Below, one piece after another: positions 1 to 64,000 of a stretch of DNA of 64,000 nucleotides (its first letter is position 1; each line of letters opens with the position of its first letter). A program made the position numbers and the translations under genes. Location of the stretch: positions 22,305 through 86,304 of IMG/VR virus record IMGVR_UViG_3300023184_000072, one strand, 5' to 3'. Below the pieces are notes generated by a model. That model saw nothing but the letters and a program-made list of their open reading frames with translations. It was not told the origin of the DNA and ran no database searches. The DNA is from a virus.

Positions 1-32
1 TCTAAACTATCAAGAAACTTATTTAGTATCAT
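1..32 (-). CDS. Start of a small ORF running off the window edge (partial)
   Basis: An ATG at 32..30 opens a frame reading MILNKFLDSL that continues past base 1. It starts one base after the stop codon of the 59-residue membrane protein, so it looks like the next gene of the same minus-strand unit. Only ten codons are visible, so no family can be named. An endolysin or another lysis gene would fit the position, but that is only inference from context. Confidence 0.4.
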   Translation of the reverse strand, partial: MILNKFLDSL

Positions 33-33
33 T

Positions 34-213
34 TTATACACCTGTTACGTCATGATCTTTAGACAAATATCCAAATACAGCAATACCAATAGCTAGAACA
101 AATTTAAACCAGTCTTTCTTTAGATCTAGTCCATCTGTTGCTAATGGTTGTAAAGCTATCATTGAAGCTAATAAAAGTCCTGTTAGAGTGGTCTTCCAGT
201 TTTTCACTATCAT
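34..213 (-). CDS. Small membrane protein, holin-like (59 aa)
   Basis: The frame starts MIVKNWKTTLTG and ends LSKDHDVTGV. It has two hydrophobic stretches, at about residues 10-24 and 38-50. A short NWKTT-type start, two hydrophobic segments and a charged end with KDxxVTG resemble small holin-like proteins of Bacteroidota phages as I remember them. Its ATG overlaps the stop of the upstream 117-residue gene as ATGA, which suggests translational coupling. The pair sits at the very end of the late arm, where lysis genes are common. A holin role is inference; no enzymatic motif is present. Confidence 0.6.
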   Translation of the reverse strand: MIVKNWKTTLTGLLLASMIALQPLATDGLDLKKDWFKFVLAIGIAVFGYLSKDHDVTGV

Positions 214-563
214 TTTATATTTTTATACACTACAGATAGATATTGAATCAATGCTCCAATAGCTATAATTATACCTACAGTCCAGGTAAATCTTTTCTTA
301 AACTCCTCTTGTTTCTGAAGCTTGTTTTCTAATTCTTTAATTTTCTCTTTAAGCTCAGCTATGTCTGCAACAAACCCACCAGTTTTTGTTAGAGCATTAC
401 CTAATATTGCATCCACTACTTGTGTTAGCTTAGTATCTATAGAGGTCATTTTCTCTTCTAGATCATACAGTCGTTGGTCCATGCTTTTTAATTCTTTTTC
501 CACTTGTTTTTCAAATGCGTTTTCCATATGGGTGAGGGGAGTTAGTATAGCATACGCATACAT
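210..563 (-). CDS. Coiled-coil protein with C-terminal membrane anchor (117 aa)
   Basis: Charged heptad-like helices span about residues 13-95. One hydrophobic segment (WTVGIIIAIGALIQYL) follows near residues 94-109, then a short tail ending KNIK. This layout resembles XhlA-type haemolysin/holin accessory proteins, though I cannot confirm homology. A second start, MENAFEKQ at 527, would remove an odd 12-residue leader and may be the true one. The stop overlaps the next ATG by ATGA. The gene lies about 120 bases after the giant protein gene and may be transcribed separately. Confidence 0.6.
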   Translation of the reverse strand: MYAYAILTPLTHMENAFEKQVEKELKSMDQRLYDLEEKMTSIDTKLTQVVDAILGNALTKTGGFVADIAELKEKIKELENKLQKQEEFKKRFTWTVGIIIAIGALIQYLSVVYKNIK

Positions 564-601
564 AGATTGTAACGATGCAATGATTATACCATTATATCTA
601 G

Positions 602-609
602 CAAATATA
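602..609 (-). promoter_or_regulatory. Possible -7 box for the lysis-like genes
   Basis: The minus strand reads TATATTTG, which fits the Bacteroidota -7 consensus TAnnTTTG. It is about 40 bases upstream of the 563 start. No clear TTG is seen at the expected upstream distance, so support is weak. Confidence 0.25.
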
Positions 610-685
610 AAATTTATATTTGGAATAATGAAATTGTTAAAATAGATTTATAACATAATATAGCATAAGAGAAATATATTTTTCT

Positions 686-3600
686 TTATCTAATACCTGA
701 TTGTGATTGCATTTTTATTTTAAGATCTTTAGCAAGTGAAGGATAGAACATTGGAAGCATTCCAGCAGCTTGATTAGTTATTGGATTAGTTTTCATCCAA
801 TATTTGATAACACTAGTTTTTTCAACAAGATCATCATCTCCTGTAGCTAAACCATATGATTCTTTCAAAAACCCTTCCAATCCTTTTTCATAGTTATTTA
901 ATAATCCCATTGCAGGGAATATTCCTTTTTCTGGTATACTTAATAAACTTCCAGGATTATAGAAGTATCCAATCTCATCTTTAAACTTATCTGTAGCTTT
1001 AAGAGCAAACTTCCATTGGTTCTTAACCATTGGATCTTCATCATCATCTGGAGCCATAGCTTTAAGTCCTAAGAATAAAGCCCATAATGCAGCATAGAAT
1101 AATACATCTATTAACTGATTCTTAATGTTTGCTCTAACAAGATCAATGAATTCATCTTCTGTCATTTCAAGTTCTTTATCAGTATCAGCTTTATAATCTG
1201 CTCTCTTTTTATCATATAACTGTCTAATGTAATCCATACCTTTATCATTACCCATCAATGAGTTTTTAAGATTGGCAATAGATCCTCTAAAGTCATCTGA
1301 TATAATTCTAGCAATCATTCTAGTTCTTCCCCATTCATAAGCATCTGATGCAGCATTATATTTAATGTTACCCATACGTACATCAACAAGTCTAGGAATC
1401 CAGTTCTTAAATACCATGAAAGAGTTTCCATATATATTTAAGTTCATTAGACGTTTGTTTTCTTCTGTCATAGATCCTAATGCATCAGCTGTAAAACTTT
1501 GCACCTTTCTTCTTAATTCTAATACAGAATCAGATTTTCTATCTATACCAGGGATAACAAGTTTTCCATCTACTACATTACTAACATTCAACACTCCTTT
1601 TTCTTTGATAAGTTCTTCTACAGCTTTTTCATATTTTTCAGCTCTAGCATCTCTTTCTGATTGTGTTCCTTCATAGAAGTTTTTAAACTCATCTGTAGTT
1701 TTTAAATACTCTCTAACATTAACTACTTGGCCATCTAAAACAATTGTATTCTTTAAGAAAGAAAAGAAGTTTAATCTTTGTACAGCTAAATCTCCTTCTA
1801 TCATCATTATCATTAGCCAATCTTGTAATGCTTGATCATCTAATTTATTTATAGATAGTTTTGTTGCAGCATGTTTATTATAACTTTCTGTAAATGGTAT
1901 AAAGTAATCAAGAGCAGCAAGTATTTTTTGTTTATCTTCACCACCCATTTTATTACCTAACAACCATTGTTCTGTAGATACATAATCTTTTTTAGTAAAA
2001 TATTTACCAGCATTAATAAATCCTTGTGCTGTACCTCCAAAGTAGTTAGAAGATGATGATAATATATTAAGACCAAGTGCTGTCACTTGGAATGTATTAT
2101 TCATCTGTGTAATAGCTTTGTTAATACTTATTTGTCTTCCGTCTAAGTTCTCTGGTAATAATTTGAATCCAAGAGTTTTATTAATTGTTGTTCCAAAGTT
2201 TCCAAACTTACCAAGTAATTGGTCATATGCTTCACTCTCTATATACTTCTGTTGGTATATAATTGCTTTAATCATATCCTCTATAAGTTTAGAGTTTTCA
2301 TCATTATTGTTTATGTATATCAAATCACCATTAGCATCCTTTTGTGTTTTATTAAACATTGATGTAGCAATAGCTTGTTTATTTTTCTCAAGTCTCAATA
2401 ATGCTAATGCTTGATCTTCTATACTTGATAGATATTGAAACTTAATAGCAAACTCATTATACATAGCCATTGTTTTGAAAAGATCTTCAGAATGTTGTCC
2501 TTCAAATTCTCTAGTTAAATATTTAGGAATCTTATTAACTACATTACCATTTATTGGATCATATTTTCCCATTCCCACTTCATCTTCATCAACAGAAATG
2601 TTTTTAAGAAATTGTTCTCCAATAGTTATTTTTCCACCAAATATAAGTTTTTCAGAAAGCCCTTTTCTTAACCAAGGAAGAAATGTTCTAGCTTGACCAT
2701 TTGATATATATCCTATAGCAGCGTATGCTTCATTTCTTTCTATAATGTAATTATAGAAATCAAGAGCAGGTTTGTTTAAATAGTTACCAGAAGCATCTTT
2801 TTTATGTAACTCTTTCCATTCTTCAGATTGCCATTTATCTTTAGGAAATTGTTTAGCTTCTCTATATAATAACCAACCAAGAGAATTATCTGCAGTGATA
2901 CTATATAGTGATGCCACTTTAGCTTTTTCTGCAGCTATATCATATTCATTTTGTTCTTGAGTACCAAGTCTAGGAAGATTATCTATTCTATTATATTCTT
3001 CTTCTCTTTTATTCTCAAGATATTTTTTATAAGCTTCTACATCAATATTATCTTTGATCCATTTAACATCTTTAACATTCTTATCTGTAGCTTTTTTTAA
3101 TTCATTATAGAATTCAGGTTTGTATTCATCAATTAATTCATTAGATCCTTTCTTCTTAATCATATTAAACATGTTCTTAGCTGATAATCCTTTAGCAGAA
3201 GCCCATGCTTGATATTCATTTTTCAATTTAGTTAATCTTGCCACTTCAGTTTGTGTATCCATACCAGCACGTCCAAAAGCAGCATTAGCTTTTTGAAATA
3301 ATGCAGCCATTCCTTTTAACTGAATAGTAGATGTTGTACCTAACCATTTAGAAAATAATCCTTTTACAACTTTTTCTCCTTTTTCTGTACCACCAATTTG
3401 TTCAACAGTGAACTCAGTGAATATATCAGATAGATTAGAATTTAGTTTTCTTGATTGATATGCTGTATCTCTAAGTTCTTCTTTTAATTCTTTATCTTCA
3501 TCTGATAATTTTCCTTCAAATAAGAAGTCAAGATCTGTATCTAATGTTATATAATGTTGTAATGCATCTTCAGCAAGTCTTAATGATTTAACAAAGTCTG

Positions 3601-5752
3601 ATATTTCTTGTTCAGAAAATCCTTCTTTACTTTTAAACTTTTCATTATATGTATTAATAAGACTTTGTATCTGTACATTTAATATTTTAGATTGGTATAA
3701 TAAAGGACCAATATCTTGTTTCATTTGCAATTGTCTAATTGCAGAATAAAGAGCATTCAATTGTTCAGCTTTATTTAATCTTTCTGATGGTAATGCTTTC
3801 TGTTCAGATAGCTTTGCATATATGTCATTTAGTTTATCTAAAAGAACATTTATCTTCTTAGTTGCTTCTGTATCATTTTCAATAATAACTTTCTCACCAG
3901 CTACACCAACAGGAATTAAATAGTCTTGTTTAATGTTTTTAATATTAACATCTCCTATTTCTATTTGCAATAGTTTAGGAAGCACCTTTGTTTTTGGATT
4001 TGCTTCAGAATAAACTGCTCTGATAGGAATCATTCTAGTTTGTCCAAAGTCTTTTATATCTACACCATAATTATCTTTGATGATAGTTTTATATTGTTTC
4101 ATCTGTCTATCCCAAGAAGCAACATTGTACCAAGGAACATCTTGATATCTTTGTGTATCAAGTCCAATAAACTTCCAGTCAAGAATATTAACCTTTCCTT
4201 CAGGAGTGACCGCTAAGAAATCCACTGTACCAGCAACACTTCTTTTAGGATCATATATTGTCATCTCTGACATAAACACTGTATCTTTATCAAATGATTC
4301 AAGACGTGATCTAAGATTATCTCTTAGTAGCTCATAGATAGTGTTATCATTTGGATCAATGAATGATACATGATTATCATTTAATACAGCAGCATCCATC
4401 TCATCACTACTTTTTCTTTTACCATTCTCATCTGTAAACAAACTAAATGCATGCTCAAAGTCTTTGTGACCTGCAGTACCCTTATCAGCTTTTAATGTAT
4501 TGATTGCTTTCTTGTATTCAGAATCAGTTAGTGCATCTTGTGCACGTATTTCATCATACCAAGTTTTAATAATATTACTAACTCTATTTTTTATTTCTTT
4601 ACCATCAATAAAATACTTTTCCTCTTCACCACCAAGTTCATTCTTAACAGCTTTCTTTTCAATTCTACTAGCCACTTCTTTAATACCATTAACAACTTTT
4701 TGTTGTTTAGATAATTGGAAGAACATTTCTCCTGCATTCTCTCTAATATCTTCAACTGTACCTATTGCTTCACCTCTAATAATTTTCATAGCAGCCATAT
4801 CAAAGCCACTCTTAGTAAATAAGTTTTTTAAATAATTAACAATCTGTTCCCACCATCCTTCAGCATTTGCAATGCGTTCTGGTTTCTCTGTATTGTTCTC
4901 ATTATTATTAATGATAGTTTCAACTAACACCTTAGCAATAGCTTCTTCTTTAAGTTTGATTACATTTGGTTTACCATCTATTTGATAAGCAGGATTATTT
5001 CCATATGATTCAAATACCTCATTCATTATAGCATAACTATTAATTTCACTCATCAACTTTTTATACAAAGCTGGATTAGTTTGTTTAATAATAGCAACAG
5101 CAAAGTGCATAGCTTCTTCAGGAAGAGCTGTTGCTTCTTTACCATCTATCACTTGAATAAGTTTTTGTGTAAGTAGTGCAACAGCATTAGCATCTTGCTT
5201 AATACCATTCACTACAATATTATCCATTGATTTTACATCTACACCAATGTTCTTAAGAAAGTCTTTTATTAGAGATAAAGTTTGCGGAGAAGCAGATGTT
5301 GGTATAGCTTCTTCTTCTTTTTGAAACATTAAATCTTGTTCTTTATATCCTTGACCAAATGCATTTTTATATTGTTCATAATCAAAAGTTTTACCTGTTT
5401 TAGTAAAACCATTTTGTAAAAGAGCAGTAAGAGAAATATCAAAAATTGGATGACTGTCTATTTCTTCATCTAATGTTCCATCAGGATTTAAATTATATAC
5501 AGATTCTATTTGAACAGGATCTAAATTATAAAATGGAATTTGATCAGCAGTTGAAATTGCTTCATATTGTGTATCATAAGATTCTTCTGAAAGAGCTTCC
5601 TGATTTAAAAACTGAGAACCTACACGATTAGAATCATGAACCATATATTCAACTCCATCATATTCTATAATCTCACCTTGTTTAGGAATATATTTTTCAG
5701 CAAATGCTTCTTCAGTCATTTGTTGATTATTATATGTTATTATACAACTCAT
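686..5752 (-). CDS. Giant virion protein with PD-(D/E)XK nuclease domain (1,688 aa)
   Basis: This is the second of two giant proteins at the end of the cargo block. Its ATG overlaps the stop of the 4,222-residue RNA polymerase gene as ATGA. Near residues 505-555 the motifs of a PD-(D/E)XK nuclease appear in order: Asp511 in GTVDFLAV, Asp525-Trp-Lys527 in ILDWKF, and the QMKQY (Q550, Y554) motif of the RecB/Cas4-like branch. The rest is mostly helical and charged. A hydrophobic segment (LFYAALWALFLGL) lies close to the C-terminus, followed by a Pro/Gly-rich tail ending MQSQSGIR. In crAss-like phages the giant proteins here are virion cargo thought to enter the cell with the DNA. The nuclease call is from motifs; its target and timing are unknown. 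Confidence 0.85.
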   Translation of the reverse strand: MSCIITYNNQQMTEEAFAEKYIPKQGEIIEYDGVEYMVHDSNRVGSQFLNQEALSEESYDTQYEAISTADQIPFYNLDPVQIESVYNLNPDGTLDEEIDSHPIFDISLTALLQNGFTKTGKTFDYEQYKNAFGQGYKEQDLMFQKEEEAIPTSASPQTLSLIKDFLKNIGVDVKSMDNIVVNGIKQDANAVALLTQKLIQVIDGKEATALPEEAMHFAVAIIKQTNPALYKKLMSEINSYAIMNEVFESYGNNPAYQIDGKPNVIKLKEEAIAKVLVETIINNNENNTEKPERIANAEGWWEQIVNYLKNLFTKSGFDMAAMKIIRGEAIGTVEDIRENAGEMFFQLSKQQKVVNGIKEVASRIEKKAVKNELGGEEEKYFIDGKEIKNRVSNIIKTWYDEIRAQDALTDSEYKKAINTLKADKGTAGHKDFEHAFSLFTDENGKRKSSDEMDAAVLNDNHVSFIDPNDNTIYELLRDNLRSRLESFDKDTVFMSEMTIYDPKRSVAGTVDFLAVTPEGKVNILDWKFIGLDTQRYQDVPWYNVASWDRQMKQYKTIIKDNYGVDIKDFGQTRMIPIRAVYSEANPKTKVLPKLLQIEIGDVNIKNIKQDYLIPVGVAGEKVIIENDTEATKKINVLLDKLNDIYAKLSEQKALPSERLNKAEQLNALYSAIRQLQMKQDIGPLLYQSKILNVQIQSLINTYNEKFKSKEGFSEQEISDFVKSLRLAEDALQHYITLDTDLDFLFEGKLSDEDKELKEELRDTAYQSRKLNSNLSDIFTEFTVEQIGGTEKGEKVVKGLFSKWLGTTSTIQLKGMAALFQKANAAFGRAGMDTQTEVARLTKLKNEYQAWASAKGLSAKNMFNMIKKKGSNELIDEYKPEFYNELKKATDKNVKDVKWIKDNIDVEAYKKYLENKREEEYNRIDNLPRLGTQEQNEYDIAAEKAKVASLYSITADNSLGWLLYREAKQFPKDKWQSEEWKELHKKDASGNYLNKPALDFYNYIIERNEAYAAIGYISNGQARTFLPWLRKGLSEKLIFGGKITIGEQFLKNISVDEDEVGMGKYDPINGNVVNKIPKYLTREFEGQHSEDLFKTMAMYNEFAIKFQYLSSIEDQALALLRLEKNKQAIATSMFNKTQKDANGDLIYINNNDENSKLIEDMIKAIIYQQKYIESEAYDQLLGKFGNFGTTINKTLGFKLLPENLDGRQISINKAITQMNNTFQVTALGLNILSSSSNYFGGTAQGFINAGKYFTKKDYVSTEQWLLGNKMGGEDKQKILAALDYFIPFTESYNKHAATKLSINKLDDQALQDWLMIMMIEGDLAVQRLNFFSFLKNTIVLDGQVVNVREYLKTTDEFKNFYEGTQSERDARAEKYEKAVEELIKEKGVLNVSNVVDGKLVIPGIDRKSDSVLELRRKVQSFTADALGSMTEENKRLMNLNIYGNSFMVFKNWIPRLVDVRMGNIKYNAASDAYEWGRTRMIARIISDDFRGSIANLKNSLMGNDKGMDYIRQLYDKKRADYKADTDKELEMTEDEFIDLVRANIKNQLIDVLFYAALWALFLGLKAMAPDDDEDPMVKNQWKFALKATDKFKDEIGYFYNPGSLLSIPEKGIFPAMGLLNNYEKGLEGFLKESYGLATGDDDLVEKTSVIKYWMKTNPITNQAAGMLPMFYPSLAKDLKIKMQSQSGIR

Positions 5753-8700
5753 GATTTACAATTTTTATCTATTATGTTATTTTCTTTAAGTGCATTTACA
5801 ATATCTGTTGTATTAGATTTTGTAAGTATTTCTGTTGGTAAAGATACAACTTCTTCTTGAATTTCACCACCATAAAAGCTAACAATATCTGCATCATTTA
5901 ACTCTCTTGTTGTTTTCAATGTACCATTATCAATTACAGAAGGTCTGAAGTCTGTGTAGTTCTCTGTAGCTCTATTACCATCCCCATAAAGATTTACTAG
6001 TTTGTATACAGATTGTGGAAATCCTTTTTTATCTAGTATTCTTAATGGTTCTCCTGTAGATAAAAACACTCTCTTATATCCAAGTACATCATTTAAAGAG
6101 TAGTCTCCTTTTTTCTTTCTAGCAGCATAGTTAGCACCAGTAACAGTGTTACCAGTTAGTACATCAACTCTCACACCACTTTTCAATTTCACCACTCTAG
6201 GTACAGCAACATAGTCACTATTCATAGCTTTTTGATTATACTTATCTCCAATCACTAACACTTGTCTATCTATTGATTGAAGATTCATTGAATCAATCTT
6301 TGGAAAAGAAGGAGAGTAATAACCAGTAGTGCTAGGAAGTCCTAGTATCTCAGCAGCATAATCTACACTCTTAGGTTTAAAGAATGGTGTAACTCTAGGC
6401 ATAATCAATGCATCATTAAAATTATTTCTTTGGAACATTCCATCAGCAAATGCTTTTAATGTTTCATCAGAAGAAATAGAATTAACAACAGGAGCCACTA
6501 TAGTAGAATAATCTTCTATAGGAATAATGTTCTTAATAGATATAGCTGATTGATAACTTCCTTGTAGAATAGATAGAGCAATTAAATGTCTATATAACAC
6601 TTTTGTGTCAGCATTATAATCTCTAAGTTCTCTCATCATATCTGTATAGAGATCTTCATCATATGCATCTTTGATGTTAGCTCTAAGCTCTACACTCTTA
6701 GCTCCATTCTCTCTTTCAGAAGGAACAACTTGTAAGTCTTTTAGTATTTGTAAATCAGGATATTTTTGTTTTGCTATCTCTAATCTATTAGCAACAGATG
6801 TTTTTGCATTAACAAGAAGATTTTCTGTTCTACTATTAATACCAGTTTTAGTTTGTATAATGTAATCTAAGAATGCCATTTTAGCTTTGTTAGATATCTT
6901 ATTGAAGTTATCAATACTAAGGTATTTATTCTTAGCATAAGTTTTCATTATATCTTCTGTAATGATTCTAAGATTGTCTTGCTCTAATTTGAATATAGCT
7001 CCCATTGCTTGCATGGATGCAGAAAGAAGCTTAGCTTGATTTCCAAGGAATGTATTATCAAGAATTTCTTTTGCAGAAGAAATAATGTTTATATCATTAG
7101 CTTTCTGCGTTTGTAATTCTTTTCTTGCAAACATATCTCCAGATCCAAATCTACTTGTATCATAGTTTGTAGCTTGTGTGAAATCAAAATTAAATTCAGC
7201 CATCTTGGCATATTTCAAGAACTCTTTGAGAATAGCTTGTTGTTCACCATTCTCTTTTGTATTAAATTTACTAGCGGCATATTTAGATATATTTCCTTTT
7301 AATCCATCTACATTTATATTAGCATTATCAATTTCTTCTTGTGTTGAAGGAAACAATGATTTAGCATAATTAATATTATCTTCATAGAAAAGATTAGAAG
7401 AATTATTAGCATTTACAATTCTTAAATATTCTGAAATGATTGGTTGATTCAAAAAGTATATAGATTGTTCTCCTGCACCAATATTCTCTAAGAACATGAA
7501 TGTTCCAATAACAAGATTTGATTGAATGATTCTTGTAATAAAGTCATCCTTAGCTACATCCACTACAGCTGTTGCATATCCAGAAAGTCTATTAGAGATT
7601 AATTGATTAGTTCCATCAGCAGTTCTTGTTCCACCTAAAGATATTCTATCTACACCATTCACCTTTGTAGTGTTATGTTTCAATACAATACTTCCATCAC
7701 CTAATAATTCTTGGTCTTCTTTAGATAAACCATCAAACTTAGCAGGATCAATATAAGCTTGTATCTTTTGTCTTAATGAAAGATTTGTAATATTTACAGC
7801 TACAACACCAACCCATCTTTTACCCATAAGAAATGAGTTTCTCAAATTGGTCATGTAGTTTCTATTAAGAATTCTATTTGGAATTTTGTTCTCATCAATT
7901 CCTCTTAACTTATCTAATTCTCCAGCAGCATCTTTTAATCCAGCATCATCTACAGGAGATACAAGTCTTTCAAAGTTTTCAGGAAGCGTGATAAGTTTTT
8001 CAAGACTATCATAGTATTCATTCTCAAGAGCTTTCTTATACATATCTTTTACATACTCAATACGCAATTCAGCTTGTAAGTTTTTATCTGTTAACTTATT
8101 AAGATCTTTCTCAATCAATTCTCTGAACTCATATGGGTTTTCATATTGTTCTTCTTTAGCTTTGATATAATCTCCATAGATATTAAGTAGTCCTTTTGGA
8201 TCTTCTAATCCATAAACAACAATATCTAATGCTTCTATAAGATCAGCTTTCTTCATTTGTTTAACACCAAGAGTATCATCAAACACTTTACCATAGAAGT
8301 CTTTTGTATTCTGTTCATCACCTTGTAATCTAACAAGTTTAATATTACCTGTTCTATCTACATACACAGATTTAAGGTACATGTTCAACTTATCAATATC
8401 AAAATCCGATCCAGCTTTAGTAGTAATCTCTGAAGGTACTACAACTGTTGCTCCCATATATTGTGGAAGGAATCCTTTCACTCTAAACACCTCAGCAGAA
8501 GAAAGAGCTTGTGTAGGAATTCTAAATCCAATACCAGAAAGAATTGATCTTCCTTCTTCTGTACCATTTAAATATTTCAATAACTCGTTATCTGTTTTAA
8601 ATTTGTTTTTGAATTTATCTTTAAACCAATGAGGAAGTAACACTTCACAATATGGTTGTTCTTTAGTATAGAATTTAAGACTCTCATCTGTAAGCATTAC

Positions 8701-11700
8701 ACCAGCTTTTTCTTCATCAGTTAATGTTTCATACTTCTCTTTAGTTATCTTCTCCCATATGCCTTCCTTGTTCTTCATAACAATACTTCTACCTTTTGTA
8801 AAAGACTCAAGCATTGTTGCAGGCATTTGTACATGTGCTCCTCCATTCATTTTAGGAGAAACAATTGCTTTATCAATCATTGAGTAAACAATACTTCTAA
8901 TCTGTACATAAGAAGGAGAAGCTTCAAATGGAATCATAAACTGATTCTCATCATTAAGTTTGATTGTTTGTTTTGTATTAGTAGAAACTTCTCTTCTCAT
9001 CATCTCTCTCATTAATGTTTCAGATACACTTTTACCATCTTTCATTACAAATCCATTACCAAGATCTTCTATACCTAATCTGTTAAGAAGTTCATTGTAT
9101 GCATTTTGATGCATTGCATTAAGAATGTCTGTATTACGTTTATATTCTTCTGCAGCTCTAGGACTTGTTGGAATACCATTATCAAATAAATCTATACTTG
9201 CAATCTTAGTAATCTGAGAACCTCTAGTTTGTGATTTGTTATCACTACTAGCTGTCTCCACTTGAATACCATAAGCTTTCCAAGGAACTTGTACAATAGA
9301 TTCATCAGAGAAAGCTTCAGTGTTAAATGAACCATCTCCATTGTAAAGACTATGTAACTCTTGTGCTCCCACCTTTCTACCTGATTCAACAATAGCATAA
9401 CCTATATTTTGATTCTTCATTTGAACATATAGCTTCTCAAGGTTAGTTCCTTTCACCATACTATAGTAGATAGGCACTTGAGAGAACTTATCTAATATAA
9501 GATCAAAATTGTTTTTATTAAACTTGTTTCCAGATACAATAGGTTTTAATATCTCTGTTGTATATTTAGGACGTGGAGTTTCCATAAGCTTAACATCATG
9601 TGCTCTTAAAGCTTCACTAGTATATTCATATCCAGGAAGATTTTGTCTTGTAAAAGCCATTTCCCATTGGAACCATTTTTCTTCTGGTCCTTGTAAATCC
9701 CATTGTCCATTCTTAAGTTTAATCTCTCTGTGTGTTGTATCCATTAACCATGAAACAGCATCTGCCTCATTTGTTTTTGAATATAATGAATTAATAGCAG
9801 AAAGACTACCTGCAGTGATAACATCTTTTACAGTGATAGTATTAGTATGAGATTTATGTAAGTGATATCCAGGATCATTCTCTGTTAACTTAATACCATC
9901 AGCATTGTTTATATTATTATTCAAATATGTATTATATTCAGCACTATCAAATGTTGTTCTTCTTGGAGATAGAAAAGATTTAATACGTTTAGTTTCATCT
10001 AATGCTCCTCCTTTTTTAACAGCAAATTGATATGGATCTCCAAATAATATTTTGTGATATTCTATGTTAGCAATAATATAATTAACATTAGCATATGTTA
10101 TAATATGATTTATATCATCAGCAGATAAAGAATTTTTCTTTAATGATTCAGCTTTAAGGAAGTTATCATCAAGATCTTGGTAAGCATATGTATCTTTTCC
10201 TACTGGATTAATTTTATCATTTGCTTTAAGAACATTTGTTGTGTCTACAACCATAGTATCAATAAATTCTTTTACAGAGTTATTAATATCAGATATGTTA
10301 TCATTTACATATGCTGTGATTTCTTCAAGAGTGCGACCATCTTCAATCATTTCATTGATTGCTTCTAAATTCTTAGGTGCAAGAATATCTTTAAAGAATC
10401 TAAGTTGTTTAGGTCTATTTACTATTTCATCTATTTCTTCAGCTAGATCAGATAGTTTTTTTCTATCTTCTTCTGTTTTATTTTTCTTAGTAAATAGAGC
10501 AGCAAACTCTTTATTAAGTTGTTCAATTTTTTGTAGATTACCAACATTATTTAACTTCTCTCTATTTGTATAATCTAGAGCTAAATTAATGTCATCCATT
10601 AAATATCCTTTGAATATAGAATTAACATCTGTATAAGAGTTTCTTGCTATAGAATCAAATGAAACATTGTTACCAATATTCATCATCCATTCTGTAGATC
10701 CATCTGCAGGAATAAGGATGTAATATTTACCATTAAGGTTTTGATTAATTTCCATTGTAAATCTATCACCTATTGTTAATTTAGATGTAGAAGTACCTTT
10801 ATCATCATCTTGATTTTCTTCTCCTTGTATAACAGAAACTTTGAAATCTTTTATTTTGTTTCCATCCTTATCATAGAACAATCCACCTTTTTTCAAGACT
10901 TGACTACCTGTAGAGAACACATCATTTAATTCAGGTCTTGATTGTTTTAATTGATCAATAGTTGCTGATTCATTAAATTCATTCTCAAATACAGATGGTG
11001 TATTGTTTTCAGAGAAAGCACCAATACGTTGTCCCTCTACACCAAAGTATGTACTCTCTTGTGAAGGATTGTTCACTTTATTATATAGTTCAGCTAATGT
11101 AGATAATGGCCCACCAATATCTAATGTTTTACCAGAGATGCTCATTAAATCATTGTTACTTCCAAAGTAACCATATATACTTTCTACTTGGTCAGTAAAA
11201 CTATTTTTACCTACTTTATCACTAGGTTTAAGTTTAACATATGTATCATAATCAAACGTAACTCCAATAGCATTTAACATTGCTATCATGGCTTTAGGTT
11301 TTCTTATAGGCATATCTTTAAGTGCATCCTGATCTATTACATATTTATTATTTATATATTTAACAATAGTTCCATCTCCTTTAGCTAAAGTTTGAATGTT
11401 TGTCATCCATTCTTTTTCTGTTTGTTGAGTAGCTGTAAATAAATTAGCAGCTCCTGTATGAACACTATCAGCAGATTTATATTGTATTAATGCATTTGGT
11501 TTTTGTCTAGCAAATGTTTGTATAAATTGAACAAATAATCTCCAGTCATTATCATTAAACTCACCAAATGGAACCACCTTATCTTTACCACCCACCTTTT
11601 GGAATACACTAACATAGTTAGAATCATCCTGTGCTAGGTTGAATAATTTATTTGTAAATGCACCAACACTAGATGTATTAGAAAGTTTATCTAATAATGT

Positions 11701-14700
11701 AGAAAACACTCTACTAAAGTTTAAAAGTTTATATCCTTCAATCTCATTACCTTCAATAGTCATTTTAGAATACTTATTCTTAAGAGGAGTGCTTAATGTA
11801 ATAGCACTTTCTTGATTGCTAGGTTCTCTTTCAATCACTGTAGAACATAAAAACTTAACTGCAGGAGCAGAATTCTTCTTAGTATCTAATGTGAATGGCT
11901 CAGCAGCATAATCATTTTTATTTGATTCTTCATTATTAATGCTTTGTACATCTTCATCATTAAAGTTGATACCTCTTGTACGCAATTGATCTCTTACTTC
12001 TTGTTTAAGATCTTCCCATGTTTTATCACTTAGTAATTGTCTTCTACCTTCTTCAATAAGCATATCCTCAATCTTACCAAACATTTCTGTTCCAGTAATT
12101 CTTTCAGGATTAAATAAAAGACTCTTATCTCCTTCTCTAAATAATATACCAGCAGCTCTTGCTGTCATATCCTGTACAAAGTTATTAGCTTGTTGTGCAG
12201 TTAGCTGAGATACTCTACTATATTCAGAGAATGGATTATTATTTACAAAGTTTTTAAATCCTTCTACGTCTTGCTTACCACCTAGTATGTGAATTTGTTC
12301 TGGCTCAAATACTATATATTCTGAATCATTTCCATAATAATCCTCTACAATAATACCATTTCCTGAACCTTCAAATTTTTTTCTTAAGTCTCTAGCATAA
12401 CTCTCAACTGATTTAGGAGTCTCTCCTTCTATAGTTAAATCGTCTATTAAATTATTATGACTTTCAAAATCTATACGTGTGCTTATTTTTGGTATATTAA
12501 TTAAGTATGAGTTTGCTTTATAAAAATTACCTTCATAATCCTCTCCATAATCCCTAGCATCTTTTTCGTTTTTAGCAAAAAAACCACCAAGATATGCAGA
12601 AATATTAGTTATAAATTTTTCTTTTCTTGTATTTGGTAATATTTTCTCACCAGAAGGATTAGCATGATAAACAATATCTTTAACTTGACTATCAGGAAAT
12701 ATAGAATCAATATATTGAGAATATTGTTGAGGTGTTCCTATATTAGTTAACTCTGGACTAGAGTCAAATATTTCTTGCACACCTTCTTTAACTACAGGAG
12801 TAGCTAATGTTCTTTCTTTAAACTTACCTGATTCAATTGCTTTAAAGAATTCTTCTTTCAAAGATGGTTTAACTACAAATGATTTAAAGAAATCCATTAT
12901 AGCTTTAAAGAATCTACGAACTTTTTCTCCTAATGATCTAGCAGGTAATTTACCTTTTCTAAACTCAGAGAAGTCATCCATTATTCTTTCTTCAGCTTGA
13001 AGATCTGTAGCATCTGCATAAGCAATCTTTTTACGAGAAGCTCTATCAGTAAATGTACCAGACTTAGATTTGAACTCATCTAGTAAAGCTCTTTGCTCTT
13101 CAGGAGATAACATACCTTTAAATATAGCATGGCCTATCTCATGATACTCTGTACCTCTTAATCCTCCACGAACAAACTTAGCTACACCATCTTCAAATGC
13201 ACCCCAAGCTTTTTCTCCATCATATGTATCAATAAGATTTTCTAACACTTCAAAAGGAATGTTAGGAACATTTTCTGCATGCCATTCTTTGAACAATTCT
13301 AATTCAGCCTCTGTCATTCTTTCATTCTCATCAAGCCCCACCTTTCTGAAATCACCACCTGGTTTTTTCTGAACAGGAACAACTGGTTTTTCTGTTGGAG
13401 TTTCTAAAGCAGCTTGTTCTGCATCATATTTAGCATTGATTTCATTAAATAAATTTATAAATTTAGTTGCTATTCCTTCATTGAATTGATGTATTCTATC
13501 TATTACAGAATAACTATTTGCTTTTAGTAAATCTAAACTTTGTTCAAAACTTATAGATGCAGCAGGACTTCCTTTTTTAAAATTAGTTAATTTGTCTTTT
13601 AATTCTTCTTGTCTTCTTTTTTCTATATCAGCTTTCTTATCATCTATATCAGAAACTTCTTCTACTACTTCTTCAGCTACAGGAGCTTCTTGTGCAGGAG
13701 CTGCTGCTTTTAACTTATCTAACTCTGCTGAAATTCTAAGAGCTAAATAATCTGTAATATATTTCTCTTCTTCTTCTAAAGGAATAGAAGCATCAAATCT
13801 ATTAGCTGCTTTTAGTGCTCCTTTAATCTTTTCAAATGTAGGTTTATCTGCAAAAAGTTTTGCAGTTGTTTCATTACTCTCTACCTCTACATTAAAGTTA
13901 CTATCAGCATCTTCTATTGCTGTAAACTGTACAGGACCAGCATCAATAATATATGGATTTGATGTTGTACCATCTATTACATATTCTCCTAATGTAGGAA
14001 CTTCCACACCAGCAGGTGCTTCTTCTTTAGCTTTTTGTACAGGTGTAATTATTTGTACATTAAAACTATCTGGTTCTGCTATTGTAGAATATCTTTGTTT
14101 AAAAGAATAAGGTCTTCCTGGAATAGGTTTAGCTATAGATGTAGACAAAGGAGTATCACCAGAAGGTCTAGCTTTACCACTAGGATATGTTTTAGCCAAT
14201 AAGAATGTTTGGTAGTTTGTCCATTTACTAGATGTAAACTGACCATCTTTATTAATGTACCACTCTTCAAATGGAGCTTGTGCAAAATCAGTTAATGTTT
14301 TATTATTAACGCTTATAAATGCTTTCTCAGTTAAGTGTTCTTTTATATCTGCTTCATGTTGAGCTATGTCTGATAAAGGATAACTCTTATTACCAAGTTT
14401 CAAACTCATTGATTCAATATCAATACGTATTTGATTAGGAGAAGTTGTATCATCTTTTGATTTCCAATATAATACATTCTGTAAGAATGTTGTAAACTGT
14501 CTATTTAAAGTTACTCTTTGTCCTGTGTTAGCTTGTTCTACAGCAGTGTTTGCAAGTCTTTTAATCACTTCATATGTACCAGCTGCTTCTCTATCATTAA
14601 ATGTTCTATTGTTTAAGAATGCAATAGTATCTCCATATTGTAATACAGGAACTCCAGGAGGTGTTTTTTGTATCTCACCTTTACTATTAACAATAGTTCC

Positions 14701-17700
14701 TGTTGTAGGAATAACAATTAAGTTTGCTTGGTTAGCAATAAGAGACTCATCAATTAATACATCACCAACATGGTTTTTTTCTTTAAGACCATTAGCATCT
14801 TTTAATTCAATAGGAATACCATTTGATACAGAAAATTCAAATGTAGGAAACTCTGTAGCTCCTGCATTGAATAATGTTTTTCTATATTCACCCCAAGCTT
14901 TTGAGTAAGCTTCAGCTTCAGCTTGTTGGTCTTTTCTATATCTAGGATCACCTGATCTATTAAGTAAAGATGTTGTACGCATTGTTTGGAATATAATCTT
15001 ATTAAGATCAGTTCCTGGTTCACCCACTTTACCAATTCTCTCACCATTTTTGTTTACAAAGAATAAACCATCTACATCTTGTTCTACAAATACTTGTGCA
15101 ACCCATCCAGAGTTAACATCATTAACTCCTTCAATAGAATCAATACTAGTAGAAGGATCTTTCTCATAAGACATCTGAACTATTCCATCAAGTTGTAATC
15201 CTTCAGCTTGTTTAGATGTAATTAATATAGATCTTAGTTTAGATCTATTAGGCATACCTGCAACATTGTTTAAAAACTCTCTTGAGTTTGTAATAAATGG
15301 AGCAACTGCTACTGTAGGATTATCTTCTTCTGATGCTGATGAACTAGAAAGAAATAATATTGAAGCATCTGGAAGACGTGATTCTTTAACATTCTCTGCT
15401 GCTTCTGAATTAACTGAAGCAATAGTTCCTGACTTATGTTCAAGTTCTGTTTGTTCTTTAGCTATGTCTTCTTTATTCTTTTGTAATTTCTCTTGGTCTG
15501 TCTCAAGTTTTTTATATCCTGTTAATCTTTTTGGATCAATATTTAATATATCTCCATTAACATCTTCCACCTTAACTGTACCATTTTCATTAACATTTAA
15601 AACTTTCACCTTAGATAAGTTAGTACTCTCATCAGTTAAGTCTTTAGCTTCTTCTTTAGCTTGTTCCTCAGTTTTATGAAAAGATATAGTTCCATCAGGA
15701 GCTGTCACTTGGTATCTACCATCAGCAATCTTTTTAATAGAAGCTTTCTTTGTAGCTCTCACTTCATAATCTCTACCTACTTCTAATTTTTCTTTTTGCT
15801 TATCTTTATTAACAAATGTAGGTTCAACTACATCTTTAGCATTTTCAGTTACAACTTCTTCTTTAGCAATATCTTCTGCTTGTTTGAAATATTTATTAAA
15901 TCCTTTTTCTGTAGCTAATTCATCAAATGCAACAGCAGCTTTTTTCTTATGTTCATTTAATTCATTTATACCAGCTCCATAATTATATAATTCTGTTGAA
16001 TTTTCAAGACCTACAACATCATCTTTTGTACCATCTTGATTGTTTAATTCAAAGTTTAATAATGAATGAAATGTTTTTAAATCTAATTGTCCATTATTTA
16101 AAGCTATTGTAATTTTTTCAGATGCTGTACGTAAAGCTTTAACTTGTTCTCTAGTAGCTTTTTTATCAGCAGGTGTAGTGTAATCAGTAATTGTATTCAT
16201 TAACTGATTAGCTTGCTCCTCATATGATTTAGATAGTTCTTGTAATGATTCTTTATTAGTAACATTAGCTAATGTACTATTAGTTACAAGAGGATTTACT
16301 GAAGATACTTTTTCTTGTATAGAATTAAGTCTTTCATTTACATCATCTTTTATTGTTCCATAATATGTAATGTCTTCTTTCCAATCTTCAAAAGTAGAAT
16401 GGTTAAAAGCTTCAAGAGATTCTTCACCTGGTTTTGGATCTACAATATATCTAAATGGATTTTTAAATGTATTGTTGACAGCATTAGTTGTTTCTTTTAT
16501 AGAATTAGCTTTGTTTATTAATGAGTCTACATACTCATTCACTGTATTCTTATTAGATGCATTGAAATCCATTCCAAAAGATTTTTGAAAATCTTCTTTA
16601 GTAAGATCTTTCAACATATTCAATTGTTCTATTGTAACATCATGCATCCCTGATGGAATACGTGATTGTACAAAATTAAAGAACATGTCATGTTTAAGAT
16701 TTTTATATTTAAATACATTTCCAGTTGCAGCAGCATCTTTCATTTCTTTTGCTATAGCTGAAGAACTTAATGTATTATCATATTTATTAGAAAGAATACC
16801 TGTCATTCCATATCTATTAAGAATGTTTATAGAAGAATTTAATCTTTTATCTTGACCGTTTCCTTTTTTATAATCATAAAATTGTTTAGCTCCTCCAGTT
16901 AATACAGCAGTAAGTCCACCAATAATCATATTATCAATACCTTCTGTTGTATTAAATTGTTGAGAAAGTCCATAAGTGGTTGAGCTCATTGCTTCACTTA
17001 ACCATTTACCATTCTCATAGTTTTTTTTATTATTTGGATCTTTATACTTTCTTGTATAATAATCATATGTTCCTTTCTCAGCAGCAAACTGTCCACCTTC
17101 TTGATATACACCTTCAGATAATACATCAGCTAATTTAGGTTTAACAAAATCCCAAACTTTATTACCAACACCTGTAACAGCTTTCTTTTCAAATGTATCA
17201 AGACTTCCTTCTTTAAGAGTTATTTTACCAGCTTCTTCAAGTTTTTTTGTAAGACTTCCTTGAATTCCTTTTTCTGCTGTTGTAAAAGATTTAAATAAGT
17301 TATCAAACTGTATAGCATTTGATACAGTTAAAAGAGCCATGTTAATACCAAATCTAGTATTCATTGCATTAGTAGCATAGTCTTCTATTTCTTTAGATGC
17401 TTCTGCTGTTAACTCTTCACCTGGATGATCTAATTCATATTGTTTTAATAATTCTTCTTTAACTTGTCTATATCCATCTCTACCTTCAACACCAGCTTCT
17501 GTCATAGAAGAACCTATAAGTCCTGCACCATATCTAAAACTATTTGTTAGTTTTGTATAAGCAGCTCCTTGTGCAAGTTTTTCAGCAGATAATAAACTTT
17601 TTCCAACAACACCAGCTTCATTAGCTATGTCTAGCACTTTATCTACTTCATTAGATCCAGCAAATATTTTGTTTAAATATAAAGCAGCTTTACCTATTTG

Positions 17701-18417
17701 TGCACCTATTAATGGAAGTTCTCCTATACCTTCTGTTATTGCTCCTATAGCAAGATCTTGTGCAGCTGCTCCTAACATAGCTCCTCCCATAAACCCAAGA
17801 TTTTTAATAACAGATTCTCCCCAGAAGTTTGCTGATCCAGCAAATCCAGGAATCATTGCTAAATGAGGATGTTCTTTTTCATATCTTGTGTAATAGTTTG
17901 GAAAAACATTTTCCATGTTTTTTATCCAATTATCTATACTACCTTCATATCCATTTGGATCTCCAGATAGTTTTGAAAAATCTGCATTCTTTGCAGCTAT
18001 ATAAGTATTAGGAACATTAGAAAGCGATTGTGCAAATGTACCTACAGCTGTTACTCCTGCTTTAACAAGACTATGTCCTAGTTGAGAGAAAGCATTTTGT
18101 TGTAATCCATATACATTCTCAAGATCTTTATCTCTTTGAAACAATGGATACTTTTGATTTTCAATTAACTCTCCTCTTGTAACTACACCCATAGGTGAAC
18201 TAAATGTAGGAGTTTTAATTGGAGCATTTGCAAGACTTGAAATTTCTTCAATACTGTTTCCTTTTCTACTAATTGTATTAGCTCCTAAATCTCCTCCAAT
18301 AACAGGATTAAGACTTACATCAACTTCTCTTGTAGCAAGAGATGTTAGATCTGGTCTTCTTGGTGCTTCACCTCTATTAGAAACATTATCTATAAGTTCA
18401 TTGTCAAAAATTGGCAT
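5749..18417 (-). CDS. Giant virion RNA polymerase / polyvalent protein (4,222 aa)
   Basis: This is the largest protein in the window. The metal-binding motif DFDID lies at residues 3338-3342 in the context TKAGSDFDIDKLNMYL. It matches the DxDxD signature of the crAss-like virion RNA polymerase, a distant relative of cellular beta-prime and QDE-1-like enzymes. Upstream is a zincin motif, HEIGH, at about 1759-1763. An ADP-ribosyltransferase-like region at about 1917-2050 carries YHAN, GGFFAKNEKDARDYG and EYIVFEPEQI, resembling the ART domains of polyvalent proteins. The N-terminus has Gly/Ala-rich hydrophobic stretches at about 205-255. The family is known to be packaged in the virion and to transcribe early phage genes after entry. 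Several functions in one chain suggest an injected protein, possibly processed by its own zincin. The RNAP call is strong; the ART call is tentative. Confidence 0.9.
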   Translation of the reverse strand: MPIFDNELIDNVSNRGEAPRRPDLTSLATREVDVSLNPVIGGDLGANTISRKGNSIEEISSLANAPIKTPTFSSPMGVVTRGELIENQKYPLFQRDKDLENVYGLQQNAFSQLGHSLVKAGVTAVGTFAQSLSNVPNTYIAAKNADFSKLSGDPNGYEGSIDNWIKNMENVFPNYYTRYEKEHPHLAMIPGFAGSANFWGESVIKNLGFMGGAMLGAAAQDLAIGAITEGIGELPLIGAQIGKAALYLNKIFAGSNEVDKVLDIANEAGVVGKSLLSAEKLAQGAAYTKLTNSFRYGAGLIGSSMTEAGVEGRDGYRQVKEELLKQYELDHPGEELTAEASKEIEDYATNAMNTRFGINMALLTVSNAIQFDNLFKSFTTAEKGIQGSLTKKLEEAGKITLKEGSLDTFEKKAVTGVGNKVWDFVKPKLADVLSEGVYQEGGQFAAEKGTYDYYTRKYKDPNNKKNYENGKWLSEAMSSTTYGLSQQFNTTEGIDNMIIGGLTAVLTGGAKQFYDYKKGNGQDKRLNSSINILNRYGMTGILSNKYDNTLSSSAIAKEMKDAAATGNVFKYKNLKHDMFFNFVQSRIPSGMHDVTIEQLNMLKDLTKEDFQKSFGMDFNASNKNTVNEYVDSLINKANSIKETTNAVNNTFKNPFRYIVDPKPGEESLEAFNHSTFEDWKEDITYYGTIKDDVNERLNSIQEKVSSVNPLVTNSTLANVTNKESLQELSKSYEEQANQLMNTITDYTTPADKKATREQVKALRTASEKITIALNNGQLDLKTFHSLLNFELNNQDGTKDDVVGLENSTELYNYGAGINELNEHKKKAAVAFDELATEKGFNKYFKQAEDIAKEEVVTENAKDVVEPTFVNKDKQKEKLEVGRDYEVRATKKASIKKIADGRYQVTAPDGTISFHKTEEQAKEEAKDLTDESTNLSKVKVLNVNENGTVKVEDVNGDILNIDPKRLTGYKKLETDQEKLQKNKEDIAKEQTELEHKSGTIASVNSEAAENVKESRLPDASILFLSSSSASEEDNPTVAVAPFITNSREFLNNVAGMPNRSKLRSILITSKQAEGLQLDGIVQMSYEKDPSTSIDSIEGVNDVNSGWVAQVFVEQDVDGLFFVNKNGERIGKVGEPGTDLNKIIFQTMRTTSLLNRSGDPRYRKDQQAEAEAYSKAWGEYRKTLFNAGATEFPTFEFSVSNGIPIELKDANGLKEKNHVGDVLIDESLIANQANLIVIPTTGTIVNSKGEIQKTPPGVPVLQYGDTIAFLNNRTFNDREAAGTYEVIKRLANTAVEQANTGQRVTLNRQFTTFLQNVLYWKSKDDTTSPNQIRIDIESMSLKLGNKSYPLSDIAQHEADIKEHLTEKAFISVNNKTLTDFAQAPFEEWYINKDGQFTSSKWTNYQTFLLAKTYPSGKARPSGDTPLSTSIAKPIPGRPYSFKQRYSTIAEPDSFNVQIITPVQKAKEEAPAGVEVPTLGEYVIDGTTSNPYIIDAGPVQFTAIEDADSNFNVEVESNETTAKLFADKPTFEKIKGALKAANRFDASIPLEEEEKYITDYLALRISAELDKLKAAAPAQEAPVAEEVVEEVSDIDDKKADIEKRRQEELKDKLTNFKKGSPAASISFEQSLDLLKANSYSVIDRIHQFNEGIATKFINLFNEINAKYDAEQAALETPTEKPVVPVQKKPGGDFRKVGLDENERMTEAELELFKEWHAENVPNIPFEVLENLIDTYDGEKAWGAFEDGVAKFVRGGLRGTEYHEIGHAIFKGMLSPEEQRALLDEFKSKSGTFTDRASRKKIAYADATDLQAEERIMDDFSEFRKGKLPARSLGEKVRRFFKAIMDFFKSFVVKPSLKEEFFKAIESGKFKERTLATPVVKEGVQEIFDSSPELTNIGTPQQYSQYIDSIFPDSQVKDIVYHANPSGEKILPNTRKEKFITNISAYLGGFFAKNEKDARDYGEDYEGNFYKANSYLINIPKISTRIDFESHNNLIDDLTIEGETPKSVESYARDLRKKFEGSGNGIIVEDYYGNDSEYIVFEPEQIHILGGKQDVEGFKNFVNNNPFSEYSRVSQLTAQQANNFVQDMTARAAGILFREGDKSLLFNPERITGTEMFGKIEDMLIEEGRRQLLSDKTWEDLKQEVRDQLRTRGINFNDEDVQSINNEESNKNDYAAEPFTLDTKKNSAPAVKFLCSTVIEREPSNQESAITLSTPLKNKYSKMTIEGNEIEGYKLLNFSRVFSTLLDKLSNTSSVGAFTNKLFNLAQDDSNYVSVFQKVGGKDKVVPFGEFNDNDWRLFVQFIQTFARQKPNALIQYKSADSVHTGAANLFTATQQTEKEWMTNIQTLAKGDGTIVKYINNKYVIDQDALKDMPIRKPKAMIAMLNAIGVTFDYDTYVKLKPSDKVGKNSFTDQVESIYGYFGSNNDLMSISGKTLDIGGPLSTLAELYNKVNNPSQESTYFGVEGQRIGAFSENNTPSVFENEFNESATIDQLKQSRPELNDVFSTGSQVLKKGGLFYDKDGNKIKDFKVSVIQGEENQDDDKGTSTSKLTIGDRFTMEINQNLNGKYYILIPADGSTEWMMNIGNNVSFDSIARNSYTDVNSIFKGYLMDDINLALDYTNREKLNNVGNLQKIEQLNKEFAALFTKKNKTEEDRKKLSDLAEEIDEIVNRPKQLRFFKDILAPKNLEAINEMIEDGRTLEEITAYVNDNISDINNSVKEFIDTMVVDTTNVLKANDKINPVGKDTYAYQDLDDNFLKAESLKKNSLSADDINHIITYANVNYIIANIEYHKILFGDPYQFAVKKGGALDETKRIKSFLSPRRTTFDSAEYNTYLNNNINNADGIKLTENDPGYHLHKSHTNTITVKDVITAGSLSAINSLYSKTNEADAVSWLMDTTHREIKLKNGQWDLQGPEEKWFQWEMAFTRQNLPGYEYTSEALRAHDVKLMETPRPKYTTEILKPIVSGNKFNKNNFDLILDKFSQVPIYYSMVKGTNLEKLYVQMKNQNIGYAIVESGRKVGAQELHSLYNGDGSFNTEAFSDESIVQVPWKAYGIQVETASSDNKSQTRGSQITKIASIDLFDNGIPTSPRAAEEYKRNTDILNAMHQNAYNELLNRLGIEDLGNGFVMKDGKSVSETLMREMMRREVSTNTKQTIKLNDENQFMIPFEASPSYVQIRSIVYSMIDKAIVSPKMNGGAHVQMPATMLESFTKGRSIVMKNKEGIWEKITKEKYETLTDEEKAGVMLTDESLKFYTKEQPYCEVLLPHWFKDKFKNKFKTDNELLKYLNGTEEGRSILSGIGFRIPTQALSSAEVFRVKGFLPQYMGATVVVPSEITTKAGSDFDIDKLNMYLKSVYVDRTGNIKLVRLQGDEQNTKDFYGKVFDDTLGVKQMKKADLIEALDIVVYGLEDPKGLLNIYGDYIKAKEEQYENPYEFRELIEKDLNKLTDKNLQAELRIEYVKDMYKKALENEYYDSLEKLITLPENFERLVSPVDDAGLKDAAGELDKLRGIDENKIPNRILNRNYMTNLRNSFLMGKRWVGVVAVNITNLSLRQKIQAYIDPAKFDGLSKEDQELLGDGSIVLKHNTTKVNGVDRISLGGTRTADGTNQLISNRLSGYATAVVDVAKDDFITRIIQSNLVIGTFMFLENIGAGEQSIYFLNQPIISEYLRIVNANNSSNLFYEDNINYAKSLFPSTQEEIDNANINVDGLKGNISKYAASKFNTKENGEQQAILKEFLKYAKMAEFNFDFTQATNYDTSRFGSGDMFARKELQTQKANDINIISSAKEILDNTFLGNQAKLLSASMQAMGAIFKLEQDNLRIITEDIMKTYAKNKYLSIDNFNKISNKAKMAFLDYIIQTKTGINSRTENLLVNAKTSVANRLEIAKQKYPDLQILKDLQVVPSERENGAKSVELRANIKDAYDEDLYTDMMRELRDYNADTKVLYRHLIALSILQGSYQSAISIKNIIPIEDYSTIVAPVVNSISSDETLKAFADGMFQRNNFNDALIMPRVTPFFKPKSVDYAAEILGLPSTTGYYSPSFPKIDSMNLQSIDRQVLVIGDKYNQKAMNSDYVAVPRVVKLKSGVRVDVLTGNTVTGANYAARKKKGDYSLNDVLGYKRVFLSTGEPLRILDKKGFPQSVYKLVNLYGDGNRATENYTDFRPSVIDNGTLKTTRELNDADIVSFYGGEIQEEVVSLPTEILTKSNTTDIVNALKENNIIDKNCKS

Positions 18418-18419
18418 AT

Positions 18420-21029
18420 CTATTGTTTTAATGTATAATTAACTGCATCCATCCCAATACCATTAATAGCATCTTGAATAGACTCTTCTCCTATATATCC
18501 TTGTTGGTTCACAACTGTGTTGTGCCATATCTTTCCATCAAATGCATATAATCTAATTTGGTAACTATCAGTTTTTCCTCCACGATTACTACTAGCTCCT
18601 TCAACATCATATCTTACATTTTTAGCTTGTGTTGTTCCATTTAATAAAGGAATATTATATCCTGTATATTGAGCTCCAATAGCATCTCCTCTTTTATTAA
18701 TATTTGTTGTTTTTCCTGGAGAAGCCATTATCATAGATTTAATTTGTGTAACAGGATTTGTTGCAGCATATCTAGGATAGTAAGCTTGAAAGGTTTGTGC
18801 ACTCATTGGTATAATCTGTCTTTCTGTACCTTTTTGAATAACTAGTTCTCCAGACCCATCATAGTTTTTAACTATCTGATAATCTAATACAGTTTTAGGA
18901 TCTTCTCTCCATTTTTGAACAGTGTCAGGATCATAATCTTTTGTTTTATTAAGATCTAATATACCAAGTTCTGGATTCATAGAATCAGAAATCAATGCAT
19001 CTGTATGTTGCATATCTACTTCATTCTTTTTATTTAATGATCCAGCCATTGTCATGTTCTCAGGCATGTGAGCATTTAAATATTTAGATTCAGCATCAAG
19101 TTTTCTTTTATTCATAGATGATGCAACGTTATCAAATTGAGAATGTATTACCTTTGCTCTATCAACTATTAATTTTTCACTATATGACATTGGTTGATTA
19201 TGAAAATATTTAACAAGTGCTCTAGCTACATTTTCATTTTTAGTTCCTTTAAATCTATTTATAAGATTATTTTCATTTAATGTAACTGCTGGAACAGCAC
19301 CTGGTCTAACTGAAACTCCTGTTGATTTAATTGAATTTTGATATTGTTTCATTACAGAGAATAAATCTTTTGAACTATACATCTCTTTACCATTCTTATC
19401 TACAACTCCTCCAAACTGTTTGAATGTTTTATCTAACTCAGCATCTATATTTGTTGTAAAACTTTTAGCACCTTTTAATAAATTATAATTATGTAGGTTG
19501 TCATGATCAAGTTGTCTTCTTTGTGTAAGGTAAACTCTTAAGTCATTATCTTTTAAATTAAGACTGCTTGGATCTTGATCATACTTAGAAGCAAGATCGT
19601 CTAATGTATCTTTTGTATATCCTTTGTTTGATCTAATAAATTCAGAATCCAATAAACTAATTTGATACTTATTTGAATTAATTTTATTATTTATATCAAC
19701 AACTGTTGTATTAGGAACATCTGTTTTTTGTGCACCTTCATGAGTAATAGGTTCTGCTCCTAATTTCTCTTTTTCCTTTTCTGCTCTTTCTAAAGCTTTA
19801 TCCTGTCTTTCAGTTTTCCATTTAAGAAGATCAAATGCATGATCTGCATTCCATTCATTAATTCTAGTGTTTTCTTTATTAACATCAAACTGAAACTTCT
19901 TTTTTTCCATAGCTGCTTGAGCATATGGATTATTCATAAGTTCTTCTGTATAGGATTCTGTTGATTTATCTTGAGCAAGATTAGTTAAATACTTTTGTGT
20001 ATAAACTTTAGTTTTATATTGTTCTACTACATCAGGATTATTTAATGCTTCTAAAGAAGCTTGTAATTCTTTTTCAGCAGCACCACTTTCTATTTTTGAA
20101 TTAATATCATTTAACTTAGCTTGTAGTAAAGCTTTATCAGCATCTGGTAATTTTGGACTTCTTAATGCAACATTTAATTCTGTTGCGTATTGTGTAATTT
20201 GTTTTTTCTGAAGTTCAAATGTATTAACTAAATCTTGTTTTATAGAATCTGCAGATTTGTTTCTATAGTGATAGTCAGCATCAATAGCTAATTGCTGTTG
20301 ATCATTTTCTGTTGTAGTATCATAAAATGTATTAAGGATAGTTTTAGCAGATTTACCTTTAGTAGTAATTCTTTTCATTGCATCATCATATTGTGCTACT
20401 CCTTTTGTAGGATCTAATGAAGCATTACCCTTAGCATCAAAATATAATGTCTTACCCTCAGAGTTTGTTTTATATGGTTGATCATAACTATATTCAATAG
20501 CTTCTACATCTTTTGCAACATCACCATATTTTTTTGAAAGGTCTGTGTATGGGACATATTTTCCTGTAAAACTAGCATTAAGATCTTTATTATTTACATA
20601 ACTACTAACTTGTTTATTTAAATAAAGTTCATTTTGTGGAGATGACTTTCCTTCTTTTCTAGCTGTTTCTAAAAGAGATTGTTCTTTTCTAACTTTAGCT
20701 GTAGAAGATACAGCATTTAAAATATGTTTATCTTTAGTAATTTGATTAGTCATTCCATTAACAGAATTAACAAGTTGGAAGTCTGAAAAATCTCCAGCTC
20801 CAACCCATCTTAAATCGTTACCAAGTTGATTAAGTTTAGATTGAAGATATTTTTGTTGAGTACCATTTGCAATATCTAATCCTGCAACATTATCAATATT
20901 TGATTGTATCTTTTCTATACCTTGTTCATACTTCTGTTGTTTGTCCATACCGACTTTCAACATAAGATCATTTGGGATCTCTGATACGTAAGGAGCAAAT
21001 TGTGGTATAGAATCAGTGAATGAGGCCAT
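18420..21029 (-). CDS. crAss-like cargo/virion protein (869 aa)
   Basis: The N-terminus (MASFTDSIPQFAPYV, then KVGMDKQQKYEQG and NVAGLDIANG) matches, from memory, a conserved crAss-like virion protein encoded just upstream of the RNA polymerase genes. The chain is highly charged, helical and rich in Lys, Asn and Gln. It has no membrane segment and no catalytic motif I can see. It ends 3 bases before the start of the 4,222-residue gene, so the two are likely co-translated. In this family the protein is thought to be stored in the capsid or tail barrel and ejected. Function beyond virion cargo is unknown. Confidence 0.75.
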   Translation of the reverse strand: MASFTDSIPQFAPYVSEIPNDLMLKVGMDKQQKYEQGIEKIQSNIDNVAGLDIANGTQQKYLQSKLNQLGNDLRWVGAGDFSDFQLVNSVNGMTNQITKDKHILNAVSSTAKVRKEQSLLETARKEGKSSPQNELYLNKQVSSYVNNKDLNASFTGKYVPYTDLSKKYGDVAKDVEAIEYSYDQPYKTNSEGKTLYFDAKGNASLDPTKGVAQYDDAMKRITTKGKSAKTILNTFYDTTTENDQQQLAIDADYHYRNKSADSIKQDLVNTFELQKKQITQYATELNVALRSPKLPDADKALLQAKLNDINSKIESGAAEKELQASLEALNNPDVVEQYKTKVYTQKYLTNLAQDKSTESYTEELMNNPYAQAAMEKKKFQFDVNKENTRINEWNADHAFDLLKWKTERQDKALERAEKEKEKLGAEPITHEGAQKTDVPNTTVVDINNKINSNKYQISLLDSEFIRSNKGYTKDTLDDLASKYDQDPSSLNLKDNDLRVYLTQRRQLDHDNLHNYNLLKGAKSFTTNIDAELDKTFKQFGGVVDKNGKEMYSSKDLFSVMKQYQNSIKSTGVSVRPGAVPAVTLNENNLINRFKGTKNENVARALVKYFHNQPMSYSEKLIVDRAKVIHSQFDNVASSMNKRKLDAESKYLNAHMPENMTMAGSLNKKNEVDMQHTDALISDSMNPELGILDLNKTKDYDPDTVQKWREDPKTVLDYQIVKNYDGSGELVIQKGTERQIIPMSAQTFQAYYPRYAATNPVTQIKSMIMASPGKTTNINKRGDAIGAQYTGYNIPLLNGTTQAKNVRYDVEGASSNRGGKTDSYQIRLYAFDGKIWHNTVVNQQGYIGEESIQDAINGIGMDAVNYTLKQ

Positions 21030-21127
21030 ATTCTTTTATTTTATTATGTACTATGTACATGTTAGCAAATTTAATGTAAATTATTATATATACAAACTTT
21101 TATAGTTAATTAAAATAACTAAGAAAG

Positions 21128-24100
21128 TTATAGATTTTTAAAAGCTTTAACTATGTTACTATTTAAGTTTTTATTCTTAATAGTTTTTCCATCTCTAGCA
21201 GTACTCTTTTTTCCTTTAGAGTGTACACCTATAATATTTCCTTCAGAATCATATGAGAATTCTTTACCAGCTGCAAGTCCTTTACCTTTAGTACCAGATG
21301 CTACACCTTTTCCTGTTGTATCAAAATCTATATATCTAGGAAGTTTAATAATTCTACCATCAGGACCAAATGTATAATCTGGATGTTCAGCCATTCCAAT
21401 ATTATACTCCATGTTCTCTTTTTTGTTAGCAGCTTCTTTAGCATATAATGATGTTAATGCAGCTTCTGTAGTAGCTTTAGTATTAGATTTAGCTTGTGCT
21501 AGTTTATTAGCTGCATCCATATCTATTCCTAAGTTTCTAGCTCTATCTTGATTAACAGTGTTTATGTTATCATTATATACTCCTTGGTATCCTTGTTGGT
21601 TAATCTCAAATTCTTTAGAACCTATTTGATTCATAGCATCTGCTACACTAGCCATTATAGCTGATTGTGCTGCAGGATTATTTCCAGAATTCTTTACAGC
21701 TTCTCTAGCTTGAGAAAGAACTGCATTTCTATCCTTATCTGCAGAATATTTATATGGGGTTTTTAACATAGAATACATATGATTTTCAGCTAATCCTTCA
21801 ACTTGATTATTTGCAAGAGCATATAACTCAGGATTGATTTGATTACCTAATGGCATATTGAATGCAGGATACAATCCTCTAATTAAACTACTAGCTGCAG
21901 ATGCCCAAGGAAATCCTTTCTTAGGAGTTTCTTCTATTGCTTCAAGTTCAGTAGCAGCTGGTTTAGTTGGTGTTGGAGTGATAGTTGGTGCTACTGCAGG
22001 TGTTGCATTTTTATCAATAATAGAATTTAATATTGTATGATAAGGTCCCACTTTTTTATCAGAAGCTAATTCATAAGCTTTAGCTATTTTTCCTGACATA
22101 GTTTTTTCTTTATTTAAAACAGCTTTGACATCTTCTGCATCTTGTCCAGAATAGTTTTCAAGATCACTTATTAATTGTTTAGCTATTGTAGGATCAGAAA
22201 ATGCTTTATCTCTTTTAGGTCCCCATTGTGTTTCATAATTTGAACCTTTAAAAATATCTCCTGCTGTATCTGGTGCATTATAATCTATTGAACCAGGAAG
22301 AGTTCCTTTTACTGCATATGTACCATCTTGAGCTTTTATTGTTTTACCATTTTTAGCAACTTGAGAAAGTTCTCCTTTAGCTAATGTATGACTCACTTCT
22401 CCATTCTTAGCAAACTTCTCTTGAGAAACTTCTTTACCTAATAGGTTAGTTAAAAAATCAGTTGTTTGATGAATATGATCTTGGTAAGCAGCAAGATTTT
22501 CTTTGTCTTTTGCTAGTTGTTTTAATTTCATATTAAGTCCTAGTGTTTGCACTTCTTTTGTTTTATCTCCTAATGCTCCTATTGCTGTATTAGATTTAGG
22601 AACATCACTTGTTATTTTTTCTAACTCACCTGTATATTTTTTTTCTTGAGGAACAATTATATTATTTACAACATGTTTAACTTTTTTGTTAGCATATTTT
22701 TCAGGTAATTGGAATTGTTCTAACAAATCTTTATTAGTATTAAGATTACCATATACAACAGCACCATCATTTGTTATAGAAATAGGTTCATTAGTTTCTA
22801 TTTCTACATCTGGTTCATCTCCCATGTCTCCACCATCTTTCATTATAGAAAGTCCTATACCTGTTCTTCCTTGTTCATCTTTTTGGAAATGAGAATTACC
22901 ATATGCATTATATGTAAGTCCTTCTCCTTCTGAATAAGGATTGTATGATACAGGTTTTACACCTTCCCCTCCAGGAAGATTTCCACCCCAATGAGTTTTT
23001 AATTCTCCACCATCAGCATAAGTTTCCATAGCTCTTTCACTTGGAGGAGTGTATTCTTTTAAATGTCCACCAGCTCTATATTTATGTGCATAGTCAGCAA
23101 AGTCTTCTGCAGTGTGATCACCAAACATTGCAATCACTTGAGGATTCCAATCATTACTAACCCAACCACCTTCTTTTCTAACACTTCCAAATTGTCCCAT
23201 ATTTTTCCACATAGAATTATCCATTATTCTTTGTTGTGTGTTAGCATTGCTTTGAGTTAATTTATTTATTTTTCCAGCATCACCAAATGCTTGATCAAGT
23301 CCTCCTCCTACTAATTGTAAAGCTAATCCTGCTCCTGGGAATGCCATATCTGCTAATGGAGCAAGTGCTCCTGCTGCTTGAAAACCAGCATTATTATTAT
23401 ATCCAGCTCCTATTAAATTACTACCTAAACTATTGATAGGTCCCATTATATCCATTCCACCACCAGCTGCTCCTTCAAGATCTCCACCATCAGCATATTG
23501 TTTAACTTGATCAAGATCATCATATAATGTACCAGGAGCAAATGTATTAGAAATTTCTCCACCATCTTTATACATAACAAAGTTAGGAGTGAATGGTTGA
23601 TTTAACATTCTAGGTGCAGCTTGTCCTAATTGTTTAGCTCCTTGTCCTAAATATCCTGCAGCTCTAGATCCTGCACCTTCTCCAATAGCAGTAGGAAATG
23701 CTTCATAAGAAACTTCAGGTAAACCTGATAATAATGTAGCAGCATTTAATGCAGCTTTAGGAGTAAGTTTTAATCCTTTCTTAATATGACTAAGGATTCT
23801 TTGTTTATCTGTTTTGTTTGGATTATATCTATTAGCCATAACTTCTTTTCTGAATGCTTCAGAAGTTTCATCTTCTCTAGTTCCACTAGGATTAAGCACA
23901 CTCTTAAAATCTCCAAATGCTTTACTAGGATGAGCCATGTAATATAAAGGTCTTTCTCCTAATAAATAATCATCATATTCTGCTTGAGATCTTTTAGCTT
24001 CTTCTTCTCTTTGTGTTTGATTTCTTTTATCAGTAGATAACATTGCATCACTACCCTTGTATTTAGGTTTACCTTTAAAGAAGTCTTCATAAGATTGTAT

Positions 24101-25177
24101 AGGTTTTTTAATAGGTGCAAGTCTTCCTGTAGGAGTTTCTCTATGTTGTACAGGTGTACGTGATTGAGAACTATTTTTAGGAGGAGTACTTCTTAAGTTT
24201 TCTTTTTTGAATCTAGGATCATTTAATTCACTTAATAGTTTTGTGTTATCTTTAGCAGATCCTGTTGTATATCCAAGTCTTTTAGCTTCACTCCATGGAA
24301 GTCCTGTTTTTGCAACCCAGTTATCTCTAGCAGATTTACTATCAATTTTAGGTGATTGTTTGATTGGTTGAATATCACTATCAGTCATATCATAATAATC
24401 ATATCCTTCAGAATCTTTTCCCATTCCTTCTACAAATCCTTCTTGAGCTTTTTGAATGTTTAAACCATCTCTACCCACTCCTCTTAATATATCATATCCT
24501 GTACCTTGAGAAGGATAGAACATATTTGTAGAAGCAGTATAGTTTTCTGGTCTATCTAATACATGTTTTTGATAACGATCATTTACATCAGTAGATTTAC
24601 TTAATTCTTCCATAGGTTTAAGTAAAGCTTCTTGCTGTTGAAGAGATTTTTTTTGTTTTCTTTCTGCTGCAAAAGCATTAAAAATTCCTGGAATAGCACC
24701 TGCTATACCTGCAACCATTTGAGGAGATATAGCACTTGAACCTTCACCTTTATAATCTTTACCACCAAGTCCACCTGTTACAGATTTATCTTCACCAAAT
24801 ACACCATTAGAAATTTTTCCAATTCCTTTTTGTATTGCTGGATTATTTTGCATAAACTGTTGTCCATAGTTTTGCATAGCAAAAGGATTACCTGAAGATT
24901 GAAAAGTATTACCAGCCATCTGTTGTGTACTAGGTGCACCAAATGATGGAGTGGATGACATATTACTACCAAAGTTCCATTGGTTCTGTGGACCAAATGA
25001 TTGTCCAAAATAATTTGGACTACCAGGAGTATTTGTTGCATTGTAGTATCCTGATTGTGCTTTCTTAATAGACTTAGCTTCAGGGTGAGCTTTAAAGAAA
25101 GCTGCTTCTGTTGGATACTTCTTGTAAAATGCTGCTTCAGATTTTACTCCTGCAATTTTTAAAATTTGTGACTTCAT
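21128..25177 (-). CDS. crAss-like cargo protein with repeated DGG motifs (1,349 aa)
   Basis: This is a long, low-complexity, Gly/Asn/Lys-rich protein. A short motif of the form (Y/M)xDGG(E/D) recurs: KDGGEIS near 534, YADGGDLE near 559, YADGGELK near 722 and MKDGGDMG near 779, with KEGGWVS near 671. A MLSTDKRNQTQRE block is shared with the next cargo protein (904 aa). The stretch around residues 720-900, with VKPVSYNPYSEGEG, NAYGNSHF and NEPISITNDGAVVYG, is typical, as far as I recall, of crAss-like cargo proteins. The C-terminus ends with basic tails (GKTIKNKNLNSN). No enzyme motif is seen. About 98 bases of AT-rich spacer separate it from the 869-residue gene. Confidence 0.75.
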   Translation of the reverse strand: MKSQILKIAGVKSEAAFYKKYPTEAAFFKAHPEAKSIKKAQSGYYNATNTPGSPNYFGQSFGPQNQWNFGSNMSSTPSFGAPSTQQMAGNTFQSSGNPFAMQNYGQQFMQNNPAIQKGIGKISNGVFGEDKSVTGGLGGKDYKGEGSSAISPQMVAGIAGAIPGIFNAFAAERKQKKSLQQQEALLKPMEELSKSTDVNDRYQKHVLDRPENYTASTNMFYPSQGTGYDILRGVGRDGLNIQKAQEGFVEGMGKDSEGYDYYDMTDSDIQPIKQSPKIDSKSARDNWVAKTGLPWSEAKRLGYTTGSAKDNTKLLSELNDPRFKKENLRSTPPKNSSQSRTPVQHRETPTGRLAPIKKPIQSYEDFFKGKPKYKGSDAMLSTDKRNQTQREEEAKRSQAEYDDYLLGERPLYYMAHPSKAFGDFKSVLNPSGTREDETSEAFRKEVMANRYNPNKTDKQRILSHIKKGLKLTPKAALNAATLLSGLPEVSYEAFPTAIGEGAGSRAAGYLGQGAKQLGQAAPRMLNQPFTPNFVMYKDGGEISNTFAPGTLYDDLDQVKQYADGGDLEGAAGGGMDIMGPINSLGSNLIGAGYNNNAGFQAAGALAPLADMAFPGAGLALQLVGGGLDQAFGDAGKINKLTQSNANTQQRIMDNSMWKNMGQFGSVRKEGGWVSNDWNPQVIAMFGDHTAEDFADYAHKYRAGGHLKEYTPPSERAMETYADGGELKTHWGGNLPGGEGVKPVSYNPYSEGEGLTYNAYGNSHFQKDEQGRTGIGLSIMKDGGDMGDEPDVEIETNEPISITNDGAVVYGNLNTNKDLLEQFQLPEKYANKKVKHVVNNIIVPQEKKYTGELEKITSDVPKSNTAIGALGDKTKEVQTLGLNMKLKQLAKDKENLAAYQDHIHQTTDFLTNLLGKEVSQEKFAKNGEVSHTLAKGELSQVAKNGKTIKAQDGTYAVKGTLPGSIDYNAPDTAGDIFKGSNYETQWGPKRDKAFSDPTIAKQLISDLENYSGQDAEDVKAVLNKEKTMSGKIAKAYELASDKKVGPYHTILNSIIDKNATPAVAPTITPTPTKPAATELEAIEETPKKGFPWASAASSLIRGLYPAFNMPLGNQINPELYALANNQVEGLAENHMYSMLKTPYKYSADKDRNAVLSQAREAVKNSGNNPAAQSAIMASVADAMNQIGSKEFEINQQGYQGVYNDNINTVNQDRARNLGIDMDAANKLAQAKSNTKATTEAALTSLYAKEAANKKENMEYNIGMAEHPDYTFGPDGRIIKLPRYIDFDTTGKGVASGTKGKGLAAGKEFSYDSEGNIIGVHSKGKKSTARDGKTIKNKNLNSNIVKAFKNL

Positions 25178-25183
25178 AATATA

Positions 25184-27898
25184 TTAGTATTGGTCCAACC
25201 ATCCACCTGGTTGTTTTGTGTTATAGTTTGTAAAGTTAGTTAATTGATCTAGATTAACCAAACCTTTTTGTTCTTGTCTTAATCCATTTTTAGCCATAGG
25301 AAACTCTGTAACTTTCTTTCCTTTAAACTTATAGTTTTTTCCTGGCTTCATTAGTTTAGTATCTCCTTCATCTGATATACCAAGAACAGGATAAGGAACT
25401 CCTTCCATTGTTATATCATTAGAACCTATTTCTGTTATCTCTCCTGGATGATCCCATTGTCCTCTATCATCTTTAATGATTCCTCCATCTCTTTGTTTAA
25501 TATATTCTCCTTTATTTTTTATAATAGTAGGTATATTTTCATTACCTGAATAATATGATAATGTAGCTCTATGGTGACCATCATTTATTTGATAACTTCC
25601 ATCTGGTAATTCGCTAATGTTAATTGGTTCTTTTTCTAAAAATTTTTGATATTTTGCAGCGTCATTAGGATTATTTTTTAAATGTTCAACCATCTCTTTA
25701 AGAGTAGGTTGACCTGGTTTTGCACTTTCTACTTCAATACCAATGCTTTTCAAAATATCTCTTGCTCCTTCTGATGTAGCACCTTGATTACCAATACTAC
25801 CACTTGGTTTACGAACATTGTTTAAATCAAATAATTCAAAATTATTATTAGGTAAATCATTAATATCTATAACAGATGAACTTCTTAATATAGAACGAGG
25901 ATCTTGTACAGGTGTGCTAGGATTCATTCTAGCTTTCTGTTCATTAAACCATTTTATATATTCATCTTCTTGATGTGGTATATACTCACCTATTTGAGAT
26001 TCACCTATACGTGAGAAATATGGTTCTAAACCTTGTTCAGCCTCTGCAACATATGGTTTGTAATTACCTATTGATTCAGCAATTGTAGGAACTTTATAAT
26101 CTCCTACAATAGGTAAAACTCTTTTTGAATTTATAAAGTTTTTACCAGCATTTAATCCTTTTGAAATGTATGGTGCTAAAATTTCTTCACCTGCACCAAA
26201 TGCTAAAGGTTCTGCAAAAGCCATAGCAGCTTGTCCATAATTACCTCTATTAATATTATCTGGAAATGCACCTAGTTTATTAGCCATTGAACCTAACCAT
26301 GCAGCAGGATTTATATAATCATCAAATACATTATCATTTAAAGATAATCTCATATGTGTATCTATAGCACCATTAGCATCTTTAAAATCTTGTGTAGAAT
26401 TAAATTGTCCTCTACCTTGAGCAAGTATCTCTTTACGCATTCTTGCTTTTCTTTCTAACTCTTTATCAGACAATCTTGCATCAGTTTCTCTTTCTGACTG
26501 AGTTCTTTTATCAGTAGATAGCATTGCTTGATTAAGTGTGTTACCATAACCTGCAGCTTTACTTTTAGCTATAGCTGCTTTAAACTCTGCTAAAGAATCT
26601 CTTGTACCTCCACCTACTTTTGTACCTCCTTGAGCTACATCATAACTATTTAACCATTCACCATCTTTTGCACTAGCCATTGTTTTCTTTGCATATGGAC
26701 CATTACTAGGAGCAGGAGATTGTGTACGTGCATAGGAGAAACCTACAGCTCCTGGAATAGAACCACCCATTGCATGTTTTTTATACATATTATCTTTATC
26801 TCTATATCCATCTGGAATTAGATTATTATCAGATAAATATTTTATTGTTTCACTTTTTTGTTTTTTAGACATAAAAGGAGTTGATCCAATAGTTGCTCCA
26901 ACCATATTATTCAATTGATCTTCTGCTCCTTCTTTAATTGTATCCCACATACTATAAGGACGTTTAACTGTACCTCTGTTAGGTTCAATTAATTCATGAC
27001 CAAGTCCTGCTGCACTACCTCCTAAAAATCCTGCTGCTTGTGGTATTCCTATATATTGCATCCATGAAGGAAATTTATTTTGAATAGCTTCAGATGTAAA
27101 TCTACCAGCCATTGGATGTCTAATATTATCTGTTTGATCTTCTCCTGGATCTGTATATTCATCAGCAGCTTGTTCAGCTTTTTGCATAGGATGATCTAAC
27201 CAATCTTCTACTTTATCTTGAATATTTTTCTTTTTATTATTTTTCTTACCATTCTGTGCTTGAGGAACATAATTAACTGGATAGACAGATCCACCCATTT
27301 GTTGTTTAAGAGCTGCTGGTTTTTTACGTAAAGGTTTTCTATCACCCATGTCTGAAAGCACACCATGTTTTTGAGCTTTTATTAAAAGATCATGTTGATT
27401 CTCTTCTGAGATAGGTAATGTTCCTACAATACTTCCTATAAAATTATTATACAAATCAGATCCATGTTCTTTCCAACTATTTGGTGCATTAAGTTCATGA
27501 GCTGCTCCTGCAATATTAGTACCTATAATTTTCAATGGTGCAACCCCAGGAATAAAGTTTGTCCATCCAGGTAATGCAGAAGACATAGCAGCAGCACTTG
27601 ATGAATGTCTTATAGCATCTAATCCTCCATTATGTGAACCTGTATTAATTCCTTGTTGCTGAGCTCTTCTAGAAGCTCTTTCTTTTACTGGATCTATATA
27701 TTCTTTTAAAAGTTCTTTTTCTGTGTTACTAAATTTCTTTTTTAAATAACCACCAGTTTGAAACTGTCCACCCCATGCAGGAGAATAGTTTCTACCTACA
27801 TTGCTATATCCATCTCCTTGAAAACCTTCAGGAGCAGAAGCTTGTGAATCATTGTAATTATCTTCTTCACCGTAATTATCTAACCAACCTTTTGCCAT
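25184..27898 (-). CDS. Cargo protein with duplicated RH-HE-NN domain and ParB-like end (904 aa)
   Basis: Two related domains lie in tandem. The first has LDAIRHSSSAAAM, then GAAHEL, then LYNNFIGSIVG (about 90-165). The second has TDNIRHPMAG, GLGHEL and LNNMVGATIG (about 255-345). The shared pattern is D-x-IRH, HEL, then N-N/M-x-(I/V)G, resembling the DUF6973-type family as I remember it. Near residues 780-795 is DGHHRATLSYYSG, the signature of a ParB/Srx-like domain. A MLSTDKRTQSERE block near 460 matches one in the 1,349-residue cargo protein, and GG-x-(L/I/V) motifs recur. Its ATG shares base 27898 with the end of the upstream gene. A virion cargo role is inferred from position; catalytic activity is unproven. 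Confidence 0.7.
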   Translation of the reverse strand: MAKGWLDNYGEEDNYNDSQASAPEGFQGDGYSNVGRNYSPAWGGQFQTGGYLKKKFSNTEKELLKEYIDPVKERASRRAQQQGINTGSHNGGLDAIRHSSSAAAMSSALPGWTNFIPGVAPLKIIGTNIAGAAHELNAPNSWKEHGSDLYNNFIGSIVGTLPISEENQHDLLIKAQKHGVLSDMGDRKPLRKKPAALKQQMGGSVYPVNYVPQAQNGKKNNKKKNIQDKVEDWLDHPMQKAEQAADEYTDPGEDQTDNIRHPMAGRFTSEAIQNKFPSWMQYIGIPQAAGFLGGSAAGLGHELIEPNRGTVKRPYSMWDTIKEGAEDQLNNMVGATIGSTPFMSKKQKSETIKYLSDNNLIPDGYRDKDNMYKKHAMGGSIPGAVGFSYARTQSPAPSNGPYAKKTMASAKDGEWLNSYDVAQGGTKVGGGTRDSLAEFKAAIAKSKAAGYGNTLNQAMLSTDKRTQSERETDARLSDKELERKARMRKEILAQGRGQFNSTQDFKDANGAIDTHMRLSLNDNVFDDYINPAAWLGSMANKLGAFPDNINRGNYGQAAMAFAEPLAFGAGEEILAPYISKGLNAGKNFINSKRVLPIVGDYKVPTIAESIGNYKPYVAEAEQGLEPYFSRIGESQIGEYIPHQEDEYIKWFNEQKARMNPSTPVQDPRSILRSSSVIDINDLPNNNFELFDLNNVRKPSGSIGNQGATSEGARDILKSIGIEVESAKPGQPTLKEMVEHLKNNPNDAAKYQKFLEKEPINISELPDGSYQINDGHHRATLSYYSGNENIPTIIKNKGEYIKQRDGGIIKDDRGQWDHPGEITEIGSNDITMEGVPYPVLGISDEGDTKLMKPGKNYKFKGKKVTEFPMAKNGLRQEQKGLVNLDQLTNFTNYNTKQPGGWLDQY

Positions 27899-28764
27899 TA
27901 CTTATAAGATATTTGAGATGGGGTTACTATGAATTGACTAACTAAATGTATATCAGCTCTATTATCAAGAATGTGTCTCACCTTTAAATCTTTTGCTCTT
28001 AGAGGAGATTTCTTAAAACTTCTAGGACCATAATCCATATTGGCTTGATTAACTGCTTTATCCACTGAAAGACTCTCACATGATGTATAGAACAATGGAA
28101 CTTGAGAACTTTTCTCTAATGCCCAGAATGTATTATACTGATAGAAGTTATCACTCTTAGTGTAAGTGATAGTTTTACTTTCAGCGTTAAAGATAGGGTA
28201 TTGATTGTAAGCTTGCAAGTTATGCATTGGTTTTGCAACTAACTCAAGAACACCAGAACTCTGTTGTCCATTATATAGAATAGCTTTATTAAACCATTTG
28301 TTGTTTGTTTCTATTCTTACATTATCATTAAAGACACCATCAGGTATAGGAAGATATTCATATGCCTTTGTATAGTCTTTTACATTCTGTAAGATTTCAT
28401 CTTGATAGTTGTAAGCAAATGGATATTCAATAACATATGGTTCTATGTTTCCATAGAATATATTGTATATCTCTATGTTAGTTAAATGTCTCCATACACA
28501 TCCTGTAACAGATTGTGTGTATTTTATATTTGCATATTCTGCAATATTAAAATCTTTCAATTGTATAGTGAAAGATGTTTTACATTTACCTAAAGATACT
28601 AATATCACTGCATATACACTACTATCTACAACATAACTCACTCCTTGTATTAATGCTTTCTTAGGAACATTCTCAGCTATAATGTTTCCATATATATCCG
28701 TAATGTTAAATGGTCCAACATTTGGTCCAGTCTGTACTAACTTTATGGTTATAACTTTTGTCAT
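27898..28764 (-). CDS. Tail/appendage protein with NVGPFN module (288 aa)
   Basis: The first 75 residues (KVITIKLVQTGPNVGPFN, later LGKCKTSFTIQL) are clearly related to the whole 95-residue protein encoded at 38381-38668. That one has VFITLTLAGANVGPFN and later STGECNNYFDIVL. The rest has a beta-rich look with many Tyr, Asn and aromatic residues and contains MDYGPRSFKKSPLRAKDLKVRHILDNR. No signal peptide or membrane segment is seen. It lies between the muzzle-like genes and the cargo genes, so a stumpy-tail part is likely. The exact role is unknown. Confidence 0.6.
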   Translation of the reverse strand: MTKVITIKLVQTGPNVGPFNITDIYGNIIAENVPKKALIQGVSYVVDSSVYAVILVSLGKCKTSFTIQLKDFNIAEYANIKYTQSVTGCVWRHLTNIEIYNIFYGNIEPYVIEYPFAYNYQDEILQNVKDYTKAYEYLPIPDGVFNDNVRIETNNKWFNKAILYNGQQSSGVLELVAKPMHNLQAYNQYPIFNAESKTITYTKSDNFYQYNTFWALEKSSQVPLFYTSCESLSVDKAVNQANMDYGPRSFKKSPLRAKDLKVRHILDNRADIHLVSQFIVTPSQISYK

Positions 28765-28765
28765 A

Positions 28766-30274
28766 TTAAGGGGTAGTTGTAGTGGTAGTTGTTGTAGAAG
28801 AAGAACTAGATGTAGTGGTAGTAGTTAATGGTATCTCAGCAGAGAAACAAGATGAAACTTGTGTAATTGAAATTGGATTATAAGTAAATGTTTCTGCAGG
28901 TAATAAATCATATGGATTAGTTTTATCTAATAACCAAGATGCACCTTCTGTATCTACAATAAATAACCAACAATTACATTCGTATAAGTTAGCAGGAGTA
29001 ATTGCAGTTATTTCTATATCATATTCTATTGTTCCTAATGGATAATCATATTGTGTTAAATAGTAACTACTAGTCATACTATCTTGATTGATCAATAATA
29101 ATTTACTATTACTTGTAAGAATTAAATTACCAATAGCTATTCTATTTGTAATTAAAGTAAATATAGATGTTAATGCTTCTGTATCCATATTTATTTCAAC
29201 CACTTCATTAGTTGTATCATTCACTGCTATTACTACATCATCATTTTTAGCAGTGATTCCAGAGTTGATTGTAAATCCTACAGGAAATGCAATATTTTTA
29301 TTATATGTAGCATCAAAAGGAATAAGTGTTATATCCCATTGATGGAACTCTGTATCAACACTCCATAAATAATTTTTAGTCATTGCTATTCCTATTCCAG
29401 GAGTGTAGTTAGGAACATTAAGTAATTCCATAGGTTGTCCTAAATTATGATAATATATATTTGTTCCTGAACTAATTAGTGCTGTACAACAATTATCTAT
29501 ATATGGAGCAGTGGTTGTACTAGTTGTTGTAGCATTACAATCACAATCTACAATTTCTAATATAACACCACCTGATACACGATATGCAAATTTACCATAT
29601 ACACTTTCTTCAGTGTAATACCATCCATCAGGAACAAATGTACAATCTGTTAAAGTGGAATCGTAATAAACAATTTGATTAACTTCATAAGAAGCAGCTT
29701 GTGTACTAAATCCTGTTACTGTAACACCTAAAGGTTGTAAAATTAAAAATGAAACTGCATTACAAACATCTTGTAAACTATTTGATGAAACTACTGCTGG
29801 TTCTGTTCCAACTTGATAACCTGTACCAAAATTATTAGATTGTAAATTAGAAGGTCTTTGGCATATAGTGGTAGTAGTTGTAGCAGGAACTGTAATAATT
29901 GCTGTACCATCCATGTTACAATCTGTTATAATTATTCTTCCATCTATACCACAATCTAATGTTGTTGTACTTGTAGTGGTAGAAGGAGAAGGATAGTATG
30001 TTGTAGTGGTACTAGTCATAGGTGGATTCTTATCCATCACTCCAGCAATAGCTTGAAACCCACCAGCTAACCCATCATCACAACATCCATTAAGTCCTGA
30101 ATAGAAGAAGTTATTCTCTCCTATATAGAAGTTAGGAATATAGCTATGAAAGGATATCCATTTTTGAGTGTTTAAATTATACGACATAGTCCAACTCTTA
30201 TTACAAAAGTATTCGGGATCTTCAAGATAAACTTGTGTACGTATAACTACTTTATTTATATTATCTTCAGCCAT
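28766..30274 (-). CDS. Muzzle C-terminal-like tail protein with Thr/Ser tracts (502 aa)
   Basis: The N-terminal part (YFCNKSWTMSYNLNTQKW, then SFHSYIPNFYIGENNF) recalls the sequence found near the C-terminus of crAss-like muzzle/stabilisation proteins. Here it opens a separate gene directly after the 1,504-residue protein. It is followed by Thr-rich linkers near residues 86-140, a Cys-containing module, another TTTSTTT linker near 250, a beta-rich domain (about 260-470) that may be a propeller, and a terminal Thr/Ser tail. I infer that the muzzle is encoded in two parts here, or that this is a muzzle-tip or fibre module. Long runs of ACT/ACA/ACC codons stand out. Confidence 0.65.
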   Translation of the reverse strand: MAEDNINKVVIRTQVYLEDPEYFCNKSWTMSYNLNTQKWISFHSYIPNFYIGENNFFYSGLNGCCDDGLAGGFQAIAGVMDKNPPMTSTTTTYYPSPSTTTSTTTLDCGIDGRIIITDCNMDGTAIITVPATTTTTICQRPSNLQSNNFGTGYQVGTEPAVVSSNSLQDVCNAVSFLILQPLGVTVTGFSTQAASYEVNQIVYYDSTLTDCTFVPDGWYYTEESVYGKFAYRVSGGVILEIVDCDCNATTTSTTTAPYIDNCCTALISSGTNIYYHNLGQPMELLNVPNYTPGIGIAMTKNYLWSVDTEFHQWDITLIPFDATYNKNIAFPVGFTINSGITAKNDDVVIAVNDTTNEVVEINMDTEALTSIFTLITNRIAIGNLILTSNSKLLLINQDSMTSSYYLTQYDYPLGTIEYDIEITAITPANLYECNCWLFIVDTEGASWLLDKTNPYDLLPAETFTYNPISITQVSSCFSAEIPLTTTTTSSSSSTTTTTTTTP

Positions 30275-30285
30275 TGGATTAATCT

Positions 30286-33200
30286 TTATGAAGTTGTGGT
30301 AGTTGTTGTAGTAGGTTGAATTATATCATATACTGTCTCAATATAAAACTCTCTTTTTACAGGATCATATTTAACATCTTTATCAATAGGAATATAATCT
30401 AGTTTAGTAATAATAACTCTTTCAAATTTACTATCATATACTCCATGTAATCCAATACCATTAAAATTATTATCTATATCTACTTTTGGAAAGTATCTTT
30501 GTATTTCAAATGATAAATGATCTGTCATAAATCTATTTACACCAGAACCAAATCCCCCTATCTCATTAATCTTTACACCTTCAATTAAAAATATCTGTCC
30601 TCTTTTAGCATCTACTGTAACTTGTCCTTGTGGAATTTTAAGAAAGAATTTATTTTGACTTCCTACAAATCCAAGATCTGTTTCAGCAAAATCAATAGGT
30701 GGAGTTTCTCCAAATAATTTAGTTCCTCCTAAATAAGCAGCTTTTGGATTTGTAGAATTCATTGTTAATAAGTTATTATATAACAATGATTTATTTTCAA
30801 ATCTAGCAAGTACAGCTTTGTTTTGAATACCATCTAATGATATAAGATTTCCATAGTTTTGAGGAAAATCAAATAAAGCTGTTGGAGAATATCTTAACCA
30901 ATTATTAACTCTTACATCTACATTCTGTTCTTGTGCATCAGAGTAAATAGCTCTAAATGGATAGTTTGTAAAACATAATTGATTAGTCCAATCTGCAGGA
31001 AGATGACTGAAATAATTTTCTTTATTCTGTTTAGAATATGTTGGATTATAATGATATGTATTATCAAATGTAATAGGTACAAATGTTTCTTGTACCCAGT
31101 TATCAGGAATACCTGTTGTTACATGTGGCCAAAAATCACCTTCTCTATTATTAAATGCTTGTCTTAAATCTGTATTATAAGAACTCTCGCAATAGAAGTT
31201 AGGAATACCATATGCAAATAAATAAAAGTATCCATCATAATAAGTTCTATATGTTCCATTTATCCCATCAATTCCTTCAGAAATTTTAGCAGGGTCTGTA
31301 GGACAATCAAAACTATGTGCTTTAACTGATATTATATTTTTAAAATTACGACCATCTCTATTGAAGTCATATAATATAGATCTAGATGAATGCCAATATT
31401 TAGGATAGGCAATATTACCTAACTCATCATAAAATATTTCTGAATCATCTGGAGAATTAACTCTATTATCTATAAAGAATGGAAGCTTAGTTTTGAATGC
31501 AAAACGAGAGATGAATGTATCACCACCAAATACAGTGAATGATGATTTATAATTTGGAGAATTAAATATTTGTTGTGCTCCAGTATCAACAGTTTGATAT
31601 GAATATATTTGTCCCCATTGATTAGTTATTACATTTTTTAAAGATGCATAATAAGAAACAACTGTTATATCTTTTTGATTTTCTGGAGAGTTACAATTAT
31701 CAAAATCTGTTATTGTTTTTCTAGATATATCTGTTATATAAGGAATTGTTCCATTTAATAAAGATGGTGTTTCACTAGGAAACAATAATGGATCTACAAC
31801 ATTACTATTTCTTTTTTCTAATGTCTTTAAGTATATAGATGTTTCTCTTTGATAATTGTTTATACTAATTCCACTTGGTTCCCCAACAGATTGAACAACA
31901 GGAATTAAATATTGTTTTAAGTCAAGTTCTCTTTGTTTAATACCAGTGCTATTCCCAACAGTAACATTATTATCTATATCTGCAGAATAATCATAACTAG
32001 CTATAGAGTTATATGAATAAGCATAATTTTTTCTTAATATACCATTTATAAAAAGTTGTAAATAAGTTTGGTATCCTGTAAACATTGCTATTGCATTGAA
32101 AGGATCAGTAATTGCTGCAATATTATAAGAACTGTTTAAAGCATCTTTTTGAGCTTCATATGAAAGAAGTCTATATTTTGCATTACTTCTAACATTAACA
32201 TGATGAGCAGTTCCTGCACCATACATTACATTCTCTAGTTTAAGAATACTTCCTAAGAAAGGTTGTCCAAAAGATGTTTCTGGAGAATTAAATACTTGTC
32301 TATATTTAAGATCTTTTTTTGCAGGATTAAAAGAATCTATAGGAATTTCTTTTCCACAGTCTTTTGTGCTTCTTCTTCCAATTGTAGGATTATAAATATC
32401 ACCACCTGGACCAAAATCAAATACACCTGGAGCACTTGTTACATTACCTTGTTTTTGTTTACTATAAGCACATTGACATCCAACAGGACTCCAATCACCA
32501 TTTATACCTCTATTACTACAATCATCACCTGGAGCATCATCAACATTTACTCTTGAATACACATCACCTCCTCCTGCAAACCAACCATTACCTTTTACCC
32601 AAGGATCTTTATAAATATATGTAGAATTATTATTTGTAAAAGGATCATTCCATTGTACATGAAATCCTCTACAACCTATAGATTCTGTATTCCATACATC
32701 ATAATTTGCAGGACCTATATACATAGTATCTGGATAATTAGCAAATGGTCTTGTTCCAGAACATATTTCTATCATCTCACCAACTGGTACTTCTATAGTT
32801 GTAGGTCTTCCTGTTTCTAAACTTGTATATACATATGTAGGAACTTTAGTTAGATCATTAGTCACTCCTTTATAACAATATATAATCCATGGTTTAGCTT
32901 CTTGAATCCATGCATTATTTGTTTCATCTATAAATGGATCTACATTAAGATCATTATATGGATAGTTTGGATAATAGTAGTCTTGATTTTCTCTTTTATA
33001 AGATCCAACATTTCTAAGAATACCTTTTGCTATAATTGATTTATTGGTTGATCTATCTCCTCTTATTATTTTAAATCCAACAATATTATCTTTCTGCTCT
33101 TGTGTAAGAGAAGATGTTTGTATTAGTGAATGAATTTGATAAGAATCTACATTAATACCTAATGGATATACTGAATCATTTTGCATTACCACTTTATACT

Positions 33201-34800
33201 TACCATTTTCTATTGTAGGAGTAGCACTTTCAAATGCTGGACTTACAAGAATGTCAGGAAACTTATGGTGTCTAATAGGTTTATTTGCTAGGTCTCCCCA
33301 CAAAGCTACATTACAAGGATAGGTTTCTTCTGATTCCCAATAAGCAAATTCGCCATATTCATGTGGTGTTGCATTACCAATTGGAAGTCCAGTAGCTTGC
33401 CCTATTACAGTTGCTGTATTATATATCTTCCAATAAGGACTATATCCAATCCCTGTTGAAGGATCTATAGTGGTAGGTTCACCTATGAAGTCAGCATTAG
33501 TAGTTGGAATATCTGGAAGCTGTAAATCATTATAATTTAATACTCTTCCAGGAATATGAAAACCATCTGTTTGTTTACCATTAGCTAATAAAAATACTAT
33601 TTCAATTGCATATATTTCATCACGTAGATATCCACGTAAGTTTGTAGCATTCACTTCATCAGCATAACTTTCTGTTGCAGGTAATTTATATGTTTGCCAT
33701 TTAAGATCTATTTGACTAGCAATAGATTGGTAATTAATTCTATCTATAGATGTAAGATTATCCCATACAAGAATATCTTGTACAGCTGTAAGATCTTGTG
33801 CTATTTCATAATAAGGATATTTTTCAAATATATCTCCAATACTTAATGTTGCAGTGGTTACATCTTCTCCTGTGTACGTAATCTTTTTAGTTGAAGAACT
33901 AATAGAATAAGTTCCTACTAAATTAACAGATGTGGATGCATTCACTGTTTTTACAACAGCTAAGTTAAAATATCTAAATTCTCCTGAAACATCTAAATTA
34001 CTAACTTGTACTACAACAGATTTACCAACTTCATAATCAAAATTAAAATCTGTAATATGTGTATCAACTATAGGACAAGGATTTGTAACAGAATAATAAG
34101 ATGTATATCCATTACCAGAAACATCACAATATTGAATTGCAAATTGAACTGTTCCTGCTTTTAAATTTCCACCACTAATAACTTTTGTAATACTTAAATC
34201 AGGAATGTTAAAATTAGGTTGTAATTTTATTCTATTACAATCTAAATTACCTACATCATATACAGGATCACATAAAGAAGTTCCAGATAATAATTTCCAA
34301 GGAATATTTTCAAGAGTGATATCCATATATCTTCTTGGATTATATCCATCTGTCCAATATATTTCTGTTGTACAATTTGTAATTTTATGTACCACCTTAT
34401 GTATAGGATAGTGTATATTAAAATTTAAACATGGAGCATTTGTCAATGTATTATAAATACAATCATTGTTTTCCATATATCCTATTTCAGAACCTCCTGT
34501 TGTAGGATTTGCTAAAAAGAATATATGTTTGTTTTTTTCATTAATAAAATAAGTTCCTATTAAAGCATATCCTGAAGGAAACTGTACACAGAATTCATTA
34601 CCTTGTTCATTCTGATAATTAACTGAACTAGAATCAAAGTTTTCTAAAGCTGCATTTAATGCATAGGTTAATTCTCCTGGCTTAACTTGGTTTATTGTAT
34701 TATCCATGTTAAGTCCAGAAACAGCAACACCATATTCCATTTTGATATTGCTTTTATCTCCATCAAGTATTTTTTTAATTTGATCTAATTCGTCTGCCAT
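30286..34800 (-). CDS. Muzzle-like (tail stabilisation) protein (1,504 aa)
   Basis: This is a very long, Asn/Tyr-rich, mainly beta protein placed after the ring proteins, where crAss-like phages encode the muzzle of the short tail. Features that fit are a start with MDNTINQVKPGELTYALNAA and the stretch TTEIYWTDGYNPRRYMDI, typical of tail-tip proteins with YD-like repeats. Near the end is IDNNFNGIGLHGVYDSKFERV. The last residues are PTTTTTTTS, a Thr tail, and what I expect as the family's C-terminal block appears in the next gene. It probably forms the tube end and holds back the genome. I have not verified this by alignment. Confidence 0.7.
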   Translation of the reverse strand: MADELDQIKKILDGDKSNIKMEYGVAVSGLNMDNTINQVKPGELTYALNAALENFDSSSVNYQNEQGNEFCVQFPSGYALIGTYFINEKNKHIFFLANPTTGGSEIGYMENNDCIYNTLTNAPCLNFNIHYPIHKVVHKITNCTTEIYWTDGYNPRRYMDITLENIPWKLLSGTSLCDPVYDVGNLDCNRIKLQPNFNIPDLSITKVISGGNLKAGTVQFAIQYCDVSGNGYTSYYSVTNPCPIVDTHITDFNFDYEVGKSVVVQVSNLDVSGEFRYFNLAVVKTVNASTSVNLVGTYSISSSTKKITYTGEDVTTATLSIGDIFEKYPYYEIAQDLTAVQDILVWDNLTSIDRINYQSIASQIDLKWQTYKLPATESYADEVNATNLRGYLRDEIYAIEIVFLLANGKQTDGFHIPGRVLNYNDLQLPDIPTTNADFIGEPTTIDPSTGIGYSPYWKIYNTATVIGQATGLPIGNATPHEYGEFAYWESEETYPCNVALWGDLANKPIRHHKFPDILVSPAFESATPTIENGKYKVVMQNDSVYPLGINVDSYQIHSLIQTSSLTQEQKDNIVGFKIIRGDRSTNKSIIAKGILRNVGSYKRENQDYYYPNYPYNDLNVDPFIDETNNAWIQEAKPWIIYCYKGVTNDLTKVPTYVYTSLETGRPTTIEVPVGEMIEICSGTRPFANYPDTMYIGPANYDVWNTESIGCRGFHVQWNDPFTNNNSTYIYKDPWVKGNGWFAGGGDVYSRVNVDDAPGDDCSNRGINGDWSPVGCQCAYSKQKQGNVTSAPGVFDFGPGGDIYNPTIGRRSTKDCGKEIPIDSFNPAKKDLKYRQVFNSPETSFGQPFLGSILKLENVMYGAGTAHHVNVRSNAKYRLLSYEAQKDALNSSYNIAAITDPFNAIAMFTGYQTYLQLFINGILRKNYAYSYNSIASYDYSADIDNNVTVGNSTGIKQRELDLKQYLIPVVQSVGEPSGISINNYQRETSIYLKTLEKRNSNVVDPLLFPSETPSLLNGTIPYITDISRKTITDFDNCNSPENQKDITVVSYYASLKNVITNQWGQIYSYQTVDTGAQQIFNSPNYKSSFTVFGGDTFISRFAFKTKLPFFIDNRVNSPDDSEIFYDELGNIAYPKYWHSSRSILYDFNRDGRNFKNIISVKAHSFDCPTDPAKISEGIDGINGTYRTYYDGYFYLFAYGIPNFYCESSYNTDLRQAFNNREGDFWPHVTTGIPDNWVQETFVPITFDNTYHYNPTYSKQNKENYFSHLPADWTNQLCFTNYPFRAIYSDAQEQNVDVRVNNWLRYSPTALFDFPQNYGNLISLDGIQNKAVLARFENKSLLYNNLLTMNSTNPKAAYLGGTKLFGETPPIDFAETDLGFVGSQNKFFLKIPQGQVTVDAKRGQIFLIEGVKINEIGGFGSGVNRFMTDHLSFEIQRYFPKVDIDNNFNGIGLHGVYDSKFERVIITKLDYIPIDKDVKYDPVKREFYIETVYDIIQPTTTTTTTS

Positions 34801-34805
34801 AGTGA

Positions 34806-35780
34806 TTAGTTATTACGTCTTCTACCATATCTATTAGTACGGTTAGGAAGTTCATACATATTAAATCTATTCAAATCGTTTTTGATTCTTCTTTGTTTCT
34901 CCCAAGGAGTTTGTTTCTTAATTTCTATATCAGCCATAATGAATGATTCTTCATATGCTTGTTTATGATATACGAGTTTTTGTTGTAACTGATTGAAAGT
35001 TTCATCATTAGTTTGGTTAGTAAGCATTTCAAACACTTTAAACTTAATAAATGCTTCTACATATTCTCTTATACGATAGTTATCAGGAATCATTTGATTT
35101 CCTATTTCATCATATTCTGTAGAATAGAATAATAAGTGAACTGTTCCATTTCTGAAATTTGTAACAAACTTATTATCTCTAATATCAAAACTATCATAGC
35201 TAGCAGCTCCAGGAGTGAATTCATGAATAGGAGGAGCTTGAGCATACATTTCCCAATTGTTTGTATAGTCTACACCACAGTTTTGTCTTGCAGATATATT
35301 TCCAGGTTTTAATAAATACTCATGAGTAAATTGTCTAGCTGTACTATTATTTGTTTTATAAACAGCTTGTACTAATTCTGGCATACATGTACCATCACAT
35401 TGTGGAACTTGACAACCAGGTCTGTTACAAGGTGTACCTCCAATAGTTAATGGAGCAATTTGTATAGTGGTTGCACTAGCTGCTTGAGAATAAAATGAGT
35501 TAGCATCTTGATATGGAAAACCATTCACTGCTGTACACATCCAAGCTTCTCTTACAGCATAGAAGTTATCAGGAAGTCTAGCTTGAAAATCTTCTATATA
35601 AAGAATCTCTTCACTTATAACAAATGTAGTTCTTCCTAACTTCTTTAGAGCTTTGTCTAAGTAAGTAGGAAATAAAAGATCATCTATTGCACCAGTATCA
35701 AAATAACTTTTCAGTTCTTCTTTTACAGTTGAATAAATAGGTTCAGGCGATATAAAATTATATTTATAGTAGTAACTCAT
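34806..35780 (-). CDS. Head-tail connector/ring protein (324 aa)
   Basis: The protein starts MSYYYKYNFISPEPIYSTV and has an internal Cys-rich insert (CNRPGCQVPQCDGTC, about 118-132) that could bind a metal. It continues with RIREYVEAFIKFKVFEML, a helical segment typical of adaptor/ring proteins, and a basic tail ending NRYGRRRNN. The order ring, small protein, ring, muzzle matches Crassvirales tail operons. The stop lies 5 bases before the muzzle-like ATG. Assignment to a specific ring (R1-R4) is not possible by eye. Confidence 0.65.
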   Translation of the reverse strand: MSYYYKYNFISPEPIYSTVKEELKSYFDTGAIDDLLFPTYLDKALKKLGRTTFVISEEILYIEDFQARLPDNFYAVREAWMCTAVNGFPYQDANSFYSQAASATTIQIAPLTIGGTPCNRPGCQVPQCDGTCMPELVQAVYKTNNSTARQFTHEYLLKPGNISARQNCGVDYTNNWEMYAQAPPIHEFTPGAASYDSFDIRDNKFVTNFRNGTVHLLFYSTEYDEIGNQMIPDNYRIREYVEAFIKFKVFEMLTNQTNDETFNQLQQKLVYHKQAYEESFIMADIEIKKQTPWEKQRRIKNDLNRFNMYELPNRTNRYGRRRNN

Positions 35781-35786
35781 AATTTA

Positions 35787-36266
35787 TTATTTTTTCCATT
35801 CATGGTAAATATGTTGATACTTATCGCTGGTTTTTAAGTAGTGTGATAATAGTCTTGATGTAAGTCTAGAAGGTTTGAAATACCAAAGATCAGAATGTTT
35901 AAATCTTGCTGTGTTTTTAAACCACATCCAACCAAAAAAGAATCCTTCTGTATGGTAATTGAAGTTATATATTACCTTTCCCTTCTCTTTAGTTTTTTGC
36001 CAATCTATTGGAAGATTAATAAACTCTTTCCCATCAGCATTTGTAATCTTTCTTCTTTTCTTTTTATTTATAGAGAACTCTCCAAACCCATAAGGTAGTT
36101 TTGCTTTATCACCTGTCTCTAATATATATTCTTTAAAAGATTCATTATAAGTGTAGGTAATGTTTCTCCATTCATCATATGTAAGTTTTATAGATGGATG
36201 TTTTTTACAAAACAAGTTGTAATTATCCTTACTTGAAGATCTCCATTCCACTTTAACTCTTGCCAT
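35787..36266 (-). CDS. Conserved small protein between the ring genes (159 aa)
   Basis: A basic, aromatic-rich protein (YNLFCKKHPSIKLTYDEW, GFFFGWMWFKNTARFKHSDLW) with no signal peptide or clear motif. Its place between two ring-protein genes, with only a few bases on either side, suggests a structural or assembly part of the short tail. I recall an equivalent small gene at this position in other crAss-like phages but cannot name a function. Confidence 0.6.
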   Translation of the reverse strand: MARVKVEWRSSSKDNYNLFCKKHPSIKLTYDEWRNITYTYNESFKEYILETGDKAKLPYGFGEFSINKKKRRKITNADGKEFINLPIDWQKTKEKGKVIYNFNYHTEGFFFGWMWFKNTARFKHSDLWYFKPSRLTSRLLSHYLKTSDKYQHIYHEWKK

Positions 36267-36269
36267 TTA

Positions 36270-36998
36270 TTATGTGGTTGGTCCAGAATTAGGTGCTTGA
36301 CCATCTAATCCTTGTTCAGTTTGATCTGTTTTAATATTGAAATATGTTTGCAATAGTTTCTTAGATGTTAACTCAAGGACTTGTTGTTCTAGATATCCAG
36401 GAAGAGGAAACTCTTTATCTAATGGATTCATACATAATTGTTCATTTGTATAATCTGGAGTTCCACATCCACATTCTGGATATAAGATTTCATTATCTAC
36501 ATCTTCTTCAAAAAATGCTACTAATCTAATTGATTTAATCATAGGATTATTTACATATAGATACTCATTAGTTATCCAGAAATATTCCTCATTTTTGATT
36601 ATAGGAAGTTTTAAAAGATTGATATATCTATTGACAGTGATTTCTTTTAACTTCTTTCCTCTACCACTTAATGCATTAATAGAATAAACTCCTTGTATTA
36701 CATATTGGTAATTACCTTCTGATACACGTGGAAGTTTAAATTTAGTTCTAGCTATTGTGCATTCATCTACATAATTACAACATTCAGAAATAGGTACTTC
36801 TACCATCTCTAAACAAGGAATGGTAGTAAATAATGTGTCAGTTGCCCAAAGCTTTCTTAGATTGGTTTCTCTCTTTATAAGTAATAAAGAATTGTTTCTT
36901 ATTTCAGATGCAATTGCTCTATCGGTTATCAAAGAGTCAGTCGAAAGTATCTTGTGGACACTTCTAACATCTGATACTAATTTTCTTAATGTTGCCAT
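36270..36998 (-). CDS. Ring/tail adaptor protein (242 aa)
   Basis: The N-terminus is helical (MATLRKLVSDVRSVHKILSTD, then IASEIRNNSLLLIKRETNLRKLW), followed by a beta-rich core. Paired Cys motifs occur (SECCNYVDEC, PECGCGTPDY). A helical end (LEQQVLELTSKKLLQTYF) resembles the gatekeeper/ring proteins of crAss-like tails. The protein precedes the 159- and 324-residue genes with spacings of 3-6 bases. I call it a ring protein from position and general form only. Confidence 0.6.
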   Translation of the reverse strand: MATLRKLVSDVRSVHKILSTDSLITDRAIASEIRNNSLLLIKRETNLRKLWATDTLFTTIPCLEMVEVPISECCNYVDECTIARTKFKLPRVSEGNYQYVIQGVYSINALSGRGKKLKEITVNRYINLLKLPIIKNEEYFWITNEYLYVNNPMIKSIRLVAFFEEDVDNEILYPECGCGTPDYTNEQLCMNPLDKEFPLPGYLEQQVLELTSKKLLQTYFNIKTDQTEQGLDGQAPNSGPTT

Positions 36999-37000
36999 AA

Positions 37001-38206
37001 TTATATTCGTTGTTCGAATTCAGCTATTTTACCAAGCTCCATATCATATACTAATGCTAGAGCAGCTCTTACTGAATGTACAAAATTATTATCTAAGTGC
37101 CATCTATCAGTTCCTGAAAGACTAGGCATTTGTTGTATTCTCACTCCTTTAACTTCTTTAGCCATATAGTGATGTTTATCACCTGTATGTACTTCTCTAT
37201 ATTTAGCATTACCAAATGCTTGACTATACTGAGGATGTGTTGCAAACAATAATGGTAAATCTTCTAACTTACAATTACCATGGTGCCAACCAATGAATGT
37301 ATTTCCTAATGTGATTCCTTTAATAACACTATGCTCTCTTATAAAATCTACATCAATAGCTTCTTTAAAGAATACATCTAATGCATGTGCTAAATAAAAA
37401 GATTTAGTTCTGTCATGATTACCTTGTACTAACACTACCACCACTTGACTTGCATATTGTCTTAACATATTAATAGTCTTAACTAAAATATCAAAACCTA
37501 ATTCATATTCTTCTGAATAATCCATTATAGTATCTTGTGGTGTACCATTTGTAGTTTGGTGTTGATAGTTATCAGTGTGGAAGAAATCATTTGATATAGG
37601 TAACACTACAGTGTCTATATGATAATTAGATACCACTTTGTTAATCAAAGATTGAGCCACATCAAAATATCTTTGAGCTCTTGCTTGTGGACTGTTATCA
37701 CCATCTATTGTTTTCTTAGCTAAATGGTAATCAGCTATAGAGATTTCTACATTTACAACATCTTTAAAGTTTGGTACCTTATCAACTGTTATATTGTTTG
37801 GTTTGTAGTTTTGTAAAAACTTAGCAAAGTCTTCAGGAGAATAATCTTTTGCTTGTTTTAGTTTTGAAAAGACTGAGGAAGTAAACTTCCCACTTGGTAA
37901 CATCTTAGACCAGTAGTTGGTTATGATGTATTTATCTAAGTTTATCTTATGTAGCTTGGCTAGTTCAATATCATCTTTAGGTTCAAAGTCTGATATAATT
38001 GTACTTTCTATTGTACCTTTTTCAACATTCACTTTACGTTCTCCTGTATAATTTATTACAGGTTCACTATCTTTTTCTTTAAGCTCTTTCATGAGCTCAT
38101 TCACTTCGTATTCACTTATTCCTAATTTCTCAGCATAGAATTTTTTACTTTTCTTCTGCGTTAACAACTCTTCTAATCTGTACAATAAACTTTGATTTTC
38201 AGACAT
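37001..38206 (-). CDS. Calcineurin-like metallophosphoesterase with N-terminal HTH (401 aa)
   Basis: The motif set of the calcineurin superfamily is visible in order: D159-x-H161 (ISIADYHL), N206-D207 with D212 (ISNDFFHTDN), G262-N-H-D265 (VQGNHDRTKSF), H308-H309 (GWHHGN) and H345-H346 (TGDKHH). The second motif reads SND in place of the usual GD. Residues about 8-45 (SKKFYAEKLGISEYEVNELM) look like a helix-turn-helix. The family includes nucleases such as Mre11/SbcD and phosphodiesterases. The substrate here is unknown; DNA or nucleotide processing is plausible. It is the first gene after the terminator at 38311-38344, so it may open a new transcription unit. Confidence 0.85.
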   Translation of the reverse strand: MSENQSLLYRLEELLTQKKSKKFYAEKLGISEYEVNELMKELKEKDSEPVINYTGERKVNVEKGTIESTIISDFEPKDDIELAKLHKINLDKYIITNYWSKMLPSGKFTSSVFSKLKQAKDYSPEDFAKFLQNYKPNNITVDKVPNFKDVVNVEISIADYHLAKKTIDGDNSPQARAQRYFDVAQSLINKVVSNYHIDTVVLPISNDFFHTDNYQHQTTNGTPQDTIMDYSEEYELGFDILVKTINMLRQYASQVVVVLVQGNHDRTKSFYLAHALDVFFKEAIDVDFIREHSVIKGITLGNTFIGWHHGNCKLEDLPLLFATHPQYSQAFGNAKYREVHTGDKHHYMAKEVKGVRIQQMPSLSGTDRWHLDNNFVHSVRAALALVYDMELGKIAEFEQRI

Positions 38207-38234
38207 ATGTATTTATATTAGTTAAAAAATATCG

Positions 38235-38266
38235 TAAAGATAAACAATAGTTTTTATATAATCCAA
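38235..38266 (-). promoter_or_regulatory. Candidate promoter for the ring/muzzle/cargo unit
   Basis: On the minus strand a TTG (38266..38264) is followed after 21 bases by TATCTTTA (38242..38235). That is one base off the Bacteroidota TAnnTTTG box at about the expected spacing. It lies between the intrinsic terminator and the metallophosphoesterase start. Confidence 0.35.
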
Positions 38267-38310
38267 ATAATTTTAGTTAGAGAGTTAATTATTTATAATT
38301 AAATTAGTTA

Positions 38311-38344
38311 TAAAACAAAAACTCCCCAAGAAGATCTTGAGGAG
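38311..38344 (-). terminator. Intrinsic terminator closing the fibre block
   Basis: On the minus strand a stem of nine pairs with one mismatch (CTCCTCAAGA, loop of three, TCTTGGGGAG) is followed directly by TTTTTGTTTT. It lies just after the 95-residue gene. This is the clearest terminator of the minus arm. Confidence 0.75.
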
Positions 38345-38377
38345 AAACCTTGTAAAACCAACAAAACAAGGTTTTTT
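38345..38377 (+). terminator. Plus-strand-oriented hairpin with T run
   Basis: AAACCTTG (38345-38352) pairs with CAAGGTTT (38367-38374), and the T run continues to 38377. Its U tract is on the plus strand, so it would stop antisense transcription entering the ring operon region. Together with the adjacent minus-strand hairpin it forms a back-to-back pair. Confidence 0.5.
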
Positions 38378-38380
38378 AAT

Positions 38381-38668
38381 TTATTCAGGTACTGTTGTAG
38401 ATGTAGTAGTTGTACTTCTACTAAATGTAGTGGTTGTTGTAGTTGTTGGTTCAATTAGTACTATGTCAAAATAGTTATTACACTCTCCAGTAGAAAGTAA
38501 TCTAATAGTTGTTGTACCATCAGGTACTAAATCTGAAGCATATCCACTTGTTAAATCTACTGTAGCAACAGCTGTTTCAAATGCTGTTGTATATAAATCA
38601 ACATTTGAATACAGATTAAATGGGCCTACATTAGCTCCAGCTAATGTTAATGTTATGAATACTGTCAT
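38381..38668 (-). CDS. Small NVGPFN-module protein with Thr-rich tail (95 aa)
   Basis: The first 72 residues form one compact module (VFITLTLAGANVGPFNLY, GTTTIRLLSTGECNNYFDIV). It matches the N-terminus of the 288-residue tail protein at 27898-28764. The end is a Thr/Ser-rich tail (PTTTTTTTFSRSTTTTST). It is the last gene before a strong terminator and follows two fibre-like proteins with the same kind of tail. I read it as a stand-alone copy of an appendage module, perhaps a fibre cap or a cassette for exchange. No catalytic motif is present. Confidence 0.65.
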   Translation of the reverse strand: MTVFITLTLAGANVGPFNLYSNVDLYTTAFETAVATVDLTSGYASDLVPDGTTTIRLLSTGECNNYFDIVLIEPTTTTTTTFSRSTTTTSTTVPE

Positions 38669-38688
38669 TTTATTTTATTTTATTGATT

Positions 38689-40146
38689 TTAACCAAATTT
38701 ATAAACTTGTCCATCACCTTCACCAATATTTAATTGTTGTCCAGCAAAGAATTGACAAGTTCCAATTGCACGAACTGCTGACCAATCAGAATCTGTTCCA
38801 CAAGATATTTTAACAAATGTAGTTGTACCTGCATATATTATCCAAACACCTCCAACATAACCTGGTGTTTTTTCACCAACACAAATTATATCTCCATTAG
38901 GTGATGCTGATAAACTAGTCCAATATCCTGGTGATGTAGATAATGAAACAAATGCTCCAGTTCCTCCTGTTTGTTTCCAAACATTATAAGGACCACATAT
39001 ATACACATCTCCATTTGGTGCTACAGTGATATCTCTTGCTCCACTATATGCTGTACCATGATATGTAAATCCAGTTGCAGATACTACTCTTGTATAAATA
39101 TTTCCAGAAGTATCAAGTGTCCATAATGTATCATATTGATCTACATATAATCCTGTCCAGTTAGCATTTCCAGCAAATGGAAAAATAGGAGTGAATGAAG
39201 ATGCACTAACAGTTTTTACATATAATGTACCACCATATCTTGCAGCATATATATTACCTAAAGAATCTGCAGCTATTGCAGCATCTAAACTATTTGATGC
39301 TGGTACAGTAGACCAAGGACCACCTACAGGATATTTATAAACTGTACCACCTAGAGTACATCCATATAATGTACCATCTGTTGTTGTAGTTAATCCTTTC
39401 CATGTATTTACATTTGTAGAAAGCATGTTAACTGGACAATATTCACATGTTGTAGTGGTAGTAGTTGTACTACTTGTACTACTTGTAGATGTTGTACTTG
39501 TAGAAGTTGTACTTGTAGTTGATGTACTAGAACTACTTGTAGTTGTAGTAGTTGATGGTGGTATAGTAGTGGTAGTAGTTGTTGTTTGACAAACTCCTAA
39601 AATACATGCAGGACCATTTGTAACTGTTACTAATGGTGCATGTGTCACTCCACAACATCCACAATAACTATTTGTAGCACCTACTTGTATTATAGTGTAT
39701 TCAATTTGTCCTAAACAATTATTATATTCTATTTCTTGTATTGTTGGCTCTCCATTATAAAAAGTGACACAATTACAAGCTATTGTTGTACTTGTACTAG
39801 TTGTTGTTGATGTAGAAGAAGATGAAGTTGTTGTAGTTGTAGGACAACAACAATTACAAGCTATTGTTGTAGTGGTTGTTGTTGTGGGACAACATATATT
39901 TAATTGATCATTAATATTAATTATCTCTTCTGAAATAATCATCACCTCTTCAGTGATGTTTGTTACATCATCTATAAGTTCATTAATACTATTTGTTGCA
40001 TTACATATAATACTATCAAATTTAACAAGAATATCATTTAATCCATCACATGGTTGTACACCTGTACAAGGAAGTGGAGTGCTATCATATCCAATAGCAC
40101 TCGTTCCTATTATTGTTGTATTATTTATTTGAGGACAATTAGCCAT
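38689..40146 (-). CDS. Fibre/receptor-binding candidate with beta-propeller-like end (485 aa)
   Basis: Residues 1-85 form an anchor with a coiled coil (PCDGLNDILVKFDSIIC, then ITEEVMIISEEIININDQL). It is paralogous to the start of the next protein (647 aa). Thr/Ser linkers follow, with a Cys-rich module between them (CNCVTFYN, EYNNCLGQIEY, CGCCGV). From about residue 240 to the end, short repeats of the form WxGL-DGTLYG-TVYK and DSLGNIYAARYGGTLYVK suggest a propeller of about six blades, like tectonin/NHL domains. Such domains often bind sugars, so a role in host-surface contact is plausible. Domain naming is from pattern only. Confidence 0.65.
   Translation of the reverse strand: MANCPQINNTTIIGTSAIGYDSTPLPCTGVQPCDGLNDILVKFDSIICNATNSINELIDDVTNITEEVMIISEEIININDQLNICCPTTTTTTTIACNCCCPTTTTTSSSSTSTTTSTSTTIACNCVTFYNGEPTIQEIEYNNCLGQIEYTIIQVGATNSYCGCCGVTHAPLVTVTNGPACILGVCQTTTTTTTIPPSTTTTTSSSSTSTTSTTSTSTTSTSSTSSTTTTTTTCEYCPVNMLSTNVNTWKGLTTTTDGTLYGCTLGGTVYKYPVGGPWSTVPASNSLDAAIAADSLGNIYAARYGGTLYVKTVSASSFTPIFPFAGNANWTGLYVDQYDTLWTLDTSGNIYTRVVSATGFTYHGTAYSGARDITVAPNGDVYICGPYNVWKQTGGTGAFVSLSTSPGYWTSLSASPNGDIICVGEKTPGYVGGVWIIYAGTTTFVKISCGTDSDWSAVRAIGTCQFFAGQQLNIGEGDGQVYKFG
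39450..39586 (-). repeat. Thr/Ser-codon tract inside the 485-aa protein
   Basis: This is a nearly pure run of Thr and Ser codons on the minus strand, broken by a PP/IP element. Very similar tracts occur near 40725, 41200, 41490, 43820-44030, 45140 and 28790. They share nucleotide-level similarity and could act as sites of recombination between appendage genes. Confidence 0.7.
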
Positions 40147-40155
40147 GTTTTATAT

Positions 40156-42099
40156 TTATAATGCTGTTGTTGTTGTTGTTGTAGTACAAGGTGTAGAATC
40201 TTTAATATATGCATTGCTAAGAACTAATGTTGATGCATTCATACATCCTGTTGGTTCTGTACCTCCTCCTGTAACTGTTCCAGATATAGGAGCTCCATTA
40301 CAATCAAATCCTGTCCAAGACCCTGATGGAGAATTTCCTTGTACTAAATAATTAATACAATCTACAACAGTTGTGGTTGTAGTGGTAGTTATACAAGAAG
40401 GGAAGTCAACAATCACACTATTAATAATTTGAACTACAACCCATATACCATCGTAATCAATTTGGTAATATCCATCAAGTCCTGCTAATGTACATCCAGT
40501 AGATCCTGCATAAGCTACATCGCCTAATTCTGGATATTCCTGATTCCAATGTACTATATAAGATGAGGTTATTGTACAACTAGCATCTTGTAAACAAGCA
40601 GCAGCATCACATGCATCAACTAAGAAACTACCTGAATCAGGAATAGTGTTAGTACCATTCACCACTGTACCAGTAAATGGATGAGGGATAGCAGCATTAC
40701 ATGTAGTTGATGTAGTAGTTGTAGATGTTGATGATGTTGATGTGCTAGTTGAACTAGAACTAGTAGTTGTTGTTGATGTACAATCAGGACAATAGTTTTG
40801 AACAAATCCTGTACCAAGAGTTGCAATATTTGTTAATTCAGTATATGCATACAATTTAATTTTAATTTGCCAATATTCAAAAAGAGTGTTGCATTCAAAA
40901 TTATCTCTTGTCATTAACATAGGATATTGCCAAGTATATAATCCTGTAGGATATATTTTAAGACTAGGTGCAACAATTGTTCCATTATATTCTATTTGCA
41001 ATCCTGCAACAGGTGTAACACTAAAAATTTCTACATATTCAATTTCACTCCATAAAATAGTTGGAATAAACATACCAGTAATAATTTGAGGGGAAGGAAG
41101 AGGATATGAGAATGGATAATCTAATACACTACATCCATCTTCTACAGTAGCTTGATATTCTGATGATATATTACGTATTGGAGGAGGAACTGAAGTGGTA
41201 GTAGTAGATGTAGTAGAACTTGATGTACTAGTTGTTGTTGATGTAGAACTAGTTGTAGTAGATGTTGTTACTGGATCACAATGTCCAACACGACAATCTA
41301 CTCCCACTGTAATTAATACAAGTGGATCACTAGCAAATCCTTGAGATCCACAAATTTTTATAACTTCATTAGAGAATATTTCTACAGGACCACTAGGATC
41401 GTTGTTACAATCTATGTAAGTTATTATATGAGTATCAACATCTCTATTGTTAAATGTTAAACATTCACATGGATATAATACTGTTGTTGTAGATGTTGTA
41501 GTTGAACTACTAGTAGATGTTGTTGTAGAAGTGCCACAAGGACCATTTGGTGTTACAATCACTGTACCTGGAACTGTAAGAGGACTATCTGTTACAACAC
41601 AAATATTTGTGTCTCCTGGTAATAATACAACAGCTTCTTGTAAATGTGTAATACAATCAGTAATAATTATACCTACTGCTATATCTCCTGTATTATTTAA
41701 TGAGAAGCTTTCACAAGGATTTAATGTAGTAGAAGTGGTTGTTGTAGTTACACAACATACATCTAATGTATTGTATATGTTTGTTATATCATTATTAATA
41801 ATTAATATTTCTGTAGTGATATTATTAACTTGAGTCTGTAATGTAGTTATTTGACCAAGTAATGTACAGATAATTTGATCTATCTTCTGTAATATTACAT
41901 TGAGTGTATCACATGGTTCAGCAATTATACATGGTAGGTTAGGACCATTATAAATAACATTACTAGACAAAATTACATTAGTTCCACATGGATCATTACT
42001 TCCACAACCACTATTAGTGATTGTAGAACTACATCCACAAGGACTATTTAAAACTACATCTGTGCAGCAAGGACTAACTGGTAAATAAGGATATGCCAT
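40156..42099 (-). CDS. Multi-module Thr-linked fibre protein (647 aa)
   Basis: The N-terminal anchor (LPCIIAEPCDTLNVILQKID, then TTEILIINNDITNIYNTLD) parallels that of the 485-residue protein. It is followed by at least five domains separated by Thr/Ser runs. Modules 1 and 2 share one pattern: PCExxxxNN, then ITDC/IDC, then a closing GxC (NPCESFSLNN and YPCECLTFNN). A larger central domain (about 305-440) and Cys-paired end modules (CDAAACLQDASC; NCNGAP-like GFDCNGAP) follow, and the chain ends TTTTTTAL. The beads-on-a-string layout fits a head or tail appendage. The cysteines are unusual for a cytoplasmically assembled phage protein and may bind metal or form disulphides outside the cell. 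Confidence 0.65.
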   Translation of the reverse strand: MAYPYLPVSPCCTDVVLNSPCGCSSTITNSGCGSNDPCGTNVILSSNVIYNGPNLPCIIAEPCDTLNVILQKIDQIICTLLGQITTLQTQVNNITTEILIINNDITNIYNTLDVCCVTTTTTSTTLNPCESFSLNNTGDIAVGIIITDCITHLQEAVVLLPGDTNICVVTDSPLTVPGTVIVTPNGPCGTSTTTSTSSSTTTSTTTVLYPCECLTFNNRDVDTHIITYIDCNNDPSGPVEIFSNEVIKICGSQGFASDPLVLITVGVDCRVGHCDPVTTSTTTSSTSTTTSTSSSTTSTTTTSVPPPIRNISSEYQATVEDGCSVLDYPFSYPLPSPQIITGMFIPTILWSEIEYVEIFSVTPVAGLQIEYNGTIVAPSLKIYPTGLYTWQYPMLMTRDNFECNTLFEYWQIKIKLYAYTELTNIATLGTGFVQNYCPDCTSTTTTSSSSTSTSTSSTSTTTTSTTCNAAIPHPFTGTVVNGTNTIPDSGSFLVDACDAAACLQDASCTITSSYIVHWNQEYPELGDVAYAGSTGCTLAGLDGYYQIDYDGIWVVVQIINSVIVDFPSCITTTTTTTVVDCINYLVQGNSPSGSWTGFDCNGAPISGTVTGGGTEPTGCMNASTLVLSNAYIKDSTPCTTTTTTTAL

Positions 42100-42112
42100 T
42101 TTTTTTAATTTA

Positions 42113-43231
42113 TTAAACTGGTCTGTATTGAATATAGTAACAAGCTGTCACTGGTTGAATATTTGCATGAGGAAGTCCTCCACCATCTGGTCCAGCTACA
42201 TTAGTTATTGTTGCTAAAATATTAGCAGTTCCTGTATTTGTAGTTTGTGTTCCTTTTGTAAAATATTGTCCTGATCCATCATTAGGTATTGCATTATAAG
42301 CATATACTGCAGCATCTGTTATAGTGTGTGTATGTCCTTGATCTATTACTGAAATAGTGTTAGCATGTGTATGTAATGGAATTTGTGTAGATGTAAGTGT
42401 TATTTGATTTGCACCAGCAATATCATAAAGACTATAATTTGGATTAGCAGGACTAATAGCAGGATCTACAATAGGATTAAGTACTCCTCCAGGAACACCA
42501 ACAATAGCACCAACTAGTGCTCTACCTCTTAAATCAGGAGCTACATTACCATTACATAAATATATTTTACTCCAATTTTCTCCTGTAGTTGATGTTAAAT
42601 TTAATCCAGCTCCTTGAGAATCAAAATTAGTTAATGGTCCAAAATATGGAAGTACAGAATAAGGAACCATTCTATTACTAATAAGATTAGCATTACCACT
42701 AGTATTTAAATAGTCTTGAATTAATACATCAAGATCTGCAATAGCTACATATGTATTAGGAAGATCAATTAACAATTGTAGAAATTGAGAATTTAATGCA
42801 CAAAGTTTAGTTATTACAGCTTGTAACACTTGATGTGTTATAGAGTTTCCAGCACCCACTGTAAGACATCCTGTTGTATAAGGAGCTTCTATATCAGCAA
42901 CAACTGCTCCTAATATATCTATTTGTTCTTGAAGATCACAAACAGATTTTATAATAGCTGATAATATTTCATTTAATGTAAATCCTGTACAAGTTGTACA
43001 TGTAGGAAGATTAGCTCTTACAAGATTACAAATAATATTATCATCTATAACTGGTTTAATTCCTACACCATTTAATACTGGAACAAGAAAATTTACAATT
43101 GAAGCTTCTACATGAGATAATGTATCTCCTGTAGTGATTCCTAATTCAGGAACATCTATTCCTGTATATCTAACACATCTGTCAGAGATAATCTCTGTAC
43201 ATCCGTTAAAACAATTTGAGCAATTGGACAT
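42113..43231 (-). CDS. Tail collar-domain protein (372 aa)
   Basis: The C-terminal half has the hallmarks of the phage tail collar family. These are WSKIYLCNG then APDLRGRALVGAI, a His-rich HTHANTISVIDQGHTHTIT segment that in related fibres binds metal in a trimer, and the ending PHANIQPVTACYYIQYRPV. The N-terminus is Cys-rich (MSNCSNCFNGCTEIISDRC) and is followed by helical anchor segments. I place the start at 43231 (MSNCSNC). The longer frame from 43261 would overlap the upstream gene and adds an atypical MYINLFKIKN. It likely forms a trimeric fibre tip next to the Thr-rich appendage proteins. Confidence 0.8.
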   Translation of the reverse strand: MSNCSNCFNGCTEIISDRCVRYTGIDVPELGITTGDTLSHVEASIVNFLVPVLNGVGIKPVIDDNIICNLVRANLPTCTTCTGFTLNEILSAIIKSVCDLQEQIDILGAVVADIEAPYTTGCLTVGAGNSITHQVLQAVITKLCALNSQFLQLLIDLPNTYVAIADLDVLIQDYLNTSGNANLISNRMVPYSVLPYFGPLTNFDSQGAGLNLTSTTGENWSKIYLCNGNVAPDLRGRALVGAIVGVPGGVLNPIVDPAISPANPNYSLYDIAGANQITLTSTQIPLHTHANTISVIDQGHTHTITDAAVYAYNAIPNDGSGQYFTKGTQTTNTGTANILATITNVAGPDGGGLPHANIQPVTACYYIQYRPV

Positions 43232-43251
43232 ATTTTTTATTTTAAAAAGGT

Positions 43252-44358
43252 TTATATACAAATATTTACTGTTGCAATATTACCTACAGGACAACCATTA
43301 TAAATAACAGTACCGTCAGGTTTACTAATTCTAGTCCATGTAACATTTTCATGTGGGAGTACATCAACATCACATGTAACATTATAAGTTATCATTGTAG
43401 GAACTAGTTCAAATTGAATACTACAATGTCCTGGATATGCACTTGCTATATCAATAGCTTGTTGTCCAGAGATAGTCATTTCACTATATCTTGATCCACC
43501 ACTAGGAACTGTTTCTCCAGTCCAAGTACCTCCAGTTAAAGCAGCAGGATAATTTGAATAATCTACACAAGTAAATTTACCTGATTGAGTTTCAACCCCT
43601 GGTCCACCTGCATTTAGATTATTCATTAATGAATCACCTATATATACATTATTACCTGTCACTTCAAAGAATCCTCTATCACATGTATGTGCACTTATTT
43701 GAAATGGACATGGATGATCATAGTTAGATGGAAGTTTATTTAAGTCATTTTGTGAACGAATATATATAGTTTCTATTTTAAGTCCTGTTAGTTTTTGTAT
43801 AATAATATTATTATTTATAGTGGTAGAACTAGTTGTTGTGCTACTACTTGTACTTGTTGTAGAAGTACTACTTGTACTAGTTGTGGTACAACCAGGACAT
43901 AATGTTGTAGAACTAGTAGTTGTAGTACAACGAGGACATAATGTTGTACTAGTAGAACTTGTTGTACTAGTAGTAGGTATATATGGAGGTCTAGGTCTAA
44001 ATGTAGTGGTGGTAGTAGTGGTAGGGTTAGGAACTATTGTAACATTACAAGGAACCTCTTTACAAGGTATTGGTTCATTACATCTACTAACACATCCTAC
44101 AGTAAGACGTATAACTCTACTAGCTATCATGTTTATTGTATATCTACCAGCGTAATTTGGGTTTATATATTTATATTGTAATATTCTTCTATATCCTATT
44201 AACTGAAGAATGTCATCAGCAGGAACAGGTTTGTTCAACATATATGAAATATTGTTGTACAAATTATTACCAAGCTCTGCTAACTTGCAATCTATTTTTC
44301 TAAGTAAAGAAGGAATGTTAGCACATTCTGGACAATTAGTTAATCTTGGTGATAACAT
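43252..44358 (-). CDS. Thr/Ser-linked appendage protein (368 aa)
   Basis: A Cys-containing head domain (about 1-110; LTNCPECANIPSLLRKIDCK, then SRCNEPIPCKEVPCN) is followed by about 70 residues of Thr/Ser linker. The linker is broken by two copies of LCPxCTTTT, at LCPRC and LCPGC. A globular C-terminal domain (about 190-368) contains RGFFEVTGNNVYIGDS and YSEMTISGQQAIDIAS. The tandem CPxC elements within the linker look like a duplicated small unit. The protein probably belongs to the same head or tail decoration as its neighbours. No enzymatic motif is recognised. Confidence 0.6.
   Translation of the reverse strand: MLSPRLTNCPECANIPSLLRKIDCKLAELGNNLYNNISYMLNKPVPADDILQLIGYRRILQYKYINPNYAGRYTINMIASRVIRLTVGCVSRCNEPIPCKEVPCNVTIVPNPTTTTTTTFRPRPPYIPTTSTTSSTSTTLCPRCTTTTSSTTLCPGCTTTSTSSTSTTSTSSSTTTSSTTINNNIIIQKLTGLKIETIYIRSQNDLNKLPSNYDHPCPFQISAHTCDRGFFEVTGNNVYIGDSLMNNLNAGGPGVETQSGKFTCVDYSNYPAALTGGTWTGETVPSGGSRYSEMTISGQQAIDIASAYPGHCSIQFELVPTMITYNVTCDVDVLPHENVTWTRISKPDGTVIYNGCPVGNIATVNICI
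43820..44030 (-). repeat. Thr/Ser tract with LCPxC repeats
   Basis: About 70 codons of almost pure Thr/Ser are interrupted by two near-identical units coding LCPRCTTTT and LCPGCTTTS. This is the longest tract of its kind in the window and the only one with an internal Cys-bearing repeat. Confidence 0.65.
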
Positions 44359-44370
44359 AATATCTATTTT

Positions 44371-44466
44371 TTATTTATTCACTTTAGATGCACAGTGTCC
44401 ACATAACCCATTGGTTAGTTGACATCCACACCCTACATTAGCTCCGCAACCTGAACATTGTGCCAT
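44371..44466 (-). CDS. Cysteine-rich microprotein (31 aa)
   Basis: A 31-codon frame starts MAQCSGCGANVGCGCQL and ends GHCASKVNK. It has seven cysteines: CSGC, CGC, and C-x-x-C near the end (LCGHC). It fits exactly between two structural genes, 2 bases after the stop of one and 12 before the ATG of the next, with no other frame there. The arrangement resembles a minimal zinc-knuckle, and I recall similar QLxNGLC microproteins in other Bacteroidota phages. The role is unknown; a small structural or metal-binding part is possible. Confidence 0.65.
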   Translation of the reverse strand: MAQCSGCGANVGCGCQLTNGLCGHCASKVNK

Positions 44467-44468
44467 AA

Positions 44469-45032
44469 TTAATAAAAGTTTATTAGGTAGTTATTACCAG
44501 AACAACCACAGTTAGATCTTAAGAAACCATCTAACATATTATCTGCTTGAGCATATAATGTATTAGACTCATATTCTGCGCAGTTATTAGCTGCTGCAAT
44601 AGCTCCTTGTATAAAGAAGTTAATTGTATTTAATTGTACACTAGATTGTGTTTTAAGTGCTCTGTCACACTCCATCATATTTAATTGTAAAAACGCATTG
44701 TCAAACTTCTCTTGAAGTCTATCAACACGTAATATTGTTTTCTCTACATAATTCTGATATGCAGGAGCAACAGAATATCTTAATCTATACACTCCATCAG
44801 GGAGTGGTTGATTACAACCAGGATCTGTAATTCCTAAATTAGAAGATGTAAATACATTTAATTGGTTAGGAACAAATGGTAATATTTTAGTTCCGAATCC
44901 TGGTATTTCAATCTCAATAGTAGGTGCAGAGACCACTGGAGGATTAGTAGGATATACAGAAGCATCTGCAACACCAAGAGTATTAACATCGTAGGTAGGT
45001 ACTACTAGTATATCTAATTGTAAGTTTGCCAT
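44469..45032 (-). CDS. Virion structural protein (187 aa)
   Basis: A beta-rich N-terminal half (LQLDILVVPTYDVNTLGVADA, then IEIEIPGFGTKILPF) is followed by an amphipathic helix (ILRVDRLQEKFDNAFLQLNM) and a Cys-containing tail (SNCGCSGNNYLINFY). It starts 18 bases after a hairpin (45050-45090) and precedes the Cys-rich microprotein. Context suggests a head-decoration or connector protein. I know of no family name. Confidence 0.55.
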   Translation of the reverse strand: MANLQLDILVVPTYDVNTLGVADASVYPTNPPVVSAPTIEIEIPGFGTKILPFVPNQLNVFTSSNLGITDPGCNQPLPDGVYRLRYSVAPAYQNYVEKTILRVDRLQEKFDNAFLQLNMMECDRALKTQSSVQLNTINFFIQGAIAAANNCAEYESNTLYAQADNMLDGFLRSNCGCSGNNYLINFY

Positions 45033-45049
45033 GTTTGTTTTAAATAATT

Positions 45050-45090
45050 ATGCCAGAGGAATATGAGATTTATCCTCTTTCCCCTGGCAT
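45050..45090 (-). terminator. Long hairpin between structural genes
   Basis: ATGCCAGAGGA (45050-45060) pairs with TCCTCT (45073-45078) and CTGGCAT (45084-45090), with a small bulge. On the minus strand it is followed by AATTATTT, only a moderate U tract, so partial termination or RNA stabilisation is as likely as full termination. Confidence 0.4.
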
Positions 45091-45120
45091 AGGTTATTAA
45101 TATTTATCTACTGTTTATTC

Positions 45121-46314
45121 TTAAGGAATTTGAGTAGAAGTAGTAGTTGTAGTTGATGGAGCAGCAGTAGAAGTAGTTGTTGTAGTTGTAATACAAGGAA
45201 TACCTTGATCTACTACATCTCCTAAAGCAGCTTCTAAGATTGCTTCAAATGAAGCAGTAAGATCGTAACCACCTTGAGGAACAGCAAGAATCACTGTAGA
45301 ATCTTCCATAATATAATCACCCCATTGGTACTCAGATTTGTTGTACTCATTAAATCTGATATAGAATGTGTTATAGATAGCACCATCAGATACCCAAGAC
45401 TCAAAGTTCTCGTTATATCCATTCATTCTATATAAATGTTTCAAGTAACCAGCTTGGTAGCTGTAGAAGTTTTTCTCTAATTGAGCAATTTCTGCAGATG
45501 TACCAGTAGCATAAGAAGCACGTTGAGTGATGATAGGTTGAGCAACAAAGTTACAAGCATCAGCAACAATAAAGTCAGCAGTGGTAGCAGGACCAGCATA
45601 TACAAAAGTTCTGAAAGACATTCTATCATATTCAAATGGGAACGCTGCAATATCACAAGGTTGTCCATATTGAGTTAATGGTTTTCCTGTAATACGTAAA
45701 ATTGTACCACCTACATTTTCAAATGTAAAGAATGTGTTGAAGCTAATGTTATCAGGGTTGTTACCTGGAGCAGCTTGTCTTAATTTAGCAATCAATAAGT
45801 CAATGATAGTGTTATCACTTACATCATCACATGGATTATCTGCACAGTTACAACAAGGAGCTTGTATAGTTACTGAACGTGTAAATCCATTAAAATACAA
45901 TGTATCAATGTAAGAAGAGTGAGCACGTAAAGTTAACGTGATACTTTCTCCACATTGTACAGTGAAATTAGTTACATCTGTAATTTGATTAGCAGCAGTT
46001 GGACATCCTGATACTTTGTACCATTCTGTTACATTAGAGTTTTTTGCTATAATAGTTTCAGCACTACCTGTTAATACTGTACTAGCAACACCAATTTTGT
46101 CAGATCTTTTTGATCCTTGAAGATAAGTGTTTGTTCTACCTTGAGCTATGTAAAAGTACGGAGCACTTTTGATAGTGGTACTAGTTACAGTAGCATACAA
46201 GTTGTTAAAGATTCCCACAGTACCTGCAGTTAGGTTTTGTGTTGAGCCAGAGCTAGGGACAGCATCCTGCCCTACTGGAACCACGAATAACGTGGTTAAT
46301 GAAAAATCAGCCAT
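45121..46314 (-). CDS. Virion structural protein with Thr-rich tail (397 aa)
   Basis: The protein begins MADFSLTTLFVVPVGQDAVP and is beta-rich, with VTNFTVQCGESITLTLRAHS and a CCNCADNPCDD cluster at about 149-159. The body ends with QGIPCITTTTTTSTAAPSTT and a short Thr tail. It follows the capsid and two further head proteins, so a head-fibre or decoration role is the best guess. The Thr tail links it to the appendage set downstream. Confidence 0.6.
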   Translation of the reverse strand: MADFSLTTLFVVPVGQDAVPSSGSTQNLTAGTVGIFNNLYATVTSTTIKSAPYFYIAQGRTNTYLQGSKRSDKIGVASTVLTGSAETIIAKNSNVTEWYKVSGCPTAANQITDVTNFTVQCGESITLTLRAHSSYIDTLYFNGFTRSVTIQAPCCNCADNPCDDVSDNTIIDLLIAKLRQAAPGNNPDNISFNTFFTFENVGGTILRITGKPLTQYGQPCDIAAFPFEYDRMSFRTFVYAGPATTADFIVADACNFVAQPIITQRASYATGTSAEIAQLEKNFYSYQAGYLKHLYRMNGYNENFESWVSDGAIYNTFYIRFNEYNKSEYQWGDYIMEDSTVILAVPQGGYDLTASFEAILEAALGDVVDQGIPCITTTTTTSTAAPSTTTTTSTQIP

Positions 46315-46339
46315 TTTGTTTATTTATTAAGTTAATAGT

Positions 46340-47071
46340 TTATTCGTTTGTTTGTATTCTGTAAGCTGCACTTTGTACAGCAGATTGATTTTCAGTATAC
46401 ATTGCTAAGTTTTGAACTGTTAAATCTAAAAGTTCATCTTCTAGATATGTTTCAAGTTCACAATCAGCATCATATGATGGCTCTCCATCCATCATGATAT
46501 ACCCTGTTTTATTTATATACACTGGGTATCTCATGTACATAATCTGTATATTCTTAGGTGTGAATGTACCATCTGTGAATATACTGATTTCATCTGATGC
46601 TAAGAAGTTAAATGTTTCTTGGTATTCAAATGAAGGTTTATAATGATCATTGTTTAATATAAACTGAAGATCACCATGTTTAGCAAGATCTCGATTAATC
46701 CAAATCTTTCTATCTTTACATCTTCCTTTGTCTGCTAGAACATAACTATCTACATAGAACATATATCTTGGCTCAAGTAGATGAACATTAGCAGCCCATT
46801 GGTTTAGATCAGCATCTTTAAGCGTTAATATTAAAGGTTGATGATTATAATTCATTACAAGACTCTGTAAGTCTTCATAACGTTTTTTAAATGAATCAAG
46901 CCCTAACTGATTAGCAGAACTAATTCCATCAACTTTTTGTTTTATCAACTTAATCTGAGCTTCATTCAGAGCTAAGATTTTGTCTTCTAATTGAATCTGT
47001 TGATGCTCATTAGTTGATAGCTTATTCAATCTTTGGTCAATCTTGTATAATAAACTATCTACTTGTATCAT
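46340..47071 (-). CDS. Conserved structural protein near the capsid gene (243 aa)
   Basis: An N-terminal coiled coil (about 1-75; LLYKIDQRLNKLSTNEHQQI, then EAQIKLIKQKVDGISSANQL) is followed by a beta domain with LEPRYMFYVDSYVLADKGRC and IQIMYMRYPVYINKTGYIMM. It ends with a helix (LEDELLDLTVQNLAMYTE). This coiled-coil plus beta layout, two genes after the capsid protein, fits a connector or head-associated protein. No motif gives a function. Confidence 0.55.
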   Translation of the reverse strand: MIQVDSLLYKIDQRLNKLSTNEHQQIQLEDKILALNEAQIKLIKQKVDGISSANQLGLDSFKKRYEDLQSLVMNYNHQPLILTLKDADLNQWAANVHLLEPRYMFYVDSYVLADKGRCKDRKIWINRDLAKHGDLQFILNNDHYKPSFEYQETFNFLASDEISIFTDGTFTPKNIQIMYMRYPVYINKTGYIMMDGEPSYDADCELETYLEDELLDLTVQNLAMYTENQSAVQSAAYRIQTNE

Positions 47072-47099
47072 ATGCTTTTATATTTTTAAAACTAGCCTC

Positions 47100-48068
47100 T
47101 TAAATAGAAGCTAGTTTTTTAGTTTTTAATTTACCTTCTAATGTCAATAACTCATCTTGGTTATCATCATCTGCAAGGAATTTAATTAAATCATCTTCAT
47201 CTTTAGCTATTTCAAACTCACCTTCATAAACCTTACCGTTAGGTTTGATTCTATAAACTGAATGTGCTACAGCTTGTTTTACTAAATCTTTAATATGGAG
47301 TAAGGCTTCTTTCATATCAGCAAATCTATTAAAAACTTCAACTGGATTCAATCCTGAATATTTACCATTCTTGAATTCTGTTTGTTTCAATACATTATCT
47401 ACTAAGTTGTATACCACTTCTTCTTTTGAATCTTCTGAAACTGGAAGTCCTAAAAGTCTTGCAACTTTACGTTTCTTCTCAGGAGTCATACTATCAAACT
47501 TAACAATTGCTTTATTAATTAATTGTTTTTTCTTGAAGATCACTGCATTCTCTATCTCATCATCAACAACATAAAATTGTGTATCTGCTGGATATTCTCC
47601 TCTTTCCCAAGATTGGTAAGAAGATGCAATTGTTGGATGTACTCTCAACCATGAAAAGGCTATCTCTTGAAAAGGAACTGATAGATCAAAATAATTATCA
47701 CCATCTAATAACTTTACTGCTTGTACGTGTGTTTGGTCATCTGTTGAAGTTGATAATCCATAGTTCCAGAATTTAGAACGTGGACCAAGATCGATATCAC
47801 CAATCTCATCTTCAAGTCTTTTTTTAAGATTAGTCACTCTTTCAATTTCCAATTCTTTTTCAAGTGGATCTTGAATACGTTTAATGTAAGTAGCATCTGG
47901 ATCTAATCCTGTTCTATACTTACCATCTAATTCTTTGTAAGGATATTTAAAAACTCCTGTACCAGGAATTCTTGTCATACCTTTTTGCGATAATCCACTA
48001 TCCATTGTTTGAAGTTGTGAATTGTTGTACTCACGTTTTATCGTAGAGATTTTACCTGTCTTACCCAT
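47100..48068 (-). CDS. Structural protein following the capsid gene (322 aa)
   Basis: A charged, mostly helical protein. Recognisable stretches include TRIPGTGVFKYPYKELDGKY near the start, SVPFQEIAFSWLRVHPTI near 130, and MTPEKKRKVARLLGLPVSED near 195, which looks like a small helical DNA- or protein-binding fold. The gene stands directly after the capsid gene and a 157-base gap with a GC-rich hairpin. Such a protein is conserved behind the capsid in crAss-like phages, as far as I recall. Function unknown. Confidence 0.55.
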   Translation of the reverse strand: MGKTGKISTIKREYNNSQLQTMDSGLSQKGMTRIPGTGVFKYPYKELDGKYRTGLDPDATYIKRIQDPLEKELEIERVTNLKKRLEDEIGDIDLGPRSKFWNYGLSTSTDDQTHVQAVKLLDGDNYFDLSVPFQEIAFSWLRVHPTIASSYQSWERGEYPADTQFYVVDDEIENAVIFKKKQLINKAIVKFDSMTPEKKRKVARLLGLPVSEDSKEEVVYNLVDNVLKQTEFKNGKYSGLNPVEVFNRFADMKEALLHIKDLVKQAVAHSVYRIKPNGKVYEGEFEIAKDEDDLIKFLADDDNQDELLTLEGKLKTKKLASI

Positions 48069-48173
48069 ATGTAGTTAATTTAATAATTTGGTTTATTTTA
48101 GTAGAGTGTTCCAATTGAATGGAATGCAATACAGACATGAAGTCTAGTATTCATCACTCTGGGGTTGAGAATC

Positions 48174-48206
48174 ATCCCCTCTAGGAGGGAGAGGAGGTGA
48201 GGGGAT
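48174..48206 (-). other. GC-rich hairpin after the capsid gene
   Basis: ATCCCCTC (48174-48181) pairs perfectly with GAGGGGAT (48199-48206), enclosing a purine-rich loop. It lies 20 bases past the capsid stop. The T run (TTTTT) is on the plus-strand side, so on the coding strand it is not a classical terminator. It may protect the 3' end of an abundant capsid mRNA. Confidence 0.45.
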
Positions 48207-48225
48207 TTTTCTCGAATTCTTATTC

Positions 48226-49788
48226 TTAGAATTGTGGGATTTCCTCGATCAACACAGTTCTTGATAAATCTTCAATGAATACATCACATCTGTCTTTCAT
48301 CCAGATTTCGTATCCTGGGAATTTGTTAGCACTTGACATACCTTGAGATTTAGCAAAACCTAAGTGGTGACGAGTACCATCAATATAACCCCATGTCATA
48401 GAAGGAGCACCTTTCATTCTCACTTCTCTAATGTTATTCACCATTGAACCATCAGACATTGGAGAAACATCAAACACCATAAATACTGGAGTAGATTTTT
48501 TGTTTTGTCCAAACTCTAAGTTAGTTTGTGGTAAATCTAATTCTTTTAAGTGAATCAATTCAACTCTACCAGTCTCACGAGTTACCATTGCATCAAATGC
48601 AAAGTTGTAAGTGATATGTTGTCCTTCACCTTGCATATATCTGTTTCCAGAATCAGCCATGAAAGTAAGACCAGAGTTTAATGCATCTGTTTTTAAAGCT
48701 TGTTGGAATACATCAAATCCAGCTTCATTAGTATACATTTTTACACTTCTGTCTTTAACATCCACTCTTCTGTAGAATAAATCTCCAAATACTGAACGGA
48801 TTAAGTTAGCAGAGAATTCACCTCTGTTATATTGTACCAAGTTTCCATTGTTACGCATTCTGTGGTATACACCTGCAGATGTACGTTTCAATTCTTGTTT
48901 AGAACCATTAGTTTTAACTGTACCTGGTTTAGCCCAAATCATACGTTTAACTTTCAATTCTAACATTGATTTACGCATCCAGAATTCAATGAACGGTTCC
49001 CATTTAACATCATTACGAGTTAAAGGTAATTGGTTTCTTCTTTGTGGAGCATATACTAAGATGTCTAATGGCTTACCAGAAGAATCTCTCATCATTTTAT
49101 CATCAGCCCATTCAGTGATTTTGTGCTCATAACCATATGCAGAACCTAAAGATTCAAACATTGTGATTTGCTCACCTAATCTTGGAAGACCTAATAAGTC
49201 TTGATCAAACTCACCAATAGCAGCATCAACTAATTCTAGTTCAACACCATACTGTAAGAAGGTAGGATTAACAAAATCAATTGTTGGGTTATCAGTTACT
49301 AATGTAAATGAATACAAGTAACCCATGTTCCAAGGCACTGGATCTTTGATTACATAGAATCTAGGACCGTACTGACGAGTACCTACAGATATGATTGCAT
49401 TTTTAGAAAACTCATTAGTATCTAATACTAAAGTGAATTCTTGACCATCAATACCTGTCTTACCAGCATCAATTAATTCTTGCGTAGAAGCAGGAATGTC
49501 AATAATTTTTGGGAATTTGTAAGGAACAGCTATTTGCCATTTCCATGCATCACTATTATTATCAATGTAATAAGGTGTGCTTTTGTTGATCATGTCCAAA
49601 AAGTCATTACTGTACAATGAGCTCTGAGTATATAAAGAAATGATTTTCTTGTCATAATCTGCAGGCTCAGTAGAGTGAAAACTCTCTAAGTGATTGGAGT
49701 CTGTAAGTTTACCTACTGCACGCTTGTCCATAGAAGCTACTCTAGCGTAAGTAAAACCTGTTAACCCAGGGATTGTTTGAATTGCCAT
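48226..49788 (-). CDS. Major capsid protein (520 aa)
   Basis: The position (after portal and a scaffold-like gene) and length fit the HK97-fold capsid protein of crAss-like phages. Typical stretches are MAIQTIPGLTGFTYARVASM, SLYTQSSLYSNDFLDMINKS, YGPRFYVIKDPVPWNMGYLY and WAKPGTVKTNGSKQELKRTS. The ending MKDRCDVFIEDLSRTVLIEE is beta-rich. The gene is richer in G and C than its neighbours, as is common for highly expressed genes. Gaps of 37 and 157 bases on its two sides suggest separate mRNA control. Identification is by context and remembered family features. Confidence 0.85.
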   Translation of the reverse strand: MAIQTIPGLTGFTYARVASMDKRAVGKLTDSNHLESFHSTEPADYDKKIISLYTQSSLYSNDFLDMINKSTPYYIDNNSDAWKWQIAVPYKFPKIIDIPASTQELIDAGKTGIDGQEFTLVLDTNEFSKNAIISVGTRQYGPRFYVIKDPVPWNMGYLYSFTLVTDNPTIDFVNPTFLQYGVELELVDAAIGEFDQDLLGLPRLGEQITMFESLGSAYGYEHKITEWADDKMMRDSSGKPLDILVYAPQRRNQLPLTRNDVKWEPFIEFWMRKSMLELKVKRMIWAKPGTVKTNGSKQELKRTSAGVYHRMRNNGNLVQYNRGEFSANLIRSVFGDLFYRRVDVKDRSVKMYTNEAGFDVFQQALKTDALNSGLTFMADSGNRYMQGEGQHITYNFAFDAMVTRETGRVELIHLKELDLPQTNLEFGQNKKSTPVFMVFDVSPMSDGSMVNNIREVRMKGAPSMTWGYIDGTRHHLGFAKSQGMSSANKFPGYEIWMKDRCDVFIEDLSRTVLIEEIPQF

Positions 49789-49824
49789 TGTTATTCGTTT
49801 TTGTTAATTATTATTTATTTTTTG

Positions 49825-51075
49825 TTATTGAAACCATGAATTAGATTTAGCACCAGTAGTGCCTACAGATGTTTTAGCTTTAGTCACTTGTCTTGCAACT
49901 TCTCCAAATAATTGGTTAGACTGTTTAGTCATACCTGTTCTTTGTATAGTTGATAATGTAGGATCTTTTTCTAACATTTTAAGTAGAAGCCCCACCTTCA
50001 CTTTCATTGCATGGTTTTCTGGTTTTTTCATATCCAGGATAGCACGATCAAAGTCTGTTAGTGTTTCTCCTGTAGGAGTTTTCCACTTGTCAACTAATAA
50101 GAAGTCTTGTAGTTCTGTTGCTAATTTTGGATTGATAGGAATACCATCAAACTCTTTTGCTTTCACCTTATCTTGTAAGATGGATTGCACATTATTTATA
50201 TACTGATTTTTAACAGCTTGTTTTTGTTGTAACTCTTGTTGAGCATTTGATTCCATTTCTTGTAACTTAGCTGCTTCTTTTTTAACTAACACCTTGTGGT
50301 GTTTAGCAGCTACATTCTCAAGATCTCCATAGTTTTTAAGTCTTTCAACTTCTGTTTCTACATCTTCTGGATCAAAACCTTGATTGGCTAAAGCCTGTTT
50401 CATTATTCTAATTTGGTTATCTTCACTTGAAAGATCCATTTCAGCAAAGTTTACCACTTGATTATAAACACCAAAGTAATCTTTTGGATTAACTCCTTTT
50501 ACAAATATGGCATCAAAAGCTTCCTGGTAATCTTCTCCAAATTGTCCTATGAAGTTTTGTACTATTTCACTAGCACCTTTTTTCTTCTCTTCATTAAATC
50601 TTTCTAAGAATTCTTCTGCAGTGGTTACTGGTTCTTGATCTTCATCATCAGATGTAAACACTCCTAGTTTATAAAGATCATTTGCAAGAGCAGTGAATTG
50701 TGTTTCTTCTGGAGCATCATCTGTATTATCTGCATCATCATCAGTTGCAGGTTTTGCAGGTTTTGATACTGGAGGAATATCTTCATCTTCATCTTCATCA
50801 GTGTTATCACCTAAGAAGTTTGATATTAAAGATTGTCCTTTTTCTTTATCATCAGCATCATCATCAACTGGTGTTACCTCTTTACCTTTTGGTACTGCTG
50901 GTTTAGCAGGAGGTGTAGCAGGTTCTGCATCTTTAATAATTGCAGTGACATCTTCTGGGTTAGAAGTAGATGTTTCAGGGGAAAACAAGTCATTCAATAA
51001 TTCTTGATTACCCATTCCCATGTCCATAGTATCTTGGATACTAAAGTTACCCATAGTTTCTAAATTATCAGCCAT
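49825..51075 (-). CDS. Scaffold-like acidic protein between portal and capsid (416 aa)
   Basis: Residues about 30-130 are extremely acidic and low in complexity (DDDADDKEKG, NTDEDEDEDIPP, TDDDADNTDDAPEE). The rest is helical with a long coiled coil (LQEMESNAQQELQQKQAV near 275-300) and ends SVGTTGAKSNSWFQ. Acidic, helical, non-globular proteins encoded between portal and capsid are typical scaffolds or inner head proteins. No protease motif is seen in this protein. The scaffold role is inferred. Confidence 0.65.
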   Translation of the reverse strand: MADNLETMGNFSIQDTMDMGMGNQELLNDLFSPETSTSNPEDVTAIIKDAEPATPPAKPAVPKGKEVTPVDDDADDKEKGQSLISNFLGDNTDEDEDEDIPPVSKPAKPATDDDADNTDDAPEETQFTALANDLYKLGVFTSDDEDQEPVTTAEEFLERFNEEKKKGASEIVQNFIGQFGEDYQEAFDAIFVKGVNPKDYFGVYNQVVNFAEMDLSSEDNQIRIMKQALANQGFDPEDVETEVERLKNYGDLENVAAKHHKVLVKKEAAKLQEMESNAQQELQQKQAVKNQYINNVQSILQDKVKAKEFDGIPINPKLATELQDFLLVDKWKTPTGETLTDFDRAILDMKKPENHAMKVKVGLLLKMLEKDPTLSTIQRTGMTKQSNQLFGEVARQVTKAKTSVGTTGAKSNSWFQ

Positions 51076-51218
51076 ATGTAGTTGTATTTATGTTTGGTTT
51101 TATTTATGTAAAAGTATAATAAGAGTTTTTAATATCAAAGAGTTATGTATTAATATCATCCAATTTTCTGGATAATATAGCATTAATATATTTTTCTCCT
51201 CCGAAGAAAAGAAGTTTT

Positions 51219-53804
51219 TTAACCTTTTTTGTTATTTCTACCCTTGGCATTTTCTTTTGCAACAGCAAGATCGTTTGCCATATTTTCTCTAGCCACTTGT
51301 AATTTCTCTTTTTCTATAGACATTTTATCAGTAGCTTGTTTATTTTTAGATTGTAAATCAGCCATCTTAGCTTGGTAGTTTTTAGTGGCTACATCTTGAT
51401 CATGTGCTAATCTACTAACTTCCATTACATCAGGAACAGCATTAGCATTAACATCTTCTGATTCCACTTTACCAAATCCTGTAGCTTGTATAATAGCAAT
51501 CTTCTCTTTAGATAGTCTATCAAGTTCTTTTTGATAATCATCATGAGCCATTTGCTCTGTATGTTGTTGGATGGCAAATTCTTGTGCAGCTTGAGCTTGT
51601 TGTTGTTGAGCTTCTTGCTGTTGTTGAGCAAGTTGTTGAGCTTGTTCTTGTTGAGCAATTTGTCTATCTCTAAGATCTTTAAATGTTTTCTTAAGCTCTC
51701 TTTGAGATTTAGAACTGTATAATTCTACTACATCATAAAGCGTGCCACCATTTTGAATAATAGCTTGAGAAAGTTGTCTAAGTTCATTAAACATTTGTGT
51801 ATCCTCTGGTCTATTAGTTAAGAACACTTTCAAATCACGAAATGATAGATCAGATCCATTCACTTGTACAAATGCAGATTCTCCTTCAGATGTAATATAC
51901 GATAGAGTAGATTGTGGTTTAGCACTCTCTACATATAATGCAGCATCTATAATAGCTTGGTATAATTGTCCCATTACATATTCATGAGCTACAAATAAAG
52001 GCTCTGTTTGAGAATAACTCTGTTGCATAGCAGTGTTAGTACCTGTAGCACTTTCAGAAGCAGAAACAGTACCCATACGTTGTCTAGACATACCTATAAG
52101 TTCCCAACACTCAGCTTTAAGTTGTTGTGCTAATGTATAACGAGATTGTATCTCCTGTGTACGTGTAAGATCAAGAGCTGTAAACTGATTGAATGAACTT
52201 GGAGATTTCATGTTCTCTGGAGAGTCATCAATAAATACCACTCCTCTATTACGTGCTTCCATTTCCCATATATCAAGAGCATCTTGTGCATCTCCATCTT
52301 TAGGTATAGGTATATGACGTAATGACATTAACTGAACCTTACCAACTTCTTTCTCTAGAAGTTTATATAGTTGGTTCATACATACGTTATATAGCACTTG
52401 AAAAGGTTTCATAAGATCTACTAAGCTTTTTGCTTCTGTATTCTTCACCTCATATGTTGTACCTATTATAGGACAATAGTTTAATAACTTATATGGTTTG
52501 ATGTGATAAATGTCTGGACCAATCTTTATTCCTTGATACCATTGGTTAATCCATCCCCATTCTAATGATTGTTGTGTAGGTATAGTTCCTGATTTGTAAT
52601 TCTCGTCAACTAGAGTTGATTGCTCATTACCCATTTCATCTATATAAATAAGCTTACCTATTTTCTTTTTAGAAATCCAATAACTTCTAACAACAACATA
52701 CTTATAACCAAATGAACTTACATTATTAGTTAAGCCTAAAAAGTCTTTTAATCCATCATTGTTCTCTTTCATTTCTGATTCTATAATCATACGTGTTTGT
52801 AACACTAATGGGTCAAATGTATCATACATTACAGAGTCTTGTCCAGGGATAGCATCTGGATTACCTAGATTAGATTCTCTAACATTAATTAATCCATAAT
52901 CTTGTAATGAACTACGTAAGTGGTCAATCTCCTCTTTTGTAAGATCTGGTACGCTTTCAATGATCTCTGAAAGTTCCATAACTTCCACTGTCCCTGCAGC
53001 ATAAGCACCCTGAGCTCTTCCTGTGGGATCTGATATATATTTCCTATCAGGAGTGGTAAGAAACCAAGTGTTCTTTGGGTTAGCCACTTCGATGTTAAAT
53101 CCAAGTTTTGAGTTGTCTTCATATATATGATAAAATTCTCTAGCAGATATTAACATATCTCTAAAGGCATCTTCTGATTTTTCTTTTAAATTAAACTCAG
53201 CTTTTTGACAAGTAAGAACATGATTAGCCCATTTCTCAGCAATAGATGTATAGCTATCTAACTGATCTTTAACTTGTTCCATTGTCATTTGATCTAGTTG
53301 CTCAGGTTCAATTTGTTCTCCTGATATAGCAGCTTTTGTAGCAAGTTGTTGTTTCACTTGATTAATAACATATTGCTGAAGAGTGTCTGTTTTAAACTGA
53401 AGCTCTTCTGCCTTACTATCATCATCAAAAGCTTTCACTCTGAATGTATCAGGTCTTTTAGATATTTCTCCTACCAACTCATTTACAGGAGTGGTGATAA
53501 TAGAATACATCTTTACATAAGCAGGAAGCTCTAGATCAGATGTAAGTACATCTGTAAAGCTTCTCACTTCTGGTTCTTGATAGAAATCTTCCATACGAAG
53601 AATTCCTTTCATAAGATCATAATTCTTAACAAATGTATCTCTGTTCTTTACATACTCAGCGTATGCTTTGTTTGAGAAATAATCCATTGTATTCTTTATC
53701 CAACTCTCATCTTGCTTTTCTTTCTCTGTCTTGAACTGATCAGGGAATATATTCAGATAAGCGTATCTGATAGTTGCATCTTTTGTATATCTAATTATTG
53801 CCAT
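51219..53804 (-). CDS. Portal protein (861 aa)
   Basis: The gene follows TerL with a one-base TAATG overlap and is long, as crAss-like portals are. The helical core contains LTSDLELPAYVKMYSIITTP, PFQVLYNVCMNQLYKLLEKE and ELIGMSRQRMGTVSASESAT with the nearby NTAMQQSYSQTEPLF. The last is a stretch I associate with this family. The C-terminal 130 residues are a Gln-rich coiled coil (QQEQAQQLAQQQQEAQ) that may form the barrel in the head. It forms the dodecameric channel for DNA entry and exit. Confidence comes from context plus fold-like features. Confidence 0.85.
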   Translation of the reverse strand: MAIIRYTKDATIRYAYLNIFPDQFKTEKEKQDESWIKNTMDYFSNKAYAEYVKNRDTFVKNYDLMKGILRMEDFYQEPEVRSFTDVLTSDLELPAYVKMYSIITTPVNELVGEISKRPDTFRVKAFDDDSKAEELQFKTDTLQQYVINQVKQQLATKAAISGEQIEPEQLDQMTMEQVKDQLDSYTSIAEKWANHVLTCQKAEFNLKEKSEDAFRDMLISAREFYHIYEDNSKLGFNIEVANPKNTWFLTTPDRKYISDPTGRAQGAYAAGTVEVMELSEIIESVPDLTKEEIDHLRSSLQDYGLINVRESNLGNPDAIPGQDSVMYDTFDPLVLQTRMIIESEMKENNDGLKDFLGLTNNVSSFGYKYVVVRSYWISKKKIGKLIYIDEMGNEQSTLVDENYKSGTIPTQQSLEWGWINQWYQGIKIGPDIYHIKPYKLLNYCPIIGTTYEVKNTEAKSLVDLMKPFQVLYNVCMNQLYKLLEKEVGKVQLMSLRHIPIPKDGDAQDALDIWEMEARNRGVVFIDDSPENMKSPSSFNQFTALDLTRTQEIQSRYTLAQQLKAECWELIGMSRQRMGTVSASESATGTNTAMQQSYSQTEPLFVAHEYVMGQLYQAIIDAALYVESAKPQSTLSYITSEGESAFVQVNGSDLSFRDLKVFLTNRPEDTQMFNELRQLSQAIIQNGGTLYDVVELYSSKSQRELKKTFKDLRDRQIAQQEQAQQLAQQQQEAQQQQAQAAQEFAIQQHTEQMAHDDYQKELDRLSKEKIAIIQATGFGKVESEDVNANAVPDVMEVSRLAHDQDVATKNYQAKMADLQSKNKQATDKMSIEKEKLQVARENMANDLAVAKENAKGRNNKKG

Positions 53805-55828
53805 TATGTAAATAATTTATTTCTTGGTGTGTTAAACATTGATCTGCTTTCTGTAAACAGTGTCTTCTTTTTATTTTTTGTGAACATTGATTTCATTCTT
53901 ACATCTTGTTCTCCTCCTATTTTTCCCATAATGGGATCTAGTTTCATAGCAAGAGCTATTGCAAGTTCTGCAGCAATAATTCTATCAAAGTTACCTTGTT
54001 CATTATACTGAATCATTTCTTCTAGTAGAACAGGATCAAACATCTTTGACATTCCTTTTATCTCTGATATGATATTACCATCTTCATCCTTCTCTACATG
54101 TATAGCTTCTTCTGAATACTTCTTAAGACATCCATGTAAGAAGTCTCGTATTTTCTCAGAAGATCTATGTATTCCATAATCTCTTCTAACTGTTGTATTA
54201 GGAACTATTTCTTTTAACCAATCTGGTTGTCTTTCTAAATAATGCGCATCTCCTTTAGCTATCATATAATCAATAAACGAGATTTCGTCATTCTCACATA
54301 GAGCTCTAGCATTATAATACTTTATTAGATATCTAGCTTGTTCTTCCCATGTTTCTTTCTTATCTGGTCTAGCACAATAGCTAGCTACAAACATATCTTG
54401 ATACTTCTCTCCAGAAATAGCATGCATACGTTTGTATATATAGACAGATCCTAATGAACTTGAATATGCAGATTTACCTTGTCTATAAGGGTCAATCCCT
54501 GCAACATATAATCCATATGGAGGAGATTCAATTGGAAACTCATATATCACTACAGGAGCATCTTTGTTATCACTATTCTTTAATGGAAAGTTTGATATAG
54601 GAAGTTTATCTGTAAACTCATGTCTTACTCCTTGGCCATCATCATAAAGAACAACAGGTGTTCCTGTTCTTTCTTGATTTAATAGTCTAGCTTTCTGACG
54701 TTTAGCTGCTTCTATATCAAATATGTTTGTATCTTCATTTAAGAATATATCATCCACCTCTTGTGGGTAATACATCTTCTCTTTTAAATAAGCTAGTCTA
54801 TCACCAGCTTTCTTTAATCTTTCAAGATTGTCATTTGTAATCTTATCTGCCTTATCTTGATTAGAGACTAACATCTTTACATTATGTAGCTCAGATTCTT
54901 TTGGTTGTTCTAAATAAGCTCCTAAAGAAGATTCTTCTTTAGCTTCCATTCTATATTTATGGGAGATAAATAGTCCATGGATTCTTTGATCATCTTTAGC
55001 ACTATTGTATTCTAGGAAGTTAAAATTCTGTACATCGAACATTAAACTCTTTGCATCCATGAAATTCTGCATATCTCCACCTGTACCTGTAAGAATTGGA
55101 GAACAGCCCCAACCAAATGGTGTTGTAAATCCTGGTGTTGCAGCTTGTAGTCCTCTCAAGAAATTACCCTTACCTATCTCATCAATAATAAGCCTTCTTG
55201 GTTTTGTACCTGCAATAGCTTCCTCATTGTTACCACCATCTAAGTTACGAATAAGGATCTGAGAAAAGGGGATTCTCTCTCCTGCTTTTGTCTTGATCCC
55301 TAAAGTAACTTGGTTTTTCCAATTGTCTTCTACCCTCTGCCATCTCCATGCTTCTGGTAAGAAGTTTAATCCTTTGTCAATCTTATCTGTGATAAGCTTT
55401 ATATCAGGAGCATTCAATCCTGCAATAATGTTCTGGGAGTTCTCATCGAACGTTGCACCATGACCTATGTAGGAACTCTCAATTACTGACTTAGCCAAAC
55501 GTCTAATACCTAGTATTACTAGGCCTTTCTTTTCTGTATGTGCTCTATCTATTTCGTTTGTAATAATCCATTCGTTATCACGTAGATATGGGTTAGCATA
55601 TTTCTGTGATATACGTCCTCTATCATCTATCATATCCACTTCTGTATTCCAGAAGTTCAAATGCCAATATAAGAAAGGATTGATATATACACCACCCATT
55701 GTACAACCATCAATACATAGTTGTTTATGGTAGGCATAGAATGCTTTATATTCATCTGAGTCTTTTTGAGGAACTCTCTTCTGATTTATAAACCAATCTT
55801 TATAATCAATACTTTGTAGGCCTTCCAT
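53804..55828 (-). CDS. terL: Terminase large subunit (674 aa)
   Basis: The ATPase and nuclease motifs are visible. A deviant Walker A, GIRRLAKS, lies at 107-114. Walker B, LIIDE, lies at 213-217. In the nuclease domain Asp446 sits in VAGIDPYRQG, Glu512 in ALCENDEIS and Asp615 in FDRIIAAELAIA. This order (ATPase, then RNase H-like nuclease) is that of the phage DNA packaging motor, which cuts concatemers and pumps DNA through the portal. The start at 55828 shares its first base with the stop of a 110-residue gene (TAATG), and its stop overlaps the portal ATG in the same way, so the three are tightly coupled. Confidence 0.95.
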   Translation of the reverse strand: MEGLQSIDYKDWFINQKRVPQKDSDEYKAFYAYHKQLCIDGCTMGGVYINPFLYWHLNFWNTEVDMIDDRGRISQKYANPYLRDNEWIITNEIDRAHTEKKGLVILGIRRLAKSVIESSYIGHGATFDENSQNIIAGLNAPDIKLITDKIDKGLNFLPEAWRWQRVEDNWKNQVTLGIKTKAGERIPFSQILIRNLDGGNNEEAIAGTKPRRLIIDEIGKGNFLRGLQAATPGFTTPFGWGCSPILTGTGGDMQNFMDAKSLMFDVQNFNFLEYNSAKDDQRIHGLFISHKYRMEAKEESSLGAYLEQPKESELHNVKMLVSNQDKADKITNDNLERLKKAGDRLAYLKEKMYYPQEVDDIFLNEDTNIFDIEAAKRQKARLLNQERTGTPVVLYDDGQGVRHEFTDKLPISNFPLKNSDNKDAPVVIYEFPIESPPYGLYVAGIDPYRQGKSAYSSSLGSVYIYKRMHAISGEKYQDMFVASYCARPDKKETWEEQARYLIKYYNARALCENDEISFIDYMIAKGDAHYLERQPDWLKEIVPNTTVRRDYGIHRSSEKIRDFLHGCLKKYSEEAIHVEKDEDGNIISEIKGMSKMFDPVLLEEMIQYNEQGNFDRIIAAELAIALAMKLDPIMGKIGGEQDVRMKSMFTKNKKKTLFTESRSMFNTPRNKLFT

Positions 55829-56160
55829 TATTTTCTACCCTTTAAGAAATCTTCAGCCATACTTCCAAGCTCAACACCACCTCTAACAGGCACCACCTTT
55901 GCTTCTTCTTTCTCACGTAGTTTCTCAACTTGTTCAAGAAGAGCTAAATAGTTCTTCATTGTCTCTTGTACAAACTTACCTTGAGCTTCAATACTTGCAA
56001 TCACCATAGGCATAGCACCACCAGCTTTGGTTTCTTTCCATTTGATTCTATCCTCTAATGTGTGTAAGGGATTAGCATCAACGTATTGTTTCCAGCTTGA
56101 TAATTGTTCTTCAGCCCAATCAAGTTCTGTATTTATGTATGTAGTTTTCTTTATTGCCAT
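55828..56160 (-). CDS. Possible terminase small subunit or TerL partner (110 aa)
   Basis: A helical protein (MAIKKTTYINTELDWAEEQL) with a probable coiled coil at about 60-88 (KFVQETMKNYLALLEQVEKL). A short tail, AEDFLKGRK, overlaps the TerL start by one base. Gene position directly before TerL, small size and a coiled coil fit a small terminase, but no helix-turn-helix is obvious at the N-terminus. I offer it as a candidate only. Confidence 0.5.
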   Translation of the reverse strand: MAIKKTTYINTELDWAEEQLSSWKQYVDANPLHTLEDRIKWKETKAGGAMPMVIASIEAQGKFVQETMKNYLALLEQVEKLREKEEAKVVPVRGGVELGSMAEDFLKGRK

Positions 56161-56171
56161 TGTGTTTGTTT

Positions 56172-56435
56172 TTAGTCTTCCTCCTCTTCGAACAATGTTC
56201 TCTCCAAATTCATGCCATCTTTTATTATCTCCTCTATTTCATCTGTATGAGCATGATCTATATTAAGCTCTATCTCATACTTCTGTATAGCATATAACAT
56301 CTCTCTATCATCTAGGCCCCATAGATTAGATTCATCCAATGCTGTGGCAAGATGTCTTCCCATATTATATGTGGGATGAGCTTTATGTAAACGATCTAAA
56401 GCTTTTAGTATTTGGCGATAATAGTTTGGCTTCAT
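56172..56435 (-). CDS. Hypothetical small protein (87 aa)
   Basis: A helical, acidic protein (MKPNYYRQILKALDRLHKAH, ending LERTLFEEEED). It overlaps the upstream 93-residue gene by four bases (ATGA) and precedes the 110-residue gene by 11 bases, so it is clearly part of the packaging-side operon. No motif or family is recognised. Confidence 0.55.
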   Translation of the reverse strand: MKPNYYRQILKALDRLHKAHPTYNMGRHLATALDESNLWGLDDREMLYAIQKYEIELNIDHAHTDEIEEIIKDGMNLERTLFEEEED

Positions 56436-56713
56436 ATAAGATCATTTATATCTTCTTCAGAAAGACTTATGTTTGTATTCTTTTTGTTTTCATAAACATC
56501 TTCCTCATCACCATCTTCTGTAAAATCTATCTCTATCTTTCTCATAGTGTCTAGATCTTCAGAGATGTATTCAGGTTTCACCGTTATCTTCATTTGATCT
56601 GGTTCATTTGTCTCTGTTGATTCAGCTGTTATATCAATATAATCAGCACCTCCATCATATAGATCTGCTAACAAATTAATAAGGCTTTCTAAAGGAATTT
56701 TACGTAGTCTCAT
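56432..56713 (-). CDS. Hypothetical acidic protein (93 aa)
   Basis: The protein is acidic (EIDFTEDGDEEDVYENKK) with a beta-like centre (DYIDITAESTETNEPDQM, then KITVKPEY) and a short helical end. It overlaps the next gene by ATGA and its start overlaps the zinc-ribbon gene by 14 bases. I recognise no family. Its coupling suggests co-translation with the small genes on both sides. Confidence 0.55.
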   Translation of the reverse strand: MRLRKIPLESLINLLADLYDGGADYIDITAESTETNEPDQMKITVKPEYISEDLDTMRKIEIDFTEDGDEEDVYENKKNTNISLSEEDINDLI

Positions 56714-56963
56714 CTGGTATAGATTCAGGAAGCCATTTCTTCAATGGACATTCACATGTTAAACATTTTGTTTTTGCAGAGAGTGTACATCCACATTCTG
56801 TGCAATGTACATCAGGTCTCATTGTTTTATGTTTCGTAGAAACATGTTCACATTCATTACATATAGCCATTCTTGAAAGACTAACATGTTCTATAAAAGC
56901 TTTCTTTCTTTCTTCAGGAAGAAGATGATTCTTCCATCCCTCTATCACTTGCGCTATCTTCAT
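56700..56963 (-). CDS. Zinc-ribbon protein (87 aa)
   Basis: Three Cys clusters are present: C35/C38 (CNEC), C54/C57/C59 (CTECGC) and C67/C70/C72 (CLTCEC). His40 and His53 are nearby, consistent with one or two zinc sites. The first 30 residues form a helix (MKIAQVIEGWKNHLLPEERK). Small zinc-ribbon proteins of this kind occur beside the terminase in crAss-like phages, as I recall. DNA binding or a transcription-factor role is plausible but unproven. Its start overlaps the end of the IHF-like gene by 50 bases. Confidence 0.65.
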   Translation of the reverse strand: MKIAQVIEGWKNHLLPEERKKAFIEHVSLSRMAICNECEHVSTKHKTMRPDVHCTECGCTLSAKTKCLTCECPLKKWLPESIPDETT

Positions 56964-57303
56964 TTGTTTTTGGTTTTAATGAATATATACTAGTTGCTAT
57001 TATTTTTAATTTTAATTCAACAGCATCTCTTTTTGCTGGTGTAATGTTTTCATCTAGAAGCATATTCTTATACGCTTGTTCAATAGCCAACAACTTATTA
57101 TAATGTGTAATAGCTTTCTTTGTGTTAAATAAAAACTTACCAAACCCAGAAATTTCAACACTCTTATGTATGTTTACAGCATCATGTGCAGAATCAAATT
57201 GATGTGTAACAACAGCATCAATTATCTTCTCTGATATCACCATGTTGATTGACATCTTTTTTATTATCCACTCCTTCACTGACATTGATTGTGGCTTCTC
57301 CAT
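56914..57303 (-). CDS. IHF/HU-like DNA-binding protein (up to 129 aa)
   Basis: The core SEKIIDAVVTHQFDSAHDAV, then VEISGFGKFLFN, follows the HU/IHF pattern: two helices, then the beta strand with the SGFGKF turn. The DNA arm that usually follows is replaced by a longer helix (LLAIEQAYKNMLLDENITPA) and a Ser-rich tail, so it is a divergent member. IHF-like genes near the terminase are a known feature of crAss-like phages. The annotated start (57303) overlaps the HTH gene by 86 bases; MSINMVISEK (57255) or MVISEK (57243) would cut the overlap to about 26-38 bases. Confidence 0.7.
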   Translation of the reverse strand: MEKPQSMSVKEWIIKKMSINMVISEKIIDAVVTHQFDSAHDAVNIHKSVEISGFGKFLFNTKKAITHYNKLLAIEQAYKNMLLDENITPAKRDAVELKLKIIATSIYSLKPKTNEDSASDRGMEESSSS

Positions 57304-57634
57304 GTATTAGTTTTATATCTAACGTTAAATCTTTAGTGAAATCTATAGAGATGATTGGATTCACCTTCACCTTTCCATTCTCCTTAATAAATATACCCAC
57401 CTTCTTCAGTTTACTGATGATGTTGTTTATAGAAGGAGATGTACTATTATATGTCTTACAGAATTCTTCTCTTACATTAGCATATGTAATGTTTCCTTTA
57501 ATAGCTGTAAAAGAAATAAGTTGTATTTCTCTCTCTGTAAGATGTAGATTGTTTATAGAAGATAATACACTATAATATGTCATAGCTAATTCTATGTCAC
57601 TATCAACTATCTTCTTAAGTCTTTGTACTATCAT
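57218..57634 (-). CDS. Winged-helix-type regulatory protein, first gene of the late arm (138 aa)
   Basis: The N-terminal 90 residues look like a helix-turn-helix of the winged type: LTEREIQLISFTAIKGNITY, then SPSINNIISKLKKVGIFI with an ENGKVKVNP wing. The C-terminal part has ISIDFTKDLTLDIKL and an acidic tail. It is the promoter-proximal gene of the minus arm, next to the divergent control region, which suits a regulator. Its target is unknown. The -7-like box at 57654-57661 lies close upstream. Confidence 0.6.
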   Translation of the reverse strand: MIVQRLKKIVDSDIELAMTYYSVLSSINNLHLTEREIQLISFTAIKGNITYANVREEFCKTYNSTSPSINNIISKLKKVGIFIKENGKVKVNPIISIDFTKDLTLDIKLIHGEATINVSEGVDNKKDVNQHGDIREDN

Positions 57635-57955
57635 AATTTAGTTTTAATACTGACAAAGATATATAATAAAAATATATAAAATACATATATAGAAGAAATA
57701 TTTTATTCCTATGCTATATTATGAAAACTTTTTTATATAGATCTATATAGAAGACCAAGCCCAACCACCGCCCCAAAGGTATAACATAATTCTTATACTT
57801 TCCAAACTTTTTTAAAATTTTTTTTTCCAAAATTTAGAAACCCTTTGTGTATGTGGGAATGTTGACCACTCCATATCAAGACCCCCCATACAATTTGAGA
57901 GATTGGGGTACTCCCCCATGCTTCTAATAGGTCTAACCATAATCTAAAACTAAAG
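57635..57955. promoter_or_regulatory. Divergent control region between the two arms
   Basis: There is no convincing gene in these 320 bases. On the minus strand TATCTTTG (57661..57654) matches TAnnTTTG about 20 bases before the HTH gene, without a clear TTG upstream. Beyond this the region is AT-rich with a poly-A/T block near 57805-57835. It then turns abruptly C-rich (57884-57890 and 57912-57917), including a small hairpin GGGG-TACT-CCCC at 57905-57916. I infer it carries promoters for both arms. Confidence 0.5.
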
Positions 57956-58087
57956 ATGCAAAAAGAAATTAAAGCAGTAGGTATGCTTCACATTCCTGGA
58001 AAGAATGACAAGCAGTGGAAAGAATACTTGAAAGAAAATAAAAAGAAACAACAAGTAAAGAATAATCTATGGTATCATCTACCGTAG
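57956..58087 (+). CDS. Small basic ORF (43 aa)
   Basis: The frame starts MQKEIKAVGMLHIPGKNDKQ and ends LWYHLP with TAG. It is lysine-rich in the middle (KENKKKQQVKN). It is the first frame of the plus arm, just after the divergent region. Coding bias looks like that of its neighbours, but no family is recognised and the length leaves room for doubt. Confidence 0.45.
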   Translation: MQKEIKAVGMLHIPGKNDKQWKEYLKENKKKQQVKNNLWYHLP

Positions 58088-58170
58088 GTTATTCTTATCT
58101 ATCTATATTATACATATCATATAGGCTTACTCTGTCAATCCGAATAGTAATTAAATCCTTGATAAGGTAA

Positions 58171-58287
58171 GAGGTTGAATGATACCTCAAAGATTACAGA
58201 GGTCATAGGAGTGAGTCTTTCTTTCAAAACCAATGGACTGTAGGGTTCCATCCCAAAACCCTTTCAACAATCGGAGTGTAAGACTCA
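58171..58287 (+). ncRNA. Possible structured leader RNA upstream of the 133-aa gene
   Basis: Several nested stems can be drawn. GAGGT (58171-58175) pairs with ACCTC (58184-58188). TGAGTCTT (58212-58219) pairs with AAGACTCA (58280-58287). Inside it AGGGTT (58242-58247) pairs with AACCCT (58257-58262). The region has no long frame and ends 34 bases before the gene at 58322. It could be a 5' leader that controls stability or translation; no known riboswitch class was recognised. Confidence 0.35.
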
Positions 58288-58321
58288 ATATAAATTCATT
58301 TAATTAAAAACAGAAACAAAA

Positions 58322-58723
58322 ATGAAAAGTTTAAAAGTAACTCGTGGTGCTTTCTCTAAAGCAGGTAATCTAATGTTAATGGACAAAGCAAGAAAGGCTT
58401 ACTTCTGTCCAAAGAGTATTGTAACAGAAAATGGTTGGTCAAAAATTGAAGACGTAACATTTCCTCTTTACATCAATGTGAGTGAATTCACTTACAACAA
58501 TCTTGATGATAATGGTAATCCATTATTGAATGCTGACGGTACTAACAACACATTCACAAGAGAAGACGTGATAGACGTGTTCACAAGTGCTCAGGAATTG
58601 GCTGATGATTATGCTGATGATTTCTCATTAGAAATCTTAAAGAAACAAGCAGTGAAATCTACAGCAAGTAGTGCAGGATTAACAGAATCTAATGTTAATG
58701 CTTTATTAGAACTTGCAATCTAA
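58322..58723 (+). CDS. Hypothetical protein, first larger gene of the plus arm (133 aa)
   Basis: The sequence starts MKSLKVTRGAFSKAGNLMLM and has DVTFPLYINVSEFTYNNLDD and DVIDVFTSAQELADDYADDF. It ends SNVNALLELAI. It is acidic overall, soluble, without signal peptide or Cys motif beyond a single CPK. It has its own leader (58171-58287) and its own terminator (58734-58766), a sign of a separately controlled and perhaps strongly expressed transcript. I recognise no family. Confidence 0.7.
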   Translation: MKSLKVTRGAFSKAGNLMLMDKARKAYFCPKSIVTENGWSKIEDVTFPLYINVSEFTYNNLDDNGNPLLNADGTNNTFTREDVIDVFTSAQELADDYADDFSLEILKKQAVKSTASSAGLTESNVNALLELAI

Positions 58724-58733
58724 TACCTATAAT

Positions 58734-58766
58734 AAGCCTGTTCTTAATTGAGCAGGCTTTATTATT
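58734..58766 (+). terminator. Intrinsic terminator
   Basis: AAGCCTG (58734-58740) pairs with CAGGCTT (58753-58759), followed by TATTATTATAT. It closes the 133-residue gene. Confidence 0.75.
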
Positions 58767-58892
58767 ATATATAGGGTGGGATAAAAAATGAAATTAGGGG
58801 GTTTGGGTGATTAACTTTGCAAAACTTTCTTCCTTATATATATGTATAAAACTTTTTACGAGGGAGAAAAAAACTTTTTTAAAGCTAAATGC

Positions 58893-58919
58893 TTGATAAT
58901 CAACTATAATTTATTTTTG
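58893..58919 (+). promoter_or_regulatory. Candidate promoter upstream of the 62-aa gene
   Basis: TTG (58893-58895) is followed after 16 bases by TATTTTTG (58912-58919), a full match to TAnnTTTG. The spacing is slightly short. It lies about 110 bases before the ATG at 59029, within a 305-base gene-free stretch that otherwise shows only the terminator and low-complexity AT. Confidence 0.4.
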
Positions 58920-59028
58920 TAGAAGTTTTTCTTGAGTGTAAAAGAATAGCAGTGTGTACCTCTACACTATAATAAAGCATAAATAACAAAATAGAAGATC
59001 AACAAACTAACACATTATATATAGCATT

Positions 59029-59217
59029 ATGAAACAATTAACCTATGCAGAGATAGAACTATTACAATATGCATTGAAAGTATGTATGTTTGAGACTGGT
59101 AGTGAAAGTAAAGACTTATTATCATTAAAGAATAAACTTATTGCAATGAGAGCTCAATTAGAATATCCTCGTAGTAATATAGATCTTTCTCCTGAAGAGA
59201 TTAATAACTCTTTATAG
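59029..59217 (+). CDS. Hypothetical small helical protein (62 aa)
   Basis: MKQLTYAEIELLQYALKVCM is followed by a short charged region and LKNKLIAMRAQLEY. The protein is probably two helices forming a hairpin. It has its own terminator 10 bases after the stop. No family is recognised. Confidence 0.6.
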   Translation: MKQLTYAEIELLQYALKVCMFETGSESKDLLSLKNKLIAMRAQLEYPRSNIDLSPEEINNSL

Positions 59218-59226
59218 AATAATTAT

Positions 59227-59247
59227 GGGCTCTTCTTAGGGCCCTTT
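59227..59247 (+). terminator. Intrinsic terminator
   Basis: GGGCTC (59227-59232) pairs with GGGCCC (59239-59244), with one G-U pair, then TTTATAATA. It follows the 62-residue gene. Confidence 0.6.
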
Positions 59248-59642
59248 ATAATACAATTACTTGATGCACTAGATAGTAATGGTTGAATGTATGTGCAAAT
59301 GAGTATTCCTTGCTTATAACAAAAATTAGGAAAACAATCAACTACCAACAGATGATTGGTGTAGTTTAGAAGAGCGTTAAAGGAGATAACACATGCTATA
59401 GTTGATTTAATAAAAAACTCAATAACTTTCTAAGATGTTGAAGACACCAGTTTCTTTGATAAGAATTAACAGTTGATGAAGAGCAAGTACTCATCAAATT
59501 ACATGATATTAAGAATGTAGTGATACAAGGGCTAGAATACAAGCTTTCTTTAAATGAAATCCTCTACTATGTATCTTAATATGTGATGTAATATATATCA
59601 GAGTTTTAGGTGTAAAACACAAATCCTTTAATAACAAACATT
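59248..59642 (+). other. Gene-free stretch with possible RNA structure
   Basis: No frame of convincing length is present. A hairpin can be drawn near 59342-59367 (AACTAC pairing with GTAGTT, with CAA/TTG inside). Beyond that I see no known RNA family. The stretch may hold an untranslated leader for the lipoprotein-like gene or a small RNA. Confidence 0.3.
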
Positions 59643-59762
59643 ATGAAACATTTTAAAACTTATGCTCTTGTAGCATTATTATTTATTGCTCTTACATTAG
59701 AGAGCTGTGCATCCAAATGTGCAAGAAGTAGAAACTATTGGTCTAATCATAGATGTGTATAA
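59643..59762 (+). CDS. Small lipoprotein-like peptide (39 aa)
   Basis: A basic start (MKHFKTY) is followed by a hydrophobic stretch (ALVALLFIALT) and then LESC, a plausible lipobox with Cys near residue 22. After it come CASKCARSRNYWSNHRCV, with two more cysteines. If processed it would be an 18-residue lipopeptide on the cell envelope. Such tiny lipoproteins in early phage regions can act in surface exclusion, but this is inference. The stop is three bases before the next ATG. Confidence 0.5.
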   Translation: MKHFKTYALVALLFIALTLESCASKCARSRNYWSNHRCV

Positions 59763-59765
59763 ATC

Positions 59766-59957
59766 ATGAGAGCAGAAGAAATACAACAGAGATTACAAGA
59801 TATCAGAATGGAATTATATTCCTTAGATAGTCTTAGAGATGGTAACGATGATGTGAACATACACATTATTGAAGAAAGAATAACAGAGTTACAACAAGAG
59901 AAGTATAACCTTCAAGACCTCTTAGAGAGTTGTTTTGATCAAATGATTGGTTTATGA
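59766..59957 (+). CDS. Small coiled-coil protein (63 aa)
   Basis: Almost the whole protein can form one coiled coil (EIQQRLQDIRMELYSLDSLR, then ERITELQQEKYNLQDLLES). It overlaps the next gene by ATGA, so the two are translated together, and the partner is a membrane protein. No function is known. Confidence 0.6.
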   Translation: MRAEEIQQRLQDIRMELYSLDSLRDGNDDVNIHIIEERITELQQEKYNLQDLLESCFDQMIGL

Positions 59958-60127
59958 TAATATTATTATACATTTTTCTTTCCTACATGATAATGTTAGG
60001 AATGATATTAGAATCTTACCCACATAGTGATAATGTACCATATTATATGTGGTTTATGTGGCTATTGAGTCCATTTGTATTTCCTATCATTCTTGGTATG
60101 GAAATAGTTTCTAAAAACAAAAACTAA
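59954..60127 (+). CDS. Small membrane protein (57 aa)
   Basis: The frame starts MIILLYIFLSYMIMLGMILE and has a second hydrophobic segment (MWFMWLLSPFVFPIILGM), then a short basic tail (KNKN). Two membrane passes are likely. It overlaps the stop of the coiled-coil gene and precedes a third small gene with a C-terminal anchor, so the three may form one membrane-linked set. Confidence 0.6.
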   Translation: MIILLYIFLSYMIMLGMILESYPHSDNVPYYMWFMWLLSPFVFPIILGMEIVSKNKN

Positions 60128-60132
60128 ATAAC

Positions 60133-60372
60133 ATGAAAAAACAAGAAAAACCAATTGAAGAGACAATTAAATTGCTTACAGAACTTGTAGAAGGTCAACA
60201 AAGAGCATTAGACATGGCTAACAATCTACTTGATATGAAAAGTAAACTTGTAGAACTATGTGAAGAAGAAGTGGAGATATACAAACATAATAATGTAAAT
60301 CTTTATAAAACAGTTATATGTCTTTCTGTATTACTTGTTATTTCAGCTTTTCTTCATATTATTAGATTATGA
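60133..60372 (+). CDS. Coiled-coil protein with C-terminal membrane anchor (79 aa)
   Basis: A coiled coil (IEETIKLLTELVEGQQRALD, then LLDMKSKLVELCEEEVEIY) is followed by one hydrophobic segment (VICLSVLLVISAFLHII) ending RL. This is a tail-anchored layout. The stop overlaps the next ATG (ATGA). Function unknown; interaction with the neighbouring membrane protein is plausible. Confidence 0.6.
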   Translation: MKKQEKPIEETIKLLTELVEGQQRALDMANNLLDMKSKLVELCEEEVEIYKHNNVNLYKTVICLSVLLVISAFLHIIRL

Positions 60373-60524
60373 GACGTAGAATATACAAAGGAACATTAGT
60401 GGGTTCAACTAATTCTCTTAGAAAAATAAAAGCTAGGAGGTTAATAGTTGAAGTGTTATACAATTTCAGATATGGGATTGTAACAGAGAAGACAATTGAT
60501 GTTAGACAAAACATTGAACAATAA
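60369..60524 (+). CDS. Small basic protein (51 aa)
   Basis: The sequence starts MRRRIYKGTLVGSTNSLRKI and ends DVRQNIEQ. It is basic, with a mix of strand and helix that could bind nucleic acid. It is coupled to the preceding gene by ATGA and is the last gene before the hairpin that precedes the tmRNA. No family is recognised. Confidence 0.55.
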   Translation: MRRRIYKGTLVGSTNSLRKIKARRLIVEVLYNFRYGIVTEKTIDVRQNIEQ

Positions 60525-60550
60525 ATTTGGTTAATTTGTTTGTTTTATTT

Positions 60551-60587
60551 ATCCCTGTAGATTATATTTGCAGGGATATTTATTTAT
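60551..60587 (+). terminator. Hairpin just before the tmRNA
   Basis: ATCCCTG (60551-60557) pairs with CAGGGAT (60571-60577), followed by ATTTATTTAT. It probably ends the small-gene operon. Because TTAATTTG, close to a -7 box, lies upstream at 60529-60536, it could also be part of the tmRNA precursor leader. Confidence 0.5.
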
Positions 60588-60672
60588 GGGGGTGACTGGT
60601 TTTGACAGGTTACCAATAATTAATACAATCAGCCAGAGAGATAACTGTAAACTAAGGTGAATTTAATTAAAT

Positions 60673-60780
60673 GGCAAAAACAATTCTCGTGTTGTGTCTC
60701 TAGGAGATTACGCACAAATCGAAGCTAACATGAATACAGTATTCTCTTTATTAGGAGAAGAAGTCCTTGTAGCAGCCTAA
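60673..60780 (+). other. tmRNA tag reading frame (35 codons)
   Basis: From the GGC at 60673 an open frame runs to TAA at 60778-60780. It encodes GKNNSRVVSLGDYAQIE at the start, continues through a middle part, and ends LLGEEVLVAA. Bacteroidota tags usually start GENN or similar and end in ALAA, so the first codons and the C-terminal AA are consistent, while 35 residues is unusually long. A shorter tag starting at GGA 60754 (GEEVLVAA) cannot be excluded, because the resume codon depends on structure. Confidence 0.6.
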
Positions 60781-60890
60781 ATTGAATAAGATTTCTCTAT
60801 TAGATTAAATAGAGTGGTGGAAACGTTGAGCTGAGCTTGACCCTATAAGCTGTATAAATTGTATTAACGAAAGTAGTTTGGACGTGGGTT

Positions 60891-61586
60891 TGGAAATTGG
60901 ACCCATTACATAGGAATATGTAATTAAAAATTGCTTGAATTGCTGGAACGCTAAGTCAGAAATGATATGCCAATCAGCAGCCAAGCTCACTAGAAGAAGT
61001 GAGAAGGTTCAGAGACTAGGGACACTAAGGTGAGCCCACAGTAAGCAACATCTAGAACAGATGATGATATAGTCCGATCCCTACAGAAATGTAGGAAGAA
61101 AGAATAGTCTTTCATAGGCTAACTTTCTTATAGCTTGTTTATTTGTGTATTTACCATTTCTAACGGTAACTACATCATGGTACTTCAAGACTGTGTTTAT
61201 ACGATGTAACTTTTTAGGATGGTGAGAATCTATAAGTCTACAAAATTTTAAACACTCTTGATTGCTATTACATGTTAAAGAATAACCTGTAGCATGGTTT
61301 TCTTTTCTAGAAGCTTTTGTTGATAGATGTAATTTTATATTATGTTCTTCTAACATATATTTTTGAATCTCTTCAAGGATATTAATGTATGTGTTAGTAA
61401 AATCTAATCTAATTGTTTTATACAATTCGTTTTTAGATTTCTTACATAGTGTAATTGAACCATCAGCATCAAAGAAGCCTGAAATGTATTGTAGTGTCAT
61501 GATAAATATGTTTTTAGATATGGTGTAAATCTACAACATGTCCTAGACATATGCAAGTAAAGTGACAACAAGTTATTAACAAAATG
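60891..61586 (+). mobile_element. Group I intron in the tmRNA T-loop (696 nt)
   Basis: Core helices can be drawn. P1: exon TGGGTT (60885-60890) with GACCCA (60900-60905), a U-G pair at the splice site. P2: TTACATA/TATGTAA with a GGAA loop (60906-60923). P3: TTGCTT (60931-60936) with AAGCAA (61043-61048). P4: TGCTG (60941-60945) with CAGCA (60975-60979). P6: CTCAC/GTGAG (60986-61003). P7: GACTA (61014-61018) with TAGTC (61070-61074). P8: CATCT/AGATG (61049-61063). P9: CCTACA-GAAA-TGTAGG (61080-61095). The 3' end is G61586, as required. The inserted endonuclease ORF lies after P9. Boundaries come from pairing plus restoration of the T-loop and agree with each other to the base. Confidence 0.92.
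61081..61500 (-). CDS. LAGLIDADG homing endonuclease inside the intron, antisense (139 aa)
   Basis: Residues 5-15 (YISGFFDADGS) match the LAGLIDADG motif, with acidic Asp11 and Asp13. Only one copy is present, so the enzyme should act as a homodimer. The remainder (LEEIQKYMLEEHNIKLHLST, then TNKQAIRKLAYERLFFLPTF) fits the alpha-beta fold and length of single-motif members. The gene is read from the strand opposite to the tmRNA and intron, and its stop codon lies in the P9 hairpin. Such enzymes cut intron-less alleles and spread the intron. The likely target is the tmRNA T-loop. Confidence 0.88.
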   Translation of the reverse strand: MTLQYISGFFDADGSITLCKKSKNELYKTIRLDFTNTYINILEEIQKYMLEEHNIKLHLSTKASRKENHATGYSLTCNSNQECLKFCRLIDSHHPKKLHRINTVLKYHDVVTVRNGKYTNKQAIRKLAYERLFFLPTFL

Positions 61587-61604
61587 CGACTCCCACCACC
61601 TCCA

Positions 61605-61773
61605 CTCATAATGCTGATTATCAATCAGTTAAAGAAAGCAGTTGCTTGATGTCAAATATGTACAGCAACAGACATTAGAGAAATTTGGCTTCTCATGAAT
61701 GTTAAGTCCTTTCCACACAGAGAAGGAGTTGAGTACTTTATGGTTTGGGTTTTACTAGTGCCAATCTCAACAT
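61605..61773 (+). other. Short gene-free stretch after the tmRNA
   Basis: These 169 bases between the tmRNA 3' end and the terminator show no convincing frame. They are presumably the 3' trailer of the tmRNA precursor, removed during maturation. I see no tRNA-like fold. Confidence 0.35.
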
Positions 61774-61803
61774 AAAGGCTATCAGAAATGGTAGCCTTTT
61801 TTA
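61774..61803 (+). terminator. Intrinsic terminator of the tmRNA unit
   Basis: AAAGGCTA (61774-61781) pairs with TAGCCTTT (61792-61799), followed by further T residues and ATTTT. It is the first strong terminator after the tmRNA. Confidence 0.8.
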
Positions 61804-61832
61804 TTTTGTATTAATCCTTAATAACAATAGAA

Positions 61833-61979
61833 ATGAAAACAATTGAATTACAACCAACTGAGTTTTATCAGTTCAGACAATTAGCATTTGCAATGTGTAT
61901 TGCATTTGCATGTACAATAGCACATGGTGTGTATATTGTAGAAGCCAATATAGACCAACTAGAAAAGTTGGGTTATTAA
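61833..61979 (+). CDS. Small membrane protein (48 aa)
   Basis: MKTIELQPTEFYQFRQLAFA is followed by a hydrophobic stretch (FAMCIAFACTIAHGVYIV) and a short tail, ANIDQLEKLGY. One membrane segment is likely. It stands alone between two terminators, so it is probably a monocistronic gene. No family is recognised. Confidence 0.55.
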   Translation: MKTIELQPTEFYQFRQLAFAMCIAFACTIAHGVYIVEANIDQLEKLGY

Positions 61980-61993
61980 GGAGGGGAATATAT

Positions 61994-62018
61994 GGGCTCT
62001 GTAACAAGAGCCCTTATT
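61994..62018 (+). terminator. Intrinsic terminator
   Basis: GGGCTCT (61994-62000) pairs perfectly with AGAGCCC (62007-62013), followed by TTATTCTTT. It ends the 48-residue gene. Confidence 0.75.
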
Positions 62019-62036
62019 CTTTAAATCAATAAAATT

Positions 62037-62216
62037 ATGAGTCTATTAAAAGAAACAAAGAGAGTGTTATTAAAGAAAGATACAGGTATTGTGTCTTTTG
62101 TAAACAATGAAGGCTCTTCAACACATGTATTGTATATTAATAAACCTAAAACAATCAAACAAAAAGATTTTGAAGAGATAATGCAATCATTAGAAATAAA
62201 ATTTAAAAAATCATGA
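62037..62216 (+). CDS. Hypothetical small protein (59 aa)
   Basis: The frame starts MSLLKETKRVLLKKDTGIVS and ends LEIKFKKS. It is basic at both ends and probably mixed alpha/beta. It overlaps the next start by ATGA and opens a chain of tightly packed small genes that runs to the window edge. No function is recognised. Confidence 0.6.
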   Translation: MSLLKETKRVLLKKDTGIVSFVNNEGSSTHVLYINKPKTIKQKDFEEIMQSLEIKFKKS

Positions 62217-62380
62217 GAAGATATTTATTATACTATTACACAGAAAAGAATGATGAATGTCATGATGTAGAGACAATCATTGAAGCAGACAACATTGAAG
62301 AAGCTATTAAGTTCTTTAAATCAAGAATTAGAATATATAAACGTATAACAACAATAACAGAATTGCCTTATGAAAAATAA
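62213..62380 (+). CDS. Hypothetical small protein (55 aa)
   Basis: MRRYLLYYYTEKNDECHDVE is followed by TIIEADNIEEAIKFFKSRIR and YKRITTITELPYEK. The beta-strand start and the ADNIEEAIKFFK helix give a small ferredoxin-like look. It is coupled to the preceding frame by ATGA and overlaps the next gene by 11 bases. Confidence 0.6.
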   Translation: MRRYLLYYYTEKNDECHDVETIIEADNIEEAIKFFKSRIRIYKRITTITELPYEK

Positions 62381-62759
62381 CATACACATATTACCAACAG
62401 ATAAACCAAGTAGGATTTACTTAATTAAATCAAACAACAGATTAGGTATTACTTCTGACAACCCAGAATTTACAGAGAACTTCGGTAGTGGAACTCAAAA
62501 CCAAAACATCTACATCACTTCTGATGAAGAAATTAAAGAAGGAGATTGGTTTTATTCTGTAAGAGAATTAATTGAAAAAGCAATAATTAATTATCCTAAA
62601 GGAGAAAATTTTGGTAAAATCATCCTAACAACAGACCAAGACTTAATTAAAGATGGTGTACAAGCTATTGATAATGAGTTTTTAGAATGGTTTGTTAAGA
62701 ATCCAAGTTGTGAGGAGATTGAGATTGAAAAATGGTTTGAACAATTTAAAAAAAAATAA
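62370..62759 (+). CDS. Conserved phage protein of unknown function (129 aa)
   Basis: The protein starts MKNNIHILPTDKPSRIYLIK and ends EIEIEKWFEQFKKK. The block NEFLEWFVKNPSCEEIE is one I remember from many Bacteroidota phage proteins of unknown role, and GDWFYSVRELIEKA may be part of the same domain. It overlaps the preceding gene by 11 bases. No catalytic residue pattern is seen. Confidence 0.65.
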   Translation: MKNNIHILPTDKPSRIYLIKSNNRLGITSDNPEFTENFGSGTQNQNIYITSDEEIKEGDWFYSVRELIEKAIINYPKGENFGKIILTTDQDLIKDGVQAIDNEFLEWFVKNPSCEEIEIEKWFEQFKKK

Positions 62760-62763
62760 GATT

Positions 62764-62958
62764 ATGACACTAAAAGAAAAGTTTGATTGGTATTTATCTG
62801 GTGGGGAGAATTGTCCAGAAGTGGAAGAATGTGCTAAAATAGCAGATGAATTTGCTATTGGATTTGCAGAGTGGTTAAATTTTAATTTTAAACTTGATTT
62901 TTCAGATAAAGCATTTGAAGAATTATTAATGGTTTATAAAAAAGAAAAAGAATTATGA
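62764..62958 (+). CDS. Hypothetical acidic protein (64 aa)
   Basis: I place the start at MTLKEKFDWYLSGGENCPEV (62764), because the longer frame from 62692 lies inside the previous gene and adds an atypical basic leader. The rest is helical (KIADEFAIGFAEWLNFNF). The stop overlaps the next ATG (ATGA). Function unknown. Confidence 0.6.
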   Translation: MTLKEKFDWYLSGGENCPEVEECAKIADEFAIGFAEWLNFNFKLDFSDKAFEELLMVYKKEKEL

Positions 62959-63329
62959 AAAAACTATTATTAGCACTATTGTTTAGTGCATCAATGTTCT
63001 CTCAAACAGAGACATTTGTTAAGAATTATACATCTTATATATCACAATCAAAAGGTGTATTACAACCATGGGTTGCTTTAAATCTTACAGTGGTGTTTAA
63101 TGCTAACAAAACCAGTGATATTATATTCTATTATTCAGATGGTAGAAAAAAAATATTAAAACAAATAGGTGATGTTAGAGAAGACAAAACTAAAGGTGAT
63201 GAGAAATATCAAATCATTAATGTAATTAATGAAGATGGAAAAGAAATGTCATTACAATTGTTTGATAATGATACAGCAATGAGACTTCTTATTGATGATG
63301 GATATTATATTGAATTTCATAACGATTAA
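62955..63329 (+). CDS. Secreted/periplasmic small protein (124 aa)
   Basis: A clear signal peptide opens the protein (MKKLLLALLFSASMFSQT), with likely cleavage after about residue 16. The mature part is beta-rich (LNLTVVFNANKTSDIIFYYS, DEKYQIINVINEDGKEMSLQ). Bacteroidota secreted proteins often start this way, with FSQ after the signal. A phage protein exported during infection could alter the envelope or exclude other phages; this is inference. Confidence 0.65.
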   Translation: MKKLLLALLFSASMFSQTETFVKNYTSYISQSKGVLQPWVALNLTVVFNANKTSDIIFYYSDGRKKILKQIGDVREDKTKGDEKYQIINVINEDGKEMSLQLFDNDTAMRLLIDDGYYIEFHND

Positions 63330-63330
63330 C

Positions 63331-63591
63331 ATGACAAAGAAAGAAAGAATCTTATATCACAAACTAGCAGCATTGAGTAATCTATTAATAATGGAACTAG
63401 ATGAGATGAAACCTACAGCAGAGATTGGTGCAAACATGCATCAGAAGGCTAAAGAGTTTATTATTGCATTAGAACCATTTATAGAAGCATCATTTGATAG
63501 TGAGCAAGTGAGAAGTGGAACATATTTAATAGATCTTTGCCACAAGGTAGATACAGTGATAAGAAAAAATTACGAACAAATAACAGATTAA
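63331..63591 (+). CDS. Hypothetical helical protein (86 aa)
   Basis: The start MTKKERILYHKLAALSNLLI (63331) is preferred over the longer frame from 63292, which lies within the secreted-protein gene. The protein is probably all helical. It follows the previous stop by one base and precedes the next ATG by two. No family is recognised. Confidence 0.6.
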   Translation: MTKKERILYHKLAALSNLLIMELDEMKPTAEIGANMHQKAKEFIIALEPFIEASFDSEQVRSGTYLIDLCHKVDTVIRKNYEQITD

Positions 63592-63593
63592 AG

Positions 63594-63827
63594 ATGAAAA
63601 TAGAAAACGGAAAATGGAGAGACCAATATGGTGATCCTGTAACAGTATTTAACTTCAATGAGTTAAAAGAAATAGGAGAAAAGGTGACAGCAGTGTATGG
63701 TGAAAACATCACTTACAATAGAATAGAACTTATATCTTCTATAAAAGATTTATCAGAGAGAGAAGAGAATGGTCTTGCTCAACTACTAACAAGTGATTAT
63801 AACATTTCTAAACTAGCAGGATATTAA
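63594..63827 (+). CDS. Hypothetical small protein (77 aa)
   Basis: The start MKIENGKWRDQYGDPVTVFN (63594) is chosen over an upstream frame at 63537 that lies inside the previous gene. It ends LLTSDYNISKLAGY. Charged and soluble, with no motif I can name. It is followed by the partial gene after two bases. Confidence 0.6.
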   Translation: MKIENGKWRDQYGDPVTVFNFNELKEIGEKVTAVYGENITYNRIELISSIKDLSEREENGLAQLLTSDYNISKLAGY

Positions 63828-63829
63828 TT

Positions 63830-64000
63830 ATGGCAACATTAACAAAAGCAATACAAGATGTATTAGATAACACAAGTGATGTGTTATATAGACAAGAGAT
63901 TTATATCAATGATAGACATGAATATGATTATCATAAACTTCAAGTTACACCAGATGTAATAGTTCATACATTATATTATAGTGATGATTTTGAATGGGCT
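63830..64000 (+). CDS. Partial gene at the right edge (at least 57 aa)
   Basis: The frame starts MATLTKAIQDVLDNTSDVLY and runs to the window end without a stop (last residues DDFEWA). Spacing and direction match the operon. The product cannot be named. Confidence 0.5.
   Translation, partial: MATLTKAIQDVLDNTSDVLYRQEIYINDRHEYDYHKLQVTPDVIVHTLYYSDDFEWA

Follow-up and report, generated by a model that had tools for sequence, protein, structure and literature searches.

A group I intron with an antisense LAGLIDADG gene in the T-loop of a phage tmRNA gene

Introduction

tmRNA is the RNA that rescues stuck ribosomes. Phage-encoded tmRNAs have been described in mycobacteriophages and Bacillus phage G (PMC4131195), in phage Melnitz (PMC9004378) and in Cellulophaga phage Calle (PMC8776804). 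Introns in the T-loop of bacterial tmRNA are well documented in the accessible text of a 2025 survey (PMC11915505), which bears out what the original prediction discussed below had stated for some bacterial tmRNAs. That text places all introns at "position 3", between T-loop bases 2 and 3, in class Bacteroidia, states a maximum tmRNA intron length of 700 bp and counts 79 phage tmRNAs, and its main text is silent on introns in them. Phage tmRNAs and position-3 T-loop introns are each known, and as far as we found their combination is unreported; our literature search, which covered openly accessible main texts, turned up no phage tmRNA described as carrying an intron.

Here, we analysed 64,000 nucleotides of a phage (the window; positions 22,305 to 86,304 of IMG/VR record IMGVR_UViG_3300023184_000072, which has 86,304 bases). 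The original prediction, made from the letters alone, was that a phage tmRNA gene at 60588-61604 is split in its T-loop by a group I intron. Comparison loci are given by L numbers.

Results

The window carries a one-piece tmRNA gene interrupted inside its T-loop

Read from the sequence, window positions 60588-61604 (+) form a one-piece tmRNA gene that is interrupted inside the T-loop. Its exons and the nearby terminator candidate are:

60588..60890, + strand: tmRNA exon 1, 303 nt, with the 5' acceptor strand, the TGGTTTTGAC motif, the mRNA-like region, the pseudoknot region and the 5' half of the T-arm to ...GTGGGTT
60588..60594, + strand: acceptor stem 5' strand GGGGGTG, pairing with 61597-61603; pair 3 is G·U, the alanine identity element
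60884..60890, + strand: T-stem 5' strand GTGGG and T-loop bases 1-2, TT; the 5' splice site follows 60890
61587..61604, + strand: tmRNA exon 2, 18 nt, with T-loop CGACT, CCCAC, acceptor CACCTCC and discriminator A
61774..61799, + strand: intrinsic-terminator-like hairpin downstream of the tmRNA (2 found in the scanned stretch against 0.4 expected)

The predicted tmRNA 5' end, 7-bp acceptor stem and T-arm that exists only when 60891-61586 is removed were confirmed to the base. The acceptor strands GGGGGTG (60588-60594) and CACCTCC (61597-61603) form 7/7 pairs with the alanine element G3·U70 and discriminator A61604, and no CCA is encoded, CTC following the discriminator. Removal of 60891-61586 joins GTGGG-TT to CGACT-CCCAC and yields the T-arm GTGGG-TTCGACT-CCCAC, whose loop has the tmRNA form TTCRANN. 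Acceptor pair 3 was G·U in 97/97 distinct phage tmRNAs examined, and the remaining acceptor and T-stem pairs varied in type with pairing kept; the perfect retention of pairing is partly by construction, as T-arm and acceptor pairing served to recognise most of the relatives. The tmRNA would, as a reasonable inference, be inactive until the intron splices.

While the gene is split, cmscan gave no match to the tmRNA model RF00023 in the window, whereas the 94%-identical intron-less relatives L032 and L086 scored 86.3 and 90.7 bits and intron-less relatives overall 81-93 bits, against a gathering score of 47. ARAGORN found no tmRNA in the window or in the in-silico spliced gene, a result that is uninformative because it likewise missed the RF00023-positive tmRNA of Flavobacterium phage FpV4. 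The permuted tmRNA model RF04321 matched the 5' part with 24.5 bits, below the cut-off, and was rejected as a local resemblance.

Several other elements were observed around this and related genes. A terminator-like hairpin at window 60550-60578 stops some 10 nt short of the tmRNA 5' terminus, and a short hairpin also lies directly 5' of the tmRNA in several relatives. Downstream, window 61631-61760 holds a conserved sequence (AGCAGTTGCTTGATG...CAGCAACAGACATT...) common to L014, L032, L037 and L114, where it lies 3' of the tmRNA or of a nearby tRNA; in L114 it shows the compensatory change GTTGCT/AGCAAC to GTTACT/AGTAAC, and it is possibly a structured RNA of an unrecognised kind. Lactococcus phages (AM1 and others; L215 1501-1542) also have the hairpin GATTTCTnnnTTAGATTAAnnnnAGTGGTGGA that lies within the tmRNA of the Bacteroidota phages (window 60788-60821); the Lactococcus phage copies lie ~80-120 nt upstream of an unannotated tmRNA detected by ARAGORN. 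In L028 and L064, the T-loop between GCGGC and GCCGC is TATCGTAT and not TTCRANN, an odd T-arm in an otherwise intact tmRNA.

The insertion is a group I intron with a single splicing solution

The intron features are:

60891..61586, + strand: group I intron, 696 nt, between T-loop bases 2 and 3 ("position 3"), TT^CGACT
60881..61096, + strand: group I ribozyme core, matched by RF00028 over the whole model (1-253); the match starts with ten exon bases
60900..60904, + strand: internal guide sequence GACCC, pairing with exon GGGTT

The RF00028 match at 60881-61096 (94.1 bits, E 6e-23, gathering score 50) was the sole over-threshold Rfam match of cmscan in the window, and one group I intron was found in the whole phage record. 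In the covariance-model check suggested with the original prediction, the intron model matched the split window and the tmRNA model matched intron-less relatives. P1 pairs GGGUU with GACCC and places U60890·G60900 at the 5' splice site, and the terminal base of the intron is G61586, as predicted from group I rules. We combined these rules into one pattern, comprising a 7-bp acceptor, discriminator A, C[GA]A after the terminal G, a 5-bp T-stem before TT and a 5-bp P1 ending in U·G. Exactly one solution, 60891/61587, was obtained in the 1.6 kb scanned downstream region, and any solution at all occurred in 3/2000 dinucleotide shuffles.

The guide covaries with the exon: in L113 and L040, exon GAGTT is matched by guide GACTC. 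In an alignment of 13 related introns, compensatory changes were found in 32/50 predicted pairs, supporting P1 to P6, P8 and P9; RNAalifold has no capacity for the P3/P7 pseudoknot, and its outermost three pairs were not trusted.

The intron encodes an antisense LAGLIDADG endonuclease

One gene inside the intron had been overlooked in the original prediction:

61081..61500, - strand: gene for a 139-aa LAGLIDADG homing endonuclease, on the strand opposite to the intron; the 3' end of the gene runs into P9

The 139-aa protein matches PF00961 (29.7 bits, cut-off 23.1) and PF14528 (29.5 bits, cut-off 22.5), with the LAGLIDADG motif YISGFFDADGSI intact. Between relatives the gene has a dN/dS of 0.12-0.36, and by this measure the endonuclease is under purifying selection. 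The single LAGLIDADG motif suggests that the enzyme is probably a homodimer, and the near-palindromic T-arm would suit a homodimeric LAGLIDADG enzyme.

The tmRNA encodes an unusually long candidate tag

The following reading frame was identified in exon 1:

60673..60780, + strand: tag reading frame, putative resume codon GGC, tag GKNNSRVVSLGDYAQIEANMNTVFSLLGEEVLVAA, stop TAA; an in-frame stop lies upstream

The phage resume context TTAAATGGC matches the host resume context, with host TTTTAAATGGCGAAAATAAT aligning with phage AATTAAATGGCAAAAACAAT; therefore, GGC at 60673 is the most likely resume codon, and the predicted tag has 35 aa. A short frame starting one base further on (GCA, AKTILVLCL*) was rejected, since the GGC frame stays open and conserved in relatives. 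Across the clade (the window and relatives L008-L126), tags would have a median of ~35 aa if the G codon resumes and share a conserved ANMxxVxxLI...xAA core, and host tags in sampled Bacteroidia are mostly 9 aa, e.g. GENNYALAA. In the ANM...AA core, codon differences between relatives read in frame are synonymous in 583 cases and non-synonymous in 669, versus 172/1089 and 75/1150 in shifted frames, and on these counts the core is under codon-level constraint. The part of the tag before ANM shows little such constraint, so the tag may instead start at the A of ANM, at 60724.

Close relatives lack the intron

Using the 5'-half tmRNA signature AGAGATAACTGN{0,8}AACTAAGGTGAA, we found at least 119 matching stretches in viral contigs. 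Among the matches listed, 114 were readable to the T-arm; 110/114 were uninterrupted and 4/114 (L040, L043, L102, L113) were split at the same place. The tmRNAs nearest to the window among the matches listed, L032 and L086, share 94% identity with it over ~320 nt and are without the intron, and in L014 the window's junction is identical and uninterrupted (GTGGGTTCGACTCCCACCACCTCCA). Relatives of this kind make the strongest proof of the split-gene reading a comparative one. The relatives known from culture are Flavobacterium phage FpV4 and Cellulophaga phages Calle_1, phi40:1 and phi14:2; among the records listed, a tmRNA is annotated in Calle_1 and its sister isolates only. Calle_1, phi14:2 and FpV4 lack the intron, and none of the isolates encountered has it.

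On an exon tree, a quick tree with several long branches, we counted ~10 changes of intron state, a figure that is not an unbiased rate as the intron sample was partly recruited by splice pattern. The window's two closest rows on this tree are without the intron. The window intron is 96% identical to that of L043, yet the window exons are closer to those of intron-less phages. Judged from these trees, the mismatch between exons and intron together with the ~10 state changes is the pattern of a mobile intron.

The same site is occupied in other phages by introns of different content

A second search pattern, consisting of exon, guide sequence and P4/P5, gave 31 matches in viral contigs and five in bacterial genomes. 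With cr128_1 (L005), the endonuclease relatives L127-L129 and the window counted in, 25 phage contigs have both splice sites at the same T-loop subsite; in five more (L102, L147, L150, L152, L154) the 5' side is present and the locus then ends. Near-copies among the intron-bearing contigs are L137, L143, L149, L155, L158, L160 and L162.

Four states of the intron were distinguished: gene-less, at 222-229 nt; with an antisense LAGLIDADG gene, at 696-747 nt (window, L040, L043, L113, L127-L129, L144, L153); with a sense LAGLIDADG gene (L156, and L147 up to the point where its locus stops); and with an antisense HNH-type gene (L005, L102). The 452-nt intron of L159 is intermediate between states. 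L113 and L102 have sister ribozyme cores with different endonucleases, which suggests exchange of the endonuclease genes.

In L137, L143 and L149, a free-standing antisense HNH-type gene lies directly 3' of a tmRNA with a minimal intron and is 45% identical to the gene inside the cr128_1 intron. This layout recalls collaborative homing. The viral contig of L102 carries, besides its split tmRNA, a hatchet ribozyme match (RF02678, 3304-3454, 75.1 bits).

Position-3 introns also occur in cellular tmRNA genes

The phage tmRNA signature had no match in 84,980 species genomes of bacteria and archaea; hence, the phage tmRNAs look like a clade of their own without recent prophage copies. Chromosomal tmRNAs with a position-3 intron were L133 (Bacteroidetes bacterium SW_11_45_7) and L164, in agreement with the Bacteroidia-only distribution given in the accessible survey text (PMC11915505). 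L133 scored 102.7 bits with RF00023; its tag, GESDYAMAA, has 9 aa, and its 240-nt intron holds no gene. Across 395 Bacteroidia genomes, 20 group I introns were listed, two of them in tmRNA (L133, L164), one of these two genomes being that by which the class was chosen; most of the others that were readable lie in tRNA genes. On a core-intron tree with weak support and two cellular rows, L133 and L164 are placed either close to the base of the phage introns or within them. As for the other bacterial splice-pattern matches, L130 proved on reading not to be a tmRNA, and L131, L132 and L134 gave no tmRNA candidate.

Terminase and capsid are closest to Leptolyngbya phage Lbo-JY46

The original prediction had spoken of a crAss-like phage, a label that is not established by the marker proteins. 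The terminase is 40% identical to that of Leptolyngbya phage Lbo-JY46, 31% to that of Cellulophaga phi4:1 (Lightbulbvirus) and 26-28% to those of Crassvirales, and the sole match of the capsid is Lbo-JY46 (25.5%), so that terminase and capsid are both nearest to Lbo-JY46 and not to Crassvirales. A Crassvirales member, cr128_1, does carry the same kind of split tmRNA. No SmpB match was obtained in the 86-kb record, which may be incomplete, and function of the phage tmRNA would therefore depend on the host.

Discussion

These results argue, with a probability of about 0.92, for a phage alanine-type tmRNA carrying a mobile, self-excising group I intron at one fixed point of its T-loop, TT^CGA, where the intron is tolerated and where strong conservation of the T-arm lets its endonuclease spread it. 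The central claim of the original prediction, a group I intron in a phage tmRNA T-loop, held up through the 94.1-bit RF00028 match, exact empty sites, exon-guide covariation and ~30 parallel cases. At the level of sequence, the intron fold, the exact empty sites, recurrence at the same site, endonuclease conservation and the restored tRNA-like end form the basis of this reading, from which we infer splicing in cells, homing, charging and tag use. Most likely, the ribozyme would excise itself from the precursor: guanosine would attack after U60890, exon 1 would then attack after G61586, and the T-arm would be restored. The mature RNA would receive CCA and be charged by the host alanyl-tRNA synthetase, and the charged RNA would work with host SmpB in trans-translation and append a long tag specific to the phage. 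During coinfection, the antisense LAGLIDADG enzyme could cleave tmRNA genes without the intron at their near-palindromic T-arm, and the intron would be copied in. The intron may persist because splicing makes it nearly neutral and because the endonuclease could drive its copying.

Could the intron instead be kept as a switch, its splicing or an antisense endonuclease transcript timing active tmRNA during infection? Most introns with an endonuclease gene carry it in antisense (window, L040, L043, L113, L127-L129, L144, L153, L005, L102), and an antisense transcript would span the 3' portion of the intron. However, most relatives are without the intron (4/114 with it among the matches listed in the unbiased scan), minimal introns have no endonuclease, and L156 and L147 encode theirs on the sense strand. 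This sporadic distribution argues against a conserved switch, which we regard as improbable.

A dead or poorly splicing intron in a tmRNA pseudogene, with the phage relying on host tmRNA, is slightly less probable still. With host tmRNA present, loss of the phage copy would be masked, and both ARAGORN and RF00023 leave the window gene unrecognised; against this stand the full-length RF00028 match with all core helices, the compensatory changes in related introns, and exon arms and a tag frame that are intact in a spliced gene 94% identical to intron-less relatives. That the structure is a chance match or an assembly artefact is very nearly ruled out: the window comes from a single metagenomic record, but a splicing solution arose in just 3/2000 shuffles, and ~30 contigs from many samples, together with bacterial cases, show the same site and refute this explanation.

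On the preferred reading of a mobile intron, the repeated phage tmRNA introns, with changing endonucleases in either orientation, suggest a mobile vehicle for a site class that the accessible text of the 2025 survey saw in Bacteroidia only (PMC11915505). An RNA parasite thus seems to move around tmRNA in phages and their hosts. More tentatively, and in our view with less than even odds, lytic phages of Bacteroidota may be a reservoir of circulating position-3 introns and endonucleases exchanged with cellular tmRNA genes; with their own long-tag tmRNA lineage, these phages may rewrite the fate of stalled-ribosome proteins, and the intron would parasitise this phage-specific rescue. The analysis also brings to light a large clade of phage tmRNAs, most of them unannotated, whose conserved predicted tags are unusually long. 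It prompts the question of what lytic phages gain from a ribosome-rescue RNA of their own. Since standard tools miss split tmRNA genes, phage tmRNAs are under-counted.

Compared with known systems, the window gene resembles the position-3 tmRNAs of Bacteroidia, as described in the available text of PMC11915505, in its insertion between loop bases 2 and 3, its boundary rules and its group I intron. Those genes are cellular, whereas here the gene is that of a phage and has an antisense LAGLIDADG gene and a predicted tag of ~35 aa. With the "position 7" tmRNAs, mainly of Bacillota, it shares a group I intron in the T-loop but at another loop subsite, and some tmRNA introns in the same survey text likewise carry LAGLIDADG genes (PMC11915505). 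It is also akin to the phage-borne ssrA genes. Calle_1 has the 5' signature of the window's tmRNA clade but, unlike the window, no intron; Melnitz has a permuted two-piece tmRNA in the accessible report (PMC9004378), unlike the one-piece window gene; and the text available for mycobacteriophages and Bacillus phage G describes no intron (PMC4131195). The uncultured crAss-like phage cr128_1 (MT774392.1, L005 2202-3518) carries a tmRNA that is missing from its annotation and that a group I intron interrupts at the site used in the window. Its intron is 869 nt long, above the 700-bp maximum stated in the survey text (PMC11915505), and has an antisense HNH-type gene instead of LAGLIDADG, and its tmRNA encodes the short tag GNTYRAAA.
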